Shown here: in pieces, positions 1 through 64,000 of the stretch | Numbering within the stretch: position 1 is the first letter of the stretch | Layout of the letters: each line of letters opens with the position of its first letter | Source: Marine Group I thaumarchaeote | GTDB lineage: Archaea > Thermoproteota > Nitrososphaeria > Nitrososphaerales > Nitrosopumilaceae | Reading direction: 5' to 3' | Length of the DNA: 64,000 nucleotides | Assembly: GCA_013390905.1 (NCBI GenBank) | Contig: JACATG010000006.1 | Coordinates: forward strand, 1-64,000 | Translations under genes and position numbers: made by a program | Notes under the pieces: model-generated | Database searches by the model: none | The model's input: the letters and a program-made list of their open reading frames with translations, nothing else | Told to the model about the DNA's origin: nothing

Positions 1-32
1 CAAAAAGTTTGCAAAGTTAACCGGTGGATGAG

Positions 33-581
33 ATGAATTTTGCATATGGTGTTATAGCTATAGTTGGTGTTCTTGCTGCAATAATTTTAGGATTTATTGC
101 TGTAGCACCTGACGATATTATACAACCAAGAATGATTCCTGTTGAAGAAATGGTGGTTGTTTCAGAACCAACAACAATTGTAGAACCTGAGCCAGAAGCA
201 GAACCTGAGCCAGAAGCAGAACCTGAGCCAGAAGCAGAACCTGAGCCAGAAGCAGAACCTGAGCCAGAAGCAGAAACATCGCCAATGACTCTAACAATTT
301 CAATTCCTAAAGGCGTTGGAGTTCCAGGATGTGAAGAAACTAACGAATGTTATTCACCCTATGAAATTTCTGTGGCAGTTGGCACAACAGTAACTTGGAT
401 TAATGATGATATTGCTGCACACACTGTAACAAGTGGAAATTTCCCAGAACATGATGGATTATTTGATTCCAGTATATTCATGTCTGGTGAGACTTTTGAA
501 ATTACATTTAGTGATGCCGGAACTTTTGACTACTATTGCTTTGTCCATCCTTGGATGGCTGGAACTGTTAATGTAGAATAA
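33..581 (+). CDS. membrane-anchored cupredoxin (plastocyanin-like) protein
   Basis: Small blue copper protein, probably an extracytoplasmic electron carrier. An N-terminal hydrophobic segment (about residues 5-25) acts as anchor or signal. A Pro/Glu linker of five EPEPEA units follows, then one cupredoxin domain of about 95 residues. Type 1 copper ligands are visible: His in the AAHTVTSG motif, then Cys, His and Met in YYCFVHPWM (H133, C172, H175, M178 if counted from the alternative GTG at 24). I chose the ATG at 33 because GGTGG lies just upstream; an in-frame stop precedes the GTG. The gene ends directly against the convergent rad50 stop with no spacer. Such domains are abundant in ammonia-oxidising archaea. 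The specific redox partner is unknown. Confidence 0.85.
   Translation: MNFAYGVIAIVGVLAAIILGFIAVAPDDIIQPRMIPVEEMVVVSEPTTIVEPEPEAEPEPEAEPEPEAEPEPEAEPEPEAETSPMTLTISIPKGVGVPGCEETNECYSPYEISVAVGTTVTWINDDIAAHTVTSGNFPEHDGLFDSSIFMSGETFEITFSDAGTFDYYCFVHPWMAGTVNVE
183..272 (+). repeat. 5 x 18-bp tandem repeat coding EPEPEA
   Basis: Five copies of an 18-bp unit (gaacctgagccagaagca), identical by eye at the DNA level, encode the acidic linker between membrane anchor and cupredoxin domain. Exact repeats in frame suggest copy-number change by slippage without loss of frame. Confidence 0.9.
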
Positions 582-3005
582 TTAACCCATTCTAGAAATT
601 TTTGAAATTCCATCTTCTTTTGAAATCTGAAAAATATTATCTACATACGCTTCAAGTTCTTTTTCATGAGAAACAAGCACGATTTGTTGTGATTTTAACT
701 CATCTAGAACTTCTCTAATTTTACCTAACTGATTTTTAGAAAAGCCATCAGTTGGCTCATCTAAAATCAACAAATTTGATTTTAATGATTCTGTTTCTTT
801 TCTCATAAGTGAATTTAGTGTCAATCTATAGGCTAATGCAATACTGGTCTTCTCACCCCCTGACAAATATCCAATCTCTTGATCATATCCATCTTGTCTT
901 ACAATTGGAGTAAAGTCCTCATCAATGCTAGATTCCTTGGTAGGATCTTCAACTAGAATTGAGTACCATCTGTGATAAGTTTCATTAAAGCTCTGCAAAA
1001 TTGATAACAATACCTGTTTTTCAATCTGAGATATGATGGGAATAAAAAATACAGTTAACCATTCAAAATATTCTGAAAATTTGTCATGCTCAATCTTCCA
1101 TTTTTGAGACTCTGCAATCTTTTCTTTGTTAATTGAAATCTTTTCTTGTTCATTTTTCAGATTTTGTTTTGATGATGCACTCAAAGCATAGACTTTAGTA
1201 ATTTTTTCATTATTTTCTTTAAATTCTTTATCGGTTGATCTTATTTCATCATCAATATCTGCAAATGATTTTAGTTGTTTTTCAATACTTTGAATCTCTT
1301 TCTTGTTTTTTGTAATATTAACCTCTAATGATTTTAAATCAGTCTGATACTTTGAAATTGATTTCAGAGTTTTCTCATGATTCTTTTCAGTCTCTACTGT
1401 CATAGCCAAAGAATTCTCATATTCTACTAGAGCATCTTTAAGCGCAGAAAGATACTCTACTGGTTCATCGGATTCATACTCGAACTTCTCTTTTGGAATC
1501 TTGTTTTGTATTTGCAATTCCTTAATTTTAGCCTCAATTTGAGCGAATTTTGCTGATTTTTCTTCAAATTCTTCAATTTGAGGAATCATCTGCTGATTCT
1601 CTAATATTTCAGATTCTAGCTTCTCAATCTCTTTAGATAGTTTTGTATGCTGTTTTTTTGTTTCAAAAAATGAATCTACAATCTTTTTTAACTCTGCATT
1701 TAATTTATCTAGTTTTGTTTTTCTCTCACCCTCTAACTCTTTCAAATGTTCTGTTGTAATTTTTTGTTTACATACTGGACATTGTGCTCCAAGTTTTGCA
1801 AATTTACTAATATTTGCTTGTACATTTTCTATATTTGTTTCATATTTTGTTTTTTGTTTTTTCAGGCTCTCCACTTCTTTTTCACTTTGCTCAAATGTTT
1901 GAAGAGTATTTTCCAGGATTTTTTCTTTACTAGTTGTCTCTTTTTGCATCTCTTTTTTATTTTTACCAGATACTTTACTTAATTTTGAAATTATTGATGA
2001 TAATTCTGAAACAATTCCTTCTGATTTTACTAGTTCATCATTGATTTTTTGGAATTTTACAATCTCTTTTTCAATTTCTACAACTGTTTTTACAGTTGGC
2101 TTTTTAATTTTACTTAATTCTGTTAATTTTTCTTTAAGTTCATCAACTTCTTCTTTTGCATCATCAATATCTATCTCAGTTGATTCGGTAGACGATTCAT
2201 CATCTTCAATTTTTTCTTCTAGCTTATCTTTAATACCTTCAAGTTTTACTTTTTCTAGATTCTGTTTTTGTAATTGCTTTGATCTTTTATCTACTAGGAT
2301 GTTTTTTGCCTCTAAACCATTTCTTTCTTTATCTAATTGAGAGATCTTTGCATTAATCTCTACAACTAAATTCTCTGATGCTTTATTTTCATCTTCTAAT
2401 TGAGCAGTATTACTAAATCTTTCTTCAAATCGTGCCACCTGTAGTTTTATTGATGCTGCAATATCTCTGGCATTGGCAGCTGCTATAGCATAGTCTTCAA
2501 TTCCAAATGCTCTTCTTATCGTCTCTAATCGAGTTTTGGTATCACCAAGAACTTTTTTCATCTCTTCTTGAGGCGTATACACTGCATAACGGAAGATTCT
2601 ACTCACTGAATTTGGATTTCCAGGCTCATTAAATTTGAGAATCTGAAGTATTCGCTGCTTCAACTCTGATGGTGAGAGTGGCTCTTTTTGATCATTTGTT
2701 TTGATGTACGAATTTTTTGGATCCTGATTTACTCCAGTTGATCTTCTTTTGAGTGCTCGCTTTATCTCATATTTTTGGTCATCCACTGTAAACTCTAAAA
2801 TCGCATAACCGTCATCTGCTTTCTTTGCAAGAAGCGATTCTCCTTTTTGTGAACCTAAACCAAATAATGCAAACTCTATTGCCATTAATATGGTGGACTT
2901 GCCAGAACCAATGTCTCCTTCAAACAAAGTAATTCCACGTGGAAATTCTACTTCTTCATGAGAGTAACTTCGAATATTCTCCAACACCAATGAATTAAGA
3001 ATCAT
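582..3005 (-). CDS. rad50: DNA double-strand break repair ATPase Rad50
   Basis: SMC-like ATPase that partners Mre11 in sensing and processing DNA ends. The N-terminal lobe has Walker A GDIGSGKST (residues 30-38). Two long charged coiled-coil arms flank a zinc hook, C409-P-V-C412, which dimerises two Rad50s through one zinc ion. The C-terminal lobe carries the ABC signature YLSGGEKTS and Walker B LLILDEPTDG. At 807 residues it is slightly shorter than the Pyrococcus protein, mostly in the arms. The start overlaps the mre11 stop by 11 bp, so the two are translationally coupled. It is the last gene of the nurA-herA-mre11-rad50 operon. Confidence 0.97.
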   Translation of the reverse strand: MILNSLVLENIRSYSHEEVEFPRGITLFEGDIGSGKSTILMAIEFALFGLGSQKGESLLAKKADDGYAILEFTVDDQKYEIKRALKRRSTGVNQDPKNSYIKTNDQKEPLSPSELKQRILQILKFNEPGNPNSVSRIFRYAVYTPQEEMKKVLGDTKTRLETIRRAFGIEDYAIAAANARDIAASIKLQVARFEERFSNTAQLEDENKASENLVVEINAKISQLDKERNGLEAKNILVDKRSKQLQKQNLEKVKLEGIKDKLEEKIEDDESSTESTEIDIDDAKEEVDELKEKLTELSKIKKPTVKTVVEIEKEIVKFQKINDELVKSEGIVSELSSIISKLSKVSGKNKKEMQKETTSKEKILENTLQTFEQSEKEVESLKKQKTKYETNIENVQANISKFAKLGAQCPVCKQKITTEHLKELEGERKTKLDKLNAELKKIVDSFFETKKQHTKLSKEIEKLESEILENQQMIPQIEEFEEKSAKFAQIEAKIKELQIQNKIPKEKFEYESDEPVEYLSALKDALVEYENSLAMTVETEKNHEKTLKSISKYQTDLKSLEVNITKNKKEIQSIEKQLKSFADIDDEIRSTDKEFKENNEKITKVYALSASSKQNLKNEQEKISINKEKIAESQKWKIEHDKFSEYFEWLTVFFIPIISQIEKQVLLSILQSFNETYHRWYSILVEDPTKESSIDEDFTPIVRQDGYDQEIGYLSGGEKTSIALAYRLTLNSLMRKETESLKSNLLILDEPTDGFSKNQLGKIREVLDELKSQQIVLVSHEKELEAYVDNIFQISKEDGISKISRMG

Positions 3006-4251
3006 CTAACTTCAACCCCAATACCCCCAGTGCATCCTGTCTTATTCTTGATGCATAGTCTGCTTTCTTTTCATTCTCAAGTGCTGGCTGTCCCAACTCT
3101 GATAGCAATTTTTTTGCAAGAGCAACTCCCAAATCTCCAATCAGATTCTTTGCTTTGAATTGTAATTGACCAATGTTTTCACTAAATACATTTGTTTCAA
3201 TCTCTGCCTTGTTCTCACCTTTAGCTTCAGTAATTCTATACTCTAGTGATGTTAACCTGTTCTTACTGATTTCTACTGCACTAGCTTCACGTTGATACAG
3301 TGACTCTCTAATTCCAGAAATATCTACATCAGATGTCTTTCCTGATGTCATCTCCCCATCTATCTTTATTATTACAACTTTGTTAACAGGATCTATTCCT
3401 TGTGTCTTTTCTAAGAGTTCTTTATTAATTGAATCTGCTTTACGATTGTTTGCATCAATCTCTATTATCTCATATGATGTATTTTCTAATTCAACAAATG
3501 ATACATCTTTAATCTTATCTTCAAATTCAACAAGAACGAATCCACGTTTTTGTCCCTTTGAGTTCTCCTCCAAATCAGAGTGAAATCCTGCAAATGGAGT
3601 TCCAGGATATACTACATTCGAATACCCATCAAATGATTGATGATTCCATTTGTGCATGTGACCTCCTGCATAATAGTCAAAATTCTTTGGAAGCAAAGAC
3701 AGAGGCATATGATCTCTCTCTATGCCTGCTTCAGTCTTCATATCTGAAATTCCGCCATGAAATAAGAATATCTTAAAGCCTGATTCCACCTCAAGCGAGT
3801 CTCTGTCTAGTTTTTCATAGTATTCTCGATCTTTTCCCACCTTGAGTCCTGAGAATCCGCAAATTTTGGCACCAGTCTTTGGATCTACTAAAAAATCCAG
3901 GACTATCTTCCCATCCTCCGAATCCTTCACTTTGGTAACTTTGCTGATATAACCAATTGCAACCAGCAAATCAATTACAGAATTAGAAACTGGAGAAGAG
4001 TCATGACTTCCATAAACTACATACACTGGAATTCCAGCTTCATGTACCTGCCGAAACTTTGCAAATGCAAACTTTTGCACTCGCATCTCTGGAATATTTA
4101 CATGAAACAAATCTCCTGGAATTAAAATAAAATCAACCTTGCGAGAGATGCATTCATCCAATGCTTTCTCAAATACTGTCTGCTCTATTTTTTGCAATGC
4201 TTCATGCTTTTGAAAACCCAGATGAATATCTGAGAGATGTGCAAATAACAA
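2995..4251 (-). CDS. mre11: DNA double-strand break repair nuclease Mre11
   Basis: Mn-dependent exo/endonuclease of the Mre11-Rad50 complex. Calcineurin-like phosphoesterase motifs are in order: D8-x-H10 (SDIHLG), D47 (GDLFH), GSHD at 81-84, H165 (FHGG) and H198-x-H200 (GGHMH). The family's motif III is normally GNHD; here the metal-ligating Asn is Ser82. The C-terminal part (about 280-418) is the Rad50-binding region. The gene starts 1 bp downstream of the herA stop and overlaps rad50, within the four-gene resection operon. Confidence 0.95.
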   Translation of the reverse strand: MLFAHLSDIHLGFQKHEALQKIEQTVFEKALDECISRKVDFILIPGDLFHVNIPEMRVQKFAFAKFRQVHEAGIPVYVVYGSHDSSPVSNSVIDLLVAIGYISKVTKVKDSEDGKIVLDFLVDPKTGAKICGFSGLKVGKDREYYEKLDRDSLEVESGFKIFLFHGGISDMKTEAGIERDHMPLSLLPKNFDYYAGGHMHKWNHQSFDGYSNVVYPGTPFAGFHSDLEENSKGQKRGFVLVEFEDKIKDVSFVELENTSYEIIEIDANNRKADSINKELLEKTQGIDPVNKVVIIKIDGEMTSGKTSDVDISGIRESLYQREASAVEISKNRLTSLEYRITEAKGENKAEIETNVFSENIGQLQFKAKNLIGDLGVALAKKLLSELGQPALENEKKADYASRIRQDALGVLGLKLDDS

Positions 4252-4252
4252 A

Positions 4253-5809
4253 CTAGAACACCTTTGTCTTTTCTGGTCTTACTTTACTGCCTTTCTCTTT
4301 TACAATGTCTTCAAACAAAGGAATCTTTACGGGCATTGCAAATGGAACAAAGATGCTTGAAATGATTGCTTCCCCCTTATCCAGGCTTGCTATATTTCTG
4401 TCATCCTCTGACAAATCCTGCGAAGCTGATGCAATGATTGCTTCTCTTTCCTGCTTCATCTCATTTCCTAGAATGATTTTTGTATTCATGTTTGCAAGAA
4501 TAGTTCTTGGAATGACACTGCTCAATTGAGTGATTGCCATCAATCCAACTTTGAATTTACGACCTTCTTTTGCAATTGTTGCATAGATGTTATCATTATT
4601 TCTTGTCAGCACATCAACACCAATAACACGTGGTGCTTCTTCAATGATTACAGTAACTACAGGCTTTCTTGCTAATTCACCAACTGCTTTGTATGCTTTG
4701 TATTTTTCAAATAATTTTGATGCAATAATGTTTCCAACAATTAATTCTGCTTCATCACCTAATCGTGATGTATCAAGAATCACAACTTTTCCTTGCTCGA
4801 TATCTTGTACTATATCATCAACTGTGGTGAATCCCTTGGTTGCAGAATCAAATACCTCATGCTTTGAGACCAGATGACCCTCTTCATCTTTAGTTAATCC
4901 CAAAATTAGCCTCATTTTTCGCTGAATTACGCTCATTGTGGATGCTGCAATTTGATCCGTTGCAGAATCAGGATCAGTCAGCATCAATGTTGTGAGCCAT
5001 CCATCTTTACTTTTCCAATGGTAAGTTCTGATTGCCTGGAACTGAGCATCTGAAAAATCTACAATTCCTTCAAAGTGTTCAGGTCTAATTGATTGTAAAT
5101 TAATTGTAAGACGATTAGCACCAACTGGAGGATTTGATGGTGTATAGTATACCAAATTATCTTTGGCTCTTGGATGGTCTTTTAATCCCACACCAATTCG
5201 TCCAAAGTATTCATCATGTGCATCAAGCACTAGTGCACCAACTTTGTTTGAATCCAACACATGCCACAAAATTGTTTTAACTAAATTTGATTTTCCACGA
5301 CCCGTAGTTGCTGGAATCAATACATGATGTGAAAATACATCCTCAGCTGGCAGCCAGACTTCAGCCTCCTTGATTACTTTACTTCCACTTCGAATGTATC
5401 CAACAAAGATTGAATCTTTTTCTTTCTGCAGGAATTTTAAATCATCTTTAGTAATTAATCGTAATTTATTAAAGAATGAAGGCAATGACTTTGGAATTTT
5501 GACTTCACAATTCTCATTGTACACTCGCGCAAGTGGTTTGATTCTTGCCAAAACATAGTTGACAAACTCTGGTTCATAAAATTGTGCATCTGATCCTTGC
5601 TCTAAATTAACACCGGACATCATCTGCTGCATTCTGTCTTGAATCTGACTACCATACTCTAATGAAAAGACTTGCAAAATCAAAAAAGAACCATTCTCTT
5701 CTGAAACCATCAAATCCCCAATCTCCAAATCATTTCCAGACTTTTGACGAATTATAATGTCTCCAAACTTTCCTCCAACTACCTGTCCTGCAATTGAAAA
5801 TTCATCCAT
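4253..5809 (-). CDS. herA: HerA bipolar DNA helicase/translocase
   Basis: Hexameric FtsK-like ATPase that pumps DNA and, with NurA, resects double-strand breaks to give 3' overhangs. An N-terminal HAS-barrel-like region (about 1-90) precedes the RecA-like core. Walker A is ATTGRGKS at 167-174, Walker [11 protein letters not shown] follows near 195, and the acidic TVIIEEAPR motif lies near 390. Its ATG overlaps the nurA stop (TAATG), and mre11 follows 1 bp downstream. The conserved archaeal gene neighbourhood makes the assignment firm. Confidence 0.95.
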
Positions 5810-6906
5810 TAGCTAGTCACTCCATTTAGAACATCATGTGCAGCCAAACTTGCACTGTACTTTTCCAGTCTCTTCCATTCTGGATTACGTAGTCGCTCAG
5901 CAAGAATTATTCCACGATACATGTTTGATTCAGTCATTCGTACCTGGGCAAATCTGTCTGCATCAATTGCACCGTACGGATAGCCAAGCATTGCCACATC
6001 CTGAGAGTTTTCAGCCAGGCTCGAAAGTACTGAATTTATCTCTGAATCATTCATCTTTGCAAACTGTTCTCGCAAAATCTCGAATCGAAATACAAAATTA
6101 GAATTTGGATGAAACTTTACTGCAAGCATGAATCCTCTGTCATCAGATGATACCTCTTCTGCTACTTTGACATACCATTTGTCATACTTTACATCTGCTG
6201 CAATCTCGTCAATTCTTGCAAGTAGTGGGTCACCAGACTCTGTAATTAATCGACTTGTCTTTGCCAAACCACAAATAATTACTTCTTTCTTAATTGCAAG
6301 ATCATATAGTTTGTTTGTATACTTTGTTTCATTTTTAAAATTAGTTTGTAATGAACCATCAATTACTAGAATGTCTCCTGCAACTAGTTCTTTTTCAACT
6401 ACTTTGTATGCTAATTGCCACTCCGCAAATCTTCTTGCAAGTGAATTTAGTCTAGAGCCTTGCAGTACTGTTGCTCCATCAGTGATTGATGTCAAGTCAA
6501 TCTCTGCAGGCAAAAATTCTTTATCTGATTCATTATGAGGAAACAATCTTGTATCATAACTTACTTTCTTTTTCCCACCTTCAGTACCAACCTTTGATAT
6601 CACAAATGATAAAAATTGAACACGTGGAGACATGGAAGGCTTTACTCTTTTTTTACCACAAAATATTGAAAAGTAAATTCGATTAAGTGTAATTAGATAG
6701 TTTGGTGCTTCATCTAGTGGTGCATCACCACCATCTACAAATGCAATCTTTTTTGGCTGCTCTATTGGAGTAATCTGCTTAAACTCTGATGGAATTATCT
6801 CAAACTGTTTTCCATTACCATTATTCAAGACAATATCCGAGTGCTCCTTTTGTGATAACTGAGTTCCTAACTCCTCAATCAAACTTTTTATTGGTTCTTT
6901 AATCAA
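5809..6906 (-). CDS. nurA: NurA 5'-3' nuclease
   Basis: Dimeric nuclease that docks on HerA and degrades the 5' strand at DNA ends. The NurA fold is indicated by FVDGGDAP with the metal-binding D58 and by a second acidic motif, [11 protein letters not shown], in the middle of the protein. Length of 365 residues is usual. It is the first gene of the minus-strand operon nurA-herA-mre11-rad50. About 220 bp of non-coding sequence separates it from the divergent nadX, so the operon promoter should lie between 6907 and 7124. Confidence 0.92.
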
Positions 6907-7124
6907 TTGATTTTTCTCCTTCTAGATTATTTAGAAATAAGACAATTTCTTGCCTGTTTTCAATTGAATCTTTGTAAACAACATTGAGCACAACAATAGT
7001 TAGTTAGTTCGAATAAATTCTTTAGGTTATACTGAACCTTGACAAAACTGATCCATTAAAACCATCTATCTGATGAGATTAGTCCAATTAGAATTAATTA
7101 AGAGATAGTTTCTAGTATTGTTGA

Positions 7125-7943
7125 TTGAAAAAAATTGGCTTGTTGGGTTGTGGGGCAATAGGTACTCAAATTGCTCTTGCAATTGACTCTGGAAAAATAC
7201 CTGCAATTCTAACTCATGTTTATGACATCTCTAAAGAAGCTTCAGAAAAACTTGTCTCAAAATTAAATACAAAGCCAGAAATTGTTGAAAATTCTCACCT
7301 TTTATCTTCATACTCAGTGAACATTGTAGTTGAAGCTGCTTCCCAGGATGCTGTAAAAGATGTTGCACTAAGTGTTTTGCAAAATAAACGTGATTTGATG
7401 ATTATGAGTGTTGGTGCATTACTTGATGATTCTATCTATGAAATTTTGTCAGATGCTTGTAAAGATTTTAAAAAAACAATCTATCTTCCTTCTGGTGCAA
7501 TTGCTGGCTTGGATGGAATAAAATCAATCAAAGATGAATTAGAATCATTATCCATTACTACAACCAAACATCCTAGATCTCTTAAAGGTGCCAAGTTTTT
7601 TGAAAATTCTGATATTGATTTAGATGAAATTAATTCTCCAACAACAATCTTTGAAGGAACTGCAAAAGAAGCTGTCTCTTTATTTCCTACCAACATCAAT
7701 GTAGCTGCACTTTTATCATTGTCAGGAATAGGTAGTGAAAAAACAAGTGTAAAAATTGTTGCCGATCCAAATACTGATAAAAACACTCATCACATTGAGG
7801 CTTCAGGAAAATTTGGAAAGATGACCTTTACAATAGAAAATTTTCCAGATGCTAATAACCCAAAAACAAGTAGACTAGCAATTTTATCTGCTATTGAAAC
7901 TCTAAGAAAATATTGCTCAGATGAGATTCAAATTGGTACCTAA
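7125..7943 (+). CDS. nadX: L-aspartate dehydrogenase
   Basis: Oxidises L-aspartate to iminoaspartate with NAD(P)+, feeding quinolinate synthase in de novo NAD synthesis; it replaces the oxygen-using NadB. The N-terminus is a Rossmann motif, GLLGCGAIG (residues 5-13). The C-terminal catalytic half ends with the NPKTSRLAILSAIE segment typical of the family. The start is TTG at 7125; the preceding codon is a stop, so no upstream start is possible. nadA follows after 93 bp, which supports the role. Confidence 0.93.
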   Translation: MKKIGLLGCGAIGTQIALAIDSGKIPAILTHVYDISKEASEKLVSKLNTKPEIVENSHLLSSYSVNIVVEAASQDAVKDVALSVLQNKRDLMIMSVGALLDDSIYEILSDACKDFKKTIYLPSGAIAGLDGIKSIKDELESLSITTTKHPRSLKGAKFFENSDIDLDEINSPTTIFEGTAKEAVSLFPTNINVAALLSLSGIGSEKTSVKIVADPNTDKNTHHIEASGKFGKMTFTIENFPDANNPKTSRLAILSAIETLRKYCSDEIQIGT

Positions 7944-8036
7944 TATGGCAATAATTGTCACATTTAGTAGTTTTTTAGAGAATAATAGACTCCTTCCCAT
8001 TCTTTAAATCCTTACTGAGTCAATTTTTTATGGATT

Positions 8037-8993
8037 ATGCTAGTACAACAAGCTTCAAAACTCAAAGATGAGATTATGAAACTCAAAAAAGAAAAAGATG
8101 TAGTCATTTTGGCACATAATTACCAAATTCCTGACGTACAGGATGTAGCTGATTTCACAGGAGATTCTCTGGGTCTTTCAAAACAAGCTGCAAAAGTTGA
8201 ACAAAAAACAATTCTGTTTTGTGGTGTTACCTTTATGGCAGAAACTGCTGCAATCATTAGCCCTGAAAAAAAAGTACTACTTCCAGATTTAGAAGCTGGG
8301 TGTTCACTCTCTGACTCAATTACTGTTGATGAATTACGAAATTGGAAGAAACAACATCCAGGCGCTATTGTAGTAGGTTATGTTAATACCACTGCAGAAA
8401 TTAAAGCAGAACTTGATTATTGTTGCACATCATCAAATGCTGTGAATGTTGTAAACACAATCCCTGAAGATAAAGAAATTTTATTTTTACCTGATATGTT
8501 TCTTGGTTCTTATGTTGCAAAAATGACTGGAAGAAAAAACATGCGCATATGGGCAGGTGAATGCCATGTTCATGCTGGAATTACCCCTGAAGATATTAAT
8601 AAAAAATTAGATTCAATGAAAGATGCTGAATTTGTTATTCATCCAGAGTGCGGTTGTACTACTTCAATGATATATGATGTAGCAGATGGAAGTTATGATA
8701 ACAAAAAAGTTTCAATACTTTCTACAGAAGGAATGCTAAAACATATCCATGAATCAAAATCAAAAAACTTTGTTGTTGCTACTGAAACTGGAATATTGTA
8801 TAGAATGAGAAAACAAAATCCTGGAAAAACATTCATTCCTGCATCAGAAAAAGCTGAATGTCAATACATGAAGATGATTACACTTGAAAAAGTGTATGAT
8901 GCGTTGGTAAATGAAAGATATCTTGTCACTGTTCCTAAAGAAATTGCTGATAAGGCTCGTCTGGCAATTAACAGAATGCTTGAAATTAAGTAG
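8037..8993 (+). CDS. nadA: quinolinate synthase A
   Basis: [4Fe-4S] enzyme that condenses iminoaspartate with dihydroxyacetone phosphate to quinolinate. Likely cluster cysteines are C89 (EAGCSLSD), C176 (AGECHVHAG) and C275 (KAECQYMK); the C89-C176 spacing matches characterised NadA. The HPEC motif around 203-206 is also present. Length of 318 is normal. The gene lies between nadX and nadC, so the full aspartate-to-nicotinate-mononucleotide branch is local. Confidence 0.96.
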   Translation: MLVQQASKLKDEIMKLKKEKDVVILAHNYQIPDVQDVADFTGDSLGLSKQAAKVEQKTILFCGVTFMAETAAIISPEKKVLLPDLEAGCSLSDSITVDELRNWKKQHPGAIVVGYVNTTAEIKAELDYCCTSSNAVNVVNTIPEDKEILFLPDMFLGSYVAKMTGRKNMRIWAGECHVHAGITPEDINKKLDSMKDAEFVIHPECGCTTSMIYDVADGSYDNKKVSILSTEGMLKHIHESKSKNFVVATETGILYRMRKQNPGKTFIPASEKAECQYMKMITLEKVYDALVNERYLVTVPKEIADKARLAINRMLEIK

Positions 8994-8995
8994 AC

Positions 8996-9400
8996 TTGGT
9001 GACTATTTTGGTTGGGTTATTTAGCAGAACACCAAGAGAACTTCAAATAAAAGATAATATTCAAAAATTCAAAGAACTTAAAAAACTTGTCAAAGAAAAA
9101 AAGTATACGGCTGCTCTGAAATTGGGCACAGAATATTTAGAAAAGAATCCTAATCATCATGATGTTTTGTTTATTGTAGGTGGAATCCATTATATGAAAA
9201 ACAATCACGAGACTGCTATTTCGTACTTTGACAGGTCTCTTGAAATTGGTTCTCATGATCTTGATGTCTTATTTTTGAAGGCATATTCACATCAAAAATT
9301 GGGGGAAAACAAACGAGTAATCCAATGTTGTGATAAAATTCGAGAAATTGATCCAAAAAATAAAGCGGTTTCTGAATTATTAGAACAATTGAATTCTTAA
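8996..9400 (+). CDS. TPR-repeat protein
   Basis: Short helical protein of about 134 residues with two or three tetratricopeptide-like units: AALKLGTEYLEKNPNH, then ETAISYFDRSLEIG, then a third toward the C-terminus. The first residues (VTILVGLF) are hydrophobic but too short for a clear membrane span. It starts 2 bp after nadA, at TTG 8996 or GTG 8999, so it is probably co-transcribed with it. Its end overlaps convergent nadC by 4 bp. It is probably a protein-interaction module; no specific partner can be read from the sequence. Confidence 0.8.
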   Translation: MVTILVGLFSRTPRELQIKDNIQKFKELKKLVKEKKYTAALKLGTEYLEKNPNHHDVLFIVGGIHYMKNNHETAISYFDRSLEIGSHDLDVLFLKAYSHQKLGENKRVIQCCDKIREIDPKNKAVSELLEQLNS

Positions 9401-10215
9401 ATTTCTAAATTCATGTCAATTCCTTTCACAGAATTTGTAATGCTACCAATTGAAATAATATCAACTCCAGTTTTACCATACTTGGATATGTTCTTAGAAT
9501 GTATTCCCCCTGATGCTTCAAGCAATACTTTGTTTCGTAATTTCTGATTCTTGAGAACCTTAATTGTTTTCATGATTTGAGTTGGAGAGAAATTATCTAA
9601 CATAATTATTGCTGCTCCTTCTTTTGCAGCAAGAACTGCATCTGAAGTATTTTCAACCTCCACTTCGAATTTTTTATATTTTCTCTTCGCTTTTTTAATT
9701 ATAACTAATAATGAATTTTCAACAGCAATGTGATTATCCTTAATCATTACCATTTCATCTAGCCTAAGTCTATGTTTTTTACCTCCACCTATCTTAACTG
9801 CTTCTTTGTCAAAGTATCGAAGACCTGGAGCTGTCTTTCTTGTTGCATACAATTTTGTTTTTTTTGGAATTTTTTCCACAAGTTCATTCGTTTGGGTTGC
9901 AATCCCACTCATTCTTGTAAGAAGATTTAGTGCAGTTCTTTCACACGTCAAAATCTTTTCTGCATATCCTCTAATTATCATAATAGTTTGATTTGGTTTT
10001 ATTCTAGACCCATCTTTTTTCAAAATTTTGACGTTACATCCATTTAGTTTAAAAATTTCTTTTGCATATACTGTACCTGCAACAATAGCATCTTCTCTTG
10101 AAATAATTCTAGCTGAAATTTTTATCTTAGGTAAAAGAGCACTTGTAATGTCACCTTTACCTATATCTTCAGCAAGAAATTGCGATAATTGTTTTTTAGA
10201 ATTAAATGACAACAT
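9397..10215 (-). CDS. nadC: nicotinate-nucleotide pyrophosphorylase (carboxylating)
   Basis: Quinolinate phosphoribosyltransferase: quinolinate + PRPP gives nicotinate mononucleotide, CO2 and PPi. Family motifs are RKTAPGLRYFDKEAV and GGGKKHRLRL in the middle (substrate-binding Arg, Lys, His), MVMIKDNHI, and the C-terminal phosphate-binding loops EASGGIH and ISIGSIT. Length of 272 is typical. It faces nadX-nadA, completing the pathway in one locus. Confidence 0.95.
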   Translation of the reverse strand: MLSFNSKKQLSQFLAEDIGKGDITSALLPKIKISARIISREDAIVAGTVYAKEIFKLNGCNVKILKKDGSRIKPNQTIMIIRGYAEKILTCERTALNLLTRMSGIATQTNELVEKIPKKTKLYATRKTAPGLRYFDKEAVKIGGGKKHRLRLDEMVMIKDNHIAVENSLLVIIKKAKRKYKKFEVEVENTSDAVLAAKEGAAIIMLDNFSPTQIMKTIKVLKNQKLRNKVLLEASGGIHSKNISKYGKTGVDIISIGSITNSVKGIDMNLEI

Positions 10216-10257
10216 AATGATAAAATGGTAATGTAATTTTAAAGATTTAGAAAAATT

Positions 10258-10446
10258 TTATGTTACTTTGATAGCGTACTTGCCTTTTTGAGTGATACCG
10301 AGAGTTTTTGAAATTTCTGAATTTGTTGGTTCAACTACAAGTACAATTCCACTCCAATCTGGCGTCAAGTCTGATGATTTACAAATTGGACAAACTTTTC
10401 CTATTGTGATAAATTTGCATTTTCTACATGCCATTTCTCGTACCAT
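10258..10446 (-). CDS. spt4: transcription elongation factor Spt4 (RNA polymerase subunit E'')
   Basis: Small zinc-ribbon partner of Spt5 that raises RNA polymerase processivity. Four zinc ligands are at C7, C10, C19 and C22 (ACRKC and CPIC), followed by the SGIVLVVEPTNSEI core typical of archaeal Spt4. It starts directly after rpo7, the usual archaeal pair, with only one base between stop and start. Confidence 0.95.
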   Translation of the reverse strand: MVREMACRKCKFITIGKVCPICKSSDLTPDWSGIVLVVEPTNSEISKTLGITQKGKYAIKVT

Positions 10447-10447
10447 C

Positions 10448-11044
10448 TTAACTTGCCTCTACTTCAGCTTCTTTTGCCGGTTTGCCTTTATCACTGCCAG
10501 ATTTCTTAATCTCTTCAGCAATCCATGCATCTGCCCCCAGGAATGGTTGTCTACATGTAATTCCAATCTTACCCATTGAAGCAGCTTTTCCTAATGAGAC
10601 CGCAGTTATTCTTGCACGAAGTGTAGAACCAACTTTTAGTGTTCTACCACTTTGATTAGCCAGAATCATTCCAGATTTCACGTCACTCTTAAGATAATCA
10701 TCCATTACTTGCGACAAGTGAAGTAACGCATCAGTTGGACCAATTCTAACAAATGCACCAAAGTCTGTAATGTCTACAATTTCTCCTAGAACAATTTCTT
10801 GTAATTTTGGATAAAATGTCAATACATCAAATTCAACTTTATGGAATGTTCCACCATCCCCTGCAATCATCTTTCCCATTTCATCAACTTTAGCATCTAA
10901 AATCATAATGATATAACCCAAGTCTGCACTAATCATACTCTCGTACTTTTCTTTGAGAATGTTTACTGCCGCCTTTTTGAGTGTAGTTCCAAATAGGCTT
11001 GGAGGAATCCTAACAACATCAAGTAAGGTAGATATAGAAAACAA
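10448..11044 (-). CDS. rpo7: DNA-directed RNA polymerase subunit E' (Rpo7)
   Basis: RNA polymerase stalk subunit that binds nascent RNA with Rpo4. The N-terminal tip domain has the LLDVVRIPPSLFG motif and the C-terminal half is an S1/OB fold (GEIVDITDFGAFVRIGP). I chose TTG at 11044, which gives the usual N-terminus MFSISTLLDVV; a TTG eight codons upstream (11068) is also open. The tail (about 180-198) is a charged Lys/Glu extension. Co-transcribed with spt4. Confidence 0.94.
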   Translation of the reverse strand: MFSISTLLDVVRIPPSLFGTTLKKAAVNILKEKYESMISADLGYIIMILDAKVDEMGKMIAGDGGTFHKVEFDVLTFYPKLQEIVLGEIVDITDFGAFVRIGPTDALLHLSQVMDDYLKSDVKSGMILANQSGRTLKVGSTLRARITAVSLGKAASMGKIGITCRQPFLGADAWIAEEIKKSGSDKGKPAKEAEVEAS

Positions 11045-11160
11045 CTGTATTATTTTTTTGAATTTCAATTTATGAATCTTTGGATAATTTAGGCCTAAAT
11101 TTCTAAAGATTTTGCTGATTCTGCATATAATTGTAAATTTCTTTTGTTGTCTGACCTATG

Positions 11161-11168
11161 TTTAAATA
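11161..11168 (+). promoter_or_regulatory. BoxA/TATA element of mrp
   Basis: TTTAAATA lies about 27 bp upstream of the ATG at 11192. That distance places transcription start at or next to the start codon, as in archaeal leaderless genes. It also argues against the longer TTG-initiated reading (from 11144). Confidence 0.55.
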
Positions 11169-11191
11169 ATGTAAAAGGACTTTTTCACACA

Positions 11192-12412
11192 ATGGTTGGA
11201 ATCGATCAAGTTCTTGAAAAATTAAGTACAGTTATTGATCCTGATTTGAAAAAAGATATCGTATCTATGGGTATGATTAAAGATCTAGAACTTAATGATG
11301 GTAATCTGAAATTTACTTTAGAATTAACAACACCTGCGTGCCCTTTCAATGTCGAAATTGAGGAAGATGTTAGAAAAGCGATTGATGAAATTTCTGAGTT
11401 GAAAAATTTTGATATGAAAGTAACCGCTAAAGTCATGGAAGGACGTTCACTTGAAGCAGATACTGCAATGGCAACTGTCAAAAACATCATTGGTGTTGCT
11501 AGTGGAAAAGGAGGTGTAGGAAAATCAACTGTTTCATTGAATTTAGCTTTGGCATTATCTCAAACAGGAGCTAAAGTTGGATTGTTAGATGCTGATATCT
11601 ATGGCCCTAGCATTCCATTGATGCTTGGAATGAAAAAAGCATTCATGCAAGTAGAAGAAAACAAACTTCAACCTGCTGAATCAAATGGACTAAAGGTTGT
11701 TTCATTTGGTTTCTTTGCACAGGATTCACACCAAGCAGCAATTTATCGTGGTCCAATTATCTCTGGAATCTTAAAACAATTTCTAGTTGATACTGATTGG
11801 GGTGATTTAGATTATCTTATTGTAGATCTTCCACCAGGTACCGGTGATATTCCATTAACACTTGCACAAACAATTCCAATCACAGGTATTCTTGTTGTTA
11901 CAACTCCACAAGATGTTGCAAGTAATGTTGCAGTCAAAGCAGTTGCAATGTTTGATAAACTAAACGTCCCACTTATTGGAGTTGTTGAAAACATGAGTTA
12001 CTTTATTTGTACAAAATGTGATGAGAAACACTATCTTTTTGGTCAAGGAGGTGCAATGAAGATCAGCGAACAATTTAACATGCCTTTCTTAGGTGAAATT
12101 CCATTACACTCTGGAATAATGGCTGGTTCTGATTCAGGTAAACCCATTATGATTACAGATCCTGATTCTCCAAGTGCAAATGCTTTCAGAAAAAGTGCAA
12201 AAAATATTGCAGCACAATGTAGTATTCTTGCCGCAAAACTACAAGAAGAAATGAAATCTGAAACATCTGAAAAAGAATCTGAAACATCTGAAAAAGAATC
12301 TGAAACATCTGAAAAAGAATCTGAAACATCTGAAAAAGAATCTGAAACATCTGAAAAAGAATCTGAAACATCTGAAAAAGAACAAGCGCCCGAAGCAAGT
12401 ACTTCTAATTAG
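11192..12412 (+). CDS. mrp: Mrp/NBP35-family Fe-S cluster carrier ATPase
   Basis: P-loop ATPase that carries Fe-S clusters to apoproteins. An N-terminal MIP18/DUF59 domain (about 1-85, with TTPACPF) precedes the Mrp ATPase with deviant Walker A GKGGVGKST near residue 105. The CTKC pair near residue 273 is the bridging cluster ligand motif. The last about 50 residues are an acidic tail of six SETSEK(E) repeats, unusual for the family and not part of the catalytic domain. I chose ATG 11192, which has a TATA box at leaderless distance. Confidence 0.93.
   Translation: MVGIDQVLEKLSTVIDPDLKKDIVSMGMIKDLELNDGNLKFTLELTTPACPFNVEIEEDVRKAIDEISELKNFDMKVTAKVMEGRSLEADTAMATVKNIIGVASGKGGVGKSTVSLNLALALSQTGAKVGLLDADIYGPSIPLMLGMKKAFMQVEENKLQPAESNGLKVVSFGFFAQDSHQAAIYRGPIISGILKQFLVDTDWGDLDYLIVDLPPGTGDIPLTLAQTIPITGILVVTTPQDVASNVAVKAVAMFDKLNVPLIGVVENMSYFICTKCDEKHYLFGQGGAMKISEQFNMPFLGEIPLHSGIMAGSDSGKPIMITDPDSPSANAFRKSAKNIAAQCSILAAKLQEEMKSETSEKESETSEKESETSEKESETSEKESETSEKESETSEKEQAPEASTSN
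12254..12379 (+). repeat. 6 x 21-bp tandem repeat in the Mrp tail
   Basis: Six consecutive 21-bp units (core gaatctgaaacatctgaaaa, with one base changed in the first copy) encode a seven-residue acidic repeat (SETSEKE) at the Mrp C-terminus. The copies are otherwise identical by eye. Copy number is likely to differ between strains. Confidence 0.92.
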
Positions 12413-12423
12413 CCACGATTTCT

Positions 12424-12918
12424 GTGAAATTACCTGATTCTCTAAGAGACCAATTGAAAATTCCTCTAGGAATACTCTTACCTGAAAGTCAAGCTGATAA
12501 AACAAATATCAAAAAACATCTTTCAGAAAATTCCTATATTGTTACAGTTGGTGACAGAACAACTGAAAAGATGATTGAGTTTGACTTGATTCCTTCTCTG
12601 CAAATTATTGATGGAAAGGAAAAAAGAGCAAAAAGAGAACCTCCAAAACTAGCAAATGCTACTGAACTGACCGTAGATAATCCCGCTGCAGAAATTACTC
12701 CTCAAAGTATAGACATTATTAAAAAGGCCTTTACTATGAAATCCCCCGTAAGAATTAGTGTTAATGGTGAAGAAGATCTTTTGGTGATACCTGTTTGTGT
12801 TTATGCTCCTGAAAATGCTATAATTTTGTATGGCCAACCAAACGAAGGGTTAGTTATAGTCAAAATCACTCCAGAAATTAGAAATAAAACACAAAAATTA
12901 CTTGATTTAATGGAATAA
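12424..12918 (+). CDS. GTP-dependent dephospho-CoA kinase (DUF359)
   Basis: Archaeal last step of CoA synthesis: phosphorylates dephospho-CoA at the 3'-OH using GTP. The DUF359 signature is clear: VTVGDRTTEKM, the DG motif in LQIIDGKEKRAK, DNPAAEIT, GEEDLLVIPV and LYGQPNEGLVIV. 164 residues is normal. The start is GTG 11 bp after the mrp stop, so it is probably in the same transcript. Confidence 0.88.
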   Translation: MKLPDSLRDQLKIPLGILLPESQADKTNIKKHLSENSYIVTVGDRTTEKMIEFDLIPSLQIIDGKEKRAKREPPKLANATELTVDNPAAEITPQSIDIIKKAFTMKSPVRISVNGEEDLLVIPVCVYAPENAIILYGQPNEGLVIVKITPEIRNKTQKLLDLME

Positions 12919-12920
12919 TT

Positions 12921-12979
12921 AGGGTATGATGAGACGGTGGCTGTATGATTAATGATTATACTACTAAAACTCTGACCCT
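12921..12979 (+). ncRNA. candidate dual-guide C/D box sRNA
   Basis: A terminal stem AGGGT (12921-12925)/ACCCT (12975-12979) encloses C box ATGATGA (12926-12932), a 12-nt spacer, D'-like ATGA (12945-12948), 3 nt, C'-like ATGATTA (12952-12958), a 13-nt spacer and D box CTGA (12972-12975). This symmetry is what archaeal 2'-O-methylation guide RNAs show. The D' box departs from CTGA and one base is shared by the stem and D box. Guide targets were not identified. It lies 2 bp after the DUF359 gene. Confidence 0.6.
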
Positions 12980-13069
12980 ACTAATTCATCATTTTGAAGA
13001 ACCAAAATAAACCAAATATCTTACAACAATTGACATTTCCAAATAAACGCATATTTCATAATACTAACT

Positions 13070-13432
13070 ATGAAGATAGATCCTGACCTTACATTGCAAA
13101 TTTTAGAGAAAGTTGGAATTTATTCCAATAGATTTTCTATTCTAGAGCCTAAGATCTTGTTTGTTACAAAAGATGTATTGAACATGCCACGTGAAATGAC
13201 TGAAGGATGTAGAACCTCTGCCTACAAATATTATGGCGTATCTTATCTACAACATAATTTAGTTTTTATTAATATCCGAAAAATCCCTGATGAGAAAACT
13301 CTGGAAAATACAATTGTTCATGAATTAATTCACATGAGATTTCCATATCTTGCACATGGCAAAAGATTCAACAAGTTAGTAAGGCAGGGACTTAGAGGAA
13401 AAACATTTTCACCATACAAGAAAAGAAAGTAA
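13070..13432 (+). CDS. SprT-like zinc metalloprotein
   Basis: Small putative zinc-dependent protease of 120 residues. The HELIH motif (VHELIHMRFPYL, about residues 84-88) supplies two histidines and the catalytic Glu; the downstream AHGKRFNKLV segment supplies a likely third histidine. This is the SprT/YgjP-like arrangement. The N-terminal half is a short alpha/beta region. It stands alone between the sRNA candidate and hppA. Substrate unknown; DNA-protein crosslink repair is only an analogy to SprT/Spartan. Confidence 0.75.
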   Translation: MKIDPDLTLQILEKVGIYSNRFSILEPKILFVTKDVLNMPREMTEGCRTSAYKYYGVSYLQHNLVFINIRKIPDEKTLENTIVHELIHMRFPYLAHGKRFNKLVRQGLRGKTFSPYKKRK

Positions 13433-13446
13433 ATTTTCCTCAATGA

Positions 13447-13454
13447 TTTATATT
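13447..13454 (+). promoter_or_regulatory. BoxA/TATA element of hppA
   Basis: TTTATATT about 32 bp upstream of the hppA ATG, in the 50-bp gap after the SprT-like gene. It implies independent transcription with a very short or absent 5' leader. Confidence 0.55.
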
Positions 13455-13482
13455 TCCCAGACTGAGGCAAGCAGAGTATAGC

Positions 13483-15519
13483 ATGGAGATTCCAGAATTT
13501 CTGCCATTTGGCGCAGCCGCTGCATCATTTTTAGTCGCTGGCGGCTTAGTTGCATGGGTTTCAAAACAACCTGCTGGAACAAAAGAAATGATGGATATTT
13601 CAAATGCTGTCAAAGAAGGGGCAGCAGCATTTCTAAAACGTGAAATGAAAATTATAATTCCAGTTGCAATTGCTCTGACTGTAATTATTGGTGCATTCTT
13701 ACAGCCTTCAAACGGAATTGCATTTGCTGTCGGAGCAACACTTTCAGCAGTTGCAGGAATAATCTCATTAAAAATTACAGTAAAAGCAGCAGTAAGAACA
13801 GCAAATATGAGTAGTAATGGATTGGGAAAAACATTTGCTCTAGCCTTTAGAGGTGGAGCTACAGTTGGACTTGCGGTTCCTGCAATGGCATTATTAGCAA
13901 TTACTGGTCTTTACATGATTTATCCAGATCCAATCACAATAGCAGGTGTTGGAATTGGTGCTAGTCTTATTGCATTATTCATTAGAATTGGTGGCGGTAT
14001 TTTTACAAAGGCAGCAGATATGGGCGCAGACTTGGTAGGAAAAGTTGAGGTAAATATTCCTGAAGATGATCCTAGAAACCCTGCAACTATTGCAGATAAT
14101 GTAGGAGATAATGTTGGCGATGCAGCAGGAATGGGTTCTGATATTTACGAATCTTATATTATCACAGTACTTGCGGCATTACTAATTGCAGCATTAATTG
14201 GTGCGCCAAACTTTTTCCTATATCCACTTTTAATTGGTTCTGCTGGAATGATTGCATCCATTATTGGTGTTGTAATAGTTGGATCTAAGAATGTTAAAGA
14301 TGTGATGAAGCCTCTTAATCGTTCATTTTATGTTTCAGCAATTATTGCAATTGGATTGAACTTTGTATTTATTACACAATTCATTGATGAATCTCCAGTA
14401 GCATATGCTTTATTTGGCTCTACTGTAATTGGAGTTATTTTAGTTCCTATAATTCAAAAAATTACTAACTATTACACCAGCTACAAAAAAAATCCTGTAA
14501 AGGAAATTGCAGACTCTGCAAAATGGGGTTATGCATCATTAACATTAATGGGAATTATCAAAGGCATGCAATCAACGGGACCATTTATGATTGCATTAGT
14601 CGTTGCAATTATGCTATCTTACAGTCTTGCATCTAGTGCAGCACCCGAAGGTGAAGATCCAATACTCTATGGAATCTTTGGAACAGCATTGACTGCAATG
14701 GCAATGTTGAGTCTTGCAGGAATTGTTCTTAGTATTGACGCGTTTGGTCCAATTGCAGATAATGCCGGTGGTATTGTTGAGATGACTAAAATGGGCGAAG
14801 AAAATCGTAAAGTCACAGATGAAATAGATGCAGTTGGAAATACCACTAAAGCAGTTACCAAAGGATTTGCTATTGCAAGTGCTGCATTAGCTGCTCTGGC
14901 CATGCTTCAGGCATTTCAGTTTGAAGCTGCACACATCTTCGAAGATATGGTTTTAGATTATAGTTTGACAAATCCTTCAATAATTGTTGGTTTACTAATA
15001 GGCGGTTTGATTCCGTTCATCATTACAGGTCAACTCATTAACGGTGTTTCAAGGGCCGCAGGAAAAATGGTAGACGAAGTTAGACGACAATTCAAAGCAG
15101 ATCCTGGAATTCTTGAAGGAACATCAAAACCAGATTATGCTAAATGTGTAGATATTGCCACAGTTGCTTCAATTAAAGAACTCTGGAAACCTGCAATTAT
15201 TGCAATTACTGCTCCAATAATTTTAGGAGTTTTGTTAGGTCCTACTGCCGTAGCCGGATTATTAATGGGTGCAGTTATTACTGGAATCCTATTGGCATAT
15301 CACTTGGCAAACACTGGTGGTGCATGGGATAATGCAAAGAAACTCATTGAAATGAAAGGAGAGAAAGGCTCTGAAATACATAAAGTTTCAGTTGTAGGTG
15401 ATATTATTGGTGACCCTTACAAAGATACTGCAGGACCTGCACTTAACACTGTAATTAAATTGCTCAATACAATTGCCATTGTCTTTGTATCTGCCTTTGT
15501 TGCAATCCTTGCTATCTAA
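13483..15519 (+). CDS. hppA: membrane-bound proton-translocating pyrophosphatase
   Basis: Integral membrane enzyme with about 16 helices that couples PPi hydrolysis to cation pumping. The catalytic loop motifs are present: GADLVGKVE, EDDPRNPATIADNVGDNVGD and a second acidic cluster, DAFGPIADNAGGI. The GNTTKA motif near residue 455 has Lys where K+-dependent enzymes have Ala, so a K+-independent H+ pump is expected. 678 residues is normal. Recovering energy from PPi suits an energy-limited autotroph. The end overlaps the next convergent ORF by 4 bp. Confidence 0.96.
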   Translation: MEIPEFLPFGAAAASFLVAGGLVAWVSKQPAGTKEMMDISNAVKEGAAAFLKREMKIIIPVAIALTVIIGAFLQPSNGIAFAVGATLSAVAGIISLKITVKAAVRTANMSSNGLGKTFALAFRGGATVGLAVPAMALLAITGLYMIYPDPITIAGVGIGASLIALFIRIGGGIFTKAADMGADLVGKVEVNIPEDDPRNPATIADNVGDNVGDAAGMGSDIYESYIITVLAALLIAALIGAPNFFLYPLLIGSAGMIASIIGVVIVGSKNVKDVMKPLNRSFYVSAIIAIGLNFVFITQFIDESPVAYALFGSTVIGVILVPIIQKITNYYTSYKKNPVKEIADSAKWGYASLTLMGIIKGMQSTGPFMIALVVAIMLSYSLASSAAPEGEDPILYGIFGTALTAMAMLSLAGIVLSIDAFGPIADNAGGIVEMTKMGEENRKVTDEIDAVGNTTKAVTKGFAIASAALAALAMLQAFQFEAAHIFEDMVLDYSLTNPSIIVGLLIGGLIPFIITGQLINGVSRAAGKMVDEVRRQFKADPGILEGTSKPDYAKCVDIATVASIKELWKPAIIAITAPIILGVLLGPTAVAGLLMGAVITGILLAYHLANTGGAWDNAKKLIEMKGEKGSEIHKVSVVGDIIGDPYKDTAGPALNTVIKLLNTIAIVFVSAFVAILAI

Positions 15520-15704
15520 TCTTTATCTTCAACAATTAGTGTCATATCTAATTCATCAACTTGAGCTTGAATTGCTTTTTTCAAAGTCTCATTATGTATA
15601 TTACAGAATTTGAAATAGTCGTCTGCTGTTTGAAAACATCCACAAATCCATTTTGTTTTCTTATCTCCTTCAACTGTCCACTTTGAATACTTGTGTTTTG
15701 ACAT
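15516..15704 (-). CDS. small conserved-looking hypothetical protein
   Basis: Unrecognised 62-residue soluble protein. It has an aromatic/basic N-terminal half with two cysteine positions (ICGC, FC) and an acidic C-terminus (VDELDMTLIVEDKD). There is no membrane segment. It converges on hppA with a 4-bp overlap. Confidence 0.6.
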   Translation of the reverse strand: MSKHKYSKWTVEGDKKTKWICGCFQTADDYFKFCNIHNETLKKAIQAQVDELDMTLIVEDKD

Positions 15705-15764
15705 GTTACCTACACATCAATTAATCTAAGAAATATAGTCTTTTAGAAAAAGTAAAAAAAGTGT

Positions 15765-16022
15765 TTAAGGACAACCTTCCATTTTTTGAATAAAGTAGCC
15801 TTTTTCCTTAATTGCCTGTTCAACAGGTTCTGGTGCATTTTGTGAATGGCAGAACTGGCATTCGTTTGTTGTCATTTCTGCTTTTTCTTCACCAACTGAT
15901 TTTAACCACTCTTTACCATATGTGAGAGCTTTATCATGATCTTTTTCACCAGTGATAACATCAAAGTGTATGGTATGACCATCTGCTGCTTTGACATATG
16001 TATCGTATACATGAATTTCCAT
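15765..16022 (-). CDS. DUF2024-like protein
   Basis: 85-residue protein resembling the DUF2024 family: the N-terminus EIHVYDTYV followed by HTIHFDVIT is characteristic. A CQFCHS pair in the second half could bind metal. Function of the family is unknown. Monocistronic, between a small hypothetical and a divergent cyclophilin-like gene. Confidence 0.7.
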   Translation of the reverse strand: MEIHVYDTYVKAADGHTIHFDVITGEKDHDKALTYGKEWLKSVGEEKAEMTTNECQFCHSQNAPEPVEQAIKEKGYFIQKMEGCP

Positions 16023-16070
16023 AATTAATGTTAAAAAAAGGGATATTTAATTCAAAGATCATACAAATTT

Positions 16071-16460
16071 ATGAAACATACAGTCCAAGTCAAAATTTCA
16101 AACTCATCACTCATAATTTTAGAATTAGATGATGTTTATTCACCAAAAACCGTTAATGACTTTATTGAAAAATTACCCTTTACAGTTGATCTGAATGTTT
16201 GGGGTGATGAAATCTATACTTCAAAGTCTCCAATTGCACAACCCGAAGAAAACTCAAAGTCACTGGTTCAACTAAATGATGTTGCTTATTGGCCTACTGG
16301 AAAAGCAATATGCTTATTTTATGGCTCTACTCCTATTGGGAAACCAGGAGAGATTACTCCTGCATCTCCTGTAAATGTACTTGGTAAAATTATTTCACCA
16401 GACAAATCCATTCTCAATAATGCAGATGGTAAAAGTGCAACTTTTAGCTTAAAATCTTGA
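16071..16460 (+). CDS. cyclophilin-like fold protein
   Basis: 129-residue beta-rich protein resembling the TM1367/DUF369 cyclophilin-like family. Visible segments are FIEKLPFTVDLNVWGDEIYT, VAYWPTGKAICLFYG and a PVNVLGKI strand near the end. Members share the cyclophilin barrel but lack proven prolyl isomerase activity. It converges with the JAMM gene 1 bp away. Confidence 0.72.
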   Translation: MKHTVQVKISNSSLIILELDDVYSPKTVNDFIEKLPFTVDLNVWGDEIYTSKSPIAQPEENSKSLVQLNDVAYWPTGKAICLFYGSTPIGKPGEITPASPVNVLGKIISPDKSILNNADGKSATFSLKS

Positions 16461-16461
16461 A

Positions 16462-16854
16462 TTATTTCTCTTCAATTGGAATTTGTATTATGTCCGATTC
16501 AAGAAAGTATGCTTTGAAATCTTTGTTAATACCAGAATAAATTATCCATACTACTGGATTGCTGTGCATGAATTTTTTATCCGTATTTGAAGGGTATGCG
16601 TCTGAATTAGGATGTGAATGAAAGATAGCTATCACTTCTACTTTTTTTCCTTCTGCAATATTGTATCCTTCAATCAACTGCTCATTTGAAATTGTAAAAT
16701 TTACTGATGATTCCTCGATATTTTTTGTTAAAAATACTTCTGAGACAAGGTTGTCTTTGCCAAATAGTATGGCACATGATTCATTGGGTTTTTCATTTTC
16801 TGCATGCTCAATTAGAATTTTTTTGTCTGATTGTGATAAGATGATTTTCTGCAA
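16462..16854 (-). CDS. JAMM/MPN+ metalloprotease
   Basis: Zinc isopeptidase-type domain. The JAMM signature is complete: a Glu in NESCAILFG, then HSHP followed by SNTD (HxHPx7SxxD). Archaeal homologues cleave small ubiquitin-like modifiers (SAMPs) or process MoaD/ThiS-like proteins. I prefer TTG at 16854, 2 bp after the upstream cupredoxin stop; ATG starts at 16887 and 16902 are open but would overlap the neighbour's last codons. Likely co-transcribed with the cupredoxin membrane gene. Confidence 0.85.
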   Translation of the reverse strand: MQKIILSQSDKKILIEHAENEKPNESCAILFGKDNLVSEVFLTKNIEESSVNFTISNEQLIEGYNIAEGKKVEVIAIFHSHPNSDAYPSNTDKKFMHSNPVVWIIYSGINKDFKAYFLESDIIQIPIEEK

Positions 16855-16856
16855 AT

Positions 16857-17951
16857 CTATTCTACGTTTACTGTTCCAATCATCCATGGATGTAAAATAC
16901 AATAATAATCATAATTTCCTGCATCTGTAAATGTAAATTCAAATTTGTCTCCTGCTGACATTATATCTGAATCAAACACTCCATCTGCACCGCCATCTGG
17001 ATTACCTGAAGTTGCTGTATGCATTGTATTATCTACATTTTTCCAGGTAACTGTGGTACCAACTGTTACATCAATTATTTGAGGATCATAAAATATTTGT
17101 TCTTCTTCAGGAATTGCTGCACCTTCAGGAATTGTTACTTTGATTGCTTCTTTTGATTCTTCAATAATCAATGTTGCAACCATCCAAGGATGTATAATAC
17201 ACAAATACTCGTATTCCCCTATTTCCAAATTAGTTGTATCTAACGTAAAGACATCTCCTGCATTCATTATACTAGAATCAAATGTGTCTCCATAGTCCAC
17301 TGCACTAGTAACTGTATGTGCAAGTGAATCTACATTTGTCCATTCAATTGTATATCCTTGTGTAACAACTGCGACACCCGGTTCATAATCAGGGTTTCCT
17401 TCTTCAGATGATCCTTCTAAAATTTGTATTGCAAAGATTGATCCTGTTGGCTCAATTTCTTGGGTTGGTTCTTCAACTCCAACTTGCTGAGGAATCATGG
17501 ATGTATCAGGACTCACGAATCCAAATGCAAACCACATGATAATTCCTGTTGCAGCTGCCATTCCAACAATGGCACCAACTGGTTTTACTATAGTTGGATG
17601 CTTCATTGCTAGATATGCTATGATGATTGCTGGGAATCCAATTGCCATTAAAATTCCTGCTAATGTAACTGTAAAGGCTGATGTGTTCATGGTTGCTAAA
17701 GCATACAATCCAAATGACAATGCAATTCCCAAAACTACCAAAGTTGTTGCTTTGGCTTTGTTACTGGTTGAAATACCTCCATCTAAGATGCCTACTGCTA
17801 AGAAAATTAGTCCTATAAACATGACAAGCCCACTCAGGGCATGCAAACCATCAATGAATGTATGTGCAATTCCAGCATAAGATAAAAAAACGCCAGCCAA
17901 GCCTATGGCAGTTAGTCCCATTCCTGGCATCATGAGGTCCCAATTACTCAT
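16857..17951 (-). CDS. polytopic membrane protein with two cupredoxin domains
   Basis: About five N-terminal transmembrane helices (residues 1-150) are followed by two tandem plastocyanin-like domains of about 95 residues, presumably outside the membrane. Each has a full type 1 copper set: HTVTS with YLCIIHPWM in the first, HTATS with YYCILHPWM in the second. The C-terminus GTVNVE matches that of the single-domain cupredoxin at the window start. It is divergent from haem O synthase across 93 bp, hinting at a role near the terminal oxidase. The exact function is unknown. Confidence 0.85.
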   Translation of the reverse strand: MSNWDLMMPGMGLTAIGLAGVFLSYAGIAHTFIDGLHALSGLVMFIGLIFLAVGILDGGISTSNKAKATTLVVLGIALSFGLYALATMNTSAFTVTLAGILMAIGFPAIIIAYLAMKHPTIVKPVGAIVGMAAATGIIMWFAFGFVSPDTSMIPQQVGVEEPTQEIEPTGSIFAIQILEGSSEEGNPDYEPGVAVVTQGYTIEWTNVDSLAHTVTSAVDYGDTFDSSIMNAGDVFTLDTTNLEIGEYEYLCIIHPWMVATLIIEESKEAIKVTIPEGAAIPEEEQIFYDPQIIDVTVGTTVTWKNVDNTMHTATSGNPDGGADGVFDSDIMSAGDKFEFTFTDAGNYDYYCILHPWMIGTVNVE

Positions 17952-18044
17952 TCAAGTAGGTGGTAGAACTGAGATACTTATTCCTTTTGAAACATTACGG
18001 ATCACATAAGACGAAGAAATTAAATGGCTTTGGAATAGGATAGA

Positions 18045-18938
18045 ATGAGATTGGGATTTAAAGAAATAATGGAAATATCCAAACCCCGGATAGTTGTCCT
18101 TTTAGTTATTACTGCAGTTACTTCGATGTATGCAGCAAGTAAATTAGTTGATGGTGTCCCTGAACTCGATTATTGGTCATACTTGCACATAATTATTGCA
18201 GGAACATTGGCATCTGCAGGATCCAGTGCTCTAAATCATTATTATGACAAAGACATTGATCCCAAAATGACCAGAACCAGTAAAAGACCTATTCCCTCTG
18301 GACGAATGGCAGCATCTCATGTTTTCATTTATGGATTAGTTGTAAGCTGTGTCTCTGTAATCTATGGCTACTTTGCTCTAAATCCAGTATCTGCTTTCTT
18401 TATTGCTGTTGGTATCTTCTCTTATGTGATTATCTATACAGTTTGGCTAAAACGTCGAAACTCCTCAAACATCGTAATTGGCGGAATTGCTGGTAGTGCT
18501 GCAGCTTGGGCTGGATGGTCTGCAGCTACTGGCAGTATGGATTTGTTAGGATTCTTAGTTGGATTCTTGGTATTTGTTTGGACTCCTTCTCACTTTTGGT
18601 GTCTTGCAATGAAGATTAAAGATGAATATGCACAAGCTGAAATTCCAATGTTACCTGTTGTAATTGGTATGCAAAAAACATCAAAGTTCATTTTAGGAAA
18701 CACAATAATTTTAATTCCTTATTCTTTGATACTTTCATTTATTCCGAATGGAATGGGAATTGTTTATACAATAATTGCAATAGTCTCTGGTGGATTGATG
18801 CTTGCATATCACTATAATCTAACAAAAAATCCTACATCTGAATTTGCTTGGAAAGCATACAAAGTCACCGCTCCATATCTTACAATAATTTTTGTAGCAG
18901 TTGCATTGGATGCTGCATTTCATTTCCCTCTATTCTAA
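18045..18938 (+). CDS. ctaB: protoheme IX farnesyltransferase (haem O synthase)
   Basis: UbiA-family prenyltransferase that converts haem B to haem O for haem-copper oxidase. The conserved Asp-rich motif has N64, D68 and D72 (NHYYDKDID), followed by MTRTSKRPIPSG; about nine membrane helices are predicted by eye. 297 residues is typical. It sits opposite the two-domain cupredoxin membrane protein, consistent with an aerobic respiratory locus. Confidence 0.94.
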   Translation: MRLGFKEIMEISKPRIVVLLVITAVTSMYAASKLVDGVPELDYWSYLHIIIAGTLASAGSSALNHYYDKDIDPKMTRTSKRPIPSGRMAASHVFIYGLVVSCVSVIYGYFALNPVSAFFIAVGIFSYVIIYTVWLKRRNSSNIVIGGIAGSAAAWAGWSAATGSMDLLGFLVGFLVFVWTPSHFWCLAMKIKDEYAQAEIPMLPVVIGMQKTSKFILGNTIILIPYSLILSFIPNGMGIVYTIIAIVSGGLMLAYHYNLTKNPTSEFAWKAYKVTAPYLTIIFVAVALDAAFHFPLF

Positions 18939-18942
18939 GTAG

Positions 18943-19239
18943 TTATTTTTCAAAACCTGGGAAACTTGCTTCATAATCTTTTTCAATCATTTCTTTATTT
19001 TGTTCTTCAATTTTGTCTATCTCTTTTTCAACAACAACAATCTCTATCCTACGCTCATCTTTTGTAATCCATACTACTGTGATAAGACCAAGAATTTCTA
19101 AATCTAAAAGTATTTTGTTGAATTTGTCTTCAGGAAGTACATATCCTTCTTTTATTAAGATTTTAAAAAGCTTAACATCTGTTAAGGCATTTACCTCCTT
19201 TATCTTGTCATATACTATATTTCGTATTGGAATTGCCAT
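18943..19239 (-). CDS. hypothetical winged-helix-like protein
   Basis: Unrecognised 98-residue protein. The N-terminal two thirds read like a winged helix (DVKLFKILIKEGYVLPEDKF, then ILLDLEILGLITVVWITKDE with a beta-wing). The C-terminus is an acidic helix. It starts 2 bp after the cdc48 stop and is likely in the same operon. A DNA-binding role is inference only. Confidence 0.65.
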   Translation of the reverse strand: MAIPIRNIVYDKIKEVNALTDVKLFKILIKEGYVLPEDKFNKILLDLEILGLITVVWITKDERRIEIVVVEKEIDKIEEQNKEMIEKDYEASFPGFEK

Positions 19240-19241
19240 TT

Positions 19242-21410
19242 TTATCCGTAGAATGATTTATCTCCTGTCTTAGGTACAACATTAGATATACTTTCTCTTA
19301 TAGTGTTGTACCATTGATCAACCTCTTTAGTAATAGATGGTTTAACTTGTTTCAAACCATTTGCAAAGTCTTGGCTTGAAATTTTTGACGAATTGTTTCT
19401 CATCGCTTGGACTGCTGCTTCTCTACAAAGTGCTGCTAAATCTGCACCAGTATAGTTTTGTGTGGCTACCGCAATCTCTTGTAATTTTACATCATTTACT
19501 AATGGCATATTTTTTGTTAAAATCTTGATAATCTCTAATCGTCCTTTTTCATCTGGAGGCTCAACATATAGAACCAAGTCTAGTCTTCCTGTTCTTAACA
19601 AGGAGTTATCCAAAATATCTGGTCTGTTTGTAATTCCAATTACTACAACTCGTGAAGAAATACCTTCTTCTATTTCTGTTAGCAATTGACTTAGAACATT
19701 TTCACTTGGTCCTCCTTCTCCTGATTTATAACGTGCTAGTGAATCAAGTTCATCAAAAATTACTACACACGGTGCTGCTGCTTTTGCTTTTCTGAATATT
19801 TCTCTAACAGCTTTCTCAGACTCTCCAATCCATTTTGAAAGGATTTCAGGACCTCTAACTAAAATCATGTTTGCACCAGTTTCAGTAGCAACCGCTCGTC
19901 CAAGTAGTGTCTTTCCACATCCTGGAGGTCCATAAATCAGAGCACCTTTTGGTGGTTTTACCCCCATCTTTGTAAACTTGCTTGGCTCTTTCATTGCTAC
20001 AATGAGGTTGTCTGTTAATGCTTTTTTGATCTTGTCTAATCCTCCAACATCTTTCCACCAGACTTTTGGTCTTTCAACATAAAATTCCCTCATTGCTGTA
20101 GGAACTACCTCATGCATTGCATCGTAAAAGTCGATTAACTTGATCTGCATTGATTGCAATACTTCTGAAGAAACTTTTTCTGTTTCAAGATCTATTTCTG
20201 GCAGATATCTCCTGATTGATTTCATTGCTGCTTCTCTACAAAGTGATTTAATGTCTGCACCTGTGTATCCATGTAGTTCTGATGCCAAATCTTTTAGATC
20301 TACATCGTCACTTACCGGCATTCCTCTTGTGTGAATTATAAGAATCTCTAACCGCCCATCTTCGTTAGGTACAGTTATCTCAAATTCTCTATCAAATCTA
20401 CCCGGTCTTCTAAGTGCTGGATCAACACCTTCTGGTCTGTTTGTAGCACCAAGTACAATGACATTTCCTCTGTCAGTAAGGCCATCCATTAATGCCAACA
20501 ATTGAGCAACAACTCTTTTTTCAACATCACCGTAAACTTCTTCCCTTTTTGGTGCAATCGCATCAATCTCATCAATGAAGATTATACTTGGAGAGTTGTC
20601 TTTAGCTTCTTTGAAAATTTCCCTAATTTTTGCTTCTGTTTCACCATAATACTTATTCATAATTTCTGGACCATTAATCAAAAACATGTTAGCTTCTGAT
20701 TCACTAGCAAGAACTTTTGCAAGTAGCGTCTTTCCACATCCTGGAGGTCCGTAAAGTAAAATTCCACTATGTGGTTCAATTCCTAATCTTGTAAACAACT
20801 CAGGATGTCTTAATGGAAGCTCTACAATCTCTCTCATTGCTTTAACTTGTTCCCTAAGTCCTCCAACTTCTTCATATGTCACTCGAACTTTTCTATCGAC
20901 TGCAGTTTCTGCTGAAATTTTAAGAATTGTAGTTCGATCTATTTTAACTACTCCTTTCGGAGCGGTCTTTGTAATTTTAAAGTCCATAGAATTTCCTAAT
21001 ATCATTACAGAAATTTCATCACCATGAGTAATTGGCAATCCTTTCAATCTATTTTTAACAAAATCTGTAAATTCTTTGTCAACTGTAACAGAATCATTTA
21101 GAGGAGTTAGGGAAATTATTTTTGCAATCTTTGATGCCACTTTTCTAATTTTTACAATATCATTTAGTGATGCACCAACATTTTTTCTTGTTTGTCCATC
21201 AACTCGTATGATGTCTGGAAATTTCTCATCTTCGTCAACTGGCCAAACAACTGCACAACTAGATCTTGAACCCATCACTTCAATAATCTCACCAGGAGTG
21301 ACTTTGAGAAAATCCATGGCTTCAGGTCCAATTCTAGCCCGTTTTTTACCGACATCTCTTTGCTTTGCTTCTGCAATTCGCATTTGCAAAGGTTCTTCTC
21401 TGCGTACCAA
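19242..21410 (-). CDS. cdc48: Cdc48/VAT-family AAA+ ATPase
   Basis: Hexameric unfoldase feeding substrates to the proteasome and dissociating complexes. The N-terminal double-psi barrel domain (about 1-185) is followed by two AAA modules, each with Walker A GPPGCGKT (near residues 219 and 492) and Walker B ([24 protein letters not shown]). Arginine-finger segments RRPGRFDRE and RTGRLDLV are present. 722 residues is standard. The short C-terminus ends SFYG, which could be a proteasome-docking HbYX-like tail, though it is not canonical. It lies between aEF-1beta and a small wHTH-like gene. Confidence 0.96.
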
Positions 21411-21418
21411 AAAATCAC

Positions 21419-21700
21419 CTATTTCATGTCAACTGACATTCTACTCATATTGAGAACTTCTAATTCACTGACACCCTCAGTAGATTTAACAGAATTTTCT
21501 AATGAATCCATTTGTCCCTCCTTATCCTCTAAGACGAATTCTGCTTTTAGAAACTCTAATCCAAAAGCCAATGGTTCTTTGATATGTCTTTTCATTATAA
21601 TTCCTTCTTTTAGTGATGACTTAATAGATTCTGCTAGTTTGTCCAAGTCTACTTTAATGTCTTTAGGAAGAATTTTTGCGATTAATAATAATTGTGCCAT
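21419..21700 (-). CDS. ef1b: translation elongation factor aEF-1 beta
   Basis: Guanine-nucleotide exchange factor for aEF-1alpha. The 93-residue archaeal form is recognised by a [14 protein letters not shown] helix, the [18 protein letters not shown] strand pair and the [14 protein letters not shown]-terminus. It follows the HVO_2753-like zinc-ribbon gene by 4 bp, a gene pair often seen in archaea. Confidence 0.9.
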
Positions 21701-21704
21701 TTTC

Positions 21705-21884
21705 TTAAGGTCCCTGAAAATTACATGAAGAACAAGTATAGTTTCTTGCTGCTTCTCTGCAACTTTGACATCTCCAAATTAAATCAACACCACAATTAGG
21801 ACAATTGAATTTTACACATTTATCATTAGGCATAATATGTCTGTGACAACAACTACATGTTGGTAATGAAATCGTAGATGACAT
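21705..21884 (-). CDS. HVO_2753-like zinc finger protein
   Basis: 59-residue double zinc-ribbon protein. Cysteine pairs are CSCC, CPNCG, CQSC and CSSC, consistent with two zinc sites. I chose the ATG at 21884, which gives MSSTISLP; an upstream ATG adds eight poorly conserved-looking residues. It pairs with aEF-1beta, as in many archaea. A translation-linked role is plausible but not shown. Confidence 0.85.
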
Positions 21885-21937
21885 ACCCCGATTTTCTGCC
21901 AACATCATTTATACCTTGCTTAGAATTTGAGCACATT

Positions 21938-23074
21938 TTAGCTAAGTAATTTTTTCAACTCTCCACCAATTAGAGTTTGTGCAGTTTTAATCGAACCTTT
22001 CAATCCTAGTAATTTTATAATGGAACTAGTATGAAAATCAAAATCATCTTTCTCCGAAATTTCTTTTACGATCTCTGGTGTAATTGACTCAAATAGTTTA
22101 TTGATTGTTTTATTATCTACTCTCTCTAAAATTTTTCTTGCAAATACCTGTTTTGTAAATTCTTTACCAAATCTTTTTGTCCATTTTTTTTGATATTGTT
22201 CAAGATCTGTTCTGTTATTTGTTTTCAAAAACTTGGATATTGCTTGTCCGGCATAAACTCCTCCCATTCCACTAGTAAAAATCCCCCCTGCAGTTGTTGG
22301 TTTAGCTTGTCCTGCAGCATCTCCAACAATTACTGTTTTTCCTTCTACAAACTTTGTAATAGGACCTTTTATCCAGATTGGGGCAAAAATTTTTCTAATT
22401 GTTGAATAATTTCCTTTTTCTTCAAGAATCTTATCTAATGTTTCAGCTATGTTGATTCCTCTTCCAGCAACCCCCACTTTGCCTTTGCCTTCATTCGATG
22501 GAATAACCCATGCAAAGAATCCGGGATATTTTTCTTGATCAAACATTACTTTTACTTTTCCTTTCTTAATCCAATCTGCGTAAATTTCGTATTGTGCTGA
22601 TAATAAAATTCCAGTTCTGTCTTTGTGTACAAGTGACGAAACTCCTCTCGCATCAACAAAAATCTTACAATCAATCATCTCTTCATTTGTTCTAATCCCA
22701 GCGTCTGTGATCTCCTGAAAGCTTGTTCTCACTTTGATAACTGCACCATTTTTCTGAGCTTGAAAAGCTATTTGCTTATCTAATTCTCTTCGACTAATTT
22801 CAACTACTTTTTGTTTCTCTGAATGAATTGTAAAACTATTACCATTCGGTGCTGTAATTTCAGCAGATTCTATCATATGATTAAAAGTTTTTCTAAATGG
22901 GATTACTCCTAATTCTTCTAATCCTGCCATACTAACTAATCCGCCACAATGTTCAGGGGTCCCTATCTCATAATCTTCTTCAATCACAAGTACTGAAAAT
23001 CCCTCTGAAGCAACTTCTCTTGCACATAATAATCCTGCAACACTTCCTCCAGCGACTACAACATCAAAGTTCAT
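21938..23074 (-). CDS. geranylgeranyl reductase-family FAD oxidoreductase
   Basis: Flavoprotein likely reducing geranylgeranyl chains of archaeal membrane lipids. The N-terminal FAD site is VVAGGSVAGLLCA (residues 5-17) with CGGLV near 43-47. The second FAD-binding motif is VIVGDAAGQAKPTTAGGI, typical of GGR proteins. 378 residues is usual. It is divergent from pth2 across 66 bp. Several paralogues are normal in archaea, so the exact substrate (lipid or quinone) is uncertain. Confidence 0.88.
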   Translation of the reverse strand: MNFDVVVAGGSVAGLLCAREVASEGFSVLVIEEDYEIGTPEHCGGLVSMAGLEELGVIPFRKTFNHMIESAEITAPNGNSFTIHSEKQKVVEISRRELDKQIAFQAQKNGAVIKVRTSFQEITDAGIRTNEEMIDCKIFVDARGVSSLVHKDRTGILLSAQYEIYADWIKKGKVKVMFDQEKYPGFFAWVIPSNEGKGKVGVAGRGINIAETLDKILEEKGNYSTIRKIFAPIWIKGPITKFVEGKTVIVGDAAGQAKPTTAGGIFTSGMGGVYAGQAISKFLKTNNRTDLEQYQKKWTKRFGKEFTKQVFARKILERVDNKTINKLFESITPEIVKEISEKDDFDFHTSSIIKLLGLKGSIKTAQTLIGGELKKLLS

Positions 23075-23140
23075 AGATTTTGTTTCTTTATCAATTATTT
23101 AACTCAAAAGTTTTTCATAAAGCCTGTATTTGATTACTGT

Positions 23141-23494
23141 ATGGGGGATATCAAACAAGTAATTGTCGTTAGAACTGATCTTGAAATGGGAAAAGGAAAA
23201 ATAGCTGCACAAGTAGGACATGCTTGCGTGCTTGGTTCAGAACATGTGAGAAAATCTCATCCTGAATGGTACAATGAGTGGTTGAATGGACAAGAGAAGG
23301 TAGTTCTCAAAGTTTCTGGCATTAAAGATTTACAAGAAATAAAAAGACATGCAATTGATTTGAATCTCCCATGGTCTGAAGTCACAGATGCTGGACATAC
23401 ACAGATAGCTCCCGGGACAACAACATGCATCTCAATTGGTCCAGCTCCTGAAAACCTGATTGATAAAATAACTGGTGATCTAAAACTACTATAA
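23141..23494 (+). CDS. pth2: archaeal-type peptidyl-tRNA hydrolase
   Basis: Releases tRNA from stalled peptidyl-tRNA. The Pth2 signature is nearly continuous: VIVVRTDLEMGKGKIAAQV, GHA, VVLKVSG, PWSEVTDAGHTQIAPGT and ISIGPAP. 117 residues is the family size. The ATG has a T-rich TATA-like segment about 27 bp upstream. Confidence 0.96.
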   Translation: MGDIKQVIVVRTDLEMGKGKIAAQVGHACVLGSEHVRKSHPEWYNEWLNGQEKVVLKVSGIKDLQEIKRHAIDLNLPWSEVTDAGHTQIAPGTTTCISIGPAPENLIDKITGDLKLL

Positions 23495-23546
23495 CTTACA
23501 AACTTGTTGGGAATAAGATATAACACGGCTAGATATTTTTTGAGAT

Positions 23547-25148
23547 ATGAAGAAGAGAGGACTCTTTGTGGTTTTATTTTTTGGTGGAATTATGGTAACT
23601 TCAGGTTTTGGACTACAAAGCATGATGCAGCCTCCTCCTGAAGATAATCCAGAGTTTACAATTACTGGAACTCCAGCTGATAATTTTCCTGATGATCAAC
23701 GTGCTCAGTTTTGTGGTTCTGGTGATGCAAAGTCTACTGATTATGTTCAAGAATTCTCAATTCCAACACCATGTACAAATCCATTGGCAGTTGTAACAGA
23801 TTATGATGGAAACGTTTGGTTCGCTCAAACAAATACTGGCAACCTAGCAAAATTTGATCCATTTACTGAAAGATTTACAGAGTATGACAATCCTTTGTGG
23901 CCATCAGGTGAACGTTCTATGATGTGGGGAATTGATTATGCCCCCGATGGTTCTGTGTGGTTCACTGATGAAAGATTTGATTCAATATGGAAATTTTCAA
24001 CTATTGATGAGAAATATGAGAGAATAGCATATCCTTCTGAAGGAAACTCTTTACCACAAAAACTCCAAATTGATGGCTCTCAAATTATTATCAATGATTT
24101 TACTGGAAATAAACTAACATTATTAGATCCCAATCCCTCTAGTGGCGAAATAAATTATCTTAGCATTCCATCACCTATTGATAATGCTGTAACCGCAGAT
24201 TTTGCAGTAGATGTAAATGACAATATTTGGTTTACAAATTGGGTTTTCCAGCAAGGTGGAGTTTTAGTAAAATTTAATCAAAATGGGTATCTTGACTTAG
24301 CTGCAAGTTCTGGTGAACAATTTCTTCCTTTACTTGATTTTGTACAAGTCTATCGATTACCACCAGAACTACTTACTCCAAACGGCGCTGTGGCAACTGA
24401 TGATGGAACTATTTGGTTAGCAGACACTACATCATCTTTCTTCTTTAGTTTTGATCCTTTCACTGAACAATTTACTCAATATGTTACAGCTGAACCACAA
24501 CTTAGTACCTATGGGAATCAAACAGGTGTAGTCATGTCCCCCATTTCGAGACCCTATTGGATTGAAGCTGATGAGCAAGGACGCCTTGTTTTTAATGAAC
24601 AAACTGCAAACAACATTTCTATAATGGATCCAAAATCCCAATCTCTTGTAGAATATCATATCCCTTCAAAGAATCCTTACTGGGCTGATTGTGATCCTGG
24701 AACTGGTGTGATGTTAGATAATTGTGGTGTAGCTCAAATCTTCGACTTTGCAATTTATGGTGAAAAAATTTGGTTTACTGAATGGGTTGAAAATAACATT
24801 GGAGTCGTTGATACCTCTGTCCCATTACCAATTGAAATTCAACTAGAATTTGATTCCTTAACTCTTACACCTGGAGATTCACAACACCTAGACTTTGTTG
24901 TATCTCCTAAATCACAAAAAGACATGTTGAATGTTTCATTAATTCTATCTACAACTCATGAGTTTTTGAAAATCGACCTTGTTAATGATATTCCTAAAAC
25001 ATTTCAATTAGATTTTGATACTCCTCGATCAATACTCGCAACTATTACAGCGTCAGAAGATGCTATACCTGGAACATACAAAGTTCTACTTGGAGCACAA
25101 TCTCCTGATATAGCAATTAGCAAATTTGTTACAGTGACAATAGAGTGA
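23547..25148 (+). CDS. secreted Vgb/SMP-30-like beta-propeller protein
   Basis: Signal peptide (KKRGLFVVLFFGGIMVTSGFG) followed by a propeller built from repeats ending in tryptophan-aromatic motifs: VWFAQ, VWFTDE, IWFTNW, IWLADT and IWFTEW. This is the virginiamycin-B-lyase/YncE-like pattern. The last about 100 residues (from 430) form an Ig-like beta domain. It is probably exported or anchored at the cell surface. Catalytic activity is not assignable. Its stop overlaps the truD start (GTGA). Confidence 0.78.
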   Translation: MKKRGLFVVLFFGGIMVTSGFGLQSMMQPPPEDNPEFTITGTPADNFPDDQRAQFCGSGDAKSTDYVQEFSIPTPCTNPLAVVTDYDGNVWFAQTNTGNLAKFDPFTERFTEYDNPLWPSGERSMMWGIDYAPDGSVWFTDERFDSIWKFSTIDEKYERIAYPSEGNSLPQKLQIDGSQIIINDFTGNKLTLLDPNPSSGEINYLSIPSPIDNAVTADFAVDVNDNIWFTNWVFQQGGVLVKFNQNGYLDLAASSGEQFLPLLDFVQVYRLPPELLTPNGAVATDDGTIWLADTTSSFFFSFDPFTEQFTQYVTAEPQLSTYGNQTGVVMSPISRPYWIEADEQGRLVFNEQTANNISIMDPKSQSLVEYHIPSKNPYWADCDPGTGVMLDNCGVAQIFDFAIYGEKIWFTEWVENNIGVVDTSVPLPIEIQLEFDSLTLTPGDSQHLDFVVSPKSQKDMLNVSLILSTTHEFLKIDLVNDIPKTFQLDFDTPRSILATITASEDAIPGTYKVLLGAQSPDIAISKFVTVTIE

Positions 25149-26341
25149 TACCAAATTTAGATTATGAAATAGGTATTACCGTTTACAGTACAGAATTTAA
25201 CGGAATTGGAGGGAAAATTAGAGTTGAACCTGAAGATTTTCAAGTAACTGAATTAATTTCTCAAAGAGCCCAAAACTCCATTAATGATCAAGAAGGTTAT
25301 GCCGTATACAAACTAAAAAAGAAAAAGATTGACACTAACCATGCTTTATCTGATGTTTTTAGAAAAAAAGGAATTCGATTAAAGGCTCTAGGACTAAAAG
25401 ATGCATCTGCCATAACAGAGCAATTTGTTTGCTCTGGAAAAAAAGGAAAAATAATTGAAAATTTTTCAACTGACAAGTACTCTCTTGAAAAAATTGGCTT
25501 TGTAAAAAAACCATTGTCAAAAAAGGATATGGTATCAAATCATTTCAAAATTAAAATCTCTGATTGTTCTAATGATTTGTCTTCTTTTACTCAATATAAT
25601 AAAATTCTGAATTTTTATGGCTATCAACGATTTGGTTCAAAAAGACCTGTAACTCATCTGATTGGAAAGGCAATTTTGCAGAAAGATTTCAAAAAAGCTG
25701 TTGAATTGATTTTATCTTTTACATCTCCTTATGATTCAAAAGAAAATACTGAGATTCGTGAAAAACTTTTTGATAAGGAAAACTATGAAAAATATTTTGA
25801 CCAGGTTCCATATCAAATGGATATTGAAAGAATTGTTCTAAAAGAAATAATTGAACATGATGATGTCTTTCGTGCAATTCGCTCTATTCCGATATCATTG
25901 CGAAGATTTTACATTCAGGCCTACCAGTCTTTTCTCTTTAATCGGTCTCTAAGTTCAGCCTTTTCTGATGGTGAAAATCTGTTTGAAGCACAACCTGGTG
26001 ATGTTTGTTTTGATTTTCATGGCATAATTGGAAAATATGTGAAAGGATTAGATCAATGGCTAGCATTACCATTTATTGGATACTCATATTACAAAAAAAC
26101 AAGATTTGATTATCAAATCTCCAAAATACTGGAACAGGAAGAAATTGCCCCAAAAGACTTTTTCATAAAAGAGATGCAGGAAGTAAGTAGTGAGGGAGGT
26201 TTTAGGCAAACTGCAATCCATTGTTCTGACAATTCATCATATGATACTACAGTAGAGTTTTCATTATCTCGAGGTTCTTTTGCAACAATTCTGTTAAGAG
26301 AAATAATGAAACCAAAAGATCCAATAATTGCAGGTTTTTGA
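25145..26341 (+). CDS. truD: tRNA pseudouridine(13) synthase TruD
   Basis: Archaeal TruD/Pus7-type enzyme. The N-terminus has VEPEDFQVTELIS, and the catalytic Asp lies in LGLKDASAITEQF (near residue 87). The YGYQRFGS and RFYIQAYQSFLFN motifs of the family follow. 398 residues is typical. The GTG start overlaps the preceding stop by 4 bp, so translation is coupled to the propeller gene. Confidence 0.93.
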   Translation: MIPNLDYEIGITVYSTEFNGIGGKIRVEPEDFQVTELISQRAQNSINDQEGYAVYKLKKKKIDTNHALSDVFRKKGIRLKALGLKDASAITEQFVCSGKKGKIIENFSTDKYSLEKIGFVKKPLSKKDMVSNHFKIKISDCSNDLSSFTQYNKILNFYGYQRFGSKRPVTHLIGKAILQKDFKKAVELILSFTSPYDSKENTEIREKLFDKENYEKYFDQVPYQMDIERIVLKEIIEHDDVFRAIRSIPISLRRFYIQAYQSFLFNRSLSSAFSDGENLFEAQPGDVCFDFHGIIGKYVKGLDQWLALPFIGYSYYKKTRFDYQISKILEQEEIAPKDFFIKEMQEVSSEGGFRQTAIHCSDNSSYDTTVEFSLSRGSFATILLREIMKPKDPIIAGF

Positions 26342-26410
26342 GATCTGTTTTACTGAAATAATTCTTTAGATGTCTTTAAGTTAGTGTATTTTTAAGAAAA
26401 TATAGTTGAG

Positions 26411-26641
26411 ATGGACAAAGCGTACATGTTAATTAGTTGTGAAATTGGAGAGGAGCAATCACTTTATTCACAACTAAAAAATATTCCCGAAGTCAAAGAT
26501 TGTATGATAACTTACGGTAGTTATGATGTTGTTGCTGAATTTGTCACTGACACTCCTTCACAAATGAATGAAATAATTATATCTAAAATTAGAAAACTCC
26601 AAAACATCAGAAGTACCATTACCCTTCGTGTAATAAACTAA
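26411..26641 (+). CDS. standalone Lrp/AsnC ligand-binding (RAM) domain protein
   Basis: 76 residues forming only the alpha/beta effector domain of Lrp/AsnC regulators (YMLISCEIGEEQ, ITYGSYDVVAEF, IRSTITLRVIN), with no helix-turn-helix. Such proteins may modulate full-length Lrp or bind amino acids by themselves. A close paralogue in this window lies at 37087-37320. It converges with a small membrane protein by 4 bp. Confidence 0.88.
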   Translation: MDKAYMLISCEIGEEQSLYSQLKNIPEVKDCMITYGSYDVVAEFVTDTPSQMNEIIISKIRKLQNIRSTITLRVIN

Positions 26642-26847
26642 TTTCTTTTGATTATACTCATTCCAATTCCTACAGCAACTATGATTATTCCTAATATTGT
26701 AATTTGAATACCATAAGTAATCCAATCTGGATTAGAATACATAAACGAGGATTCTGGTCCTATCACTGATTGTCCTTGAAGATGGAATATTAATCCAAAA
26801 ATTAAGATAGTGATGCCTAGTATGACTAATGGGGTTAACCACTTCAT
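26638..26847 (-). CDS. small two-helix membrane protein
   Basis: Unrecognised 69-residue protein with two hydrophobic helices (about residues 5-22 and 45-65) separated by a polar loop, and a short basic C-terminus. Its upstream region contains an 8-bp inverted repeat (26898-26922). Confidence 0.6.
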   Translation of the reverse strand: MKWLTPLVILGITILIFGLIFHLQGQSVIGPESSFMYSNPDWITYGIQITILGIIIVAVGIGMSIIKRN

Positions 26848-26897
26848 GAAGAATCTACTTGGCTTTTGCTAAAAAGGGTAAACAGAATTGATAATTT

Positions 26898-26922
26898 GAC
26901 CAAATGATTTTTTGATTTGGTC
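26898..26922. repeat. 8-bp inverted repeat between divergent genes
   Basis: GACCAAAT and ATTTGGTC are perfectly complementary across a 9-nt spacer. The repeat lies in the 103-bp gap between two divergent membrane-protein genes. It could be an operator; the T-rich flank would also fit a hairpin, but no gene ends here, so a terminator is unlikely. Confidence 0.5.
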
Positions 26923-26950
26923 TTTAATGATTTTCTTGACAATTTAAAAG

Positions 26951-27637
26951 ATGTACAATTGGAATAGTGTCTCTGAGTCTCCTAGTCACAAACATCTGGG
27001 TTTGATATTATTTGGTACGGCTGCTTTCCTGGCAGTTATTTTATTTCTAGTTTTTCATCCTCAAATTGAGGCTATCAACAAGGAATCTCCTATTCTGATC
27101 AATATCATGTTCATTCCTGCTATGGCGGTAGGGGTTCTTTATGGGGTTAGAATTACAGAACGAGCAGTCAAACCTTCAGAAATTCGTAGTGCATTAAAAA
27201 GATCAAGCATAAAACTTCTCTTGTTCTTTTTTGTTATTGGTGGCATGTTTAGTTCTGTGAACTTTGCCATAAACGGCGGTAGTCTGATGCCTGATGTTAC
27301 AATTTTAGAAGATGGACTTTTGGTTTGGTTAAATTCATTTATCATAGTAAATGGTGGAGCAACTTTCCTGATAATTACTAGCATTACATTGATGGCAGCA
27401 GCTTCCAAAAGAATTGTTGGAATGAACTTTGGATTTTTAAATAGAATGGTAACATTTGTTGGAACCTTTGTATTCTTTACGATGCTTGTTTTAAGTTTTA
27501 CAAAATCTGATCCTACATCATCAGGTGTTTTCTTGTATACCTTTTATCAAGCAGGAATTGTTGGTGGTGCATTTTATGCCATGAATAGACTAACAAAAAA
27601 TCAAAACATGCTAGATGATTTTAAAAACAGATACTAA
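26951..27637 (+). CDS. polytopic membrane protein, unknown function
   Basis: 228 residues with about six hydrophobic helices and short polar loops. No motif I recognise. A cytoplasmic-looking basic C-terminus ends the protein. It converges with a small single-helix protein 2 bp downstream. Possibly related in kind to the membrane protein at 42935, which is also a six-helix protein ending in a helix that begins FLYQLG/FYQAGI. Confidence 0.65.
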   Translation: MYNWNSVSESPSHKHLGLILFGTAAFLAVILFLVFHPQIEAINKESPILINIMFIPAMAVGVLYGVRITERAVKPSEIRSALKRSSIKLLLFFFVIGGMFSSVNFAINGGSLMPDVTILEDGLLVWLNSFIIVNGGATFLIITSITLMAAASKRIVGMNFGFLNRMVTFVGTFVFFTMLVLSFTKSDPTSSGVFLYTFYQAGIVGGAFYAMNRLTKNQNMLDDFKNRY

Positions 27638-27639
27638 TT

Positions 27640-27888
27640 TTACTTATCCAAGTCTACAAAAATTCCTGAGATTTCGGTGTTAATTCTATCCCAGTATTTT
27701 TCACAACCATCAAGTTTGAAATCATTCTCCTTACACTCATTGAAATGAGCTGTATTGGCTCTTTGCATGTCATCTGAAAAGAGTACATCTTCACCAATCA
27801 TTAATCCTATAAGACCAACTGCTGCAAGACTTGCGGCAACCACAATCATACCAAATCCTGCTTGTGCGTTATTACCATACTTTGTCAT
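27640..27888 (-). CDS. small single-span membrane protein
   Basis: 82 residues. One membrane helix (about 12-32, FGMIVVAASLAAVGLIGLMIG) is followed by a polar domain with two cysteines (NECKEND, DGCEKYW) that could form a disulfide outside the cell. Family not recognised. Confidence 0.6.
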   Translation of the reverse strand: MTKYGNNAQAGFGMIVVAASLAAVGLIGLMIGEDVLFSDDMQRANTAHFNECKENDFKLDGCEKYWDRINTEISGIFVDLDK

Positions 27889-28008
27889 TTACAAAAAATC
27901 CATAACTCTTGAATTTAATCTTTTCAAGTTTGGATTTTGCGATCAAATTAGTGGTGTTAGTATAGTTTTTGGGAAAAAAAGAAAAGAAAGTAGTAGAAAA
28001 TACCTTCA

Positions 28009-28509
28009 TTGAGCATTCAAATTCTCCAGTATGAATTTCTTGGACCTATCCCTCTTGATGAATGGGGACCTCCAATGGAAAAACTGGTATACTTGATCTT
28101 TTCTAGAGACAAGGACAATTTCAATATCGTTTATGTTGGCGACTGTGAAAAGACTGATGACCAGTCTTTTTTTGTTCAAAATTCACATTTCAAATGTTGG
28201 GTCCAACAGTCAAAGTCTGAAAAATCTTTGTATCTTGCTATATTGCCTTTATTTGAATCAAATAGTAATTACAGACAAAATGTAATCAATAAGATAATGA
28301 TTCACTATACACCACCTTGTAATTCTGCTGATATTCCTGAGGTAAAACCTGATTATGTTGTTCAAAAAACGGAAGAACCAAGTTTAGAGCCAAAAAAATT
28401 TTCTTGTCCTTGTTGTGGCTCTGAAATGAAATCTGAAAAAATTCTTGAAAAATCTACTCTATATCGTTGCACTGGTTGTGGAATAAGCGATACAAAGCTT
28501 AATTCTTGA
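28009..28509 (+). CDS. hypothetical protein with C-terminal zinc ribbon
   Basis: 166 residues. The N-terminal domain (about 1-105) is unrecognised, with segments such as EWGPPMEKLVYLIFSR and NIVYVGDCEKTDD that read like an alpha/beta fold. After a linker of polar residues, a zinc ribbon (CPCCGSEM then CTGCG) closes the protein. Start is TTG at 28009, which is weakly supported. It converges with the next ORF by 11 bp. Confidence 0.65.
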   Translation: MSIQILQYEFLGPIPLDEWGPPMEKLVYLIFSRDKDNFNIVYVGDCEKTDDQSFFVQNSHFKCWVQQSKSEKSLYLAILPLFESNSNYRQNVINKIMIHYTPPCNSADIPEVKPDYVVQKTEEPSLEPKKFSCPCCGSEMKSEKILEKSTLYRCTGCGISDTKLNS

Positions 28510-28732
28510 CTTTGTTTTGTACATCAAACAATTGCAACATTAACAAGTCTATCGCCTTTTTCAAATGCTGAAATTCATTAATTGAATGCATTTGGCCTTC
28601 TACCAGAGCTCTCATGATTTTAATTGAATTTTTTTGATAATCATCTGATGCAACAATTTCCATAGCATTAAGTTTTGATAATATGTTATCTAAGTCTTGA
28701 ATCATTTCATCTGATGGTTTGTGTTTGTCCAT
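28499..28732 (-). CDS. small helical hypothetical protein
   Basis: 77-residue, probably all-helical soluble protein with heptad-like Leu/Ile spacing (IQDLDNILSKLNAMEI, FQHLKKAIDLLMLQLFDV), compatible with a short coiled coil. Unrecognised. It lies 33 bp downstream of the small zinc-ribbon gene on the same strand. Confidence 0.6.
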   Translation of the reverse strand: MDKHKPSDEMIQDLDNILSKLNAMEIVASDDYQKNSIKIMRALVEGQMHSINEFQHLKKAIDLLMLQLFDVQNKVKN

Positions 28733-28765
28733 AATTTATCTGAAAAGATTTTGATATATGAATCG

Positions 28766-28918
28766 TTACAACAGATCTTCATCAATCTTTTCGATTGGAT
28801 CCAAGAATTGTTGGCATGTACAGGTTGGGATTTGACATTTACCTGCCTTGATCATTGAACTACTATCTTCATTTAGAATATGTATTTCGTCTGTATGATG
28901 ACATCTCTTACAATTCAT
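28766..28918 (-). CDS. 50-aa zinc-ribbon-like microprotein
   Basis: Short ORF with ATG at 28918 and TAA at 28766. It begins MNCKRCHH and contains CQIPTCTC in the second half, giving two cysteine clusters suited to one zinc site. It is the only sensible reading of the 220-bp gap between the ADH gene and the helical protein. No family recognised. Confidence 0.6.
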   Translation of the reverse strand: MNCKRCHHTDEIHILNEDSSSMIKAGKCQIPTCTCQQFLDPIEKIDEDLL

Positions 28919-28955
28919 ATCAAAAAATCAATTTCTCCAATATTTAAGCCCAAAG

Positions 28956-29990
28956 TCAAGGAATTAAAACTGCTCTTGCCTCAATTTCTGAATCTTTTAA
29001 TTTTTTGAGTACCTCATTTGCACTTTCTAATGGAAATGTTTGAGAAATCACTTCAATATTTTTTTCATCACATATCTTTATGACTTGCTCCATGTCTTTT
29101 GTTGTACCTATTAGAGTTCCTCTGATTGTCTTTTCTTCAAATGCCATAAATGCTGGGTTTTCTCCAACTGTTGCAATTACAATCAATCCTCCCTTCTTTA
29201 CTGATTTTATCGCAGTATCTGTAACAATATCTGCTGGTGCAAAAACTATGGCAGCATCTAACATTCCATGTTTTTCTTTTAATTTATTTAGGAACTCTTC
29301 TTGATTTTCAGAAAAAGTCATTGCATCCATTGCACCTAATCTTTTTGCAACATCAAGATGATTTTGAGTTCTAGAAAATGCAATCACATCACAATTTTCT
29401 ACTTTGGCAAATTGAACTGCCATGTGGCCAACTCCACCAATTCCAAAAATTCCAATTTTTTTATGTAGTTCTGGTTCTGCAGCTTTAACTGCTTTGTATG
29501 CTGTGATTCCGGCACAAAATAATGGTGCAGCATATTCTGGTTTCATACTTTCTGGGACTTTGGTTGCAAAATCCTCTATCACTGTAATGTATTCTGTATA
29601 TCCACCCTTGAAAGATTCTCCTGTTATTGTTGATGATTCGCAAAGGTTCTCTTTTCCTACTTTACAATATTGACAATCTTTGCATGTCTCAAGAAGTGGA
29701 GTAATTCCTGCCCTATCTCCAACTTTGAATTTAGTAACACTTTCTCCAATCTGAACTACTTTTCCAACTATTTCGTGACCTGGAACCGTTGGAAGAGTTG
29801 GTGGAATTCCTATGTCTTTCCAATCTCCTTCAATCCCGTGAAGCTGTGAATGGCAAACTCCACATGCTTCAATTTTTAGTAAAATCTCATTTGGCCTTTG
29901 AATTTCATGCCTATCTATCTCAGTTAGTTTCAATGGGTTTGTCTCAATCGCAGCACATTCAGAAAGTACCATTGCACGCATTTTTTCCAT
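28956..29990 (-). CDS. adh: zinc-dependent alcohol dehydrogenase (MDR family)
   Basis: Medium-chain dehydrogenase. Numbered from the upstream ATG at 30005, catalytic zinc ligands are C48 (ACGVCHS) and H77/E78 (PGHE), and the structural zinc site is C108, C111, C114 and C122. The Rossmann motif is GIFGIGGVGHMA. About 345 residues is normal. I placed the start at ATG 29990 (MEKMRAMV). Substrate cannot be read; a role in aldehyde or alcohol turnover is inferred. Confidence 0.9.
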   Translation of the reverse strand: MEKMRAMVLSECAAIETNPLKLTEIDRHEIQRPNEILLKIEACGVCHSQLHGIEGDWKDIGIPPTLPTVPGHEIVGKVVQIGESVTKFKVGDRAGITPLLETCKDCQYCKVGKENLCESSTITGESFKGGYTEYITVIEDFATKVPESMKPEYAAPLFCAGITAYKAVKAAEPELHKKIGIFGIGGVGHMAVQFAKVENCDVIAFSRTQNHLDVAKRLGAMDAMTFSENQEEFLNKLKEKHGMLDAAIVFAPADIVTDTAIKSVKKGGLIVIATVGENPAFMAFEEKTIRGTLIGTTKDMEQVIKICDEKNIEVISQTFPLESANEVLKKLKDSEIEARAVLIP

Positions 29991-30005
29991 AATTTTAAAA
30001 ATCAA

Positions 30006-30587
30006 GCACGAAATTTTAAGATTCGCACATTCAAAGTTGACTAAACCTTATGCTTCTCAGAATTAGAGAGTAGGGTGTCTGTTATGTTGGTGTTAGTTGG
30101 TAGGCATGGTCTTCATGGATGTTGAATAGTCCTCTGATTTTTTCCTGAGATCTTTCATACTTTCCAATACCTTTGACTTTATCTGAGAGAAGATCATATC
30201 ACTCTAAGATATTTTTGAAATCAAGGAGGGTGAGTTCGCACTAGTACGTAGTCTTGAGTTGATTTTTAGGAAAAATTAGTGTAAAAGCGAGATTGGTCTA
30301 TTGCTTAGGATAGCCCAACCTCTGACCATTGGATTTGTCATTGCTGACAGTTTCAACACCCGTTGGATATTATTCAATTCAATTGAATCCCATATGAGTT
30401 AATGGAATGTAAACCAAGTAGACTAATCCATCTCTTAATAGCCGTGTAATAGCCGTGTTAAAACATGGTAAAAATGACAATAGGTGTCTATAAGTCAAAT
30501 AAAATGCAAAAAGAATGGAATACTAGTAATACTATTCAAAAAAACAAACAATCATTCCATTACTGAATATAGAGTGGATTGAGTTTT
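30006..30587. other. 582-bp region without an intact gene
   Basis: No complete gene seen on either strand. On the minus strand, one frame from 30398 to 30093 reads like protein (for example NNIQRVLKLSAMTNP and KSKVLESMKDLRKKSEDYS) but carries two in-frame stops, so it may be a decayed gene; a second minus frame ending at 30082 (LLSDKVKGIGKYERS) is also protein-like. A tandem 11-bp repeat is at 30437-30458. No SRP or RNase P RNA core motif was found. Confidence 0.4.
30437..30458. repeat. tandem 11-bp direct repeat
   Basis: AATAGCCGTGT occurs twice in immediate succession. The 11-bp period is one helical turn, as expected for adjacent binding sites of a dimeric regulator, but it could be chance duplication. 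It lies downstream of the minus-strand gene at 30588. Confidence 0.5.
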
Positions 30588-30974
30588 TTATGATTTATGT
30601 TTTTTTGCAAGCATCTCAAAGATCTCAACAGATTTGTCTTGACAATAGTCATAGGAGTGCATATACATCTCAGCTGCATTTTGTAAATCTCCTACTTCTT
30701 CATACATTTTACCTGCAGTTTCATGTGCATCCAGATGCAAGCTACTGAATCTTTCTGCAATGAAAGATATTTTCTGGTGTACCTCTTTGGTAGTTTCTTT
30801 AATTTCATCTACATATGGTGATACGTCATTATCATTCATTGCATCTTTGGAGATATTGACAATTTCAGGAAATACGTTGTCTTGAATTCTTGAAGACAAT
30901 GAGATGTAGATCTCAAAAGTTTTCTCATACAACATTGCTATTGCTTTCCATTTGTTTGCATTCAGGATGGTCAT
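30588..30974 (-). CDS. helical hypothetical protein
   Basis: 128 residues, mostly alpha-helical, acidic and without membrane segments. The C-terminal part (AGKMYEEVGDLQNAAEMYMH) resembles one TPR-like hairpin. The family is not recognised. It stands alone, with gene-poor DNA on both sides. Confidence 0.6.
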   Translation of the reverse strand: MTILNANKWKAIAMLYEKTFEIYISLSSRIQDNVFPEIVNISKDAMNDNDVSPYVDEIKETTKEVHQKISFIAERFSSLHLDAHETAGKMYEEVGDLQNAAEMYMHSYDYCQDKSVEIFEMLAKKHKS

Positions 30975-31125
30975 AAATCCAAATCTCCATTACATTTGTC
31001 AATAGATTGCTCCCTTGACTCTCTGATGTCTATCATAGAATGATTTTATTTTTGAGATTAAGAGAGATGGGTTATTGTGGAATTTGTGTCTAATTGCTGT
31101 ATAGAATCCTTAATTCTTAGTAAAG

Positions 31126-31296
31126 ATGTATAATTTCATAATGACAGTTGGAACTGGCAATTGCAGAGTTTGTGGAAAACAGGTTATATTTGAATATGAG
31201 GGAAAAACGTTAACTACGGAGATTCTTGATAAACAAAAATGTAGTGATTCAAGATGTCATGGCGTAGGATTACTCCCACCACGATCTGATTCTTAG
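31126..31296 (+). CDS. 56-aa zinc-finger-like microprotein
   Basis: Short ORF from ATG 31126 (or ATG 31141, giving MTVGTGN) to TAG at 31294-31296. Two cysteine pairs, CRVCGK and CSDSRCHG, are separated by a strand-rich segment, a typical zinc-ribbon layout. It fills part of a gap that otherwise has no gene. Function unknown. Confidence 0.62.
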   Translation: MYNFIMTVGTGNCRVCGKQVIFEYEGKTLTTEILDKQKCSDSRCHGVGLLPPRSDS

Positions 31297-31457
31297 TTGA
31301 CAAAATTCGATTCGCATAGACAAATTCATCAACAACCACGAATTAGTTATTAACTTAGACATACAAAAATCTCTTGATTCTCATAGGTTCCAAGAATTTT
31401 CTGGGTTTTAAAAAATAGTCTTTACTGTTCCGTTATGAACTAAGTATCCGTTTGTTA

Positions 31458-31487
31458 TGACGTTAGAAAAATAAAGGGCTGACGTTA
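31458..31487. promoter_or_regulatory. TGACGTTA direct repeats flanking a TATA-like box
   Basis: TGACGTTA occurs at 31458-31465 and 31480-31487, 22 bp apart (about two helical turns). Between them lies AAAAATAAA, about 27 bp upstream of the ATG at 31497, so the repeats bracket the probable core promoter. Operator function is inference. Confidence 0.4.
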
Positions 31488-31496
31488 CATCATATT

Positions 31497-31730
31497 ATGA
31501 CTCAAATTTCAAACGAAGATCGTGAAAGAGTTAAACTATTACGGCTTGTTTCAGACTCTAAAAATGAATTCAAAAAACTCTCTCTGGAACAATTAAAACG
31601 CCTGGAAGAACTAGTTAAAAAAAAAGATTACAGTCATGACAAAAAAGCCCACAAATCAAAAATGAAATTACTAGGAAAAATCAATGTTAGGATTTACGAA
31701 ATAACAGAAGGACGAAGTATCTGGGGCTAA
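31497..31730 (+). CDS. small basic helical hypothetical protein
   Basis: 77 residues, Lys-rich and charged, predicted helical (LSLEQLKRLEELVKKKDYSHDKK). No membrane segment or recognised family. A nucleic-acid-binding role would suit its charge but is not shown. It precedes the YyaL gene by 43 bp. Confidence 0.55.
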   Translation: MTQISNEDRERVKLLRLVSDSKNEFKKLSLEQLKRLEELVKKKDYSHDKKAHKSKMKLLGKINVRIYEITEGRSIWG

Positions 31731-31773
31731 ACAAACCAATTAAGTACAAATATTCTAACGATTTTGATTAACT

Positions 31774-33801
31774 ATGGCAGAAAACAGTCTGATAAATGAA
31801 TCAAGTCCATATTTGCTTCAGCATGCACACAATCCTGTTGACTGGCATGCATGGAATGATGAGACACTAAAAAAAGCAAAAGATGAAAACAAGCCAATTT
31901 TTCTAAGTATTGGATATAGCTCATGTCACTGGTGTCATGTAATGGCACATGAATCATTTGAAAATGAGGAAGTTGCCAAATTTATGAACGAGAATTTTGT
32001 GAACATAAAGGTTGACAGAGAAGAAAGACCTGATATCGATGATATTTATCAAAAAGTTTGTCAGATAGCAACAGGTCAGGGTGGTTGGCCATTGAGTATC
32101 TTTCTTACTCCAGATCAAAAACCATTCTATGTTGGAACTTATTTTCCTGTATTGGATTCCTATGGACGTAAAGGATTTGGAAGCATTTGCAGGCAACTCT
32201 CACAAGCATGGAAAGAAAAACCAAAAGATATTGAAAAATCTGCTGAGGGCTTTGTTGATGCACTACATAAAACCGAAACTCCAAAAGTTTCAGCAAAATT
32301 AGAACGAACTATACTTGATGAGGCTGCCATGAATCTGTTTCAAATAGGTGATTCAACTTATGGTGGATTTGGCTCTGCTCCTAAATTTCCAAATGCTGCA
32401 AATATTTCGTTTTTGTTTCGTTATGCTAAACTTTCAGGCCTCTCAAAATTCAATGAATTTGCGCTCAAAACTCTTAACAAAATGGCAAAGGGTGGGATCT
32501 TTGATCAAATTGGAGGTGGTTTTCATAGATATTCCACTGATGCAAAATGGTTGGTTCCTCATTTTGAAAAAATGCTTTATGACAATGCTTTGATTCCTGT
32601 AAATTATGCAGAAGCCTACCAAATAACAAAAGATCCTTTCTATCTTGATGTATTACAAAAAACACTTGATTTTGTACTACGTGAAATGACTTTGCCAGAA
32701 GGTGGATTTTATTCTGCCTATGATGCAGACTCTGAAGGAATTGAAGGAAAATTCTACGTTTGGAAGAAAAGTGAAATTAAAGAAATTCTTGGCAGTGACG
32801 CTGATCTCTTTTGCCTTTATTATGATGTTACTGATGGGGGAAATTGGGAAGGCAATAATATCCTTTGTAACAATCTCAATATCTCAACTATTGCTTTCAA
32901 TTTTGGAACTACAGAAGAGAAGGTTCAAGATATTTTAAAATCGTGTTCTGAAAAATTATTAAAAGTTCGCTCAATGAGAACACGACCAGGTTTAGATGAT
33001 AAGATATTAGTTTCATGGAATTCACTAATGATTACCGCATTTGCAAAAGGTTATCGTGTAACAAACGATCCAAAGTATCTAAATGCTGCAAAAACTTGTA
33101 TCGCCTTCATTGAAAGTAATCTCTTTGCAGATGATAAACTATTACGAACTTACAAAAACGGAACTGCAAAAATTGATGGATATCTTGAAGATTACTCCTA
33201 TTTTATTAATGCATTATTAGATGTATTTGAAATTGAACCTGAACCCAAATATCTTAAACTAGCTTTAAAACTGGGACATCATTTAGTAGATCACTTTTGG
33301 GATTCCGAGAACAATAGCTTTTTTATGACTTCAGATGATCATGAAAAACTAATCGTTCGACCAAAAAGCAATTATGATTTATCTTTGCCCTCAGGAAATT
33401 CTGTTTCTGCTTTTGTGATGCTTAGATTATATCATCTATCTCAAGAGCAAAATTTCCTTCAGATTGTCACCAAAATTCTGGAATCTCAGGCACAAATGGC
33501 AGCTGAAAATCCATTTGGATTTGGATATTTGCTTAACACACTTTCTATCTATTTACAAAAACCTGTAGAAATTACCATTATCAACACAGAAAATTCTGAG
33601 ATCTGCAAATCTCTTCTTACAAACTATTTGCCTAATTCCTTCATGGTTACAATTCAAAATTCTACTCAGTTAGAAAATCTATCTGAATTTCCTTTCTTTG
33701 CTGGAAAAACTTTTGAAGAAAAAACTTCAGTTTTTGTTTGTAAAGATTTTTCTTGTTCTTTACCATTACATACAATTGATGAAATAAATTCACATCTTTA
33801 G
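31774..33801 (+). CDS. YyaL/SSP411-like thioredoxin-domain protein (DUF255)
   Basis: 675 residues. The N-terminal DUF255 thioredoxin-like domain has [11 protein letters not shown] and the C51-H-W-C54 motif (SSCHWCHVM), followed by an alpha/alpha-barrel (six-hairpin glycosidase-like) region with [15 protein letters not shown] and [10 protein letters not shown]. Homologues are widespread, but their reaction is not established; redox and sugar-epimerase roles have been suggested. Its end overlaps a convergent ORF by 4 bp. Confidence 0.9.
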
Positions 33802-34175
33802 ATTTTTTTCAAATCCACCTCAATAATATTTCCAACTTGAGGCCTCCCCATATTATTATATCTTGATTTTGGCATTGTTATTGTGATTTGTGTTTGCTGA
33901 TAGGTTTTGATATTAATAGTTGGTTGAGCTTGCAATATTGCTTCTAGTAATGGCATAACCTGTTCTTTAGTTTCTGAATCAAGTTTTTTTGAAACATTTT
34001 CTATAATCAACTGTTTCTGTGAAACTGGCTCAGTTGTGACATTTTCAATTAATGTCAATTGAACCATTTGAGCGTTATCCACTATCTGTGTAATTTTAAA
34101 TTCATTTGTTTCCGACAATACACAGTTTGATTTTTTTGATGATTTATCTTTAACGAATTGAGAAATATAATGCAA
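33798..34175 (-). CDS. hypothetical protein, possibly frameshifted from its membrane anchor
   Basis: 125 residues, polar and strand-rich, with no known domain. The only available start is TTG at 34175, preceded two codons earlier by a stop. A 30-residue ORF encoding a perfect membrane anchor (34150-34242) overlaps its 5' end in the other frame. A one-base shift in the overlap would fuse anchor and domain into one protein. So this may be the body of a frameshifted or coupled gene. Confidence 0.55.
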
Positions 34176-34242
34176 ATACTGCTATCCCCACAGCTGAGGC
34201 TACTCCTAAACCAAAGATGATTTTACTTCCATCTACCTTCAT
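34150..34242 (-). CDS. 30-aa transmembrane peptide, overlapping the next ORF
   Basis: ATG at 34242 opens a short frame, MKVDGSKIIFGLG followed by a hydrophobic helix and ending in SIR, then TAA at 34150. It overlaps the start of the downstream soluble ORF by 26 bp in a different frame. It is either a separate microprotein with translational coupling, or the original N-terminal anchor of that protein. Confidence 0.5.
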   Translation of the reverse strand: MKVDGSKIIFGLGVASAVGIAVFALYFSIR

Positions 34243-34384
34243 GATTCTTTTTCTTACAAATACAATTAAACTGTAACTAATTTCCTGTTTTTTTGAAAAC
34301 CACTTTATTATAATTTCTACGTAGGTGTTTTTATCGAAAATCCAAAATTCTTGTAATCATAACTGTACAATTAAAAATAATAAA

Positions 34385-34732
34385 TTATGAATTATTTTCT
34401 GCCGAATCTTGATCTGACTCGTTTTCTGATTCCTTTTCATCAACTTGTACTTCAGATATTCCGAGTATGGATTTCTTAATTACAGTGGCTTGTTCTTTCA
34501 TTATTTGATTAAATTCTCGCATATCTTCTAAACTCGGTGTCAGCTGTTGGTTTTGGTATGCTTGTAAAAATCCAGAATACACACATCCTGTGATGATTCC
34601 AAATGTAGTGTCTGGAACAGATTCTACCTCTGGAACAAAATTTTCTGCAATCTGTCTATATGATTCTGATTCACTAATGTAGTAATCAATTAAACTGTCG
34701 ATGAAATCCTTATTCTCTTTAGAAATTACCAT
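34385..34732 (-). CDS. hypothetical protein with acidic tail
   Basis: 115 residues, mainly helical, with a polar acidic C-terminus (EKESENESDQDSAENNS). No recognised domain. The segment FGIITGCVYSGFLQAYQ is moderately hydrophobic, probably a buried helix. It is divergent from the gene at 34807. Confidence 0.6.
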   Translation of the reverse strand: MVISKENKDFIDSLIDYYISESESYRQIAENFVPEVESVPDTTFGIITGCVYSGFLQAYQNQQLTPSLEDMREFNQIMKEQATVIKKSILGISEVQVDEKESENESDQDSAENNS

Positions 34733-34806
34733 GACTTTTTCTATTTTTCCTAGTTTATTTAATTGTCTTTGATAAATCGTTTATTTATTCATAAATTATT
34801 TTCTAG

Positions 34807-35265
34807 ATGTTGTGGAAATTAGAATTAGATGAAGGTTATTTTCGTATATTTGATTCCAAAAAATTGATTGTGGGATATTTTGATCCTGATTATGGTGAAA
34901 TTTATCCAAAAGAAAATTCTGAAGAAATTATTTTATCTATGTTAAAAAATCATGATAAAATTTTGGGTGGGATCATTATGGTCCCTCTTGTCAAGTTTAG
35001 ATTATTTGATACTGATTTGGATACTAGTCTTTCTGAAGTAGAAAAAAATGTAAATCGAGTAACAGAACATTTACAAAAATGGAAAAATTTCTTATCTCAA
35101 ACAAACCGTCTTGTTCACTCTATTAGAATATCTCATACTGATCAAGATATGTTAACAATTACTTTTCAGGTAAAATTTTCAAAACCAACACCTCTAGAAA
35201 AAATAAAACTAATGGAAGAGATTTTTCCTACCTTAGATTTGTTACAAAAATCAAGTTTGGTATGA
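34807..35265 (+). CDS. hypothetical protein
   Basis: 152-residue soluble alpha/beta protein: an N-terminal strand-rich part (LWKLELDEGYFRIFDSKKL), a basic amphipathic helix in the middle (VEKNVNRVTEHLQKWKNFL) and a final strand and helix. No family recognised. It overlaps the convergent PEFP-tail gene by 38 bp, an unusually long overlap. Confidence 0.6.
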   Translation: MLWKLELDEGYFRIFDSKKLIVGYFDPDYGEIYPKENSEEIILSMLKNHDKILGGIIMVPLVKFRLFDTDLDTSLSEVEKNVNRVTEHLQKWKNFLSQTNRLVHSIRISHTDQDMLTITFQVKFSKPTPLEKIKLMEEIFPTLDLLQKSSLV

Positions 35266-35986
35266 TTCTACCTGAATACTTTGTGATCCCAATATATGCA
35301 AATAATGTACCTACTAACAAAACAAATGTTCCAACAGGAAATTCTGGAACAGCTGCATACTCTTCTGATTCTGCAATCAACGTATAATCATTTATCCCAT
35401 TTGTTTGAATTTTATCAGGTATAGATACTACAAAGAACACATAATCATTCGCTCTTAGGTAATCTGGTTCTGGATGAACTCTTGATACTGCTGCAACATT
35501 TCCTTCATTGTCATAAAGTGTAACAATCACTGCTACAGTGTTGGCTGTAATATCTCCCCTATTGGTAACAGTTCCAGTTATAATCAAATTATTGTAATTG
35601 TCTCTAGATAACTCTGATTCAGTAATATCTATGGCCTGATTTTTTGGAGGACTAACTTTGTAATCTAATTCAAATGAATATGATTTTGTTTTTTTCACAT
35701 CATTATCTGTTAAAACAAGATCAAATGGACTTTTCATTCCTGGCATGATTGTATTTACTAAGGAACTTGTTTCCTTTATTGCAATTAAGTTTCCATCTTC
35801 ATCAAGTAAAGTTACATGAACATTAATTTGGTTTAACGGAACTTCTAAGTTGTTAATAATTTCACCAACAATGTGAATTGCATTGTCATCCCCTATGTAT
35901 TGCTGATCATTTTGGATAAATACTTCACCAAATGCTAATGGCATTAATCCAACAAAAATAATTATAATAATAAAAAATTTTTTCAT
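35228..35986 (-). CDS. secreted FxLYD-like protein with PEF-type C-terminal sorting tail
   Basis: Signal peptide (FFIIIIIFVGLMPLAFG), then two beta domains of the FxLYD kind (IVGEIINNLEVPLNQINVHV; IITGTVTNRGDITANTVAV). The C-terminus has VPEFPVGTFVLL with a hydrophobic helix and basic end. This resembles the PEFG-CTERM surface-sorting tail known in thaumarchaea, with PEFP in place of PEFG. It is probably displayed at the cell surface. Confidence 0.75.
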   Translation of the reverse strand: MKKFFIIIIIFVGLMPLAFGEVFIQNDQQYIGDDNAIHIVGEIINNLEVPLNQINVHVTLLDEDGNLIAIKETSSLVNTIMPGMKSPFDLVLTDNDVKKTKSYSFELDYKVSPPKNQAIDITESELSRDNYNNLIITGTVTNRGDITANTVAVIVTLYDNEGNVAAVSRVHPEPDYLRANDYVFFVVSIPDKIQTNGINDYTLIAESEEYAAVPEFPVGTFVLLVGTLFAYIGITKYSGRIIPNLIFVTNLR

Positions 35987-36077
35987 AATTTATTTGCATT
36001 ATATTCTTTAAAGAAGTTTATGTCAAATTTCTGATACTGTTAATAGTCTTAGATCGAATAACTGAAAATTTTTAAAG

Positions 36078-36767
36078 TTAAGGAAGATGCTCAATCTTCC
36101 ATTTTTCTGCCTCATTGATACAATTGAACCAATCAATTTCTATTTTATCTGAATCAAATTCTCCTGATTCGTTTATAAATTCTATATTACATTGGTTTTT
36201 CATATTTTCTGATACTTGAATGACTTTTTGTGTTAAACCACTTTGTGGAGCTTCAAACTTTTCTCCTTCATCATAATTTTTTACACCTGTTTTAGCTGAA
36301 TAAAATTCAACTAATCCAAGCATCTCATATTCTAAAGCTTCTTGAAATTGCGTATCTGATCTTATTTTTGCTGATTCATCTCCTGTTTTCATCCATTCAA
36401 TGAATTGTGAATCGCTTTCTAACTGAGTTTCAGATGAGATCTTTAACAATTCCACTGAACTCTTGAATAATTCTGGTGGTGTTAATTCATCGTATTTTGA
36501 AATTATTGTTTTGAACTCCTTCAAGTGTTTTTCATAATATTCCAACAATTCTTTTTTTGAAATATCTCCTTCGTTCCATCTAGTTTTTTCAGAATAGAAT
36601 TTTATTTGCAACTTTTGAACCTCTTCTTGAATTTGTTCTAATTCAATTCCAAACTGTAGGCCTTTTTGTTTGGTTTGTTCAACTGAATAACTATATGTTG
36701 CAATTGATCCAATAATGAAAATAGCGATTAAAGCAATTATGATGTTTTGAATTTTCTTTTTCTTCAA
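36078..36767 (-). CDS. membrane-anchored coiled-coil protein
   Basis: 229 residues. The basic start and one hydrophobic helix (residues 6-28) anchor a long helical, acidic domain outside or inside the membrane (ELEQIQEEVQKLQIKFYSEK). The C-terminal part has two cysteines. No family recognised. Its start overlaps the stop of the gene at 36764 by 4 bp, so the two form a small operon. Confidence 0.6.
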   Translation of the reverse strand: MKKKKIQNIIIALIAIFIIGSIATYSYSVEQTKQKGLQFGIELEQIQEEVQKLQIKFYSEKTRWNEGDISKKELLEYYEKHLKEFKTIISKYDELTPPELFKSSVELLKISSETQLESDSQFIEWMKTGDESAKIRSDTQFQEALEYEMLGLVEFYSAKTGVKNYDEGEKFEAPQSGLTQKVIQVSENMKNQCNIEFINESGEFDSDKIEIDWFNCINEAEKWKIEHLP

Positions 36768-37054
36768 AGATAATCTGTATAATTTCCGTCCTCATCTAAC
36801 TTTAGTTCGATTTTAAATTCAGTACCACTGATAAATGAATCATTGCGAGTTGTTCTGACTCTTCCTATAACAAGTTCATATGGCCAAATCTCAACTACTA
36901 TTGCACCTACTTTTGCAGTTGGTGTTTCTGTTATCACCATATCTTCACGCTTAACTCCATGTTTTTCTAGAATGTGAATAGTATGATCTAATAGTGGTTG
37001 AGGGTTGTTATTATTTAGTACCCAAACTGTTCCTTCATAATCAATTTTTTGCAA
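36764..37054 (-). CDS. hypothetical protein, upstream partner of the coiled-coil gene
   Basis: 96-residue alpha/beta soluble protein: a helix (LLDHTIHILEKHGV), strand-rich middle (VGAIVVEIWPYELVIGRVRTT) and acidic C-terminus. Not recognised. It is translationally coupled to the membrane coiled-coil gene and lies 32 bp downstream of a standalone RAM-domain gene on the same strand. Confidence 0.6.
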   Translation of the reverse strand: MQKIDYEGTVWVLNNNNPQPLLDHTIHILEKHGVKREDMVITETPTAKVGAIVVEIWPYELVIGRVRTTRNDSFISGTEFKIELKLDEDGNYTDYL

Positions 37055-37086
37055 TTTAAAATAATCCAGATTAACTCATATAACAA

Positions 37087-37320
37087 TTATTCGGGATTAG
37101 TCACATTTAGTGTCATTGTGCTTACAACTCTGGAAAGTTTTCTAATTGCTGCAATTGCTTTTGCAAATTCTTCTTGATCTTCTGTTTGAATTTCTGCAAT
37201 AACGTCATATGCTCCAAAAGTAAGATATGCATGACTAACAACTTGCATCTGTTTTAACTCATCTACAATGTATTCTTCAGCGCCAAGATCACAATTTAAT
37301 AAAATAAATCCTCTGTTCAT
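37087..37320 (-). CDS. standalone Lrp/AsnC ligand-binding (RAM) domain protein
   Basis: 77 residues matching the Lrp/AsnC effector domain only (FILLNCDLGAEEYIV, LTFGAYDVIAEI, VVSTMTLNVTNPE), paralogous to the protein at 26411. No DNA-binding helix-turn-helix. It lies 52 bp downstream of the DEAD-box helicase on the same strand. Confidence 0.87.
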   Translation of the reverse strand: MNRGFILLNCDLGAEEYIVDELKQMQVVSHAYLTFGAYDVIAEIQTEDQEEFAKAIAAIRKLSRVVSTMTLNVTNPE

Positions 37321-37372
37321 TACTTTATCTTCAAATAATTTACGATGTTCAAGTCTTTAAGTTTTACAGCTG

Positions 37373-38686
37373 TTACCATTTACTGCGTCCGCCGTAGCTA
37401 TTTTTGTCACCTCTATCGTTAAATCGTCTTCTACCTCCACCTCTGTCATCTCTTGAATCTCTGTCTGATCTTCCGTATCCTCTAGAACGTCCACCTCTGG
37501 AATAGTTAGATCTTGATTGACCTCCATATCTTCTTGATGGGATTTGTCTTTTTAGAGGATCTGGAATTGAAATTTGAATTCCCATTTTTTCATTCAAATC
37601 TTCTAGAGGAACTTTGATTTGACGTTTGATAAGATTCCAATCTCCAACAGACGAATATGAAACAAATGTTATGGCCTTACCTTTTGCACCTGCTCTAGCT
37701 GTTCTTCCAATTCTATGAAAATATAACAATTCTTGATTTGGAATATCATAATTAATTACTAGTTCTACTCTTGGAACATCTATGCCTCTTGAGGCTACAT
37801 CTGTTGCAACAAGAATATCAGCTTTTCCAGTTCGAAATTTTCCCATTGTTTGTTCTCTTCTGTGCTGTGACATGTCTCCTTCTATTGCTACTGCATTAAA
37901 TTTCTCTTGATGAAGAAATCTTGCAACATCTCTTGTTCTATATTTTGTTGAACAAAATACAATTACTTGACCTTTTATTGGTTTGATAAAATCAACTAGA
38001 TACTTGAACTTGTCTCTATCTTTAATTACTAAATATGATTGATCTATTCCGTCTCCACTAAGATCATCTGCATCTAATAGAAACTGCTTTGGATTATTCA
38101 GATATTCTTCAGAGAGTCTTAGAATCTCAGTTGGCATTGTTGCTGAATATAATGACATTACTCTGTCTTCTGGTGCCAGATCTAGAATAAACTGAATATC
38201 ATCAATGAATCCCATATCTAACATCGTATCTGCTTCATCCAGAACAATATGTGTGATATCTCTTAGTTCTATTGAACCTCTTTTGAGATGATCTATTAGT
38301 CTACCTGGTGTTGCAACGACAATCTCTACTCCTCTATCAAGAGCGTCTAACTGGATTCCCATTCCCTGTCCTCCATAAACTGTCACTACTCGAATTTTAG
38401 TATATTTTCCAAATTTCTTTATTTCTTCTGTGATCTGCATTGCAAGCTCTCTTGTAGGGGCCATGATTAATCCCTGAATTCCATTTTTTGGTTGGATTTC
38501 TTGTAGCATTGCTAATGCAAAAGCTGCAGTCTTACCAGAACCTGTATGAGCTTGTCCTACGACATCTCTTCCTGTGAGGAGTACTGGAATTACTGCTTCT
38601 TGTATTGGAAATGGTTCTTCATATCCAAGATCCTTTATCCCTTTCAGTATGTCTTGGTTTAATCCTAATTCTTCAAATTTTGTCAT
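37373..38686 (-). CDS. DEAD-box RNA helicase
   Basis: ATP-dependent RNA helicase. Motifs are in order: Q motif (FPIQEAVIP), I AHTGSGKT, Ia APTRELA, Ib TPGR, II DEAD, III SAT and VI HRIGRTAR. The C-terminus (about 385-437) is rich in RG/SR/GGR repeats, typical of RNA-binding extensions and of cold- or ribosome-linked helicases. I chose ATG 38686 (MTKFEELGL); the upstream starts add seven residues. Confidence 0.94.
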   Translation of the reverse strand: MTKFEELGLNQDILKGIKDLGYEEPFPIQEAVIPVLLTGRDVVGQAHTGSGKTAAFALAMLQEIQPKNGIQGLIMAPTRELAMQITEEIKKFGKYTKIRVVTVYGGQGMGIQLDALDRGVEIVVATPGRLIDHLKRGSIELRDITHIVLDEADTMLDMGFIDDIQFILDLAPEDRVMSLYSATMPTEILRLSEEYLNNPKQFLLDADDLSGDGIDQSYLVIKDRDKFKYLVDFIKPIKGQVIVFCSTKYRTRDVARFLHQEKFNAVAIEGDMSQHRREQTMGKFRTGKADILVATDVASRGIDVPRVELVINYDIPNQELLYFHRIGRTARAGAKGKAITFVSYSSVGDWNLIKRQIKVPLEDLNEKMGIQISIPDPLKRQIPSRRYGGQSRSNYSRGGRSRGYGRSDRDSRDDRGGGRRRFNDRGDKNSYGGRSKW

Positions 38687-38788
38687 TTTATTTTTTCTCA
38701 TTAGCAACGACGAAAAAGCTCATTGCTTACCCGTCATTATTCCGATATTTGCGGTCTTGGTTAAGGTCTAATAAACGCTTGTTATTTT

Positions 38789-39016
38789 TTACAAACCTAA
38801 TTGAGAATCAATAACTTTTTTGAAACTTTCAAAAGGTTGGGCTCCCTCCATCTTTACATATCCTATTTGATCATTTCCTGCAAAAAATGCTGCAACTCCT
38901 ACTACTACGATTAATCCTATAATTAACCCATTAAAAGTTGATTTTTTTATAGATACTTTCCCATTCTTATTTTGATTAAACTCAGAATTCTCAGAACTCA
39001 TTTGCATTTGTTCCAA
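38789..39016 (-). CDS. small membrane protein resembling a DsbA-like protein lacking its catalytic core
   Basis: 75 residues: a polar N-terminus, one membrane helix (FNGLIIGLIVVVGVAAFFAG), then GYVKMEGAQPFESFKKVID. The anchor is like those of thaumarchaeal membrane-bound DsbA proteins, and the GAQPF-x-x-FKKVID end is like the C-terminal helix of DsbA/Thioredoxin_4 domains. The CxxC thioredoxin core between them is absent. It may be an in-frame deletion derivative; the comparison is from memory. Confidence 0.55.
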   Translation of the reverse strand: MEQMQMSSENSEFNQNKNGKVSIKKSTFNGLIIGLIVVVGVAAFFAGNDQIGYVKMEGAQPFESFKKVIDSQLGL

Positions 39017-39080
39017 AGTCTAGCATACTTATTCGTATTGGCAAAATCTTACAATAGTAATTCTTTATTGAGAAATTAAA

Positions 39081-39154
39081 AGCCAATGACGGGATCTGAA
39101 CCCATGACCTGCTGATTACAAATCAGCTGCTCTACCAGGCTGAGCTACATTGGC
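39081..39154 (-). tRNA. tRNA-Thr (anticodon TGT)
   Basis: Full cloverleaf on the minus strand: acceptor GCCAATG/CATTGGC, anticodon stem GCTGA/TCAGC with loop TTTGTAA (anticodon TGT), and T-arm GTTCAGATC. The discriminator base is T, as expected for archaeal tRNA-Thr. No intron; CCA is not encoded. Confidence 0.95.
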
Positions 39155-39275
39155 ACAAATAAAATAAAATTTTTCAGGTTTAAAGTGTTGCCTGCAGATA
39201 TCTAAAACACTCTTTTGTTTCAAACTGATCGAATTATCCGTCAGTTTATAATAATGCCCTATTTTGATACCTATT

Positions 39276-39506
39276 ATGAAAATGAAATACATATCGCCAA
39301 TCAGAGTAAAGGTTCTGATGATATTGTTTTATGGAACATCTGCAATGGGAATGATTATGGGACTATTTATTGCTCCTCCTTCAATGACTGTAATTCTTAC
39401 TTTAATGGGAGTAATTAATTTTGGTTTGGGTGCATTTTTCACATATATCTTCTTAACACAAATACCAAATATCCCTGATAAAAGAAAGAAAAAGAAAAAA
39501 AGCTAG
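39276..39506 (+). CDS. small two-helix membrane protein
   Basis: 76 residues from ATG 39276: two hydrophobic helices (about 10-30 and 38-60) and a Lys-rich tail (PDKRKKKKKS). A TATA-like TTATAATAAT lies about 27 bp upstream, favouring this ATG over TTG 39264. Its TAG stop abuts the ATG of the peroxiredoxin-like fragment. Function unknown. Confidence 0.6.
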   Translation: MKMKYISPIRVKVLMILFYGTSAMGMIMGLFIAPPSMTVILTLMGVINFGLGAFFTYIFLTQIPNIPDKRKKKKKS

Positions 39507-39653
39507 ATGATTATAGAAGCAGGTCAGTTAGCTTCAAATTTTGAACTCTTGGCAAAGCGCTCTGCATTTATCATTGACAAGAAAGGAATAATCAGAAAGA
39601 TTTTTCGAGACATCAATGTTGAACAACATGGTCAAGATATTGATAATTTTTAA
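39507..39653 (+). pseudogene. internally deleted Bcp/AhpC-type peroxiredoxin remnant
   Basis: 48-codon open frame. It starts like a peroxiredoxin N-terminus (IEAGQLASNFEL) and passes directly into the family's C-terminal part (KRSAFIIDKKGIIRKIF, INVEQHGQDI). About 90-100 residues, including the peroxidatic Cys region, are missing without loss of frame. It lies directly after the small membrane protein. It is likely a gene remnant; a functional microprotein cannot be excluded. Confidence 0.62.
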
Positions 39654-39687
39654 AATCAATTATGAAAAACGTCTCTCTCAATTAAAG

Positions 39688-39695
39688 TATAAATA
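39688..39695 (+). promoter_or_regulatory. BoxA/TATA element of pdaD
   Basis: TATAAATA, about 29 bp upstream of the pdaD ATG at 39721; a clear archaeal core promoter giving a leaderless or nearly leaderless mRNA. Confidence 0.6.
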
Positions 39696-39720
39696 ATGAC
39701 ACTCTTTCATCAATTCAGAA

Positions 39721-40272
39721 ATGTTTGACTTTGTAGCGAAGAAGCTGTTCCTTACAAAAGGTAAAGGCGTTCATGAAGATAGGCTGACAAGTTTTGAATA
39801 TGCTCTAAGAGATGCTGGAATAGCAGGAACAAATCTTGTGTTGATTTCAAGCATCTTTCCACCAAATGCTAAATTAATCTCTAGAAAAGAAGGTCTAAAA
39901 AGAATCAAACCCGGTCAGATTTTGTTTACAATTTATTCAAAGAATCAAACTAACGAACCACACAGAATGTGTGCAGCATCAGTTGGTCTAGCACAACCAA
40001 AAGATACAAGCAGATATGGTTATCTTTCAGAATACGAGTCTTTTGGTCAAAACGAACGCCAAGCTGGTGATTATGCTGAAGATATTGCAGCACAAATGTT
40101 GGCATCTTCATTGGGAATTCAATTTGATGTTGACAAAGCCTGGAATGAAAAAAGGCAGCAGTGGTTAATTTCGGGCCAAATCTATAAGACTCATAACGTC
40201 ACTCAATCAATAAGAGGTAACAAAGATGGCAAATGGACAACTGTATTTGCAGCAGCGGTCCTCTTATTCTAA
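39721..40272 (+). CDS. pdaD: pyruvoyl-dependent arginine decarboxylase
   Basis: Decarboxylates arginine to agmatine, the first step of archaeal polyamine synthesis. The proenzyme self-cleaves between two serines, here S43-S44 in VLISSIFPP, giving beta and pyruvoyl-alpha chains. Other family segments are FEYALRDAGIAGTNLV, ASVGLA and the C-terminal AAAVLLF. 183 residues is normal. The stop touches the convergent gene's stop with no gap. Confidence 0.94.
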   Translation: MFDFVAKKLFLTKGKGVHEDRLTSFEYALRDAGIAGTNLVLISSIFPPNAKLISRKEGLKRIKPGQILFTIYSKNQTNEPHRMCAASVGLAQPKDTSRYGYLSEYESFGQNERQAGDYAEDIAAQMLASSLGIQFDVDKAWNEKRQQWLISGQIYKTHNVTQSIRGNKDGKWTTVFAAAVLLF

Positions 40273-41421
40273 TTATTTTTTGTATCCTTTCAGATAAAAT
40301 AATGCAGCTGCAATTGCCACTATTGTGATTATGATTACTAACGCAATTGATTCGTCAAACTCTACTTTTTTAACTTGAAGTTGTGCACCTCCTAGCGAAA
40401 ATTTCAATTCTTCTTTGCTTACCGATGTTTTTTCACCAAAGATGTATTTTCCCTGAATTCTTTGCCCTTCCTCAGGATCAAAAATCCATCCTTCTTTTGA
40501 AATGTCTGTAGGAATCTTTTCATTATCTATGATTTGTGTAGGGACTAAGTTTCCTTTGACATCTGAAACATTTGTATTTTCAGATGATAAAACTACTATT
40601 TGAATTATTGAATTCAGAGGATAAAGTCCTGACGAAAAATAATCTGATCTCTTTAGATTTTCAACCTTGAGAAATTCTAATGGGCTAATTTCAGAAATTG
40701 TTGTAGCTCTGTTGGAGTAATCAACTGATAATTTTAACTGTAAAAGTGATTTTGAATCTAATGGGATTAACGAAAATGTCATTTTTGAGTTTTCTTCAAA
40801 TGATAAATTCTTTGCAACATCATAAAATCCTCCTCCCTCTCTAATTATTTTTGGAAGAAGTATTGCTGAAATCTTTTCATACATTGAGTAAGTATCTTCC
40901 ATAGGCATTGTGTAAACTGCTGAAATCGTACCCGCACCAGAAATCACTCCTGAAGTTTCAAGTGCTTTGTTTATGTCATCATTACTGTGGATGAAAACCG
41001 AATGGAATTTTGCATCTGTATCAAACGCTTGGTTAATTTCATCAATGTATAATTCAGCAATCTCCTTAGTGGAATCTTGAATAGCAATAATGCCCTTATC
41101 TGCACGATCTCTTTCTACATTTATCATGATACATGATTGATCGACAACTCCTAGAACACACTTGTCATGGTTAGTCAAAATTATTGCTTGTATTCTATCA
41201 TTTTCTCTGATTTTCTGCTCTAATTCTGCAGGAATTCTGATTTCCTGAATACTAGTACTTTGCAATGTAATTGATGCTGTAACATTTTGAGAAATGCTCT
41301 TATCTACAATAATTTGTGCAGTTTCCTGAAAAGTTGCAAGACTAATTTCTTGTGAATAGACATAATTTGTAGAGATTCCAATCAACACAATTAATATTAA
41401 GAAAAATATCTTTTTTCGCAT
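40273..41421 (-). CDS. secreted/membrane hypothetical protein
   Basis: 382 residues with an N-terminal signal peptide (KIFFLILIVLIGIS) and a C-terminal membrane helix (IALVIIITIVAIAAALFYL) followed by a basic end, so most of the protein lies outside the cell. The exported domain is mixed alpha/beta with no recognised family; there are two cysteines (KCVLGVVDQSC). It starts 33 bp downstream of the ndh stop on the same strand. Confidence 0.68.
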   Translation of the reverse strand: MRKKIFFLILIVLIGISTNYVYSQEISLATFQETAQIIVDKSISQNVTASITLQSTSIQEIRIPAELEQKIRENDRIQAIILTNHDKCVLGVVDQSCIMINVERDRADKGIIAIQDSTKEIAELYIDEINQAFDTDAKFHSVFIHSNDDINKALETSGVISGAGTISAVYTMPMEDTYSMYEKISAILLPKIIREGGGFYDVAKNLSFEENSKMTFSLIPLDSKSLLQLKLSVDYSNRATTISEISPLEFLKVENLKRSDYFSSGLYPLNSIIQIVVLSSENTNVSDVKGNLVPTQIIDNEKIPTDISKEGWIFDPEEGQRIQGKYIFGEKTSVSKEELKFSLGGAQLQVKKVEFDESIALVIIITIVAIAAALFYLKGYKK

Positions 41422-41454
41422 AGGTTGCTACTCTAATAATGAAATTATTAAGTT

Positions 41455-42798
41455 TTACAAGTCTTTGAAAAGATCTTTTATTGATGGCGTATCAGATTTG
41501 ATGTTAATTTTGGTAAGTGATTTCTTTTTGATTTTACCAACAAATGTTAAATCACGTTTGAATAACAAATCCGCAATCCAACTGGTTGCAACCTGAAATC
41601 TTTTTTCAAGCATTGGCAGTTTATACAAATAATAAGTTCTCCAAATTAACCACGCTAAAGATCCCTTAAAATGTAAACCATACACTATTGCAATTGCTAC
41701 TCTTCTACCTAGTGTGGTCATCATTCCTTTACTCTTAAAAGAAAATTCTTTGAGTTTAGTTTTACCAGTAATCATAGAATAAAGATTATTTGCAACAGTT
41801 GCACTTTGATGAATTGAGTTTTGAGCAGTTGGTGGATATGCTTCCCCTGTTGAAGGATTTGTAATTAATGCACAATCACCTAAAGCAAAAATATTTTCAT
41901 ATTCTGTTAGTCTTAAATACTTGCCAACTTTGAGTTTTCCAGACTTGCCATGTTTGCATTTTAATGATGATATAATAGGATCAATGACTACTCCTGCAGC
42001 CCAAATCAGTGTCATACATGGAATTTTTTCACCATTATCTAATTGGGCAAAATCTTCGCCTGCATCAACCGCCTTTGTATTTGTAATTACATTTACACCA
42101 GCTTTTCTTAGATATTTACCAGCGTCTTTTCCAAGCTTTGGGCCAAGTTCAGGTAAGATGAATTCTTCTGAAGCAACTAAATTCATACTGATATTTTCTT
42201 CTCCAATACTGGGATAGAAATTTTTAACGGATTCCCTAACAAGATAATTAATCTCACCCATTGTTTCGACACCTGCAAAACCCGCACCAACAACAGTAAA
42301 TGTCATAAGCTTCTTTTTGAAATCCACATCTGAGGTTTGAGCTGCACTCTCAAGCATATGGATTATTTGATCATGAATAGCGATTGCGTCTTCTACAGTT
42401 TTAATTACAAATGAGTGTTCCTCGATATTTTTGTTATCAAAAAAGTTAGTATTGCTTCCAAGTGCTATTATGAGATAATCATAATCAAGGGCACGTACTT
42501 TGCCATCAAATGTTCGAGTAATTGTAACTAGTTTTTGCTCTAAATCCATTGATGATATAGATGCTTGATAGAATTCAGCTTGTTTGCATAGCTTACGTAT
42601 AGGTATAGTGATATCACTTGGATGGATTAGTCCAGAAGAAACCTGTGGTAGCATTGGTGTATAAAGAAAATAGTTATCTTTGCTTACTATGCTGATTCTA
42701 ATATTTGGCTCATTTTTGAATTTATTTTGAATTGTTTTGAGAACGTTGATTCCTCCAAACCCACCACCCAGTATGAGAATTTTTTTAATTTGAGGCAT
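41455..42798 (-). CDS. ndh: type II NADH dehydrogenase (NDH-2)-like flavoprotein
   Basis: Single-subunit NADH:quinone oxidoreductase-like enzyme without proton pumping. Two Rossmann motifs are visible: ILGGGFGGINVL for FAD at the N-terminus and VVGAGFAGVETMGE for NADH in the middle. The FAD-binding IFALGDCA segment is at the usual place. The C-terminal about 80 residues contain amphipathic basic helices for membrane contact. I chose ATG 42798 (MPQIKK). A related sulfide:quinone reductase role is possible but less likely, as the paired redox cysteines are not evident. Confidence 0.85.
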   Translation of the reverse strand: MPQIKKILILGGGFGGINVLKTIQNKFKNEPNIRISIVSKDNYFLYTPMLPQVSSGLIHPSDITIPIRKLCKQAEFYQASISSMDLEQKLVTITRTFDGKVRALDYDYLIIALGSNTNFFDNKNIEEHSFVIKTVEDAIAIHDQIIHMLESAAQTSDVDFKKKLMTFTVVGAGFAGVETMGEINYLVRESVKNFYPSIGEENISMNLVASEEFILPELGPKLGKDAGKYLRKAGVNVITNTKAVDAGEDFAQLDNGEKIPCMTLIWAAGVVIDPIISSLKCKHGKSGKLKVGKYLRLTEYENIFALGDCALITNPSTGEAYPPTAQNSIHQSATVANNLYSMITGKTKLKEFSFKSKGMMTTLGRRVAIAIVYGLHFKGSLAWLIWRTYYLYKLPMLEKRFQVATSWIADLLFKRDLTFVGKIKKKSLTKINIKSDTPSIKDLFKDL

Positions 42799-42934
42799 AT
42801 TCTGTTTTAAAAAAAACAACTAAGTAAATTTTGTACTATTTCTGTATACGAATAGATGAACTTTTTTTGTTTTTTTTACGAAAATGCATTATCTACTAGC
42901 TAATATTCTCTTTTATGCAAAAATCTAGTTAGTA

Positions 42935-43507
42935 ATGGCACTAATTTCACTTCTTCTTGATATTTTCCAAGATCCAATAATTCAATTAATTGCCGTTTTG
43001 AGCGCTTTTGGTATTGGCATATTTCAAGGAATCATTCTAGGGCGAGCCATTCTTGTGAAATTCCCACGTCTTCAAAATCGTGTTAAGACAGTATCGATTA
43101 CTTTGTTTATCATATTTTTGGTAAATGCTATTTTGAGCGTTCCACGTTTTTCTTCTCCTGAAAAAATTGATCTCTCAAATTTATCAGTAGGTAGTGCAAG
43201 TGAAGTCACCTCTTCTATCTTTTTGATTTTTGGAATGAATACTGGATTTCTAACCGTACTAGCTATTTCTGTTACTGTGATGACTTTTGTTCTTTTAAAA
43301 TACACAAATATTCATGGTATATCAAAAGCATTTGTCTTTATTTTTAGCGCTCTTATACTACTTCTAACTGGTCTGAGTAGATTCACAGATCTTACCCCTA
43401 GTTCATTTGAGGTACTCTTGTATTTTCTTTATCAGTTAGGAATTACAATTGGTATTCTAGCTGGTACAATCAGAAAGATTAAACCAAAAAAATTGGACTT
43501 GAAATAA
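42935..43507 (+). CDS. polytopic membrane protein, unknown function
   Basis: 190 residues with about six hydrophobic helices. It resembles in overall plan the membrane protein at 26951. No catalytic motif seen. It is divergent from ndh across about 135 bp and is followed by a GC-rich hairpin unit. Confidence 0.6.
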   Translation: MALISLLLDIFQDPIIQLIAVLSAFGIGIFQGIILGRAILVKFPRLQNRVKTVSITLFIIFLVNAILSVPRFSSPEKIDLSNLSVGSASEVTSSIFLIFGMNTGFLTVLAISVTVMTFVLLKYTNIHGISKAFVFIFSALILLLTGLSRFTDLTPSSFEVLLYFLYQLGITIGILAGTIRKIKPKKLDLK

Positions 43508-43515
43508 TTTCAAAC

Positions 43516-43523
43516 ATTTAAAT
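43516..43523 (+). promoter_or_regulatory. BoxA/TATA element before micro-ORF/hairpin
   Basis: ATTTAAAT, centred 25-26 bp upstream of the ATG at 43545. This predicts transcription starting at that ATG, although no ordinary gene follows on this strand. Confidence 0.5.
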
Positions 43524-43544
43524 CAGATTATTCTTGGGTGGTTT

Positions 43545-43616
43545 ATGACATCGAATTCAAACCGTTCGGGGAACAAGCTGGCAGTCCATGCGTTGGACTG
43601 TCAGCCCCATTATTAA
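43545..43616 (+). CDS. possible leaderless 23-aa micro-ORF or small structured RNA
   Basis: ATG at 43545, TAA at 43614-43616. The peptide begins MTSNSNRSGNKLAVHALDC and ends QPHY. A TATA box at the leaderless distance precedes it, and a 12-bp hairpin occupies its 3' half. The local sequence is much more GC-rich than its surroundings. It is either a micro-ORF or a non-coding RNA; the data do not decide. Confidence 0.35.
   Translation: MTSNSNRSGNKLAVHALDCQPHY
43568..43608 (+). ncRNA. GC-rich hairpin (structured RNA or terminator)
   Basis: Stem GCTGGCAGTCCA (43577-43588) pairs with TGGACTGTCAGC (43594-43605), with a 5-nt loop TGCGT and one G-T pair. An outer GGGG/CCC (43568-43571/43606-43608) can extend it across an AACAA bulge. 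It lies between a plus-strand membrane gene and convergent pepF. A run of A follows on the plus strand, so it is not a classical U-tract terminator for plus transcripts. Confidence 0.5.
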
Positions 43617-43621
43617 AAAAT

Positions 43622-45394
43622 CTAGTTTAGTGATGATAGTGCTTTAACTTGTTCATCAACATAATCAAAGCCTTGTTGCCAAAACTTTGTAGACCTAATA
43701 TCAAATCCATATTCTGATAGGAGTTTCTCTGGTTTCTTTGAACCTCCTGCAGCAAGAATGTTGATGTATGCCTGAACAAAGTCCTTTCCCTCTTTTTTGT
43801 ATCTCTGAAATAGGGATAATGCAAGCAAGTTTCCAAAAGAGTATGCATAGCAGTAAAATGGTGTGTGATAAAAGTGAGGAATACAACTCCACTCTATTGC
43901 AAAGTCTTCTGAAAGACTTACTGAATTCCCAAATTGTTCTTTTAGATTTTGTAGATATGTCTTTGAAATCTCATCCACTGTTGTTCCTTTTCCAATTTGC
44001 TTATGAGCATCAACTTCAAAGATTGTGAAAAATGATTGTCTTAGAATTGTTGCATACAAATCATCAATTTTTTCCGATAACACAATTTTTTTTTCATCAT
44101 CAGAAATCTTATCAGATAAATTATCATATAATAGCAACTCTGAAAAAGTAGATGCTGTCTCAGCTAAAGGCAATGGGGCATCTTGAACAAGAATTGATCT
44201 ATCTTGTGCTGCTTGACTGTGTACTGCATGACCCAATTCATGAGCTAAAGTAAAAACATCTCTTGACTTTCCTGTAAAGTTTACTAGGATATATGGTGTT
44301 ATTTTTGGTGAAATAGTACTGCAAAATGCGCCATCTCTTTTTCCTTGTCTTACAGATGAATCGATGTGGTTCTCATTGAAGACTTTTCTTGCAAATTCTT
44401 CTAGTGTTTCACTAAACTTTCCAAGTGATTCAAAAACTAGTTTTACAGATTTCTTGTATGTGTAATTTTTTTCCTTAATGTTAGCTGCTGCTGGGGCATA
44501 CAAATCATATCTTCTCAACTTTTTCATTTTTAACATCTTTGCTTTTTGCATAAAAAACTTTTGAAAAACTGAAGAATTTTTTTTACAAACAGAAAGAAGA
44601 GATTCTATAGTTTTATCATCAACATCATTTCCAATGTTTCTCATTGATATTGGAGTTTTGTATCCTCTTATTTCGATGCCTTCATCTCTCCAATTAAGAA
44701 CAATATTTTGATATATCTCACCTATCACTCCTTTGTTTTCAGTATATTTTGTAAGAATAGTTTTGTAGGCAGTTTCACGTATCTTTGGATTTGTACTTCG
44801 AACGTAGTTTGTGAGTTCTTCTCTTGTCATTGTTTGAGTTTTATTTCCTATTTTCATTTTGTATTCATAGGCATTAGTTATCTTATCATACAGTTTTACA
44901 AGTGCGGATATACCTGTAACATCTAATGTGTTGATAATTCTCTCTTCAGGCTCACTAAGAGCATATTTTGCAAATAGTCTTTTGTGTAACAAATATTCTG
45001 TGAGCTCTCCCGTATCCTCCATGAGTCTTTTTGCATTTTTTTTATCTACTTTAGTTTTCCACCATAAATCAAAAAATAAAATCTTGTTAGAGATCTCAGA
45101 ACCTAATTTTGACATCTGAGTCATTAGGGATGTTGCTTCATCTGATTGAGTATCTGAAGAATATAACAGTGATGCATATCCACCAATCTTACTCATCTTC
45201 TCAGACATTTCTTCAACTTGCTGTAGAATACCCATGAATTTTTTGGAAGACATTTTGGGGTCTAGTTTTGATTTTATCTTTTCAAACTTTCTTGCTTGCT
45301 TCTCTAATTCCTGAATTTGTTTTTGAAATGCTGAACCCTTTGGGTTCTTCGTTAATTCTGAAAGATCCCATCTTCCAAGTTGAATTTCTGCCAT
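43622..45394 (-). CDS. pepF: oligoendopeptidase F (M3 family)
   Basis: Cytoplasmic zinc oligopeptidase. The active site is HELGH near residues 386-390 (FTLAHELGHAVHSQ), with the downstream Glu in LAETASTFSE as the third ligand. The N-terminal helical domain and WRDEGIEIRGYKTPISMR segment are typical of PepF. 590 residues is the usual length. It is divergent from the ATP synthase operon. Confidence 0.94.
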   Translation of the reverse strand: MAEIQLGRWDLSELTKNPKGSAFQKQIQELEKQARKFEKIKSKLDPKMSSKKFMGILQQVEEMSEKMSKIGGYASLLYSSDTQSDEATSLMTQMSKLGSEISNKILFFDLWWKTKVDKKNAKRLMEDTGELTEYLLHKRLFAKYALSEPEERIINTLDVTGISALVKLYDKITNAYEYKMKIGNKTQTMTREELTNYVRSTNPKIRETAYKTILTKYTENKGVIGEIYQNIVLNWRDEGIEIRGYKTPISMRNIGNDVDDKTIESLLSVCKKNSSVFQKFFMQKAKMLKMKKLRRYDLYAPAAANIKEKNYTYKKSVKLVFESLGKFSETLEEFARKVFNENHIDSSVRQGKRDGAFCSTISPKITPYILVNFTGKSRDVFTLAHELGHAVHSQAAQDRSILVQDAPLPLAETASTFSELLLYDNLSDKISDDEKKIVLSEKIDDLYATILRQSFFTIFEVDAHKQIGKGTTVDEISKTYLQNLKEQFGNSVSLSEDFAIEWSCIPHFYHTPFYCYAYSFGNLLALSLFQRYKKEGKDFVQAYINILAAGGSKKPEKLLSEYGFDIRSTKFWQQGFDYVDEQVKALSSLN

Positions 45395-45500
45395 TTAATA
45401 TTCATACTTTTTGTGCATCTTTATGTGTGATTATCTTTTCCTATTTTTGTAAATTATGCAAACTTTATCTTAGTACAACTACACCCCCCTCTAACATGTT

Positions 45501-45509
45501 TTTATATTA
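45501..45509 (+). promoter_or_regulatory. BoxA/TATA element of the ATP synthase operon
   Basis: TTTATATTA, about 26 bp upstream of the atpK ATG at 45531, in the 136-bp divergent gap with pepF. It is the only clear promoter for the tightly packed ten-gene cluster. Confidence 0.6.
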
Positions 45510-45530
45510 TAAAACAATGTGATCAGGTGC

Positions 45531-45869
45531 ATGTCATTTAAAAGAAAATTTTCTTTTCTTAGCATGTCTTTCGGTGTAATTTTAGCACTTTTGTTATTCG
45601 TTTCACCTTCGGCATTTGCTGCAGGAGAAAGCTCATCAGGTGGTTCAGATTTGGCAAAACCTATGTTAGCTATAGCTGCTGCAATTGCAATAGCTGGTGG
45701 TCTGATAGGTACTGGAAATGCACAACAAGGAATAGGTGCTGCTGGTATGGGAATTATTGCAGAAAAACCTGAGAAGTTTGGTCAAGTACTGTTTTTCTTT
45801 GTAATTCCAGAAACACTTTGGATCATTGGCTTCGTTTTAGGAATTATCTTATTGCTTGATATACTCTAG
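45531..45869 (+). CDS. atpK: A/V-type ATP synthase subunit K (c-ring proteolipid)
   Basis: Rotor ring subunit. An N-terminal signal-like helix ends near AFAAGESS, followed by a two-helix hairpin with the ion-carrying Glu in FFVIPETLWIIG. The first helix has the GGLIGTGNAQQGIGAAG glycine pattern. The 112-residue precursor may be processed after AFA. ATG 45531 is chosen over GTG 45519 because of the TATA spacing. Its stop lies 10 bp before the atpE ATG. Confidence 0.92.
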   Translation: MSFKRKFSFLSMSFGVILALLLFVSPSAFAAGESSSGGSDLAKPMLAIAAAIAIAGGLIGTGNAQQGIGAAGMGIIAEKPEKFGQVLFFFVIPETLWIIGFVLGIILLLDIL

Positions 45870-45879
45870 GACAAGGACT

Positions 45880-46437
45880 ATGAGCATAGATATCTTTCTA
45901 GATGAAATAGAAAACAGGAAAAAAAAAGAAATCTCAGATCTTGACAAAGAATTAGATGATAAAAAATCAGCAGCTGGAATAAAAAAAAATACAGCCATTA
46001 AAGAACTTCAAGAACATTATTCGAAGGAAGCAAAAATAAAATCTGAGAAAGAAGCATCTAGAATAGTTGAAGCTGGAAAGTTAGAAGCAAAAAAGATCTT
46101 GTTTGATGCAATCAACAAAAACCTAGATTCGACATTTGATAAGATAAAACAAGAACTTGGGAACTATGTAAAAACTTCAGAATATAAAAAGAAATTACAG
46201 AAAATGGTTGAAACTGCAAAAAATATACTGGGTGATAATCTAGTAATCCATTGTAGGGATGAAGATAAGGCTGTTTTTAGCGGTCAGGATATTACTATTG
46301 GTTCCTCAATTCAAATTTTAGGTGGATTAATAGCTGAAAACAATGATGGTACAAAGGAACTGGATCTTACATTTGAAGAATTACTGCGAACCCATGAAGA
46401 TGAAATTAAAACTACAATTTTGGAGAAGATACTGTAA
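45880..46437 (+). CDS. atpE: A/V-type ATP synthase subunit E (peripheral stalk)
   Basis: Stalk subunit. The N-terminal half is a long charged coiled coil (DLDKELDDKKSAAGIKK) and the C-terminal half is the alpha/beta head that binds A/B subunits (LGGLIAENNDGTKELDLTFEELL). I chose ATG 45880; the upstream frame overlaps atpK. Its stop overlaps the atpC ATG (TAATG). Confidence 0.9.
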   Translation: MSIDIFLDEIENRKKKEISDLDKELDDKKSAAGIKKNTAIKELQEHYSKEAKIKSEKEASRIVEAGKLEAKKILFDAINKNLDSTFDKIKQELGNYVKTSEYKKKLQKMVETAKNILGDNLVIHCRDEDKAVFSGQDITIGSSIQILGGLIAENNDGTKELDLTFEELLRTHEDEIKTTILEKIL

Positions 46438-47501
46438 TGGGGACTTCGCCATATTCATCTTCTTTTGGTAGATTGCAGTCAATATCAATGAGTTTTCTTA
46501 AACCTGACTTTTTGGAGAGCCTTCTAAAGGCAACTGATGTAACTGAAATGATCAAGCTTTTAGAGTCAACTTGGTATGGTCCAGAGATTAAAAAATATGC
46601 TTCAGTCTATCAGGGTACAGAACTTTTAGAAGTAGCACTTAACCGACATTTAGTTGAAATTAATAAAATTATTTTAGAATCAGCACCCTTTAGTGGCAAA
46701 AATGTTGTTCGAGCTTATCTGGCCAAGTGGGATCTCTTTAACATTGAGCTAATCCTTTCTTCTAAAATGATGGGGAGGAAAATCACAGAAACTGAGTCAT
46801 TGTTAGTTTCTAGTCGTAATGTGCCTGCAGGAATTGCGGCTGGTAACATTTCACATGATGAAATTAAGATTATACTTTCAGAACCAGACGTCGGAGGCGT
46901 CGTAAACAAACTTACAAAATATGACTATGGCGTGGTATTGATGAAATACATAGATGAATTCCAAAAGACAGGTGATCTTGGACCAATGATGTCTGCTCTA
47001 CATGAATCATATTATCAAAAGTTACTTGAGTCATTAAAATTCTTTCAAGGTGATGAAGGCCCTATTAGAGAATTATTTCGTGCTGAGATAGATAAGAAAA
47101 ATATTCTAAACCTTCTAAAGGCAAAAGAATCTAACGTTGAAAAAGAAATGCTAGCAAGACATCTTGTTGAGGGAGGACGAATACCATCAAAGGAATTACT
47201 TGACATTTATGAAGTTAAAGATGTTACTGAAATTATAGGACGAGTAGAACCATTTTTCAAACTAAGCGAGTCACTAGAACAATATAAGACTTCAAAAAGT
47301 TTAATTAATTTTGAAATAGCTATTTCAAAATTAATTAATACTACATATACAAAGAAATTGAAAAATATTTCACTTTCTATTGGTACTATTTTCTATTTCA
47401 TCATTAGTGCTGAATATGAACATGAAAATCTTAAAAGAATTTCATATGGAAAACGATACAATCTTTCAACTGATAAGATTAAGGAGCTGTTACTAACTTG
47501 A
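46437..47501 (+). CDS. atpC: A/V-type ATP synthase subunit C
   Basis: Central-stalk adaptor between rotor ring and D/F shaft. All-helical protein of 354 residues with family features RLQSISMSFL near the start and the NVVRAYLAKWDLFNIELIL repeat-type segment. It is coupled to atpE at its start and atpF at its end by 1-4 bp overlaps. Confidence 0.9.
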   Translation: MGTSPYSSSFGRLQSISMSFLKPDFLESLLKATDVTEMIKLLESTWYGPEIKKYASVYQGTELLEVALNRHLVEINKIILESAPFSGKNVVRAYLAKWDLFNIELILSSKMMGRKITETESLLVSSRNVPAGIAAGNISHDEIKIILSEPDVGGVVNKLTKYDYGVVLMKYIDEFQKTGDLGPMMSALHESYYQKLLESLKFFQGDEGPIRELFRAEIDKKNILNLLKAKESNVEKEMLARHLVEGGRIPSKELLDIYEVKDVTEIIGRVEPFFKLSESLEQYKTSKSLINFEIAISKLINTTYTKKLKNISLSIGTIFYFIISAEYEHENLKRISYGKRYNLSTDKIKELLLT

Positions 47502-47854
47502 GTGAACAAATATCAAAACAAAAAACCGATGCAACCGGTAGATTGGCAATTGTAGGTGAACGTGAGCTTGCAATTGGCTATCGTCTAATTGGAATCGATG
47601 ACACATTTATTGTAAATGATGAAGAAGCAAGTAAAAAAATTCAAGAACTATATTCCTCTGGAGAATTTGGTTTAATTATTGCAAGTGATTCAGTACGATC
47701 TAAAATTCCCTCCAAGTTTCTGTCAGAAATTGAGGGATCAATTGAGCCATTAATATTATTTTTACCATCTCTAAAAGAAACTACCGAAGAAGACAAAGAA
47801 TCAATAGCTGCATTAGCAAAACGCGTACTGGGAATAAATATCGAGACAAGTTGA
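47498..47854 (+). CDS. atpF: A/V-type ATP synthase subunit F
   Basis: Central-stalk regulatory subunit: a Rossmann-like small fold with LAIVGERELAIGYRLIGID and FGLIIASDSVRSKIP, 118 residues. Start TTG at 47498 overlaps the atpC stop (TTGA). Confidence 0.9.
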   Translation: MSEQISKQKTDATGRLAIVGERELAIGYRLIGIDDTFIVNDEEASKKIQELYSSGEFGLIIASDSVRSKIPSKFLSEIEGSIEPLILFLPSLKETTEEDKESIAALAKRVLGINIETS

Positions 47855-47861
47855 TGATAAT

Positions 47862-49625
47862 ATGACAGATGCTTTCGTTTCACGAATTTCTGGGCCTGTT
47901 GTGGTAGGTAAAGGTCTTGGAGGTGCACGAATGTTTGATGTTGTTCGTATTGGCGAAATGGGTCTTGTAGGAGAAATCATTCGTTTAGAAGGAGATTCTG
48001 CCCAAATTCAAGTTTATGAGGATACTACTGGTCTAAGACCTGGAGAAAAAATAGTAAATACAAACAAACCACTTTCTGTGCAGCTTGGACCTGGATTACT
48101 AAAGTCAATTTATGATGGCATTCAAAGACCTTTGGATGTATTAAGAGAGCAAAGTGGAGACTTTATCAGCAGAGGAAAAATTATTCCTGCTCTAGATCAA
48201 AAGAAAAAATGGGATTTTGTTCCAGTTAAGAAGAAAGGAGATCAAGTTGCACCTGGTGAAATCATTGGTGAGGTTCAGGAAACTCCACTGATCAAACATA
48301 AAATTATGATTCCACCTAATGTTTCTGGAGAACTTGTAGAAATTTCTGAAGGACAATATACTGTTAACGATAATGTTGCAGCTCTAAAAAATGGTAAGAC
48401 AATTGATATTGGGTTGTCTAGTTGGTGGACAGTTAGAATACCAAGACCAGTTTTGAAAAAACTTCCTCCTGAAGAACCATTGATTACAGGCCAACGAGTC
48501 ATTGATACATTTTTCCCAGTTGCCAAAGGTGGAACTGCTGCAATTCCTGGTCCTTTTGGAAGTGGAAAAACAGTAATTCAACAACAGCTTGCAAAATGGG
48601 CTGACAGTGAAATAATTGTGTATATTGGTTGTGGCGAAAGGGGAAATGAAATGTGTGAAGTTCTCACCGAATTTCCTAAATTAATAGATCCAAAATCAAA
48701 ACGACCTCTTATGGAACGAACTATTCTAGTTGCTAATACTAGTAACATGCCAGTAGCTGCCCGTGAAGCAAGTATCTATACTGGAATTACAATGGGCGAA
48801 TATTATCGTGATATGGGTTATGGGGTTGCACTTATGGCCGATAGTACTTCTAGATGGGCTGAAGCATTAAGAGAAATTTCAGGAAGATTGGAAGAAATGC
48901 CTGGTGAAGAAGGATATCCTGCATATCTTGGTAGAAGACTTGCAGAATTTTATGAAAGAAGTGGAAAAAGTATTCTCATTTCTCCTGAACAACGTCAAGG
49001 TTCTCTAACTTTAATTGGTGCAGTTTCTCCACCTGGTGGGGATTTTTCAGAACCAGTATCACAAAACACACTAAGAGTTACACGTGTTTTCTGGGCACTT
49101 GATGCAAGCTTAGCAAATCGAAGACATTTCCCATCTATCAATTGGTTGACCAGCTATTCTTTGTATGTTAATGATTTATCAGATTGGTACAAATCTAATG
49201 TTTCTAAAGACTGGGTTGATCTTAGAAAAGAGGCATTAGAAATTTTACAGAGAGAATCAGAATTACAAGAAATTGTTCAGTTAGTTGGATATGATGCACT
49301 TCCTGAACCAGAAAAAGGTATTTTAGACACTGCTCGTTCAATTCGAGAAGATTACTTACAACAAAGTGCATATGATGAAGTTGATACTTACACATCGATT
49401 CAGAAACAATACCAAATGTTAAAACACATTTTAGAATTTGGTAGGATGGAAGCTGATGCAATAAAGAAAGGAGTTTCTGCTGCAAAGGTATCTTCACTTG
49501 AATCGAGAGGAATGATACCAAAAATGAAATGGACAAAAGAGGAACAACTAGAACAATTAGTTAATAACATTAAATCCAAGATGAATCAAGAATTTGATAA
49601 TCTTTCAAAGGAGGTTTCTGATTAA
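47862..49625 (+). CDS. atpA: A/V-type ATP synthase catalytic subunit A
   Basis: Catalytic subunit with Walker A GPFGSGKT (near residue 230), the archaeal/vacuolar non-homologous region insert ([20 protein letters not shown]) and the conserved [11 protein letters not shown] and [18 protein letters not shown] motifs. 587 residues is standard. It overlaps atpB by 1 bp (TAATG). Confidence 0.97.
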
Positions 49626-51028
49626 TGCCTAATGTTTCATTCAAATCACTTGACAAAATTAGTGGACCTTTAATTTTTGTCAAAGGAGTAGATAATGCTG
49701 CTTATGGTGAAATGGTAGAAATAAAATTACCCAATGGGGAAAGACGACAAGGTCAAGTTTTAGACACAAGTAAGGGACTAGCAATAGTCCAAGTATTTGG
49801 TTCAACACTTGGTCTGAGTACTACTGGTACTTCTACAACATTTCTTGGAGAAACTGCACAGTTAGCAGTTTCTGATGAAATGCTTGGCAGAGTATTTGAT
49901 GGACTTGGAAATCCAAAAGATAATGGTCCAAAGATTGTATCAAAAGAAAAGTTTGATCTAGTAGGCGCAGGTATTAATCCATATTCTCGAGAAGAACCAT
50001 CAGAATTCATTCAAACGGGAATATCAAATATTGATGGAATGAATACGTTGGTAAGAGGTCAAAAACTACCAATATTTTCTGCATCTGGTCTTCCACATAA
50101 CTTACTTGCATCTCAAATAGCAAGGCAGGCAAAAGTTCTTGGAACTGAAGAAAACTTTTCTGTTGTTTTTGCAGCAATTGGAATTACCAGTGAGGAATCT
50201 AACTTTTTCATTAAACAATTTGAAGAAAGTGGATCATTAGAAAGAACTGCTTTGTTTCTCAACCTATCTTCTGATCCTTCTATGGAACGTATCCTTACCC
50301 CAAGACTTGCATTAACTACCGCAGAATTTCTTGCATACGAACGTGGAATGCACGTTCTAGTTATCATGACTGATATGACAAATTATTGTGAAGCATTAAG
50401 AGAAATATCTGCAGCACGAGAAGAAGTTCCTGGAAGAAGAGGTTATCCTGGTTATATGTATACAGACTTGGCTTCAATATTTGAACGTGCAGGAAAAATT
50501 AAGGGTAGACAAGGTTCAGTGACACAATTACCAATTCTTACTATGCCTGCTGATGATATTACACACCCGATTCCTGATCTTACAGGTTACATTACTGAAG
50601 GTCAAATAGTAATGAGCAGAGAATTACATAGAGCAAACATTCAACCTCCAGTTGATGTCCTAACAAGTTTATCGCGTTTAATGAATTCAGGAATTGGTGC
50701 GGGAAGAACAAGAGAAGATCATAGACAACTTGCAGATCAACTTTATTCTGCATATGCACAAGGTAAAGATGCAAGAGCATTAGCCGCTATAGTGGGTGAA
50801 GGTGCCTTAAGTGATTTAGATAAAAAATTCCTTGATGTGGCAAATAACTTTGAACAAAAGTTTGTTAATCAAGGTTTAGATGAGAATCGTCCTATTGAAC
50901 AAACACTTTCAATTGGTTGGGATCTATTATCTGGTCTTTCAGAAACAGAACTAACTCGTATTAAACCTGAATTTATTGCAAAATATGCAAAGAAGACTAG
51001 TACTGGTAATACAATAAAATCGGAGTAG
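49625..51028 (+). CDS. atpB: A/V-type ATP synthase regulatory subunit B
   Basis: Non-catalytic nucleotide-binding partner of A. The P-loop is degenerate ([10 protein letters not shown]), as expected for subunit B. The conserved [21 protein letters not shown] block is complete, and 467 residues is normal. atpD follows 10 bp later. Confidence 0.97.
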
Positions 51029-51038
51029 GTGATATGGG

Positions 51039-51704
51039 TTGACAATAGGTTCTGACATTCGTCCTACACGCCTTGAATACTTACGTGCAAAAAAGCGAAT
51101 AAAAATTGCACAAAAAGGATTAAAACTTTTAAAACTTAAACGTCAAGCATTGATTTTAGAATTTTTTAACATTAGTAAGTCATCAGCTAAATTGAGAGGT
51201 CAACTAAACTCAGAACTTATCAAAGGTTATCAAAGTATCAGAATGGCAGAAATGCTTGACGGTGAGATGAGACTAGAAAACGAAGCAATGAAAATTCCAC
51301 AACTAAAGAAACTACTCATAACACCAAAAAATGTGATGGGAGTTAAAATTCCAAGATTAGAAGGTGGAACTAGAGAACAATCTCTTACAGAATATTTGTT
51401 AGAAATTCCAGTTTCAATTAGTGAAGCTATAAAAGCATTTCAAGAAGTTCACAAGATAGTGTTAGATGTTGCAGAGAAAGAGACAACTTTACGAAAACTT
51501 CTCAATGAGATAGAGAAAACAAAACGAAAGGCTAATGCAATTGAAAATGTCTTTATTCCAAGATTAGAAGAAGCCGTTAAATTTATTTTATTTAGATTGG
51601 GAGAAATTGAACGTGAAACATTTGTTATGTTAAAGAGTGTGAAACGAAAGATTAGTGAGAGAGAAGAGCGAGTTAAAAAGGAGGCCAAAATAGTTGCAAA
51701 CTAA
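51039..51704 (+). CDS. atpD: A/V-type ATP synthase subunit D (rotor shaft)
   Basis: Helical rotor subunit of 221 residues. The N-terminus has the family's RPTRLEYLRAKKRIKIAQKG signature, and the C-terminal helix is basic (VKRKISEREERVKKEAK). Start is TTG 51039. Its last codons contain AAGGAGG, a Shine-Dalgarno for the next small ORF, which overlaps it by 11 bp. Confidence 0.93.
   Translation: MTIGSDIRPTRLEYLRAKKRIKIAQKGLKLLKLKRQALILEFFNISKSSAKLRGQLNSELIKGYQSIRMAEMLDGEMRLENEAMKIPQLKKLLITPKNVMGVKIPRLEGGTREQSLTEYLLEIPVSISEAIKAFQEVHKIVLDVAEKETTLRKLLNEIEKTKRKANAIENVFIPRLEEAVKFILFRLGEIERETFVMLKSVKRKISEREERVKKEAKIVAN
51677..51684 (+). promoter_or_regulatory. strong ribosome binding site for the 42-aa ORF
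   Basis: AAAGGAGG inside the end of atpD, 9 nt before the TTG at 51694. It is one of the best Shine-Dalgarno matches in the operon and supports real translation of the small ORF. Confidence 0.6.
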
Positions 51705-51822
51705 TTTTAAAAATCCTCAGCAAAAAAAATTCTACTTTATAAAACGAGCAATTATGAGAGCTAATGTTGTCATTGCAATTTTAGTCATTGTGTATTTGAC
51801 CAAAGAATTCATGGGTATGTGA
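51694..51822 (+). CDS. 42-aa single-span membrane protein in the ATP synthase operon
   Basis: TTG at 51694, TGA at 51820-51822. A polar N-terminus (QTNFKNPQQKKFYFIKR) is followed by one membrane helix (ANVVIAILVIVYL) and a short tail (TKEFMGM). It overlaps the end of atpD and the stop is 2 bp before the atpH ATG at 51825, so it is fully embedded in the operon. It does not match a known ATP synthase subunit by eye. A role in assembly or as an extra Ao subunit is inference. Confidence 0.65.
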   Translation: MQTNFKNPQQKKFYFIKRAIMRANVVIAILVIVYLTKEFMGM

Positions 51823-51824
51823 TT

Positions 51825-52154
51825 ATGTTGGATAACCAAGAACAATACATCAACTCTCTCAAGAAGATTAAAGAGGTTGAGGAAAATGTCCAGAAAGAAA
51901 TTGATAATTACAGAAAGGAGATATCTGAAAAAATTTCTCAATTAGATCCAGATTTGAAAAACGCCATAGCATCTGCAAAAACTGAAGGTGAAAAACTTGT
52001 AGAATCAAGCATAGAACGATCAAGAAAAAAGGCTACTACTGAAACCGAAAAAATAATAGAAGAAGCAAAGACCAAAGCTGGAAATATCTCTTCTCAAATT
52101 ATGCCTCAAAATACTAAAGAAATCATAGATATTTTGCTAAAAGGAGTAGAATAA
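51825..52154 (+). CDS. atpH: A/V-type ATP synthase subunit H (peripheral stalk)
   Basis: 109-residue coiled-coil stalk partner of subunit E (YINSLKKIKEVEENVQKEI; KTEGEKLVESSIERSRKKA), with charged heptads throughout. Its stop overlaps the atpI start by 1 bp. The order H-I matches the stalk and membrane-arm pair of archaeal operons. Confidence 0.85.
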   Translation: MLDNQEQYINSLKKIKEVEENVQKEIDNYRKEISEKISQLDPDLKNAIASAKTEGEKLVESSIERSRKKATTETEKIIEEAKTKAGNISSQIMPQNTKEIIDILLKGVE

Positions 52155-54259
52155 TGATGTTGAAGCCTGTTCCTATGGCTTTGATAGCAATTTTAGGTTT
52201 GAAAAAAAACCAACACTCTGCTATTTCCATATTACATGATCTGGATGTTATTCATCTAGAACCTTTATCAAAAGATATTTCTACACTGTTAAGAAATGAG
52301 CGTGATGAGGAATTAACAAGAAATGTTTCAACTCAATTTTTACGGGTAAAGGCATTATTGACTACTCTTCCTGCAATTTCAGTAAAACTTTGCAAACGTT
52401 TTGCGTCAACGGGTGAACTTTTGCAAATGGCCAGTCGTATTGAAATTGATGACCAAGTTTCAACTATTGAAAAGAATAAAGAATCTCTGCTGACAGAAAT
52501 AAACGATACAAAGAACAAAATCAAACTATTCGAAGAATTTGTTTTTTTTCCTGAAGATGTAAAAATTCTTCAATTATCATCTGCAACTTCTTATTTTGGT
52601 AGAATTGCATCAGAAAAATTTGAAGAATTTAATAAAGTTCTGCAAGAATATAAACAAGACATCTTCCTTTATTCAAAACAAGAAAAAAAAGTTACACATC
52701 TTGTGCTTGTTGTTTTTTCAGGTATTCCATCTGATGCTTTTGCCAATATTATTCAAACACATGATGTCAAAATTGAAGTAGTTCCAAACCTTGTTGGAAA
52801 ACCAACTGACATAATAACCAAACAAAAAACCAACCTTGAAAATCTTAATCAAAAACTTAAACACATCAATGAAGAGCTAACCAAAATTTCAGAGGAGCAC
52901 TATGCAAATTTGGTTGTAATCCATGAACAATTAAAGATTGAAAATAAAAAACTCGAGGTTATTTCTAATCTAGGTGTAACTGATGATGCCTTTGCATTAG
53001 AAGGCTGGGTTCCAAAGTCAAAAATTAACCAAATTGAAACAACATTGAAAAAACATACTGCTGGAACAACCGTTTATGAATTAGAAACAAAAGATAAACC
53101 TCCAACCTTAATGAGTAATCCCAAAAGATATTTCAGATTGTATGAGGCATTCATAAGATTCTATTCATTACCGGAAAGCAAAGAATTTGATCCAACTATA
53201 ATTTTTGCTATAGTCTTTCCTATATTTTATGGAATAATGATAGGAGATGCAGGTTATGGTCTTTTTATTCTTCTTGTTTGTTTATGGGTGATTAGACGTC
53301 TTGAAAAAGGAAAACGTAATCTTAACATAATGCCAAAACAACTGCGAAGTTTTGCGTTATTGATATTGAAAAAAAGACAGATGTTAAAATTAGCAAAGGC
53401 GATGATTCCAGGTTGCATTGTTGCTATAATTCTCGGAATAATCTTTGATCTTTACTTTGGATTCCATCTTAACGGTTACGTATTTGATGCTCTAGCTAGT
53501 GTTGGAGTTACTGGTTTTCCAGAACCAGGTGCTGTATTAAACAGACCTTCACAAGCATTTTTTGATCCAATTGAGAGAGCAGGTACTCTTTTGCTATATT
53601 CTGGATACATTGGCATTGGAATGGTGTCATTAGGTCTTGTCATGGGAATAACAAACTGTCTAAGAGAAGGCGAAAAAAGGGAAGCCATAGGTAAAGTTGG
53701 CTGGCTAGCATTTGGTTGGGGTGTTGTTCTAGTTGGGTTGGCTATGATACATGGAGATGCACTCAATCCTATGTGGCCAAGGCTTATTGAAGTCAATCCA
53801 ATAGCATACATGTACTTTGGATTACTTTTTGGTGGAATTGCATTAATGTTCATTGGCGAAGGCGCTAGAGCCATAATGGAATTGGCATCTATTGTAAGTC
53901 ACATACTTTCCTATACTAGACTAGTTGGAATATTATTAGCGTCAATCATTCTTGCCCACACCACAGATTTCATTTTTCTTAAAGCACTAAACATTTCAAT
54001 TCCATTTATCATTCTTGGTTCTCTCATCTTGGTTGTGGGACATTTATTCAATATCATTATTGGTGTCTTTGAACCTGGTATTCAGGGTGCAAGGTTGGTT
54101 TACGTTGAATTCTTCTCTAAATTTTATCATGGTAACGGTAGACAATTCATCTCTTTTGGAAGTGTGAGAAGGTTTACGGAAGAACAATACATACTAGAAC
54201 AAAGCGTGATTAAACCAGAAAAGAAAAAACTGATTAAACCAAAAATAAAGACTAATTAA
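52154..54259 (+). CDS. atpI: A/V-type ATP synthase subunit I (a subunit)
   Basis: Stator subunit with ion half-channels. The N-terminal half (about 1-320) is a cytoplasmic helical stalk-binding arm; the C-terminal half has about eight helices with FPIFYGIMIGDAGYGLF, GEGARAIMELASIVSHILSY and the key Arg in SYTRLVGILLASIILA. 701 residues is normal. It is the last gene of the cluster; a 126-bp gap follows with nothing recognised. Confidence 0.95.
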   Translation: MMLKPVPMALIAILGLKKNQHSAISILHDLDVIHLEPLSKDISTLLRNERDEELTRNVSTQFLRVKALLTTLPAISVKLCKRFASTGELLQMASRIEIDDQVSTIEKNKESLLTEINDTKNKIKLFEEFVFFPEDVKILQLSSATSYFGRIASEKFEEFNKVLQEYKQDIFLYSKQEKKVTHLVLVVFSGIPSDAFANIIQTHDVKIEVVPNLVGKPTDIITKQKTNLENLNQKLKHINEELTKISEEHYANLVVIHEQLKIENKKLEVISNLGVTDDAFALEGWVPKSKINQIETTLKKHTAGTTVYELETKDKPPTLMSNPKRYFRLYEAFIRFYSLPESKEFDPTIIFAIVFPIFYGIMIGDAGYGLFILLVCLWVIRRLEKGKRNLNIMPKQLRSFALLILKKRQMLKLAKAMIPGCIVAIILGIIFDLYFGFHLNGYVFDALASVGVTGFPEPGAVLNRPSQAFFDPIERAGTLLLYSGYIGIGMVSLGLVMGITNCLREGEKREAIGKVGWLAFGWGVVLVGLAMIHGDALNPMWPRLIEVNPIAYMYFGLLFGGIALMFIGEGARAIMELASIVSHILSYTRLVGILLASIILAHTTDFIFLKALNISIPFIILGSLILVVGHLFNIIIGVFEPGIQGARLVYVEFFSKFYHGNGRQFISFGSVRRFTEEQYILEQSVIKPEKKKLIKPKIKTN

Positions 54260-54385
54260 AAAAATAACACTAAAAATTAAAATCGAGCATCAAATTACAC
54301 TCATTTGCATTATGTCATTCAACCTCAGAATACATTTACACAGAATCAAGATAATTCTTAATAATCACTTCATAATTAACAATAT

Positions 54386-54781
54386 GTGGATTTCAATAAA
54401 TTTTGTAGTGAGGTACTTAAACTCAACCCAAAGATACGATTTGCTGGAGTCTATAGCACTGTAAATGGTAACATTTGGTATAAAATGCAAGAAGGAATTA
54501 CAAAAATATTTGACGATGAGCAAACTAAAGACTCTATGGTGCATGGATACATGAGATGGAAAAACCGTATGCATGTTGCAGATCTAATAGGTACGCCAAT
54601 CTACACCATGACAAAATATCCTAAAATAAATCGCATTACGTTGCCTTGTGGAGGTAATGCCTTGATCATGATAAGTACACAGACTGACCTTGAACCTGTT
54701 GAAATAGTTGATGAAGTTTGTGAACTGCGAAAAAAATATGAAGATGATAAAGATTATGAGCCACGTAGCCAAACATGTTAA
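54386..54781 (+). CDS. hypothetical protein, thaumarchaeal DUF6659-like
   Basis: 131-residue soluble protein. The start IRFAGVYSTVNGNIW followed by a helix and a two-strand segment (ALIMISTQTDLEPVEIVD) is reminiscent of Roadblock/profilin-like folds and of a thaumarchaeal family I believe is DUF6659; that name is a recollection, not a search result. GTG start at 54386. Confidence 0.6.
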   Translation: MDFNKFCSEVLKLNPKIRFAGVYSTVNGNIWYKMQEGITKIFDDEQTKDSMVHGYMRWKNRMHVADLIGTPIYTMTKYPKINRITLPCGGNALIMISTQTDLEPVEIVDEVCELRKKYEDDKDYEPRSQTC

Positions 54782-54828
54782 CCTTTTCTTTCTGATTTAA
54801 CAATAACATTTTCTACTTTATAAAAAAA

Positions 54829-55086
54829 TCAATAATACTCTTCATGAAGATAACACCACTTCCAAATATTGTCTGGGATTGCTCTCATTACAGGATGCCC
54901 AGTTTCTTGAAAGTGCTTTGTTGCATGTTTTCCAATAGATGAATCACAACAACCAACATGTCCACATGTTAAACACATTCTAAGCGCAACCACTGGAAGA
55001 TGTTCTATTTCACACTCCTCACAGCTTTTTGTGTTTGGTGGAATTCTTTTTTTTTCTTGGGAGAAATGATTACATTCTTTTGGCAT
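54829..55086 (-). CDS. UBP-type zinc finger protein
   Basis: 85 residues forming a ZnF-UBP domain alone: CEECEIEHLPVVALRMCLTCGHVGCC in two parts, then HATKHFQETGHPV with the histidine ligands. In eukaryotes this domain binds the free C-terminal Gly-Gly of ubiquitin; in archaea the partner could be a SAMP/Urm1-like modifier. Monocistronic, downstream of a secreted protein gene on the same strand. Confidence 0.85.
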   Translation of the reverse strand: MPKECNHFSQEKKRIPPNTKSCEECEIEHLPVVALRMCLTCGHVGCCDSSIGKHATKHFQETGHPVMRAIPDNIWKWCYLHEEYY

Positions 55087-55119
55087 ATTGTTATCTTTTT
55101 TTAGGGTATCCTTTTGATT

Positions 55120-55548
55120 CTACACTAGATCGTTGGTATTGGAAATTACTCTGAAGATTTTTACAGTATAATCCCCTTCAAAAATATTTACAAATTCTCC
55201 AGTGCTTAAATCAAGATTTCTAACTCTGAATTTGTATTCAAAAGAACCATCTTCTTTCACATCAACCTGTGTAAAGTGGACTGGATCTTCTCCCTTGTAA
55301 ATTTGAATGATCACTGGATAGCTTTCAACATAATCAGATGCAGCTCCTATGACTACTCCCCATGGAAGTTTATTGTCTTGAGGAATACTCATTGTAGTGA
55401 CAGTTTCTTGCAAACTAATTTTCTCATTAATCGGAGTTACAGTAATGCTATTTTGATTAGTTTCAGCAGAAATATCATTTGGAATCATCATTATGCCAAT
55501 TACTGTCATGATTGTTCCAATCAAAAGTATACTTGATTTTGTATTCAT
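55120..55548 (-). CDS. secreted hypothetical protein
   Basis: 142 residues: signal peptide (SSILLIGTIMTVIGIMM) then a single beta-rich domain (PVIIQIYKGEDPVHFTQVDV, EYKFRVRNLDLSTGEFVN), resembling a small Ig-like/macroglobulin-type fold. No cysteines or known motif. Likely extracytoplasmic. Confidence 0.65.
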   Translation of the reverse strand: MNTKSSILLIGTIMTVIGIMMIPNDISAETNQNSITVTPINEKISLQETVTTMSIPQDNKLPWGVVIGAASDYVESYPVIIQIYKGEDPVHFTQVDVKEDGSFEYKFRVRNLDLSTGEFVNIFEGDYTVKIFRVISNTNDLV

Positions 55549-55613
55549 CTTAGTTTCTTTTTTTTCAAGTCCTTTAAAAAATTTGTTACTAATTCATTCC
55601 AACTTTATTTAGA

Positions 55614-55814
55614 TTATGGTAATTCCTCTTCTAAATCAGAACATGCCTTGTGAACCCACTTTTCTTTAGAGTTTTTTAGTATCTCTTTTCCAATTTTGAT
55701 TGCCTCTCCACATTCTACACATTTTCCATTAAATCTAGCCTTCACAGATTCTCCTTCGTCCTGTCCAATTTTAACTAGTCTCTCAATGAAAATTTTCTGG
55801 ATCTGCTTTACCAA
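55614..55814 (-). CDS. small treble-clef-like zinc protein
   Basis: 66 residues. Zinc ligands C-V-E-C (GKCVECGE) and H-K-A-C (WVHKACSD) are spaced as in treble-clef or PARP-like fingers, with a basic N-terminus. Start TTG at 55814 is only 9 bp from the 3' end of tRNA-Val on the same strand, so the two may be co-transcribed. Confidence 0.6.
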   Translation of the reverse strand: MVKQIQKIFIERLVKIGQDEGESVKARFNGKCVECGEAIKIGKEILKNSKEKWVHKACSDLEEELP

Positions 55815-55823
55815 ATGTAGGGG

Positions 55824-55915
55824 TGGACCGGATGGGATTTGAACCCACGACCTTTGCGGGATTTCTCCTTACGCAGTGTGAGTGCGTCATCCAAACCAAA
55901 CTAGACGACCGGTCC
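55824..55915 (-). tRNA. tRNA-Val (CAC) with apparent non-canonical 17-nt intron
   Basis: Acceptor GGACCGG/CCGGTCC, D-arm, anticodon stem ACGCA/TGCGT with loop CTCACAC (anticodon CAC), T-arm GTGGG-TTCAAAT-CCCAT and discriminator A. As read, the variable region is 22 nt, too long for valine. Removing 55853-55869 leaves a normal AGGTC variable loop and 74 nt plus discriminator. CCA is not encoded. The alternative, a type II Leu/Ser tRNA, is ruled out by the CAC anticodon. Confidence 0.88.
55853..55869 (-). other. putative tRNA intron at the variable loop
   Basis: A bulge-helix-bulge-like structure can form: TGCG pairs with CGCA (4 bp) with 3-nt bulges TAA and AAG on opposite strands, and GGA-GAAA-TCC caps the intron. 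Cleavage after the second base of each bulge gives a 17-nt intron. The outer exon helix is weak by eye (about 2 bp), so the motif is relaxed. Confidence 0.6.
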
Positions 55916-55988
55916 AACAAATTTACAAAAACACAAGCTTTTTTGTCTTTAGATTTTGATATTTTATGATTACAATGAACTTTTAGTT

Positions 55989-56156
55989 CTATTTCTTGAC
56001 CCCAAGTGTTCTGTTCTTTAGTCTCAAGTATGGATTTCTGCATTTTCTACATCTTGTAGCATTAATATCATTTCTAGCTCCACATTTGAAGCAAATTTTC
56101 ATAACAAGACGTGCTTGTTGTGCAATGCGTTTTTTTTCAGGGTCTGAAATTGGCAT
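55989..56156 (-). CDS. rpl40e: 50S ribosomal protein L40e
   Basis: 55-residue ribosomal protein. It starts MPISDPEKKRIA, with four zinc cysteines in ICFKCGAR and CRKCR, and a basic C-terminus (LRLKNRTLGVKK). This is the archaeal L40e pattern. ATG 56156, TAG 55989-55991. It sits 31 bp downstream of sucD and upstream of tRNA-Val, all on the minus strand. Confidence 0.93.
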   Translation of the reverse strand: MPISDPEKKRIAQQARLVMKICFKCGARNDINATRCRKCRNPYLRLKNRTLGVKK

Positions 56157-56187
56157 TTAAATATCTCCAAAATCTCTCTCTTTTATT

Positions 56188-57105
56188 CTAATCGGATTTT
56201 TCCATCTTTCCTGCCAATAACACAGGTACTTCTGTAGGTCTCTTTGCTACTGGAACGTTTGCCTTGTTGAACATGAATATTTTGGATTCGGCAGAACCAT
56301 AAGTTCCCATGACGATTGCACCGGCATGCCCCATTCTCTTTTCTTTTGGTGCTGATCTTCCTGCAATGTATGCTACAGTTGGTTTGTTAAATCCACTATC
56401 GATAATTCTTTGAGCCAAAATTTCTTCAGAGTCCCCTCCGATTTCTCCTACAACCACTAACCCTTCTAAATCTGGAATATCTTTTATCATCTCAAATGCA
56501 TCAATAAGTCTTGTACCGTTAACTGGATCTCCTCCAATGCCAATTGTAATTAATTGTCCAAACCCTGCAGTAGTTAGTACATCTGAAATTTCATAGAGTA
56601 ATGTTCCACTCTTTGATAGGACAGCAATCTTCCCTGCCTTGAACGGAGTTACTGGCATGATTCCAATCTTGATTACTCCTGGAATTATGATTCCAGGAGT
56701 GTTTGGTCCAATGACTATTGCTCCTTTTTGTTTTGCTAGCTCTAGTGTTAACATAGTATCTCTAATTGGAACATGTTCTGGAATTGCAACTAGTAACTTG
56801 ATTCCAGCTTCTAGTGCGTCTTTTGCAGCACCAAGAAAGAATTTCGCTGGAACAAAGATAATTGAAATTTTTGCATTAGTGGCATCTACTGCCTCTTGCA
56901 TTGTATTGTAAATTGTAACCTTATCTTCAAATTTTTGACCTCCTTTACCTGGGGTTACTCCTGCAACTATATTGGTGCCATCTCTAATCATGTGTCTTGT
57001 ATGTATAGATCCGTATACCCCGGTAATTCCCTGAACAATAACTCCTTTTTTCATATAGTCCTGATCTTCTGGTTTTCCTTTGAGCAGTTCAAAAATATCT
57101 ATCAA
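56188..57105 (-). CDS. sucD: succinate--CoA ligase alpha subunit
   Basis: Binds CoA and carries the phosphohistidine, H260 (KRMGHAGAIV). CoA-binding Rossmann domain (GVIVQGITGVYGSIHTRHM) comes first, then IGPNTPGIIIPG and the ligase domain. 305 residues is normal for SucD. It overlaps sucC by 4 bp. In thaumarchaea it links succinyl-CoA of the 3HP/4HB carbon-fixation cycle to the TCA segment; another short-chain acyl-CoA substrate remains possible. Confidence 0.9.
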   Translation of the reverse strand: MIDIFELLKGKPEDQDYMKKGVIVQGITGVYGSIHTRHMIRDGTNIVAGVTPGKGGQKFEDKVTIYNTMQEAVDATNAKISIIFVPAKFFLGAAKDALEAGIKLLVAIPEHVPIRDTMLTLELAKQKGAIVIGPNTPGIIIPGVIKIGIMPVTPFKAGKIAVLSKSGTLLYEISDVLTTAGFGQLITIGIGGDPVNGTRLIDAFEMIKDIPDLEGLVVVGEIGGDSEEILAQRIIDSGFNKPTVAYIAGRSAPKEKRMGHAGAIVMGTYGSAESKIFMFNKANVPVAKRPTEVPVLLAGKMEKSD

Positions 57106-58208
57106 TTCTTTACTCCCATTACTGCTGCATTGATTGCTTCTTCTACTGAATCGTAAATCTTTGTTCTAGAGCCTTGAAGCATCTCTTTTGCTTTTTCTGA
57201 TTCAATTCCTTTCAGTCTTGAAAACACTGGCAAGTCAATTAAATTATTCTCATATGCTTTAAGAAATGCTTCTGCTACTATTGTTGTTTTTACAATTCCT
57301 CCATAGATGTTTACTAAAATTCCTTTTACTTTACTCATCTTACTGATCAAAGTTAATGCTTCATAAACTGATTCTGTAGTTGCACCACCACCTACATCTA
57401 AGAAACATGCTGGCTTACCGCCATTATCAGATAACATATCAAGTGTTGACATTACAAGTCCTGCACCGTTTCCAACTACTGCAATGTTTCCATCCAATTC
57501 AACTAATGAGAACCCACTTTTTTCTGCTCTTTCTTCTATCTCTGAGATCTCTTGATATTTTTGTAATTCATTATGTCTGAAATTACTGTTATCATCTGTT
57601 ACAAATTTACCATCAAGTGCAATTACTGCATCGTCTTGCATAATTGCAAGTGGATTGATTTCTACAAGCTCTGCTTCTTTTTCAATTGTGAGCTTTGATA
57701 ATTTTTTCAAAGTATCAATAAAACCATCTGCTATTTTTCCTTCTAATCCAATCTCTTTTGCAACTTCGTTTGCAATTTCATCTGAGACATCTCCTAATCC
57801 AATTTCTTTGATGATTTGATTTTTTACTGATTCAATTTCAACCCCACCATCTGATGATGCAATGATTGTGTAGCATCTTTTTGAACGGTTCAAAAATATT
57901 GATAGGTACAACTCTTTTTTGATGTCTGCCATCTTTTCGAGCAAAATAGCCCTTGCTTTTTCTCCCTTGATTATCAAATCCATGACTTGAGGATATTTTA
58001 GCTCAAATTCATCATCATTTTGACATATTTGAATTCCTCCTGCCTTGCCTCTTCCTCCTACAGGAACCTGGATTTTAATCACAAATGGATATCCTAACTC
58101 TTTTGCATGTTTCCTTCCTTCCTCTATATTGGTAGATGATTTACTATCTAGAAGATTAATTCCATACTCTCGAAATAGTTCCTTTGCCTGAAACTCTAGT
58201 AAACGCAT
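57102..58208 (-). CDS. sucC: succinate--CoA ligase beta subunit
   Basis: ATP-grasp subunit holding nucleotide and succinate. N-terminal FQAKELFREYGI, then the VPVGGRGKAGGIQ loop (nucleotide binding), and the C-terminal GNGAGLVMSTLD and FLDVGGGATTE motifs. 368 residues, usual. Upstream gene of the sucCD pair. Confidence 0.93.
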   Translation of the reverse strand: MRLLEFQAKELFREYGINLLDSKSSTNIEEGRKHAKELGYPFVIKIQVPVGGRGKAGGIQICQNDDEFELKYPQVMDLIIKGEKARAILLEKMADIKKELYLSIFLNRSKRCYTIIASSDGGVEIESVKNQIIKEIGLGDVSDEIANEVAKEIGLEGKIADGFIDTLKKLSKLTIEKEAELVEINPLAIMQDDAVIALDGKFVTDDNSNFRHNELQKYQEISEIEERAEKSGFSLVELDGNIAVVGNGAGLVMSTLDMLSDNGGKPACFLDVGGGATTESVYEALTLISKMSKVKGILVNIYGGIVKTTIVAEAFLKAYENNLIDLPVFSRLKGIESEKAKEMLQGSRTKIYDSVEEAINAAVMGVKN

Positions 58209-58248
58209 GCAAAAATTCTGACCTTTACGGTCCTTATTAATTATGATA

Positions 58249-58578
58249 TTATCCTAATTGTTCCTTAAGAAAATCAATCATCTCCAAAAAGCGATCCTGA
58301 CTTTTTCTCAATAATTCTTGAGGGTATTCTTCAATTGTAAATACAAACTGTTGCTGAAAGCTTGGAACCAAAACTCCACCTGATGTAACCATCTGCTCAA
58401 TTACATGTCCTTTGGTAAGTGTACATACAATTTCTTCATAAGAGTCATCATCTTCTTCTAGAGTTTGTCTGTAAAGAACAATGGGCCTGTTTGTCTTTGC
58501 AACAATGTTTGAACCTTTTTCTAATAATTCTGATAAATGCTGAATCTGCCAAGCATCAAGGCTGATTTGCTTTACCAT
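58249..58578 (-). CDS. hypothetical protein
   Basis: 109-residue soluble alpha/beta protein: helix (LDAWQIQHLSELLEKGSNIV), strand-rich centre with acidic EEDDDSYEEI, and a C-terminal helix (LRKSQDRFLEMIDFLKEQL). No known domain. It lies 40 bp upstream of sucC on the same strand. Confidence 0.6.
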   Translation of the reverse strand: MVKQISLDAWQIQHLSELLEKGSNIVAKTNRPIVLYRQTLEEDDDSYEEIVCTLTKGHVIEQMVTSGGVLVPSFQQQFVFTIEEYPQELLRKSQDRFLEMIDFLKEQLG

Positions 58579-58689
58579 ATTCTTAATGCCTGATTTTTCT
58601 ATTTAACCGTGGTAAAACAATGCATGTTCACTATTTGTTGTCAATAAAGTAACCTAATGAAATCAAAAAGAAAGAAAATGATTTGGCAT

Positions 58690-59277
58690 TTATGCCATAT
58701 CTAGTGCTCTAGAGTGTTTTCTCGTATGTGGTCTTTCACCTGAATACTTTCTTCTCATGTGTCCTGATGGTCTTCCATAGATTAGTTCTAAGAACCATGA
58801 CTCATGCTCAATCTCTTCTGCTAGGATATCTTTTGCAATATCATATGTTGTAGGATCTTTTCCTAATGTCATCTGGCAAATTTTATTCCAGTTGACTAAT
58901 GCGCCTTGTTCCGCTTTGAGACATTTTTCTAGGATTTCTTTGTAATCTGTTGGATTTGCTGGAAGCTGTAAGAATTCACAACCTGACATCTTGATAAATT
59001 CAATTGCATCATTTGGAAGTTTACCTCCTAATTGATAGATTCTCTCAAGACATGATTCAAAGTGGCTGAGATCTTCTAATCGTGCATCTTCAATGATTCC
59101 TTTCAGTCCTTCTCCTTTCATGCCTGTACAATGTGCTCTGAGGTTGGTAAAGTAGTAGTATGCTGTAAATTCAACTGCAGCATTATTGATTAACTCTTTT
59201 AACAACTCATCGACATCAAGACCATTTTGTTTTAGAACATTAATTCCAACAACATTTGATGTGTTTGATTCGGACAT
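58690..59277 (-). CDS. ferritin-like (Dps-like/DPSL) protein
   Basis: 195-residue four-helix-bundle protein. Di-iron-type Glu/His positions appear as E in AAVEFTAYYYF, E and H in DARLEDLSHFE, E in KAEQGALVNW and ExxxH in ILAEEIEHESW. This suits an iron-storing or peroxide-consuming Dps-like protein. Basic C-terminal tail (RPHTRKHSRALD) could bind DNA or the shell. It protects against iron and oxidative stress by analogy. Confidence 0.82.
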   Translation of the reverse strand: MSESNTSNVVGINVLKQNGLDVDELLKELINNAAVEFTAYYYFTNLRAHCTGMKGEGLKGIIEDARLEDLSHFESCLERIYQLGGKLPNDAIEFIKMSGCEFLQLPANPTDYKEILEKCLKAEQGALVNWNKICQMTLGKDPTTYDIAKDILAEEIEHESWFLELIYGRPSGHMRRKYSGERPHTRKHSRALDMA

Positions 59278-59329
59278 TTCATTATAGAATTAATAATTGT
59301 AATAAAAGTATTACATTAATTCTCAAAAT

Positions 59330-62300
59330 CTATTCTACAGAGATTCTTATTTTTTGTCCATCAATATCGTCATTTTTGTATTCTTTGCAGGATTCTGTAA
59401 AATTAACCTGTTTTACTCTAACTAAAAATGCCAAGTCTTTAGTTCTTTCTTTTACCATTTCAAGTGACTCCTCATCCAAATCAAGAATTGATGCAATCTC
59501 TAAAACATCAGTTGGATTGTATCCTCTTTCTTTTCTAAGAGTTTGAAGTCTTCTTGCAACATCTTTTACTAATCCTTTTGCCATCATCTCTTTGTTTCGT
59601 AATGTTGAGATGAATACGATATAGTTATCTCTTTTTGATACTGCAAAGTTTTCATTTGCATCAAAATCTACAACAAAATCTTCACTATCCAATGAAATAG
59701 TTTCTCCATCAATATCAAAATCAAATTTTCCATCTTTCTGTAATGATGAAATAATCTCTTCAGAATTTGTCTCTGTAAAAATTGAAACTAGTTTACTCAT
59801 ATGTTGTTTTACCTTAGGTCCTATTCTCTTTCTTTCTAATTCGATAACTGCCTTAACAGGTAATCCTAATTGTTTTAATTCTAAAATTTGTTCTAATCCA
59901 GATTCTTTTTCTGTTTCAACAATACTAAATTTTTCTATGTTTAATTGTGATTGCAATAAATCAGATAATGATTCAAGTTTAATTTTCTGACCTTTTCTTA
60001 CACAAATCTGCGCTTCATTTAGTGGCCATCTTCGCTTTAACTTTCCTTTCATTCTTGCAGCAGAAGATACAGACACAACATCTTTCATAATATCAAATGA
60101 TTCCTCAATCTCTTCATTGACAAGTGATTCTTGATATTGAGGCCATTTGTCAAGTAGAATACTTTGTTTCCCATCAAATACTGTTTGATATAGATACTCA
60201 CTGGTAAATGGGCAAAACGGATGAATCAAAATATTAATTGTTTTCAGCACTTTACTTAGTACTGCATAAATTGCCAGTCTTCTGTTTTTCTTTTTCTCAT
60301 CTTCATCCCATAATTCTCCTCTAGTAATTGGAATGTATACTTGGCTTAGATTATTTATGATAAAATCGTCAATTGCTTTGGCACCCTCATGGAATTTACA
60401 CGTTTCATTCCTTTCCGTAATTTCACGAATTAATTTTTGAAGTTTTGATAGGAGCCAAATATCTGGAGATGTTAACAAATCATTTTGCTTTGCCCATTCA
60501 ATTGTCTTTGATTGATCAAAATTATCATATTGGCTATTTTGTTTAAAGTAAAGATGCAGATTAAATAATGTGTTAATTACCTGATATGGTCTTGACATTA
60601 ATTCATCAGTACTGAAACTTAGTGGCTCAATTGGACTTGCCTTCCACATAAAATAAAATCTCACCAAATCAGCAGGATATTTTTGCAGTAACTTTGCTCC
60701 ATCCAAAACATTTCCTTTGCTTTTACTCATCTTACCTCCATTTTCATCAAGTACATGTCCTTGGAACAAAAATGACTTGAAAGGAGGATTTGGGCCATTA
60801 TTTAATATCACATTTTCAATAAGTAGAGTATATGCCCATCCTCTGGTTTGATCAATTCCTTCTGTGAAAAATGGTGCAGGAATTTCTTTTGAATATTCTT
60901 CGTCTGTCAATGATGAATATGGCGCAGAACCACTATTGTGCCATGTATCTAAAACATACTCTTCTCTCTTTGTTTTGACGCTGCCACATTTTTTGCACTT
61001 TACAGTAATATTATCAATCCATGGTCTGTGTAATTCAAAGTCTGGCCCATCTGGCAAATTCTCTGCAGCATCCACAATTTCCTTTCTTGTAAAGAACCAA
61101 TTTTTTTCACCACAATCTTCACAACTCCAAACAGGTAGTGGACAACCCCAAATCCTTTCTCGTGAAATACACCATGGGTGTTTTTCTCTAATAATTCCAA
61201 GGAATCTATTTCTTGGTTGCTCAAAAAAGTATTCTACACTTTCTGCTGCTTCAATTGCTTTGTTGTCAAGACGGTCAAGCTTGTAAAACCAACCTCTTCT
61301 GGCAAGCCATACAATGGGATGGCGTGATCTCCAGCACAAGGGATATTTGTGTTTTATTTTTCCAATCTTTACAAGGGCATTGCAATCTTTTAGATCTTCG
61401 ACAATTACTCTGTCTGCATCTCTGACAAACATTCCTGAGTATTTACCTGCTTGAGCAGTGAATTTTACTTCGTCATCAATAGGGTTGAAAATTTTGACAT
61501 TTCTTTTGTTTGCTATTTTGATATCTTCTTCTCCATTTGCAGGAGATAAATGCACTAACCCACTTCCTGTACTAATATCAACAAATGATTCAGAGACTGT
61601 AACATGATAATTGTCTAGTTTTGCACATTCATTTAATCCTGGAACTAAATCCAACAATGGGTGAATGTATTTTTTTCCTTCAAATTCTGAACCCTTTATA
61701 GTTTTTTCAATTTTATAATCATCAATCTTTACCTCTATCATGAATTCTTCTAGTCTGGTCTTTCCAACAACCCATATCTCATTTTCTACTTTGACATAAG
61801 CATAGTCTTCTTCAGGTTGTAAACCAACCATTGCATCTGTAATTAGAGTAAATGGCATGGTAGTCCATACTATCAAAAATGCATCTTCATCAACTAGTTT
61901 TACTTTATAGTAAAGTGATGGATCTTTAACTTCTTCATAACCTTGATTTACTTCTGAATGACTAAGTGATGTTTGGCAACTTGGGCAATATGCAATTACA
62001 GTAAAGTCTTCTTCTAAAATTCCGTTTTCATATGCTTTTTTTAGCACTTGCCATTCTCTTTCAATAAATTCATCTCTAAAAGTCCAGTATGCTTTGTCAT
62101 GATTAAATGACATGCCCAATAACTCATCAACTTCTACCCATGCCTTGTTGTATTTTTCTACAACTTTTTTACATTCAGCTACTATTCTTTCAATTCCAAA
62201 TTGTTTAATTAATTCTGTTTTTCCACCTGTTACCCCTAACTCTTTTTCAACTTGTAATTCTACTGGAAGTCCTTGGGTATCCCATCCTCCGTTAAATTCA

Positions 62301-62527
62301 ATTTTTTTTCCCTGTAATGTGTTGAACCGATACCACAAATCTTTGATGACTCTACCTCTTAGATGTCCTGCATGTGGAATTCCATTCATTGTTGGCGGCC
62401 CTTCAATGAATCTGATTTTTTCAGGCTTGTCAGATGCAAAAATCTGTTTTTCTAAATCAATTGATTTGATGTATGCTTTTACTTGAGATTCTATTGCTTT
62501 TGCATCAAACTTGGTAGAAAATTCCAT
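59330..62527 (-). CDS. ileS: isoleucyl-tRNA synthetase
   Basis: Class I synthetase charging tRNA-Ile. HIGH motif is HAGH at 52-55 and KMSKS (GGKMSKSKGN) is near 597-601. The CP1 editing domain lies between (IVWTTMPFTLITDAMVG), and a zinc site occurs before KMSKS (CEDCGEK; CKKCGS). The long C-terminal domain matches the archaeal/eukaryotic type. 1065 residues, normal. Confidence 0.97.
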   Translation of the reverse strand: MEFSTKFDAKAIESQVKAYIKSIDLEKQIFASDKPEKIRFIEGPPTMNGIPHAGHLRGRVIKDLWYRFNTLQGKKIEFNGGWDTQGLPVELQVEKELGVTGGKTELIKQFGIERIVAECKKVVEKYNKAWVEVDELLGMSFNHDKAYWTFRDEFIEREWQVLKKAYENGILEEDFTVIAYCPSCQTSLSHSEVNQGYEEVKDPSLYYKVKLVDEDAFLIVWTTMPFTLITDAMVGLQPEEDYAYVKVENEIWVVGKTRLEEFMIEVKIDDYKIEKTIKGSEFEGKKYIHPLLDLVPGLNECAKLDNYHVTVSESFVDISTGSGLVHLSPANGEEDIKIANKRNVKIFNPIDDEVKFTAQAGKYSGMFVRDADRVIVEDLKDCNALVKIGKIKHKYPLCWRSRHPIVWLARRGWFYKLDRLDNKAIEAAESVEYFFEQPRNRFLGIIREKHPWCISRERIWGCPLPVWSCEDCGEKNWFFTRKEIVDAAENLPDGPDFELHRPWIDNITVKCKKCGSVKTKREEYVLDTWHNSGSAPYSSLTDEEYSKEIPAPFFTEGIDQTRGWAYTLLIENVILNNGPNPPFKSFLFQGHVLDENGGKMSKSKGNVLDGAKLLQKYPADLVRFYFMWKASPIEPLSFSTDELMSRPYQVINTLFNLHLYFKQNSQYDNFDQSKTIEWAKQNDLLTSPDIWLLSKLQKLIREITERNETCKFHEGAKAIDDFIINNLSQVYIPITRGELWDEDEKKKNRRLAIYAVLSKVLKTINILIHPFCPFTSEYLYQTVFDGKQSILLDKWPQYQESLVNEEIEESFDIMKDVVSVSSAARMKGKLKRRWPLNEAQICVRKGQKIKLESLSDLLQSQLNIEKFSIVETEKESGLEQILELKQLGLPVKAVIELERKRIGPKVKQHMSKLVSIFTETNSEEIISSLQKDGKFDFDIDGETISLDSEDFVVDFDANENFAVSKRDNYIVFISTLRNKEMMAKGLVKDVARRLQTLRKERGYNPTDVLEIASILDLDEESLEMVKERTKDLAFLVRVKQVNFTESCKEYKNDDIDGQKIRISVE

Positions 62528-62610
62528 CTGGATTTTGATATGTGTGTGGCATTATAAAGCTAAATTAGTTTTACAAGATTTGGATTATATTATTGGGTAA
62601 ATGATCATCA

Positions 62611-63876
62611 TTGTTGGTAAATGTTCTGGTAGTTGGTTCTGGTGGAAGAGAACATGCATTGTCATGGAAACTGTCTCAAAGTCCTAAGGTTGATACTGTT
62701 TTTACTGCTCCTGGAAATGGTGGAACTGAAAACAACGTTCCAATAAATGTGGATGATTTGGATGGATTATCTGATTTTGCTCAACAAAATAATTGCTTTA
62801 CCATAATTGGACCTGAAGCTCCATTGGCAGCTGGAATTGTTGATAGATTTAATCAGCGTGGACTCAAAGTTTTTGGCCCTTCTCAACAAGCAACACAGCT
62901 TGAATCAAGTAAGATTTGGGCTAAGAATTTTATGAAACGAAATGATATTCCTACTGCACGATATGAAATATTTGATGATGCTCAAAAAGCTCAAGATTAT
63001 GTTAAATCACTTGGTTACAATGTTGTAGTGAAGGCTGATGGCCTTGCTGCAGGAAAAGGTGTTATTGTTTGTAATAGTAACGAAGAAGCATTTTCTGCAA
63101 TTCAGACAATTTTAGTCAAAAAAACATTTGGTGATGCTGGAAATCGCATCATTGTTGAAGAAAGAATTGATGGGATTGAAGCCTCATACATTGCGCTATG
63201 TGATGGTGAGATTGCCATTCCTATGGCAACAAGCCAAGATCATAAGAGAATTTTTGATAATGACAAAGGTCCTAACACTGGTGGTATGGGTGCATATTCT
63301 CCAACCATGATTATTGATGATACACTAGCAAAAAAAATCCAGGAAAAAATTATTGATAAAACAATCCAAGCTATGAAAAATGAAGGTATTTCTTTTAAGG
63401 GATTTTTGTATGCTGGAATAATGATTACTAATAATGAACCCTCTGTTTTAGAATACAATGTAAGAATGGGTGACCCTGAATGTCAACCAATTACAATGAG
63501 AATGGATTTTGACTTGTATGATTATTTTGTTGCAAGTGTTGATGGAAAACTGTCATCAATGCCCCCAACCTCTTGGAAAAATCAATCTGCAGTATGTGTT
63601 GTTTTAGCATCTGAAGGATATCCAGAGTCATATGTCAAAAATGAAGAAATCTCTGGTTTTGATTCTATTCCAAATAATATCTATGTTTTTCATGCTGGAA
63701 CAAAAAAAATAGATGGAAAAATCCTCTCAAACGGTGGACGTGTTTTAGGAGTTACAGCATTAGGTGACTCTTTGAAATCTGCAATTACAAATGCTTATAC
63801 TGTAGCTGACGAAATCTCATGGTCTCACAAGTATTGTAGAAGAGATATTGGTCAAAAAGGTCTTTCTTATCTCTGA
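62611..63876 (+). CDS. purD: phosphoribosylamine--glycine ligase
   Basis: GAR synthetase, second step of purine synthesis. N-terminal VLVVGSGGREHALSW, ATP-grasp core with GAYSPT and EYNVRMGDPECQ, and C-terminal GGRVLGVTALGDSLKSAI. 421 residues, usual. The TTG start at 62611 (or 62614) is in a T-rich 5' region; no ATG is in frame nearby. It is divergent from ileS. Confidence 0.95.
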   Translation: MLVNVLVVGSGGREHALSWKLSQSPKVDTVFTAPGNGGTENNVPINVDDLDGLSDFAQQNNCFTIIGPEAPLAAGIVDRFNQRGLKVFGPSQQATQLESSKIWAKNFMKRNDIPTARYEIFDDAQKAQDYVKSLGYNVVVKADGLAAGKGVIVCNSNEEAFSAIQTILVKKTFGDAGNRIIVEERIDGIEASYIALCDGEIAIPMATSQDHKRIFDNDKGPNTGGMGAYSPTMIIDDTLAKKIQEKIIDKTIQAMKNEGISFKGFLYAGIMITNNEPSVLEYNVRMGDPECQPITMRMDFDLYDYFVASVDGKLSSMPPTSWKNQSAVCVVLASEGYPESYVKNEEISGFDSIPNNIYVFHAGTKKIDGKILSNGGRVLGVTALGDSLKSAITNAYTVADEISWSHKYCRRDIGQKGLSYL

Positions 63877-64000
63877 GTCTCAAAAATTCTGTCTTCTGTT
63901 ACAATCCAATCAATTATGACATCATGTTCTGATTTTGGAATATTTTTTACAATCTGTTTTTCCAAAGTCAAAGATATTGTGGTGGTCTTGTGTTCTCCTA
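63867..64000 (-). CDS. C-terminal end of a gene running out of the window
   Basis: A minus-strand frame is open from the window end to TAA at 63867-63869, coding for 43 residues such as KTTTISLTLEKQIVKNIPK and HDVIIDWIVTEDRIFE. Its end overlaps purD by 10 bp. The product is not recognisable from the fragment. Confidence 0.5.
   Translation of the reverse strand, partial: GEHKTTTISLTLEKQIVKNIPKSEHDVIIDWIVTEDRIFETQR

Follow-up and report, generated by a model that had tools for sequence, protein, structure and literature searches.

Archaeal tRNA-Val belongs to class I, and a valine tRNA gene whose variable region spans 22 nt instead of 5 nt raises the question of what the additional nucleotides represent. 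Such a gene lies on the minus strand of the window (the whole stretch of 64,000 nucleotides that was analyzed). ARAGORN called it as tRNA-Val(CAC) at 55821-55916, and Rfam RF00005 matched it as tRNA-Val(CAC) at 55824-55915 with 50.1 bits, above the gathering score of 29; the Rfam search at this locus matched nothing but tRNA. These calls bear out the identity and the exact coordinates given in the initial annotation, which had left the strand unstated. Read from 5' to 3', the gene is GGACCGG UC GUCU AGUUUGGUUU GGAU G ACGCA CUCACAC UGCGU [AAGGAGAAAUCCCGCAAAGGUC] GUGGG UUCAAAU CCCAU CCGGUCC A, with the variable region in the outer brackets. All arms are complete, and the variable region, AAGGAGAAATCCCGCAAAGGTC, is the sole misfit to class I. 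Taking out 55853-55869 yields a 75-nt tRNA with a normal cloverleaf and the variable loop AGGTC (AGGUC); the splice reading first proposed for the 22-nt region was right to the base. Judging from sequence, we consider it almost certain that the archaeon, a member of the Nitrosopumilus group, has its only tRNA-Val(CAC) gene at this locus and that the gene is functional and carries a 17-nt bulge-helix-bulge (BHB) intron between positions 44 and 45. Upstream of the gene, at a distance of about 20-40 nt, many relatives share a conserved AATCTAAAGACAAAAAAGC-like block that is perhaps the promoter of the tRNA (window 55930-55975; upstream flanks of L042-L056).

We found that the insert has the architecture of an archaeal BHB intron. 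A 4-bp helix (UGCG/CGCA) separates the 3-nt bulges UAA and AAG, which lie on opposite strands. Beyond the 5' bulge, the intron forms an inner 3-bp helix (GGA/UCC) with a GNRA loop (GAAA), and two outer pairs, 38-46 and 37-47, complete the motif. The fold had previously been described as BHB-like, with the TGCG/CGCA helix, TAA and AAG bulges, and a weak outer helix; all of these are present, while the inner GGA/UCC helix closed by GAAA had gone unmentioned. Because of flanking repeats (AAGG/AAAGG), the intron boundary is unclear from the letters alone, but the BHB geometry settles on 44/45. With a cut after the second base of both bulges, the excised piece is AGGAGAAAUCCCGCAAA; it measures exactly 17 nt and comes from between positions 44 and 45. 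What remains is a standard 75-nt tRNA with the loop AGGTC, which is also the loop of most intron-less relatives. Both helices were kept in register in 2 of 100,000 shuffles of the 17-nt insert, and the structure of the insert is far above chance. A group I or group II self-splicing intron was ruled out, as the insert measures 17 nt compared to a ribozyme core of hundreds of nucleotides.

Features of the tRNA-Val(CAC) locus and its putative intron, in window coordinates
Feature	Position	Strand	Basis
tRNA-Val(CAC) gene, primary transcript body	55824..55915	-	92 nt, 75 nt spliced; ARAGORN, Rfam RF00005 and arm parse
Anticodon CAC	55878..55880	-	ARAGORN and arm parse
Putative 17-nt intron AGGAGAAATCCCGCAAA at tRNA site 44/45	55853..55869	-	BHB geometry; intron-less homologues with 5-nt loops
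BHB core helix, 5' strand UGCG (exon, positions 39-42; doubles as anticodon stem 3' strand)	55872..55875	-	
BHB core helix, 3' strand CGCA (intron)	55855..55858	-	Compensatory AGCG/CGCT and GGCG/CGCT in relatives
5' bulge UAA, predicted cut UA^A	55869..55871	-	Sequence
3' bulge AAG, predicted cut AA^G	55852..55854	-	Sequence
Inner intron hairpin GGA-GAAA-UCC	55859..55868	-	3 bp paired in 79/79 haplotypes, with compensatory changes
Upstream neighbour ORF, resembles ribosomal protein L40e (context only)	55989..56156	-	ORF list; named by sequence likeness

The 92-nt gene was matched in 197 of 200 sampled genomes of the family, with many full-length and some partial matches. The source assembly is a 20-contig draft, which would be the ground for regarding the insert as an assembly or sequencing artefact. 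However, three other assemblies contain the same 92-nt gene letter for letter, and many more have a near-identical one, among them single-contig genomes and named records such as Candidatus Nitrosopumilus salaria BD31 (L234). The homologues thus already refute this reading, whose probability is negligible. Among the fetched copies that were parsed, the insert is present in 21 of 22 sampled Nitrosopumilaceae genera, while the plain 5-nt AGGTC loop was found in three copies from genus g19 and one from genus g9. Among the copies listed in a class-wide sample, those from other families nearly all have a loop of 5 nt, which is AGGTC in most cases, and the 5-nt loops GGGTC or TGGTC appear in several g9 genomes. 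Taken together, g19, many genomes of g9, and the majority of matched outgroups have a 5-nt loop. A scan of named genomes found the insert in Nitrosopumilus (including the BD31 record), Nitrosarchaeum, Nitrosotenuis, and Cenarchaeum records. The name of the family is taken from these titles together with the NCBI lineage of Nitrosopumilus. A typical Nitrosopumilaceae intron-bearing tRNA-Val(CAC) (L215) was also found in a record titled uncultured Acidimicrobiia bacterium (CATQHD010000001.1), which is probably misbinned archaeal DNA because it carries this gene. Bacterial matches to the broad pattern mostly formed no anticodon stem and were dropped as chance.

The pairing of the two helices was compared across 79 distinct intron-bearing haplotypes. 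Pairing was seen in 99.7% of cells for the core helix and in 100% for the inner helix; with the strands slid by 1-4 positions as a control, the paired fractions were 0.25-0.70 for the core helix and 0.35-0.73 for the inner helix. None of 2000 label shuffles matched the observed pairing of either helix; as the haplotypes share ancestry, these statistics are not an independent-event probability. At the position-39 pair, we found the variants TA, AT, GT, TG, and GC, with a change of the exon U to A matched by a change of the intron A to U. The three inner pairs of the intron hairpin alternate between G-C and A-U; such compensatory changes are the informative kind. The intron measures 16-25 nt in 78 of the 79 haplotypes and 48 nt in one, and both helices are always kept. 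Thus, 17 nt is a typical length here. The 48-nt intron (L088; G013, genus g13) has a longer inner helix, which shows that the variable loop tolerates growth.

These comparisons bear on an alternative in which the mature valine tRNA keeps the insert as an enlarged, class II-like variable arm. Such an arm would agree with the small conserved hairpin inside the insert and with the cloverleaf being kept when the unspliced sequence is folded. However, the intron CGCA tracks the 3' strand of the anticodon stem (TGCG/CGCA, AGCG/CGCT, GGCG/CGCT), which a self-contained arm does not need. Moreover, a class II arm should be stably long across relatives, whereas intron-less sister genera have a plain 5-nt loop and the length of the insert ranges from 16 to 48 nt. 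We therefore regard a retained arm as very unlikely.

The copy number of the gene argues against reading it as an insertion-bearing pseudogene, decaying or disrupted, with GUG being read by another tRNA. Of the 40 tRNAs matched by Rfam in the source genome, a single one is Val(CAC) and a single one is Val(GAC), and each of 12 high-completeness genomes of genus g1 has exactly one intron-bearing Val(CAC). No further Val(CAC)-like tRNA was found in these 12 genomes with two sequence patterns, a stricter one accepting variable loops from 5 nt upward and a looser one requiring a loop of at least 6 nt and allowing other anticodon-loop bases. A second, normal Val(CAC) gene, which the initial annotation had named as evidence against its own reading, was thus found neither in the source genome nor in the 12 genomes of the genus. 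In a relative with a single 1,645,259-bp contig (G046), Val(TAC), Val(GAC), and Val(CAC) are each represented by one gene, and the Val(CAC) gene carries an intron of 22 nt; the tRNA-Val(UAC) of this relative could in principle read GUG too. Nevertheless, all stems of the gene are intact, and gene and insert persist family-wide with the helices under selection, which makes a pseudogene extremely improbable.

Two other tRNA observations were made along with these counts. The locus L313 (G046:1349700-1350000), with similar matches in G030, G032, G124, G146, and G181, holds a tRNA whose inserted sequence amounts to about 70 nt or more. Its CTCCAGA stretch suggests a tRNA-Trp(CCA) with more than one intron, and the Gln(TTG) label given by ARAGORN is probably wrong. 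In the source genome, there are two tRNA-Gln(TTG)-like genes (L037 and L014), and L037, with acceptor-stem mismatches and a lower score of 44.3 bits, is possibly a degenerate copy.

Both enzymes expected for an archaeal BHB intron are represented in the source genome: an RtcB-type ligase (PF01139, 591.5 bits) and the EndA endonuclease family, with one paralogue. When this paralogue was aligned to the M. jannaschii enzyme, it showed Gly at the position that we take to be that of the catalytic histidine; it thus looks like a structural (beta), apparently non-catalytic subunit. A search of the source genome with its EndA protein returned the self-match alone, and the assembly, which is incomplete, did not show the catalytic subunit. 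All of 16 relatives have two EndA genes each. The region around the other EndA in G104 (L269, ORF 3426-3962) matches the source genome (G000) at both ends only, near the starts of contigs C8 and C1, which places the second EndA in the gap between them. An alpha2-beta2 EndA is the type documented for Thaumarchaeota (PMC4090602).

A route from precursor to mature tRNA can be proposed. In the precursor, exon positions 39-42 (UGCG) would pair with the intron CGCA and displace their anticodon-stem partner, and the GGA/UCC hairpin would stack beyond the core helix to give a strict 3-4-3 BHB. EndA would then cut at UA^A and AA^G, RtcB would ligate the exons, and the anticodon stem would refold after ligation into a normal class I tRNA-Val with the loop AGGTC. 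Because the BHB takes the 3' strand of the anticodon stem, the two structures are mutually exclusive. By predicted energy, the fold with the anticodon stem is slightly more stable (-27.5 kcal/mol, compared to -24.0 to -25.9 kcal/mol for the BHB fold), and thus the naked precursor is not predicted to have the BHB as its ground state. On this folding model, cleavage would need EndA to catch a minority fold or to act before the anticodon stem forms. The intron is probably ancestral or near-ancestral in Nitrosopumilaceae, and a few genera lack it.

Noncanonical introns are documented in Thaumarchaeota, which are listed among the phyla that carry them (PMC3218864). The tRNAscan-SE 2.0 report (PMC8450103) counts 107 in Thaumarchaeota and describes a BHB covariance model trained specifically for this phylum. 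These introns share with the present one the phylum, the BHB architecture, a noncanonical position, and a tRNA restored by excision, and the Val(CAC) intron is likely among the 107. The rarity implied by the initial annotation does not hold in view of these reports, together with PMC4090602, and of an intron that is standard across the family. The site 45/46 is a listed position of archaeal noncanonical tRNA introns (PMC4090602). Introns at that site, such as that of Caldiarchaeum subterraneum tRNA-Thr(GGU) (PMC3293823), likewise lie in the variable loop beside the anticodon stem, whereas the best register of the Val(CAC) intron is 44/45. In the multi-intron tRNAs of Thermoproteales (Sugahara et al. 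2008, cited in PMC4090602), too, the BHB introns are noncanonical and the endonuclease of the lineage has two subunits; in contrast, Val(CAC) has one short intron in a presumed mesophilic marine lineage. No paper on the Val(CAC) intron itself was found in the open-access literature, and it is probably already in tRNA databases. It is a member of the documented Thaumarchaeota noncanonical BHB kind and not new in kind; what is new in detail is its family-wide conservation and an apparent recurrence of introns at the same loop in other archaea.

Variable-loop inserts of Val(CAC) that fit a BHB and leave AGGTC were found in L261, in L228 and L241 (other Nitrososphaeria), in L164 (Thermoprotei, 15 nt), and in L155 (Lokiarchaeota, 32 nt). 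The insert in L261 (G255), from the same order but a different family, has 13 nt of unrelated sequence, with a CAGC/GCUG core and a GUAA loop closed by one pair. Three further Lokiarchaeota inserts (L157, L229, and L238) gave an unconvincing strict BHB, with a shuffle fraction of 0.12-0.78, and were left uncounted. A speculative extension, which we consider rather unlikely, is that the Val(CAC) variable loop is a recurrent intron site across Archaea (inserts of 13-32 nt) and that the Nitrosopumilaceae intron is perhaps kept since the competition between BHB and anticodon stem makes splicing an enforced refolding step.

For annotation, the locus shows that pipelines without archaeal intron models produce a false 22-nt variable loop for Val(CAC), as ARAGORN did. 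In its biology, this is an ordinary archaeal tRNA intron, and its value lies in clean comparison: a very small intron has been kept throughout an archaeal family of global abundance, and intron-less sister genera pin its splice junction. It could serve for testing how EndA acts when the BHB and the anticodon stem are mutually exclusive.
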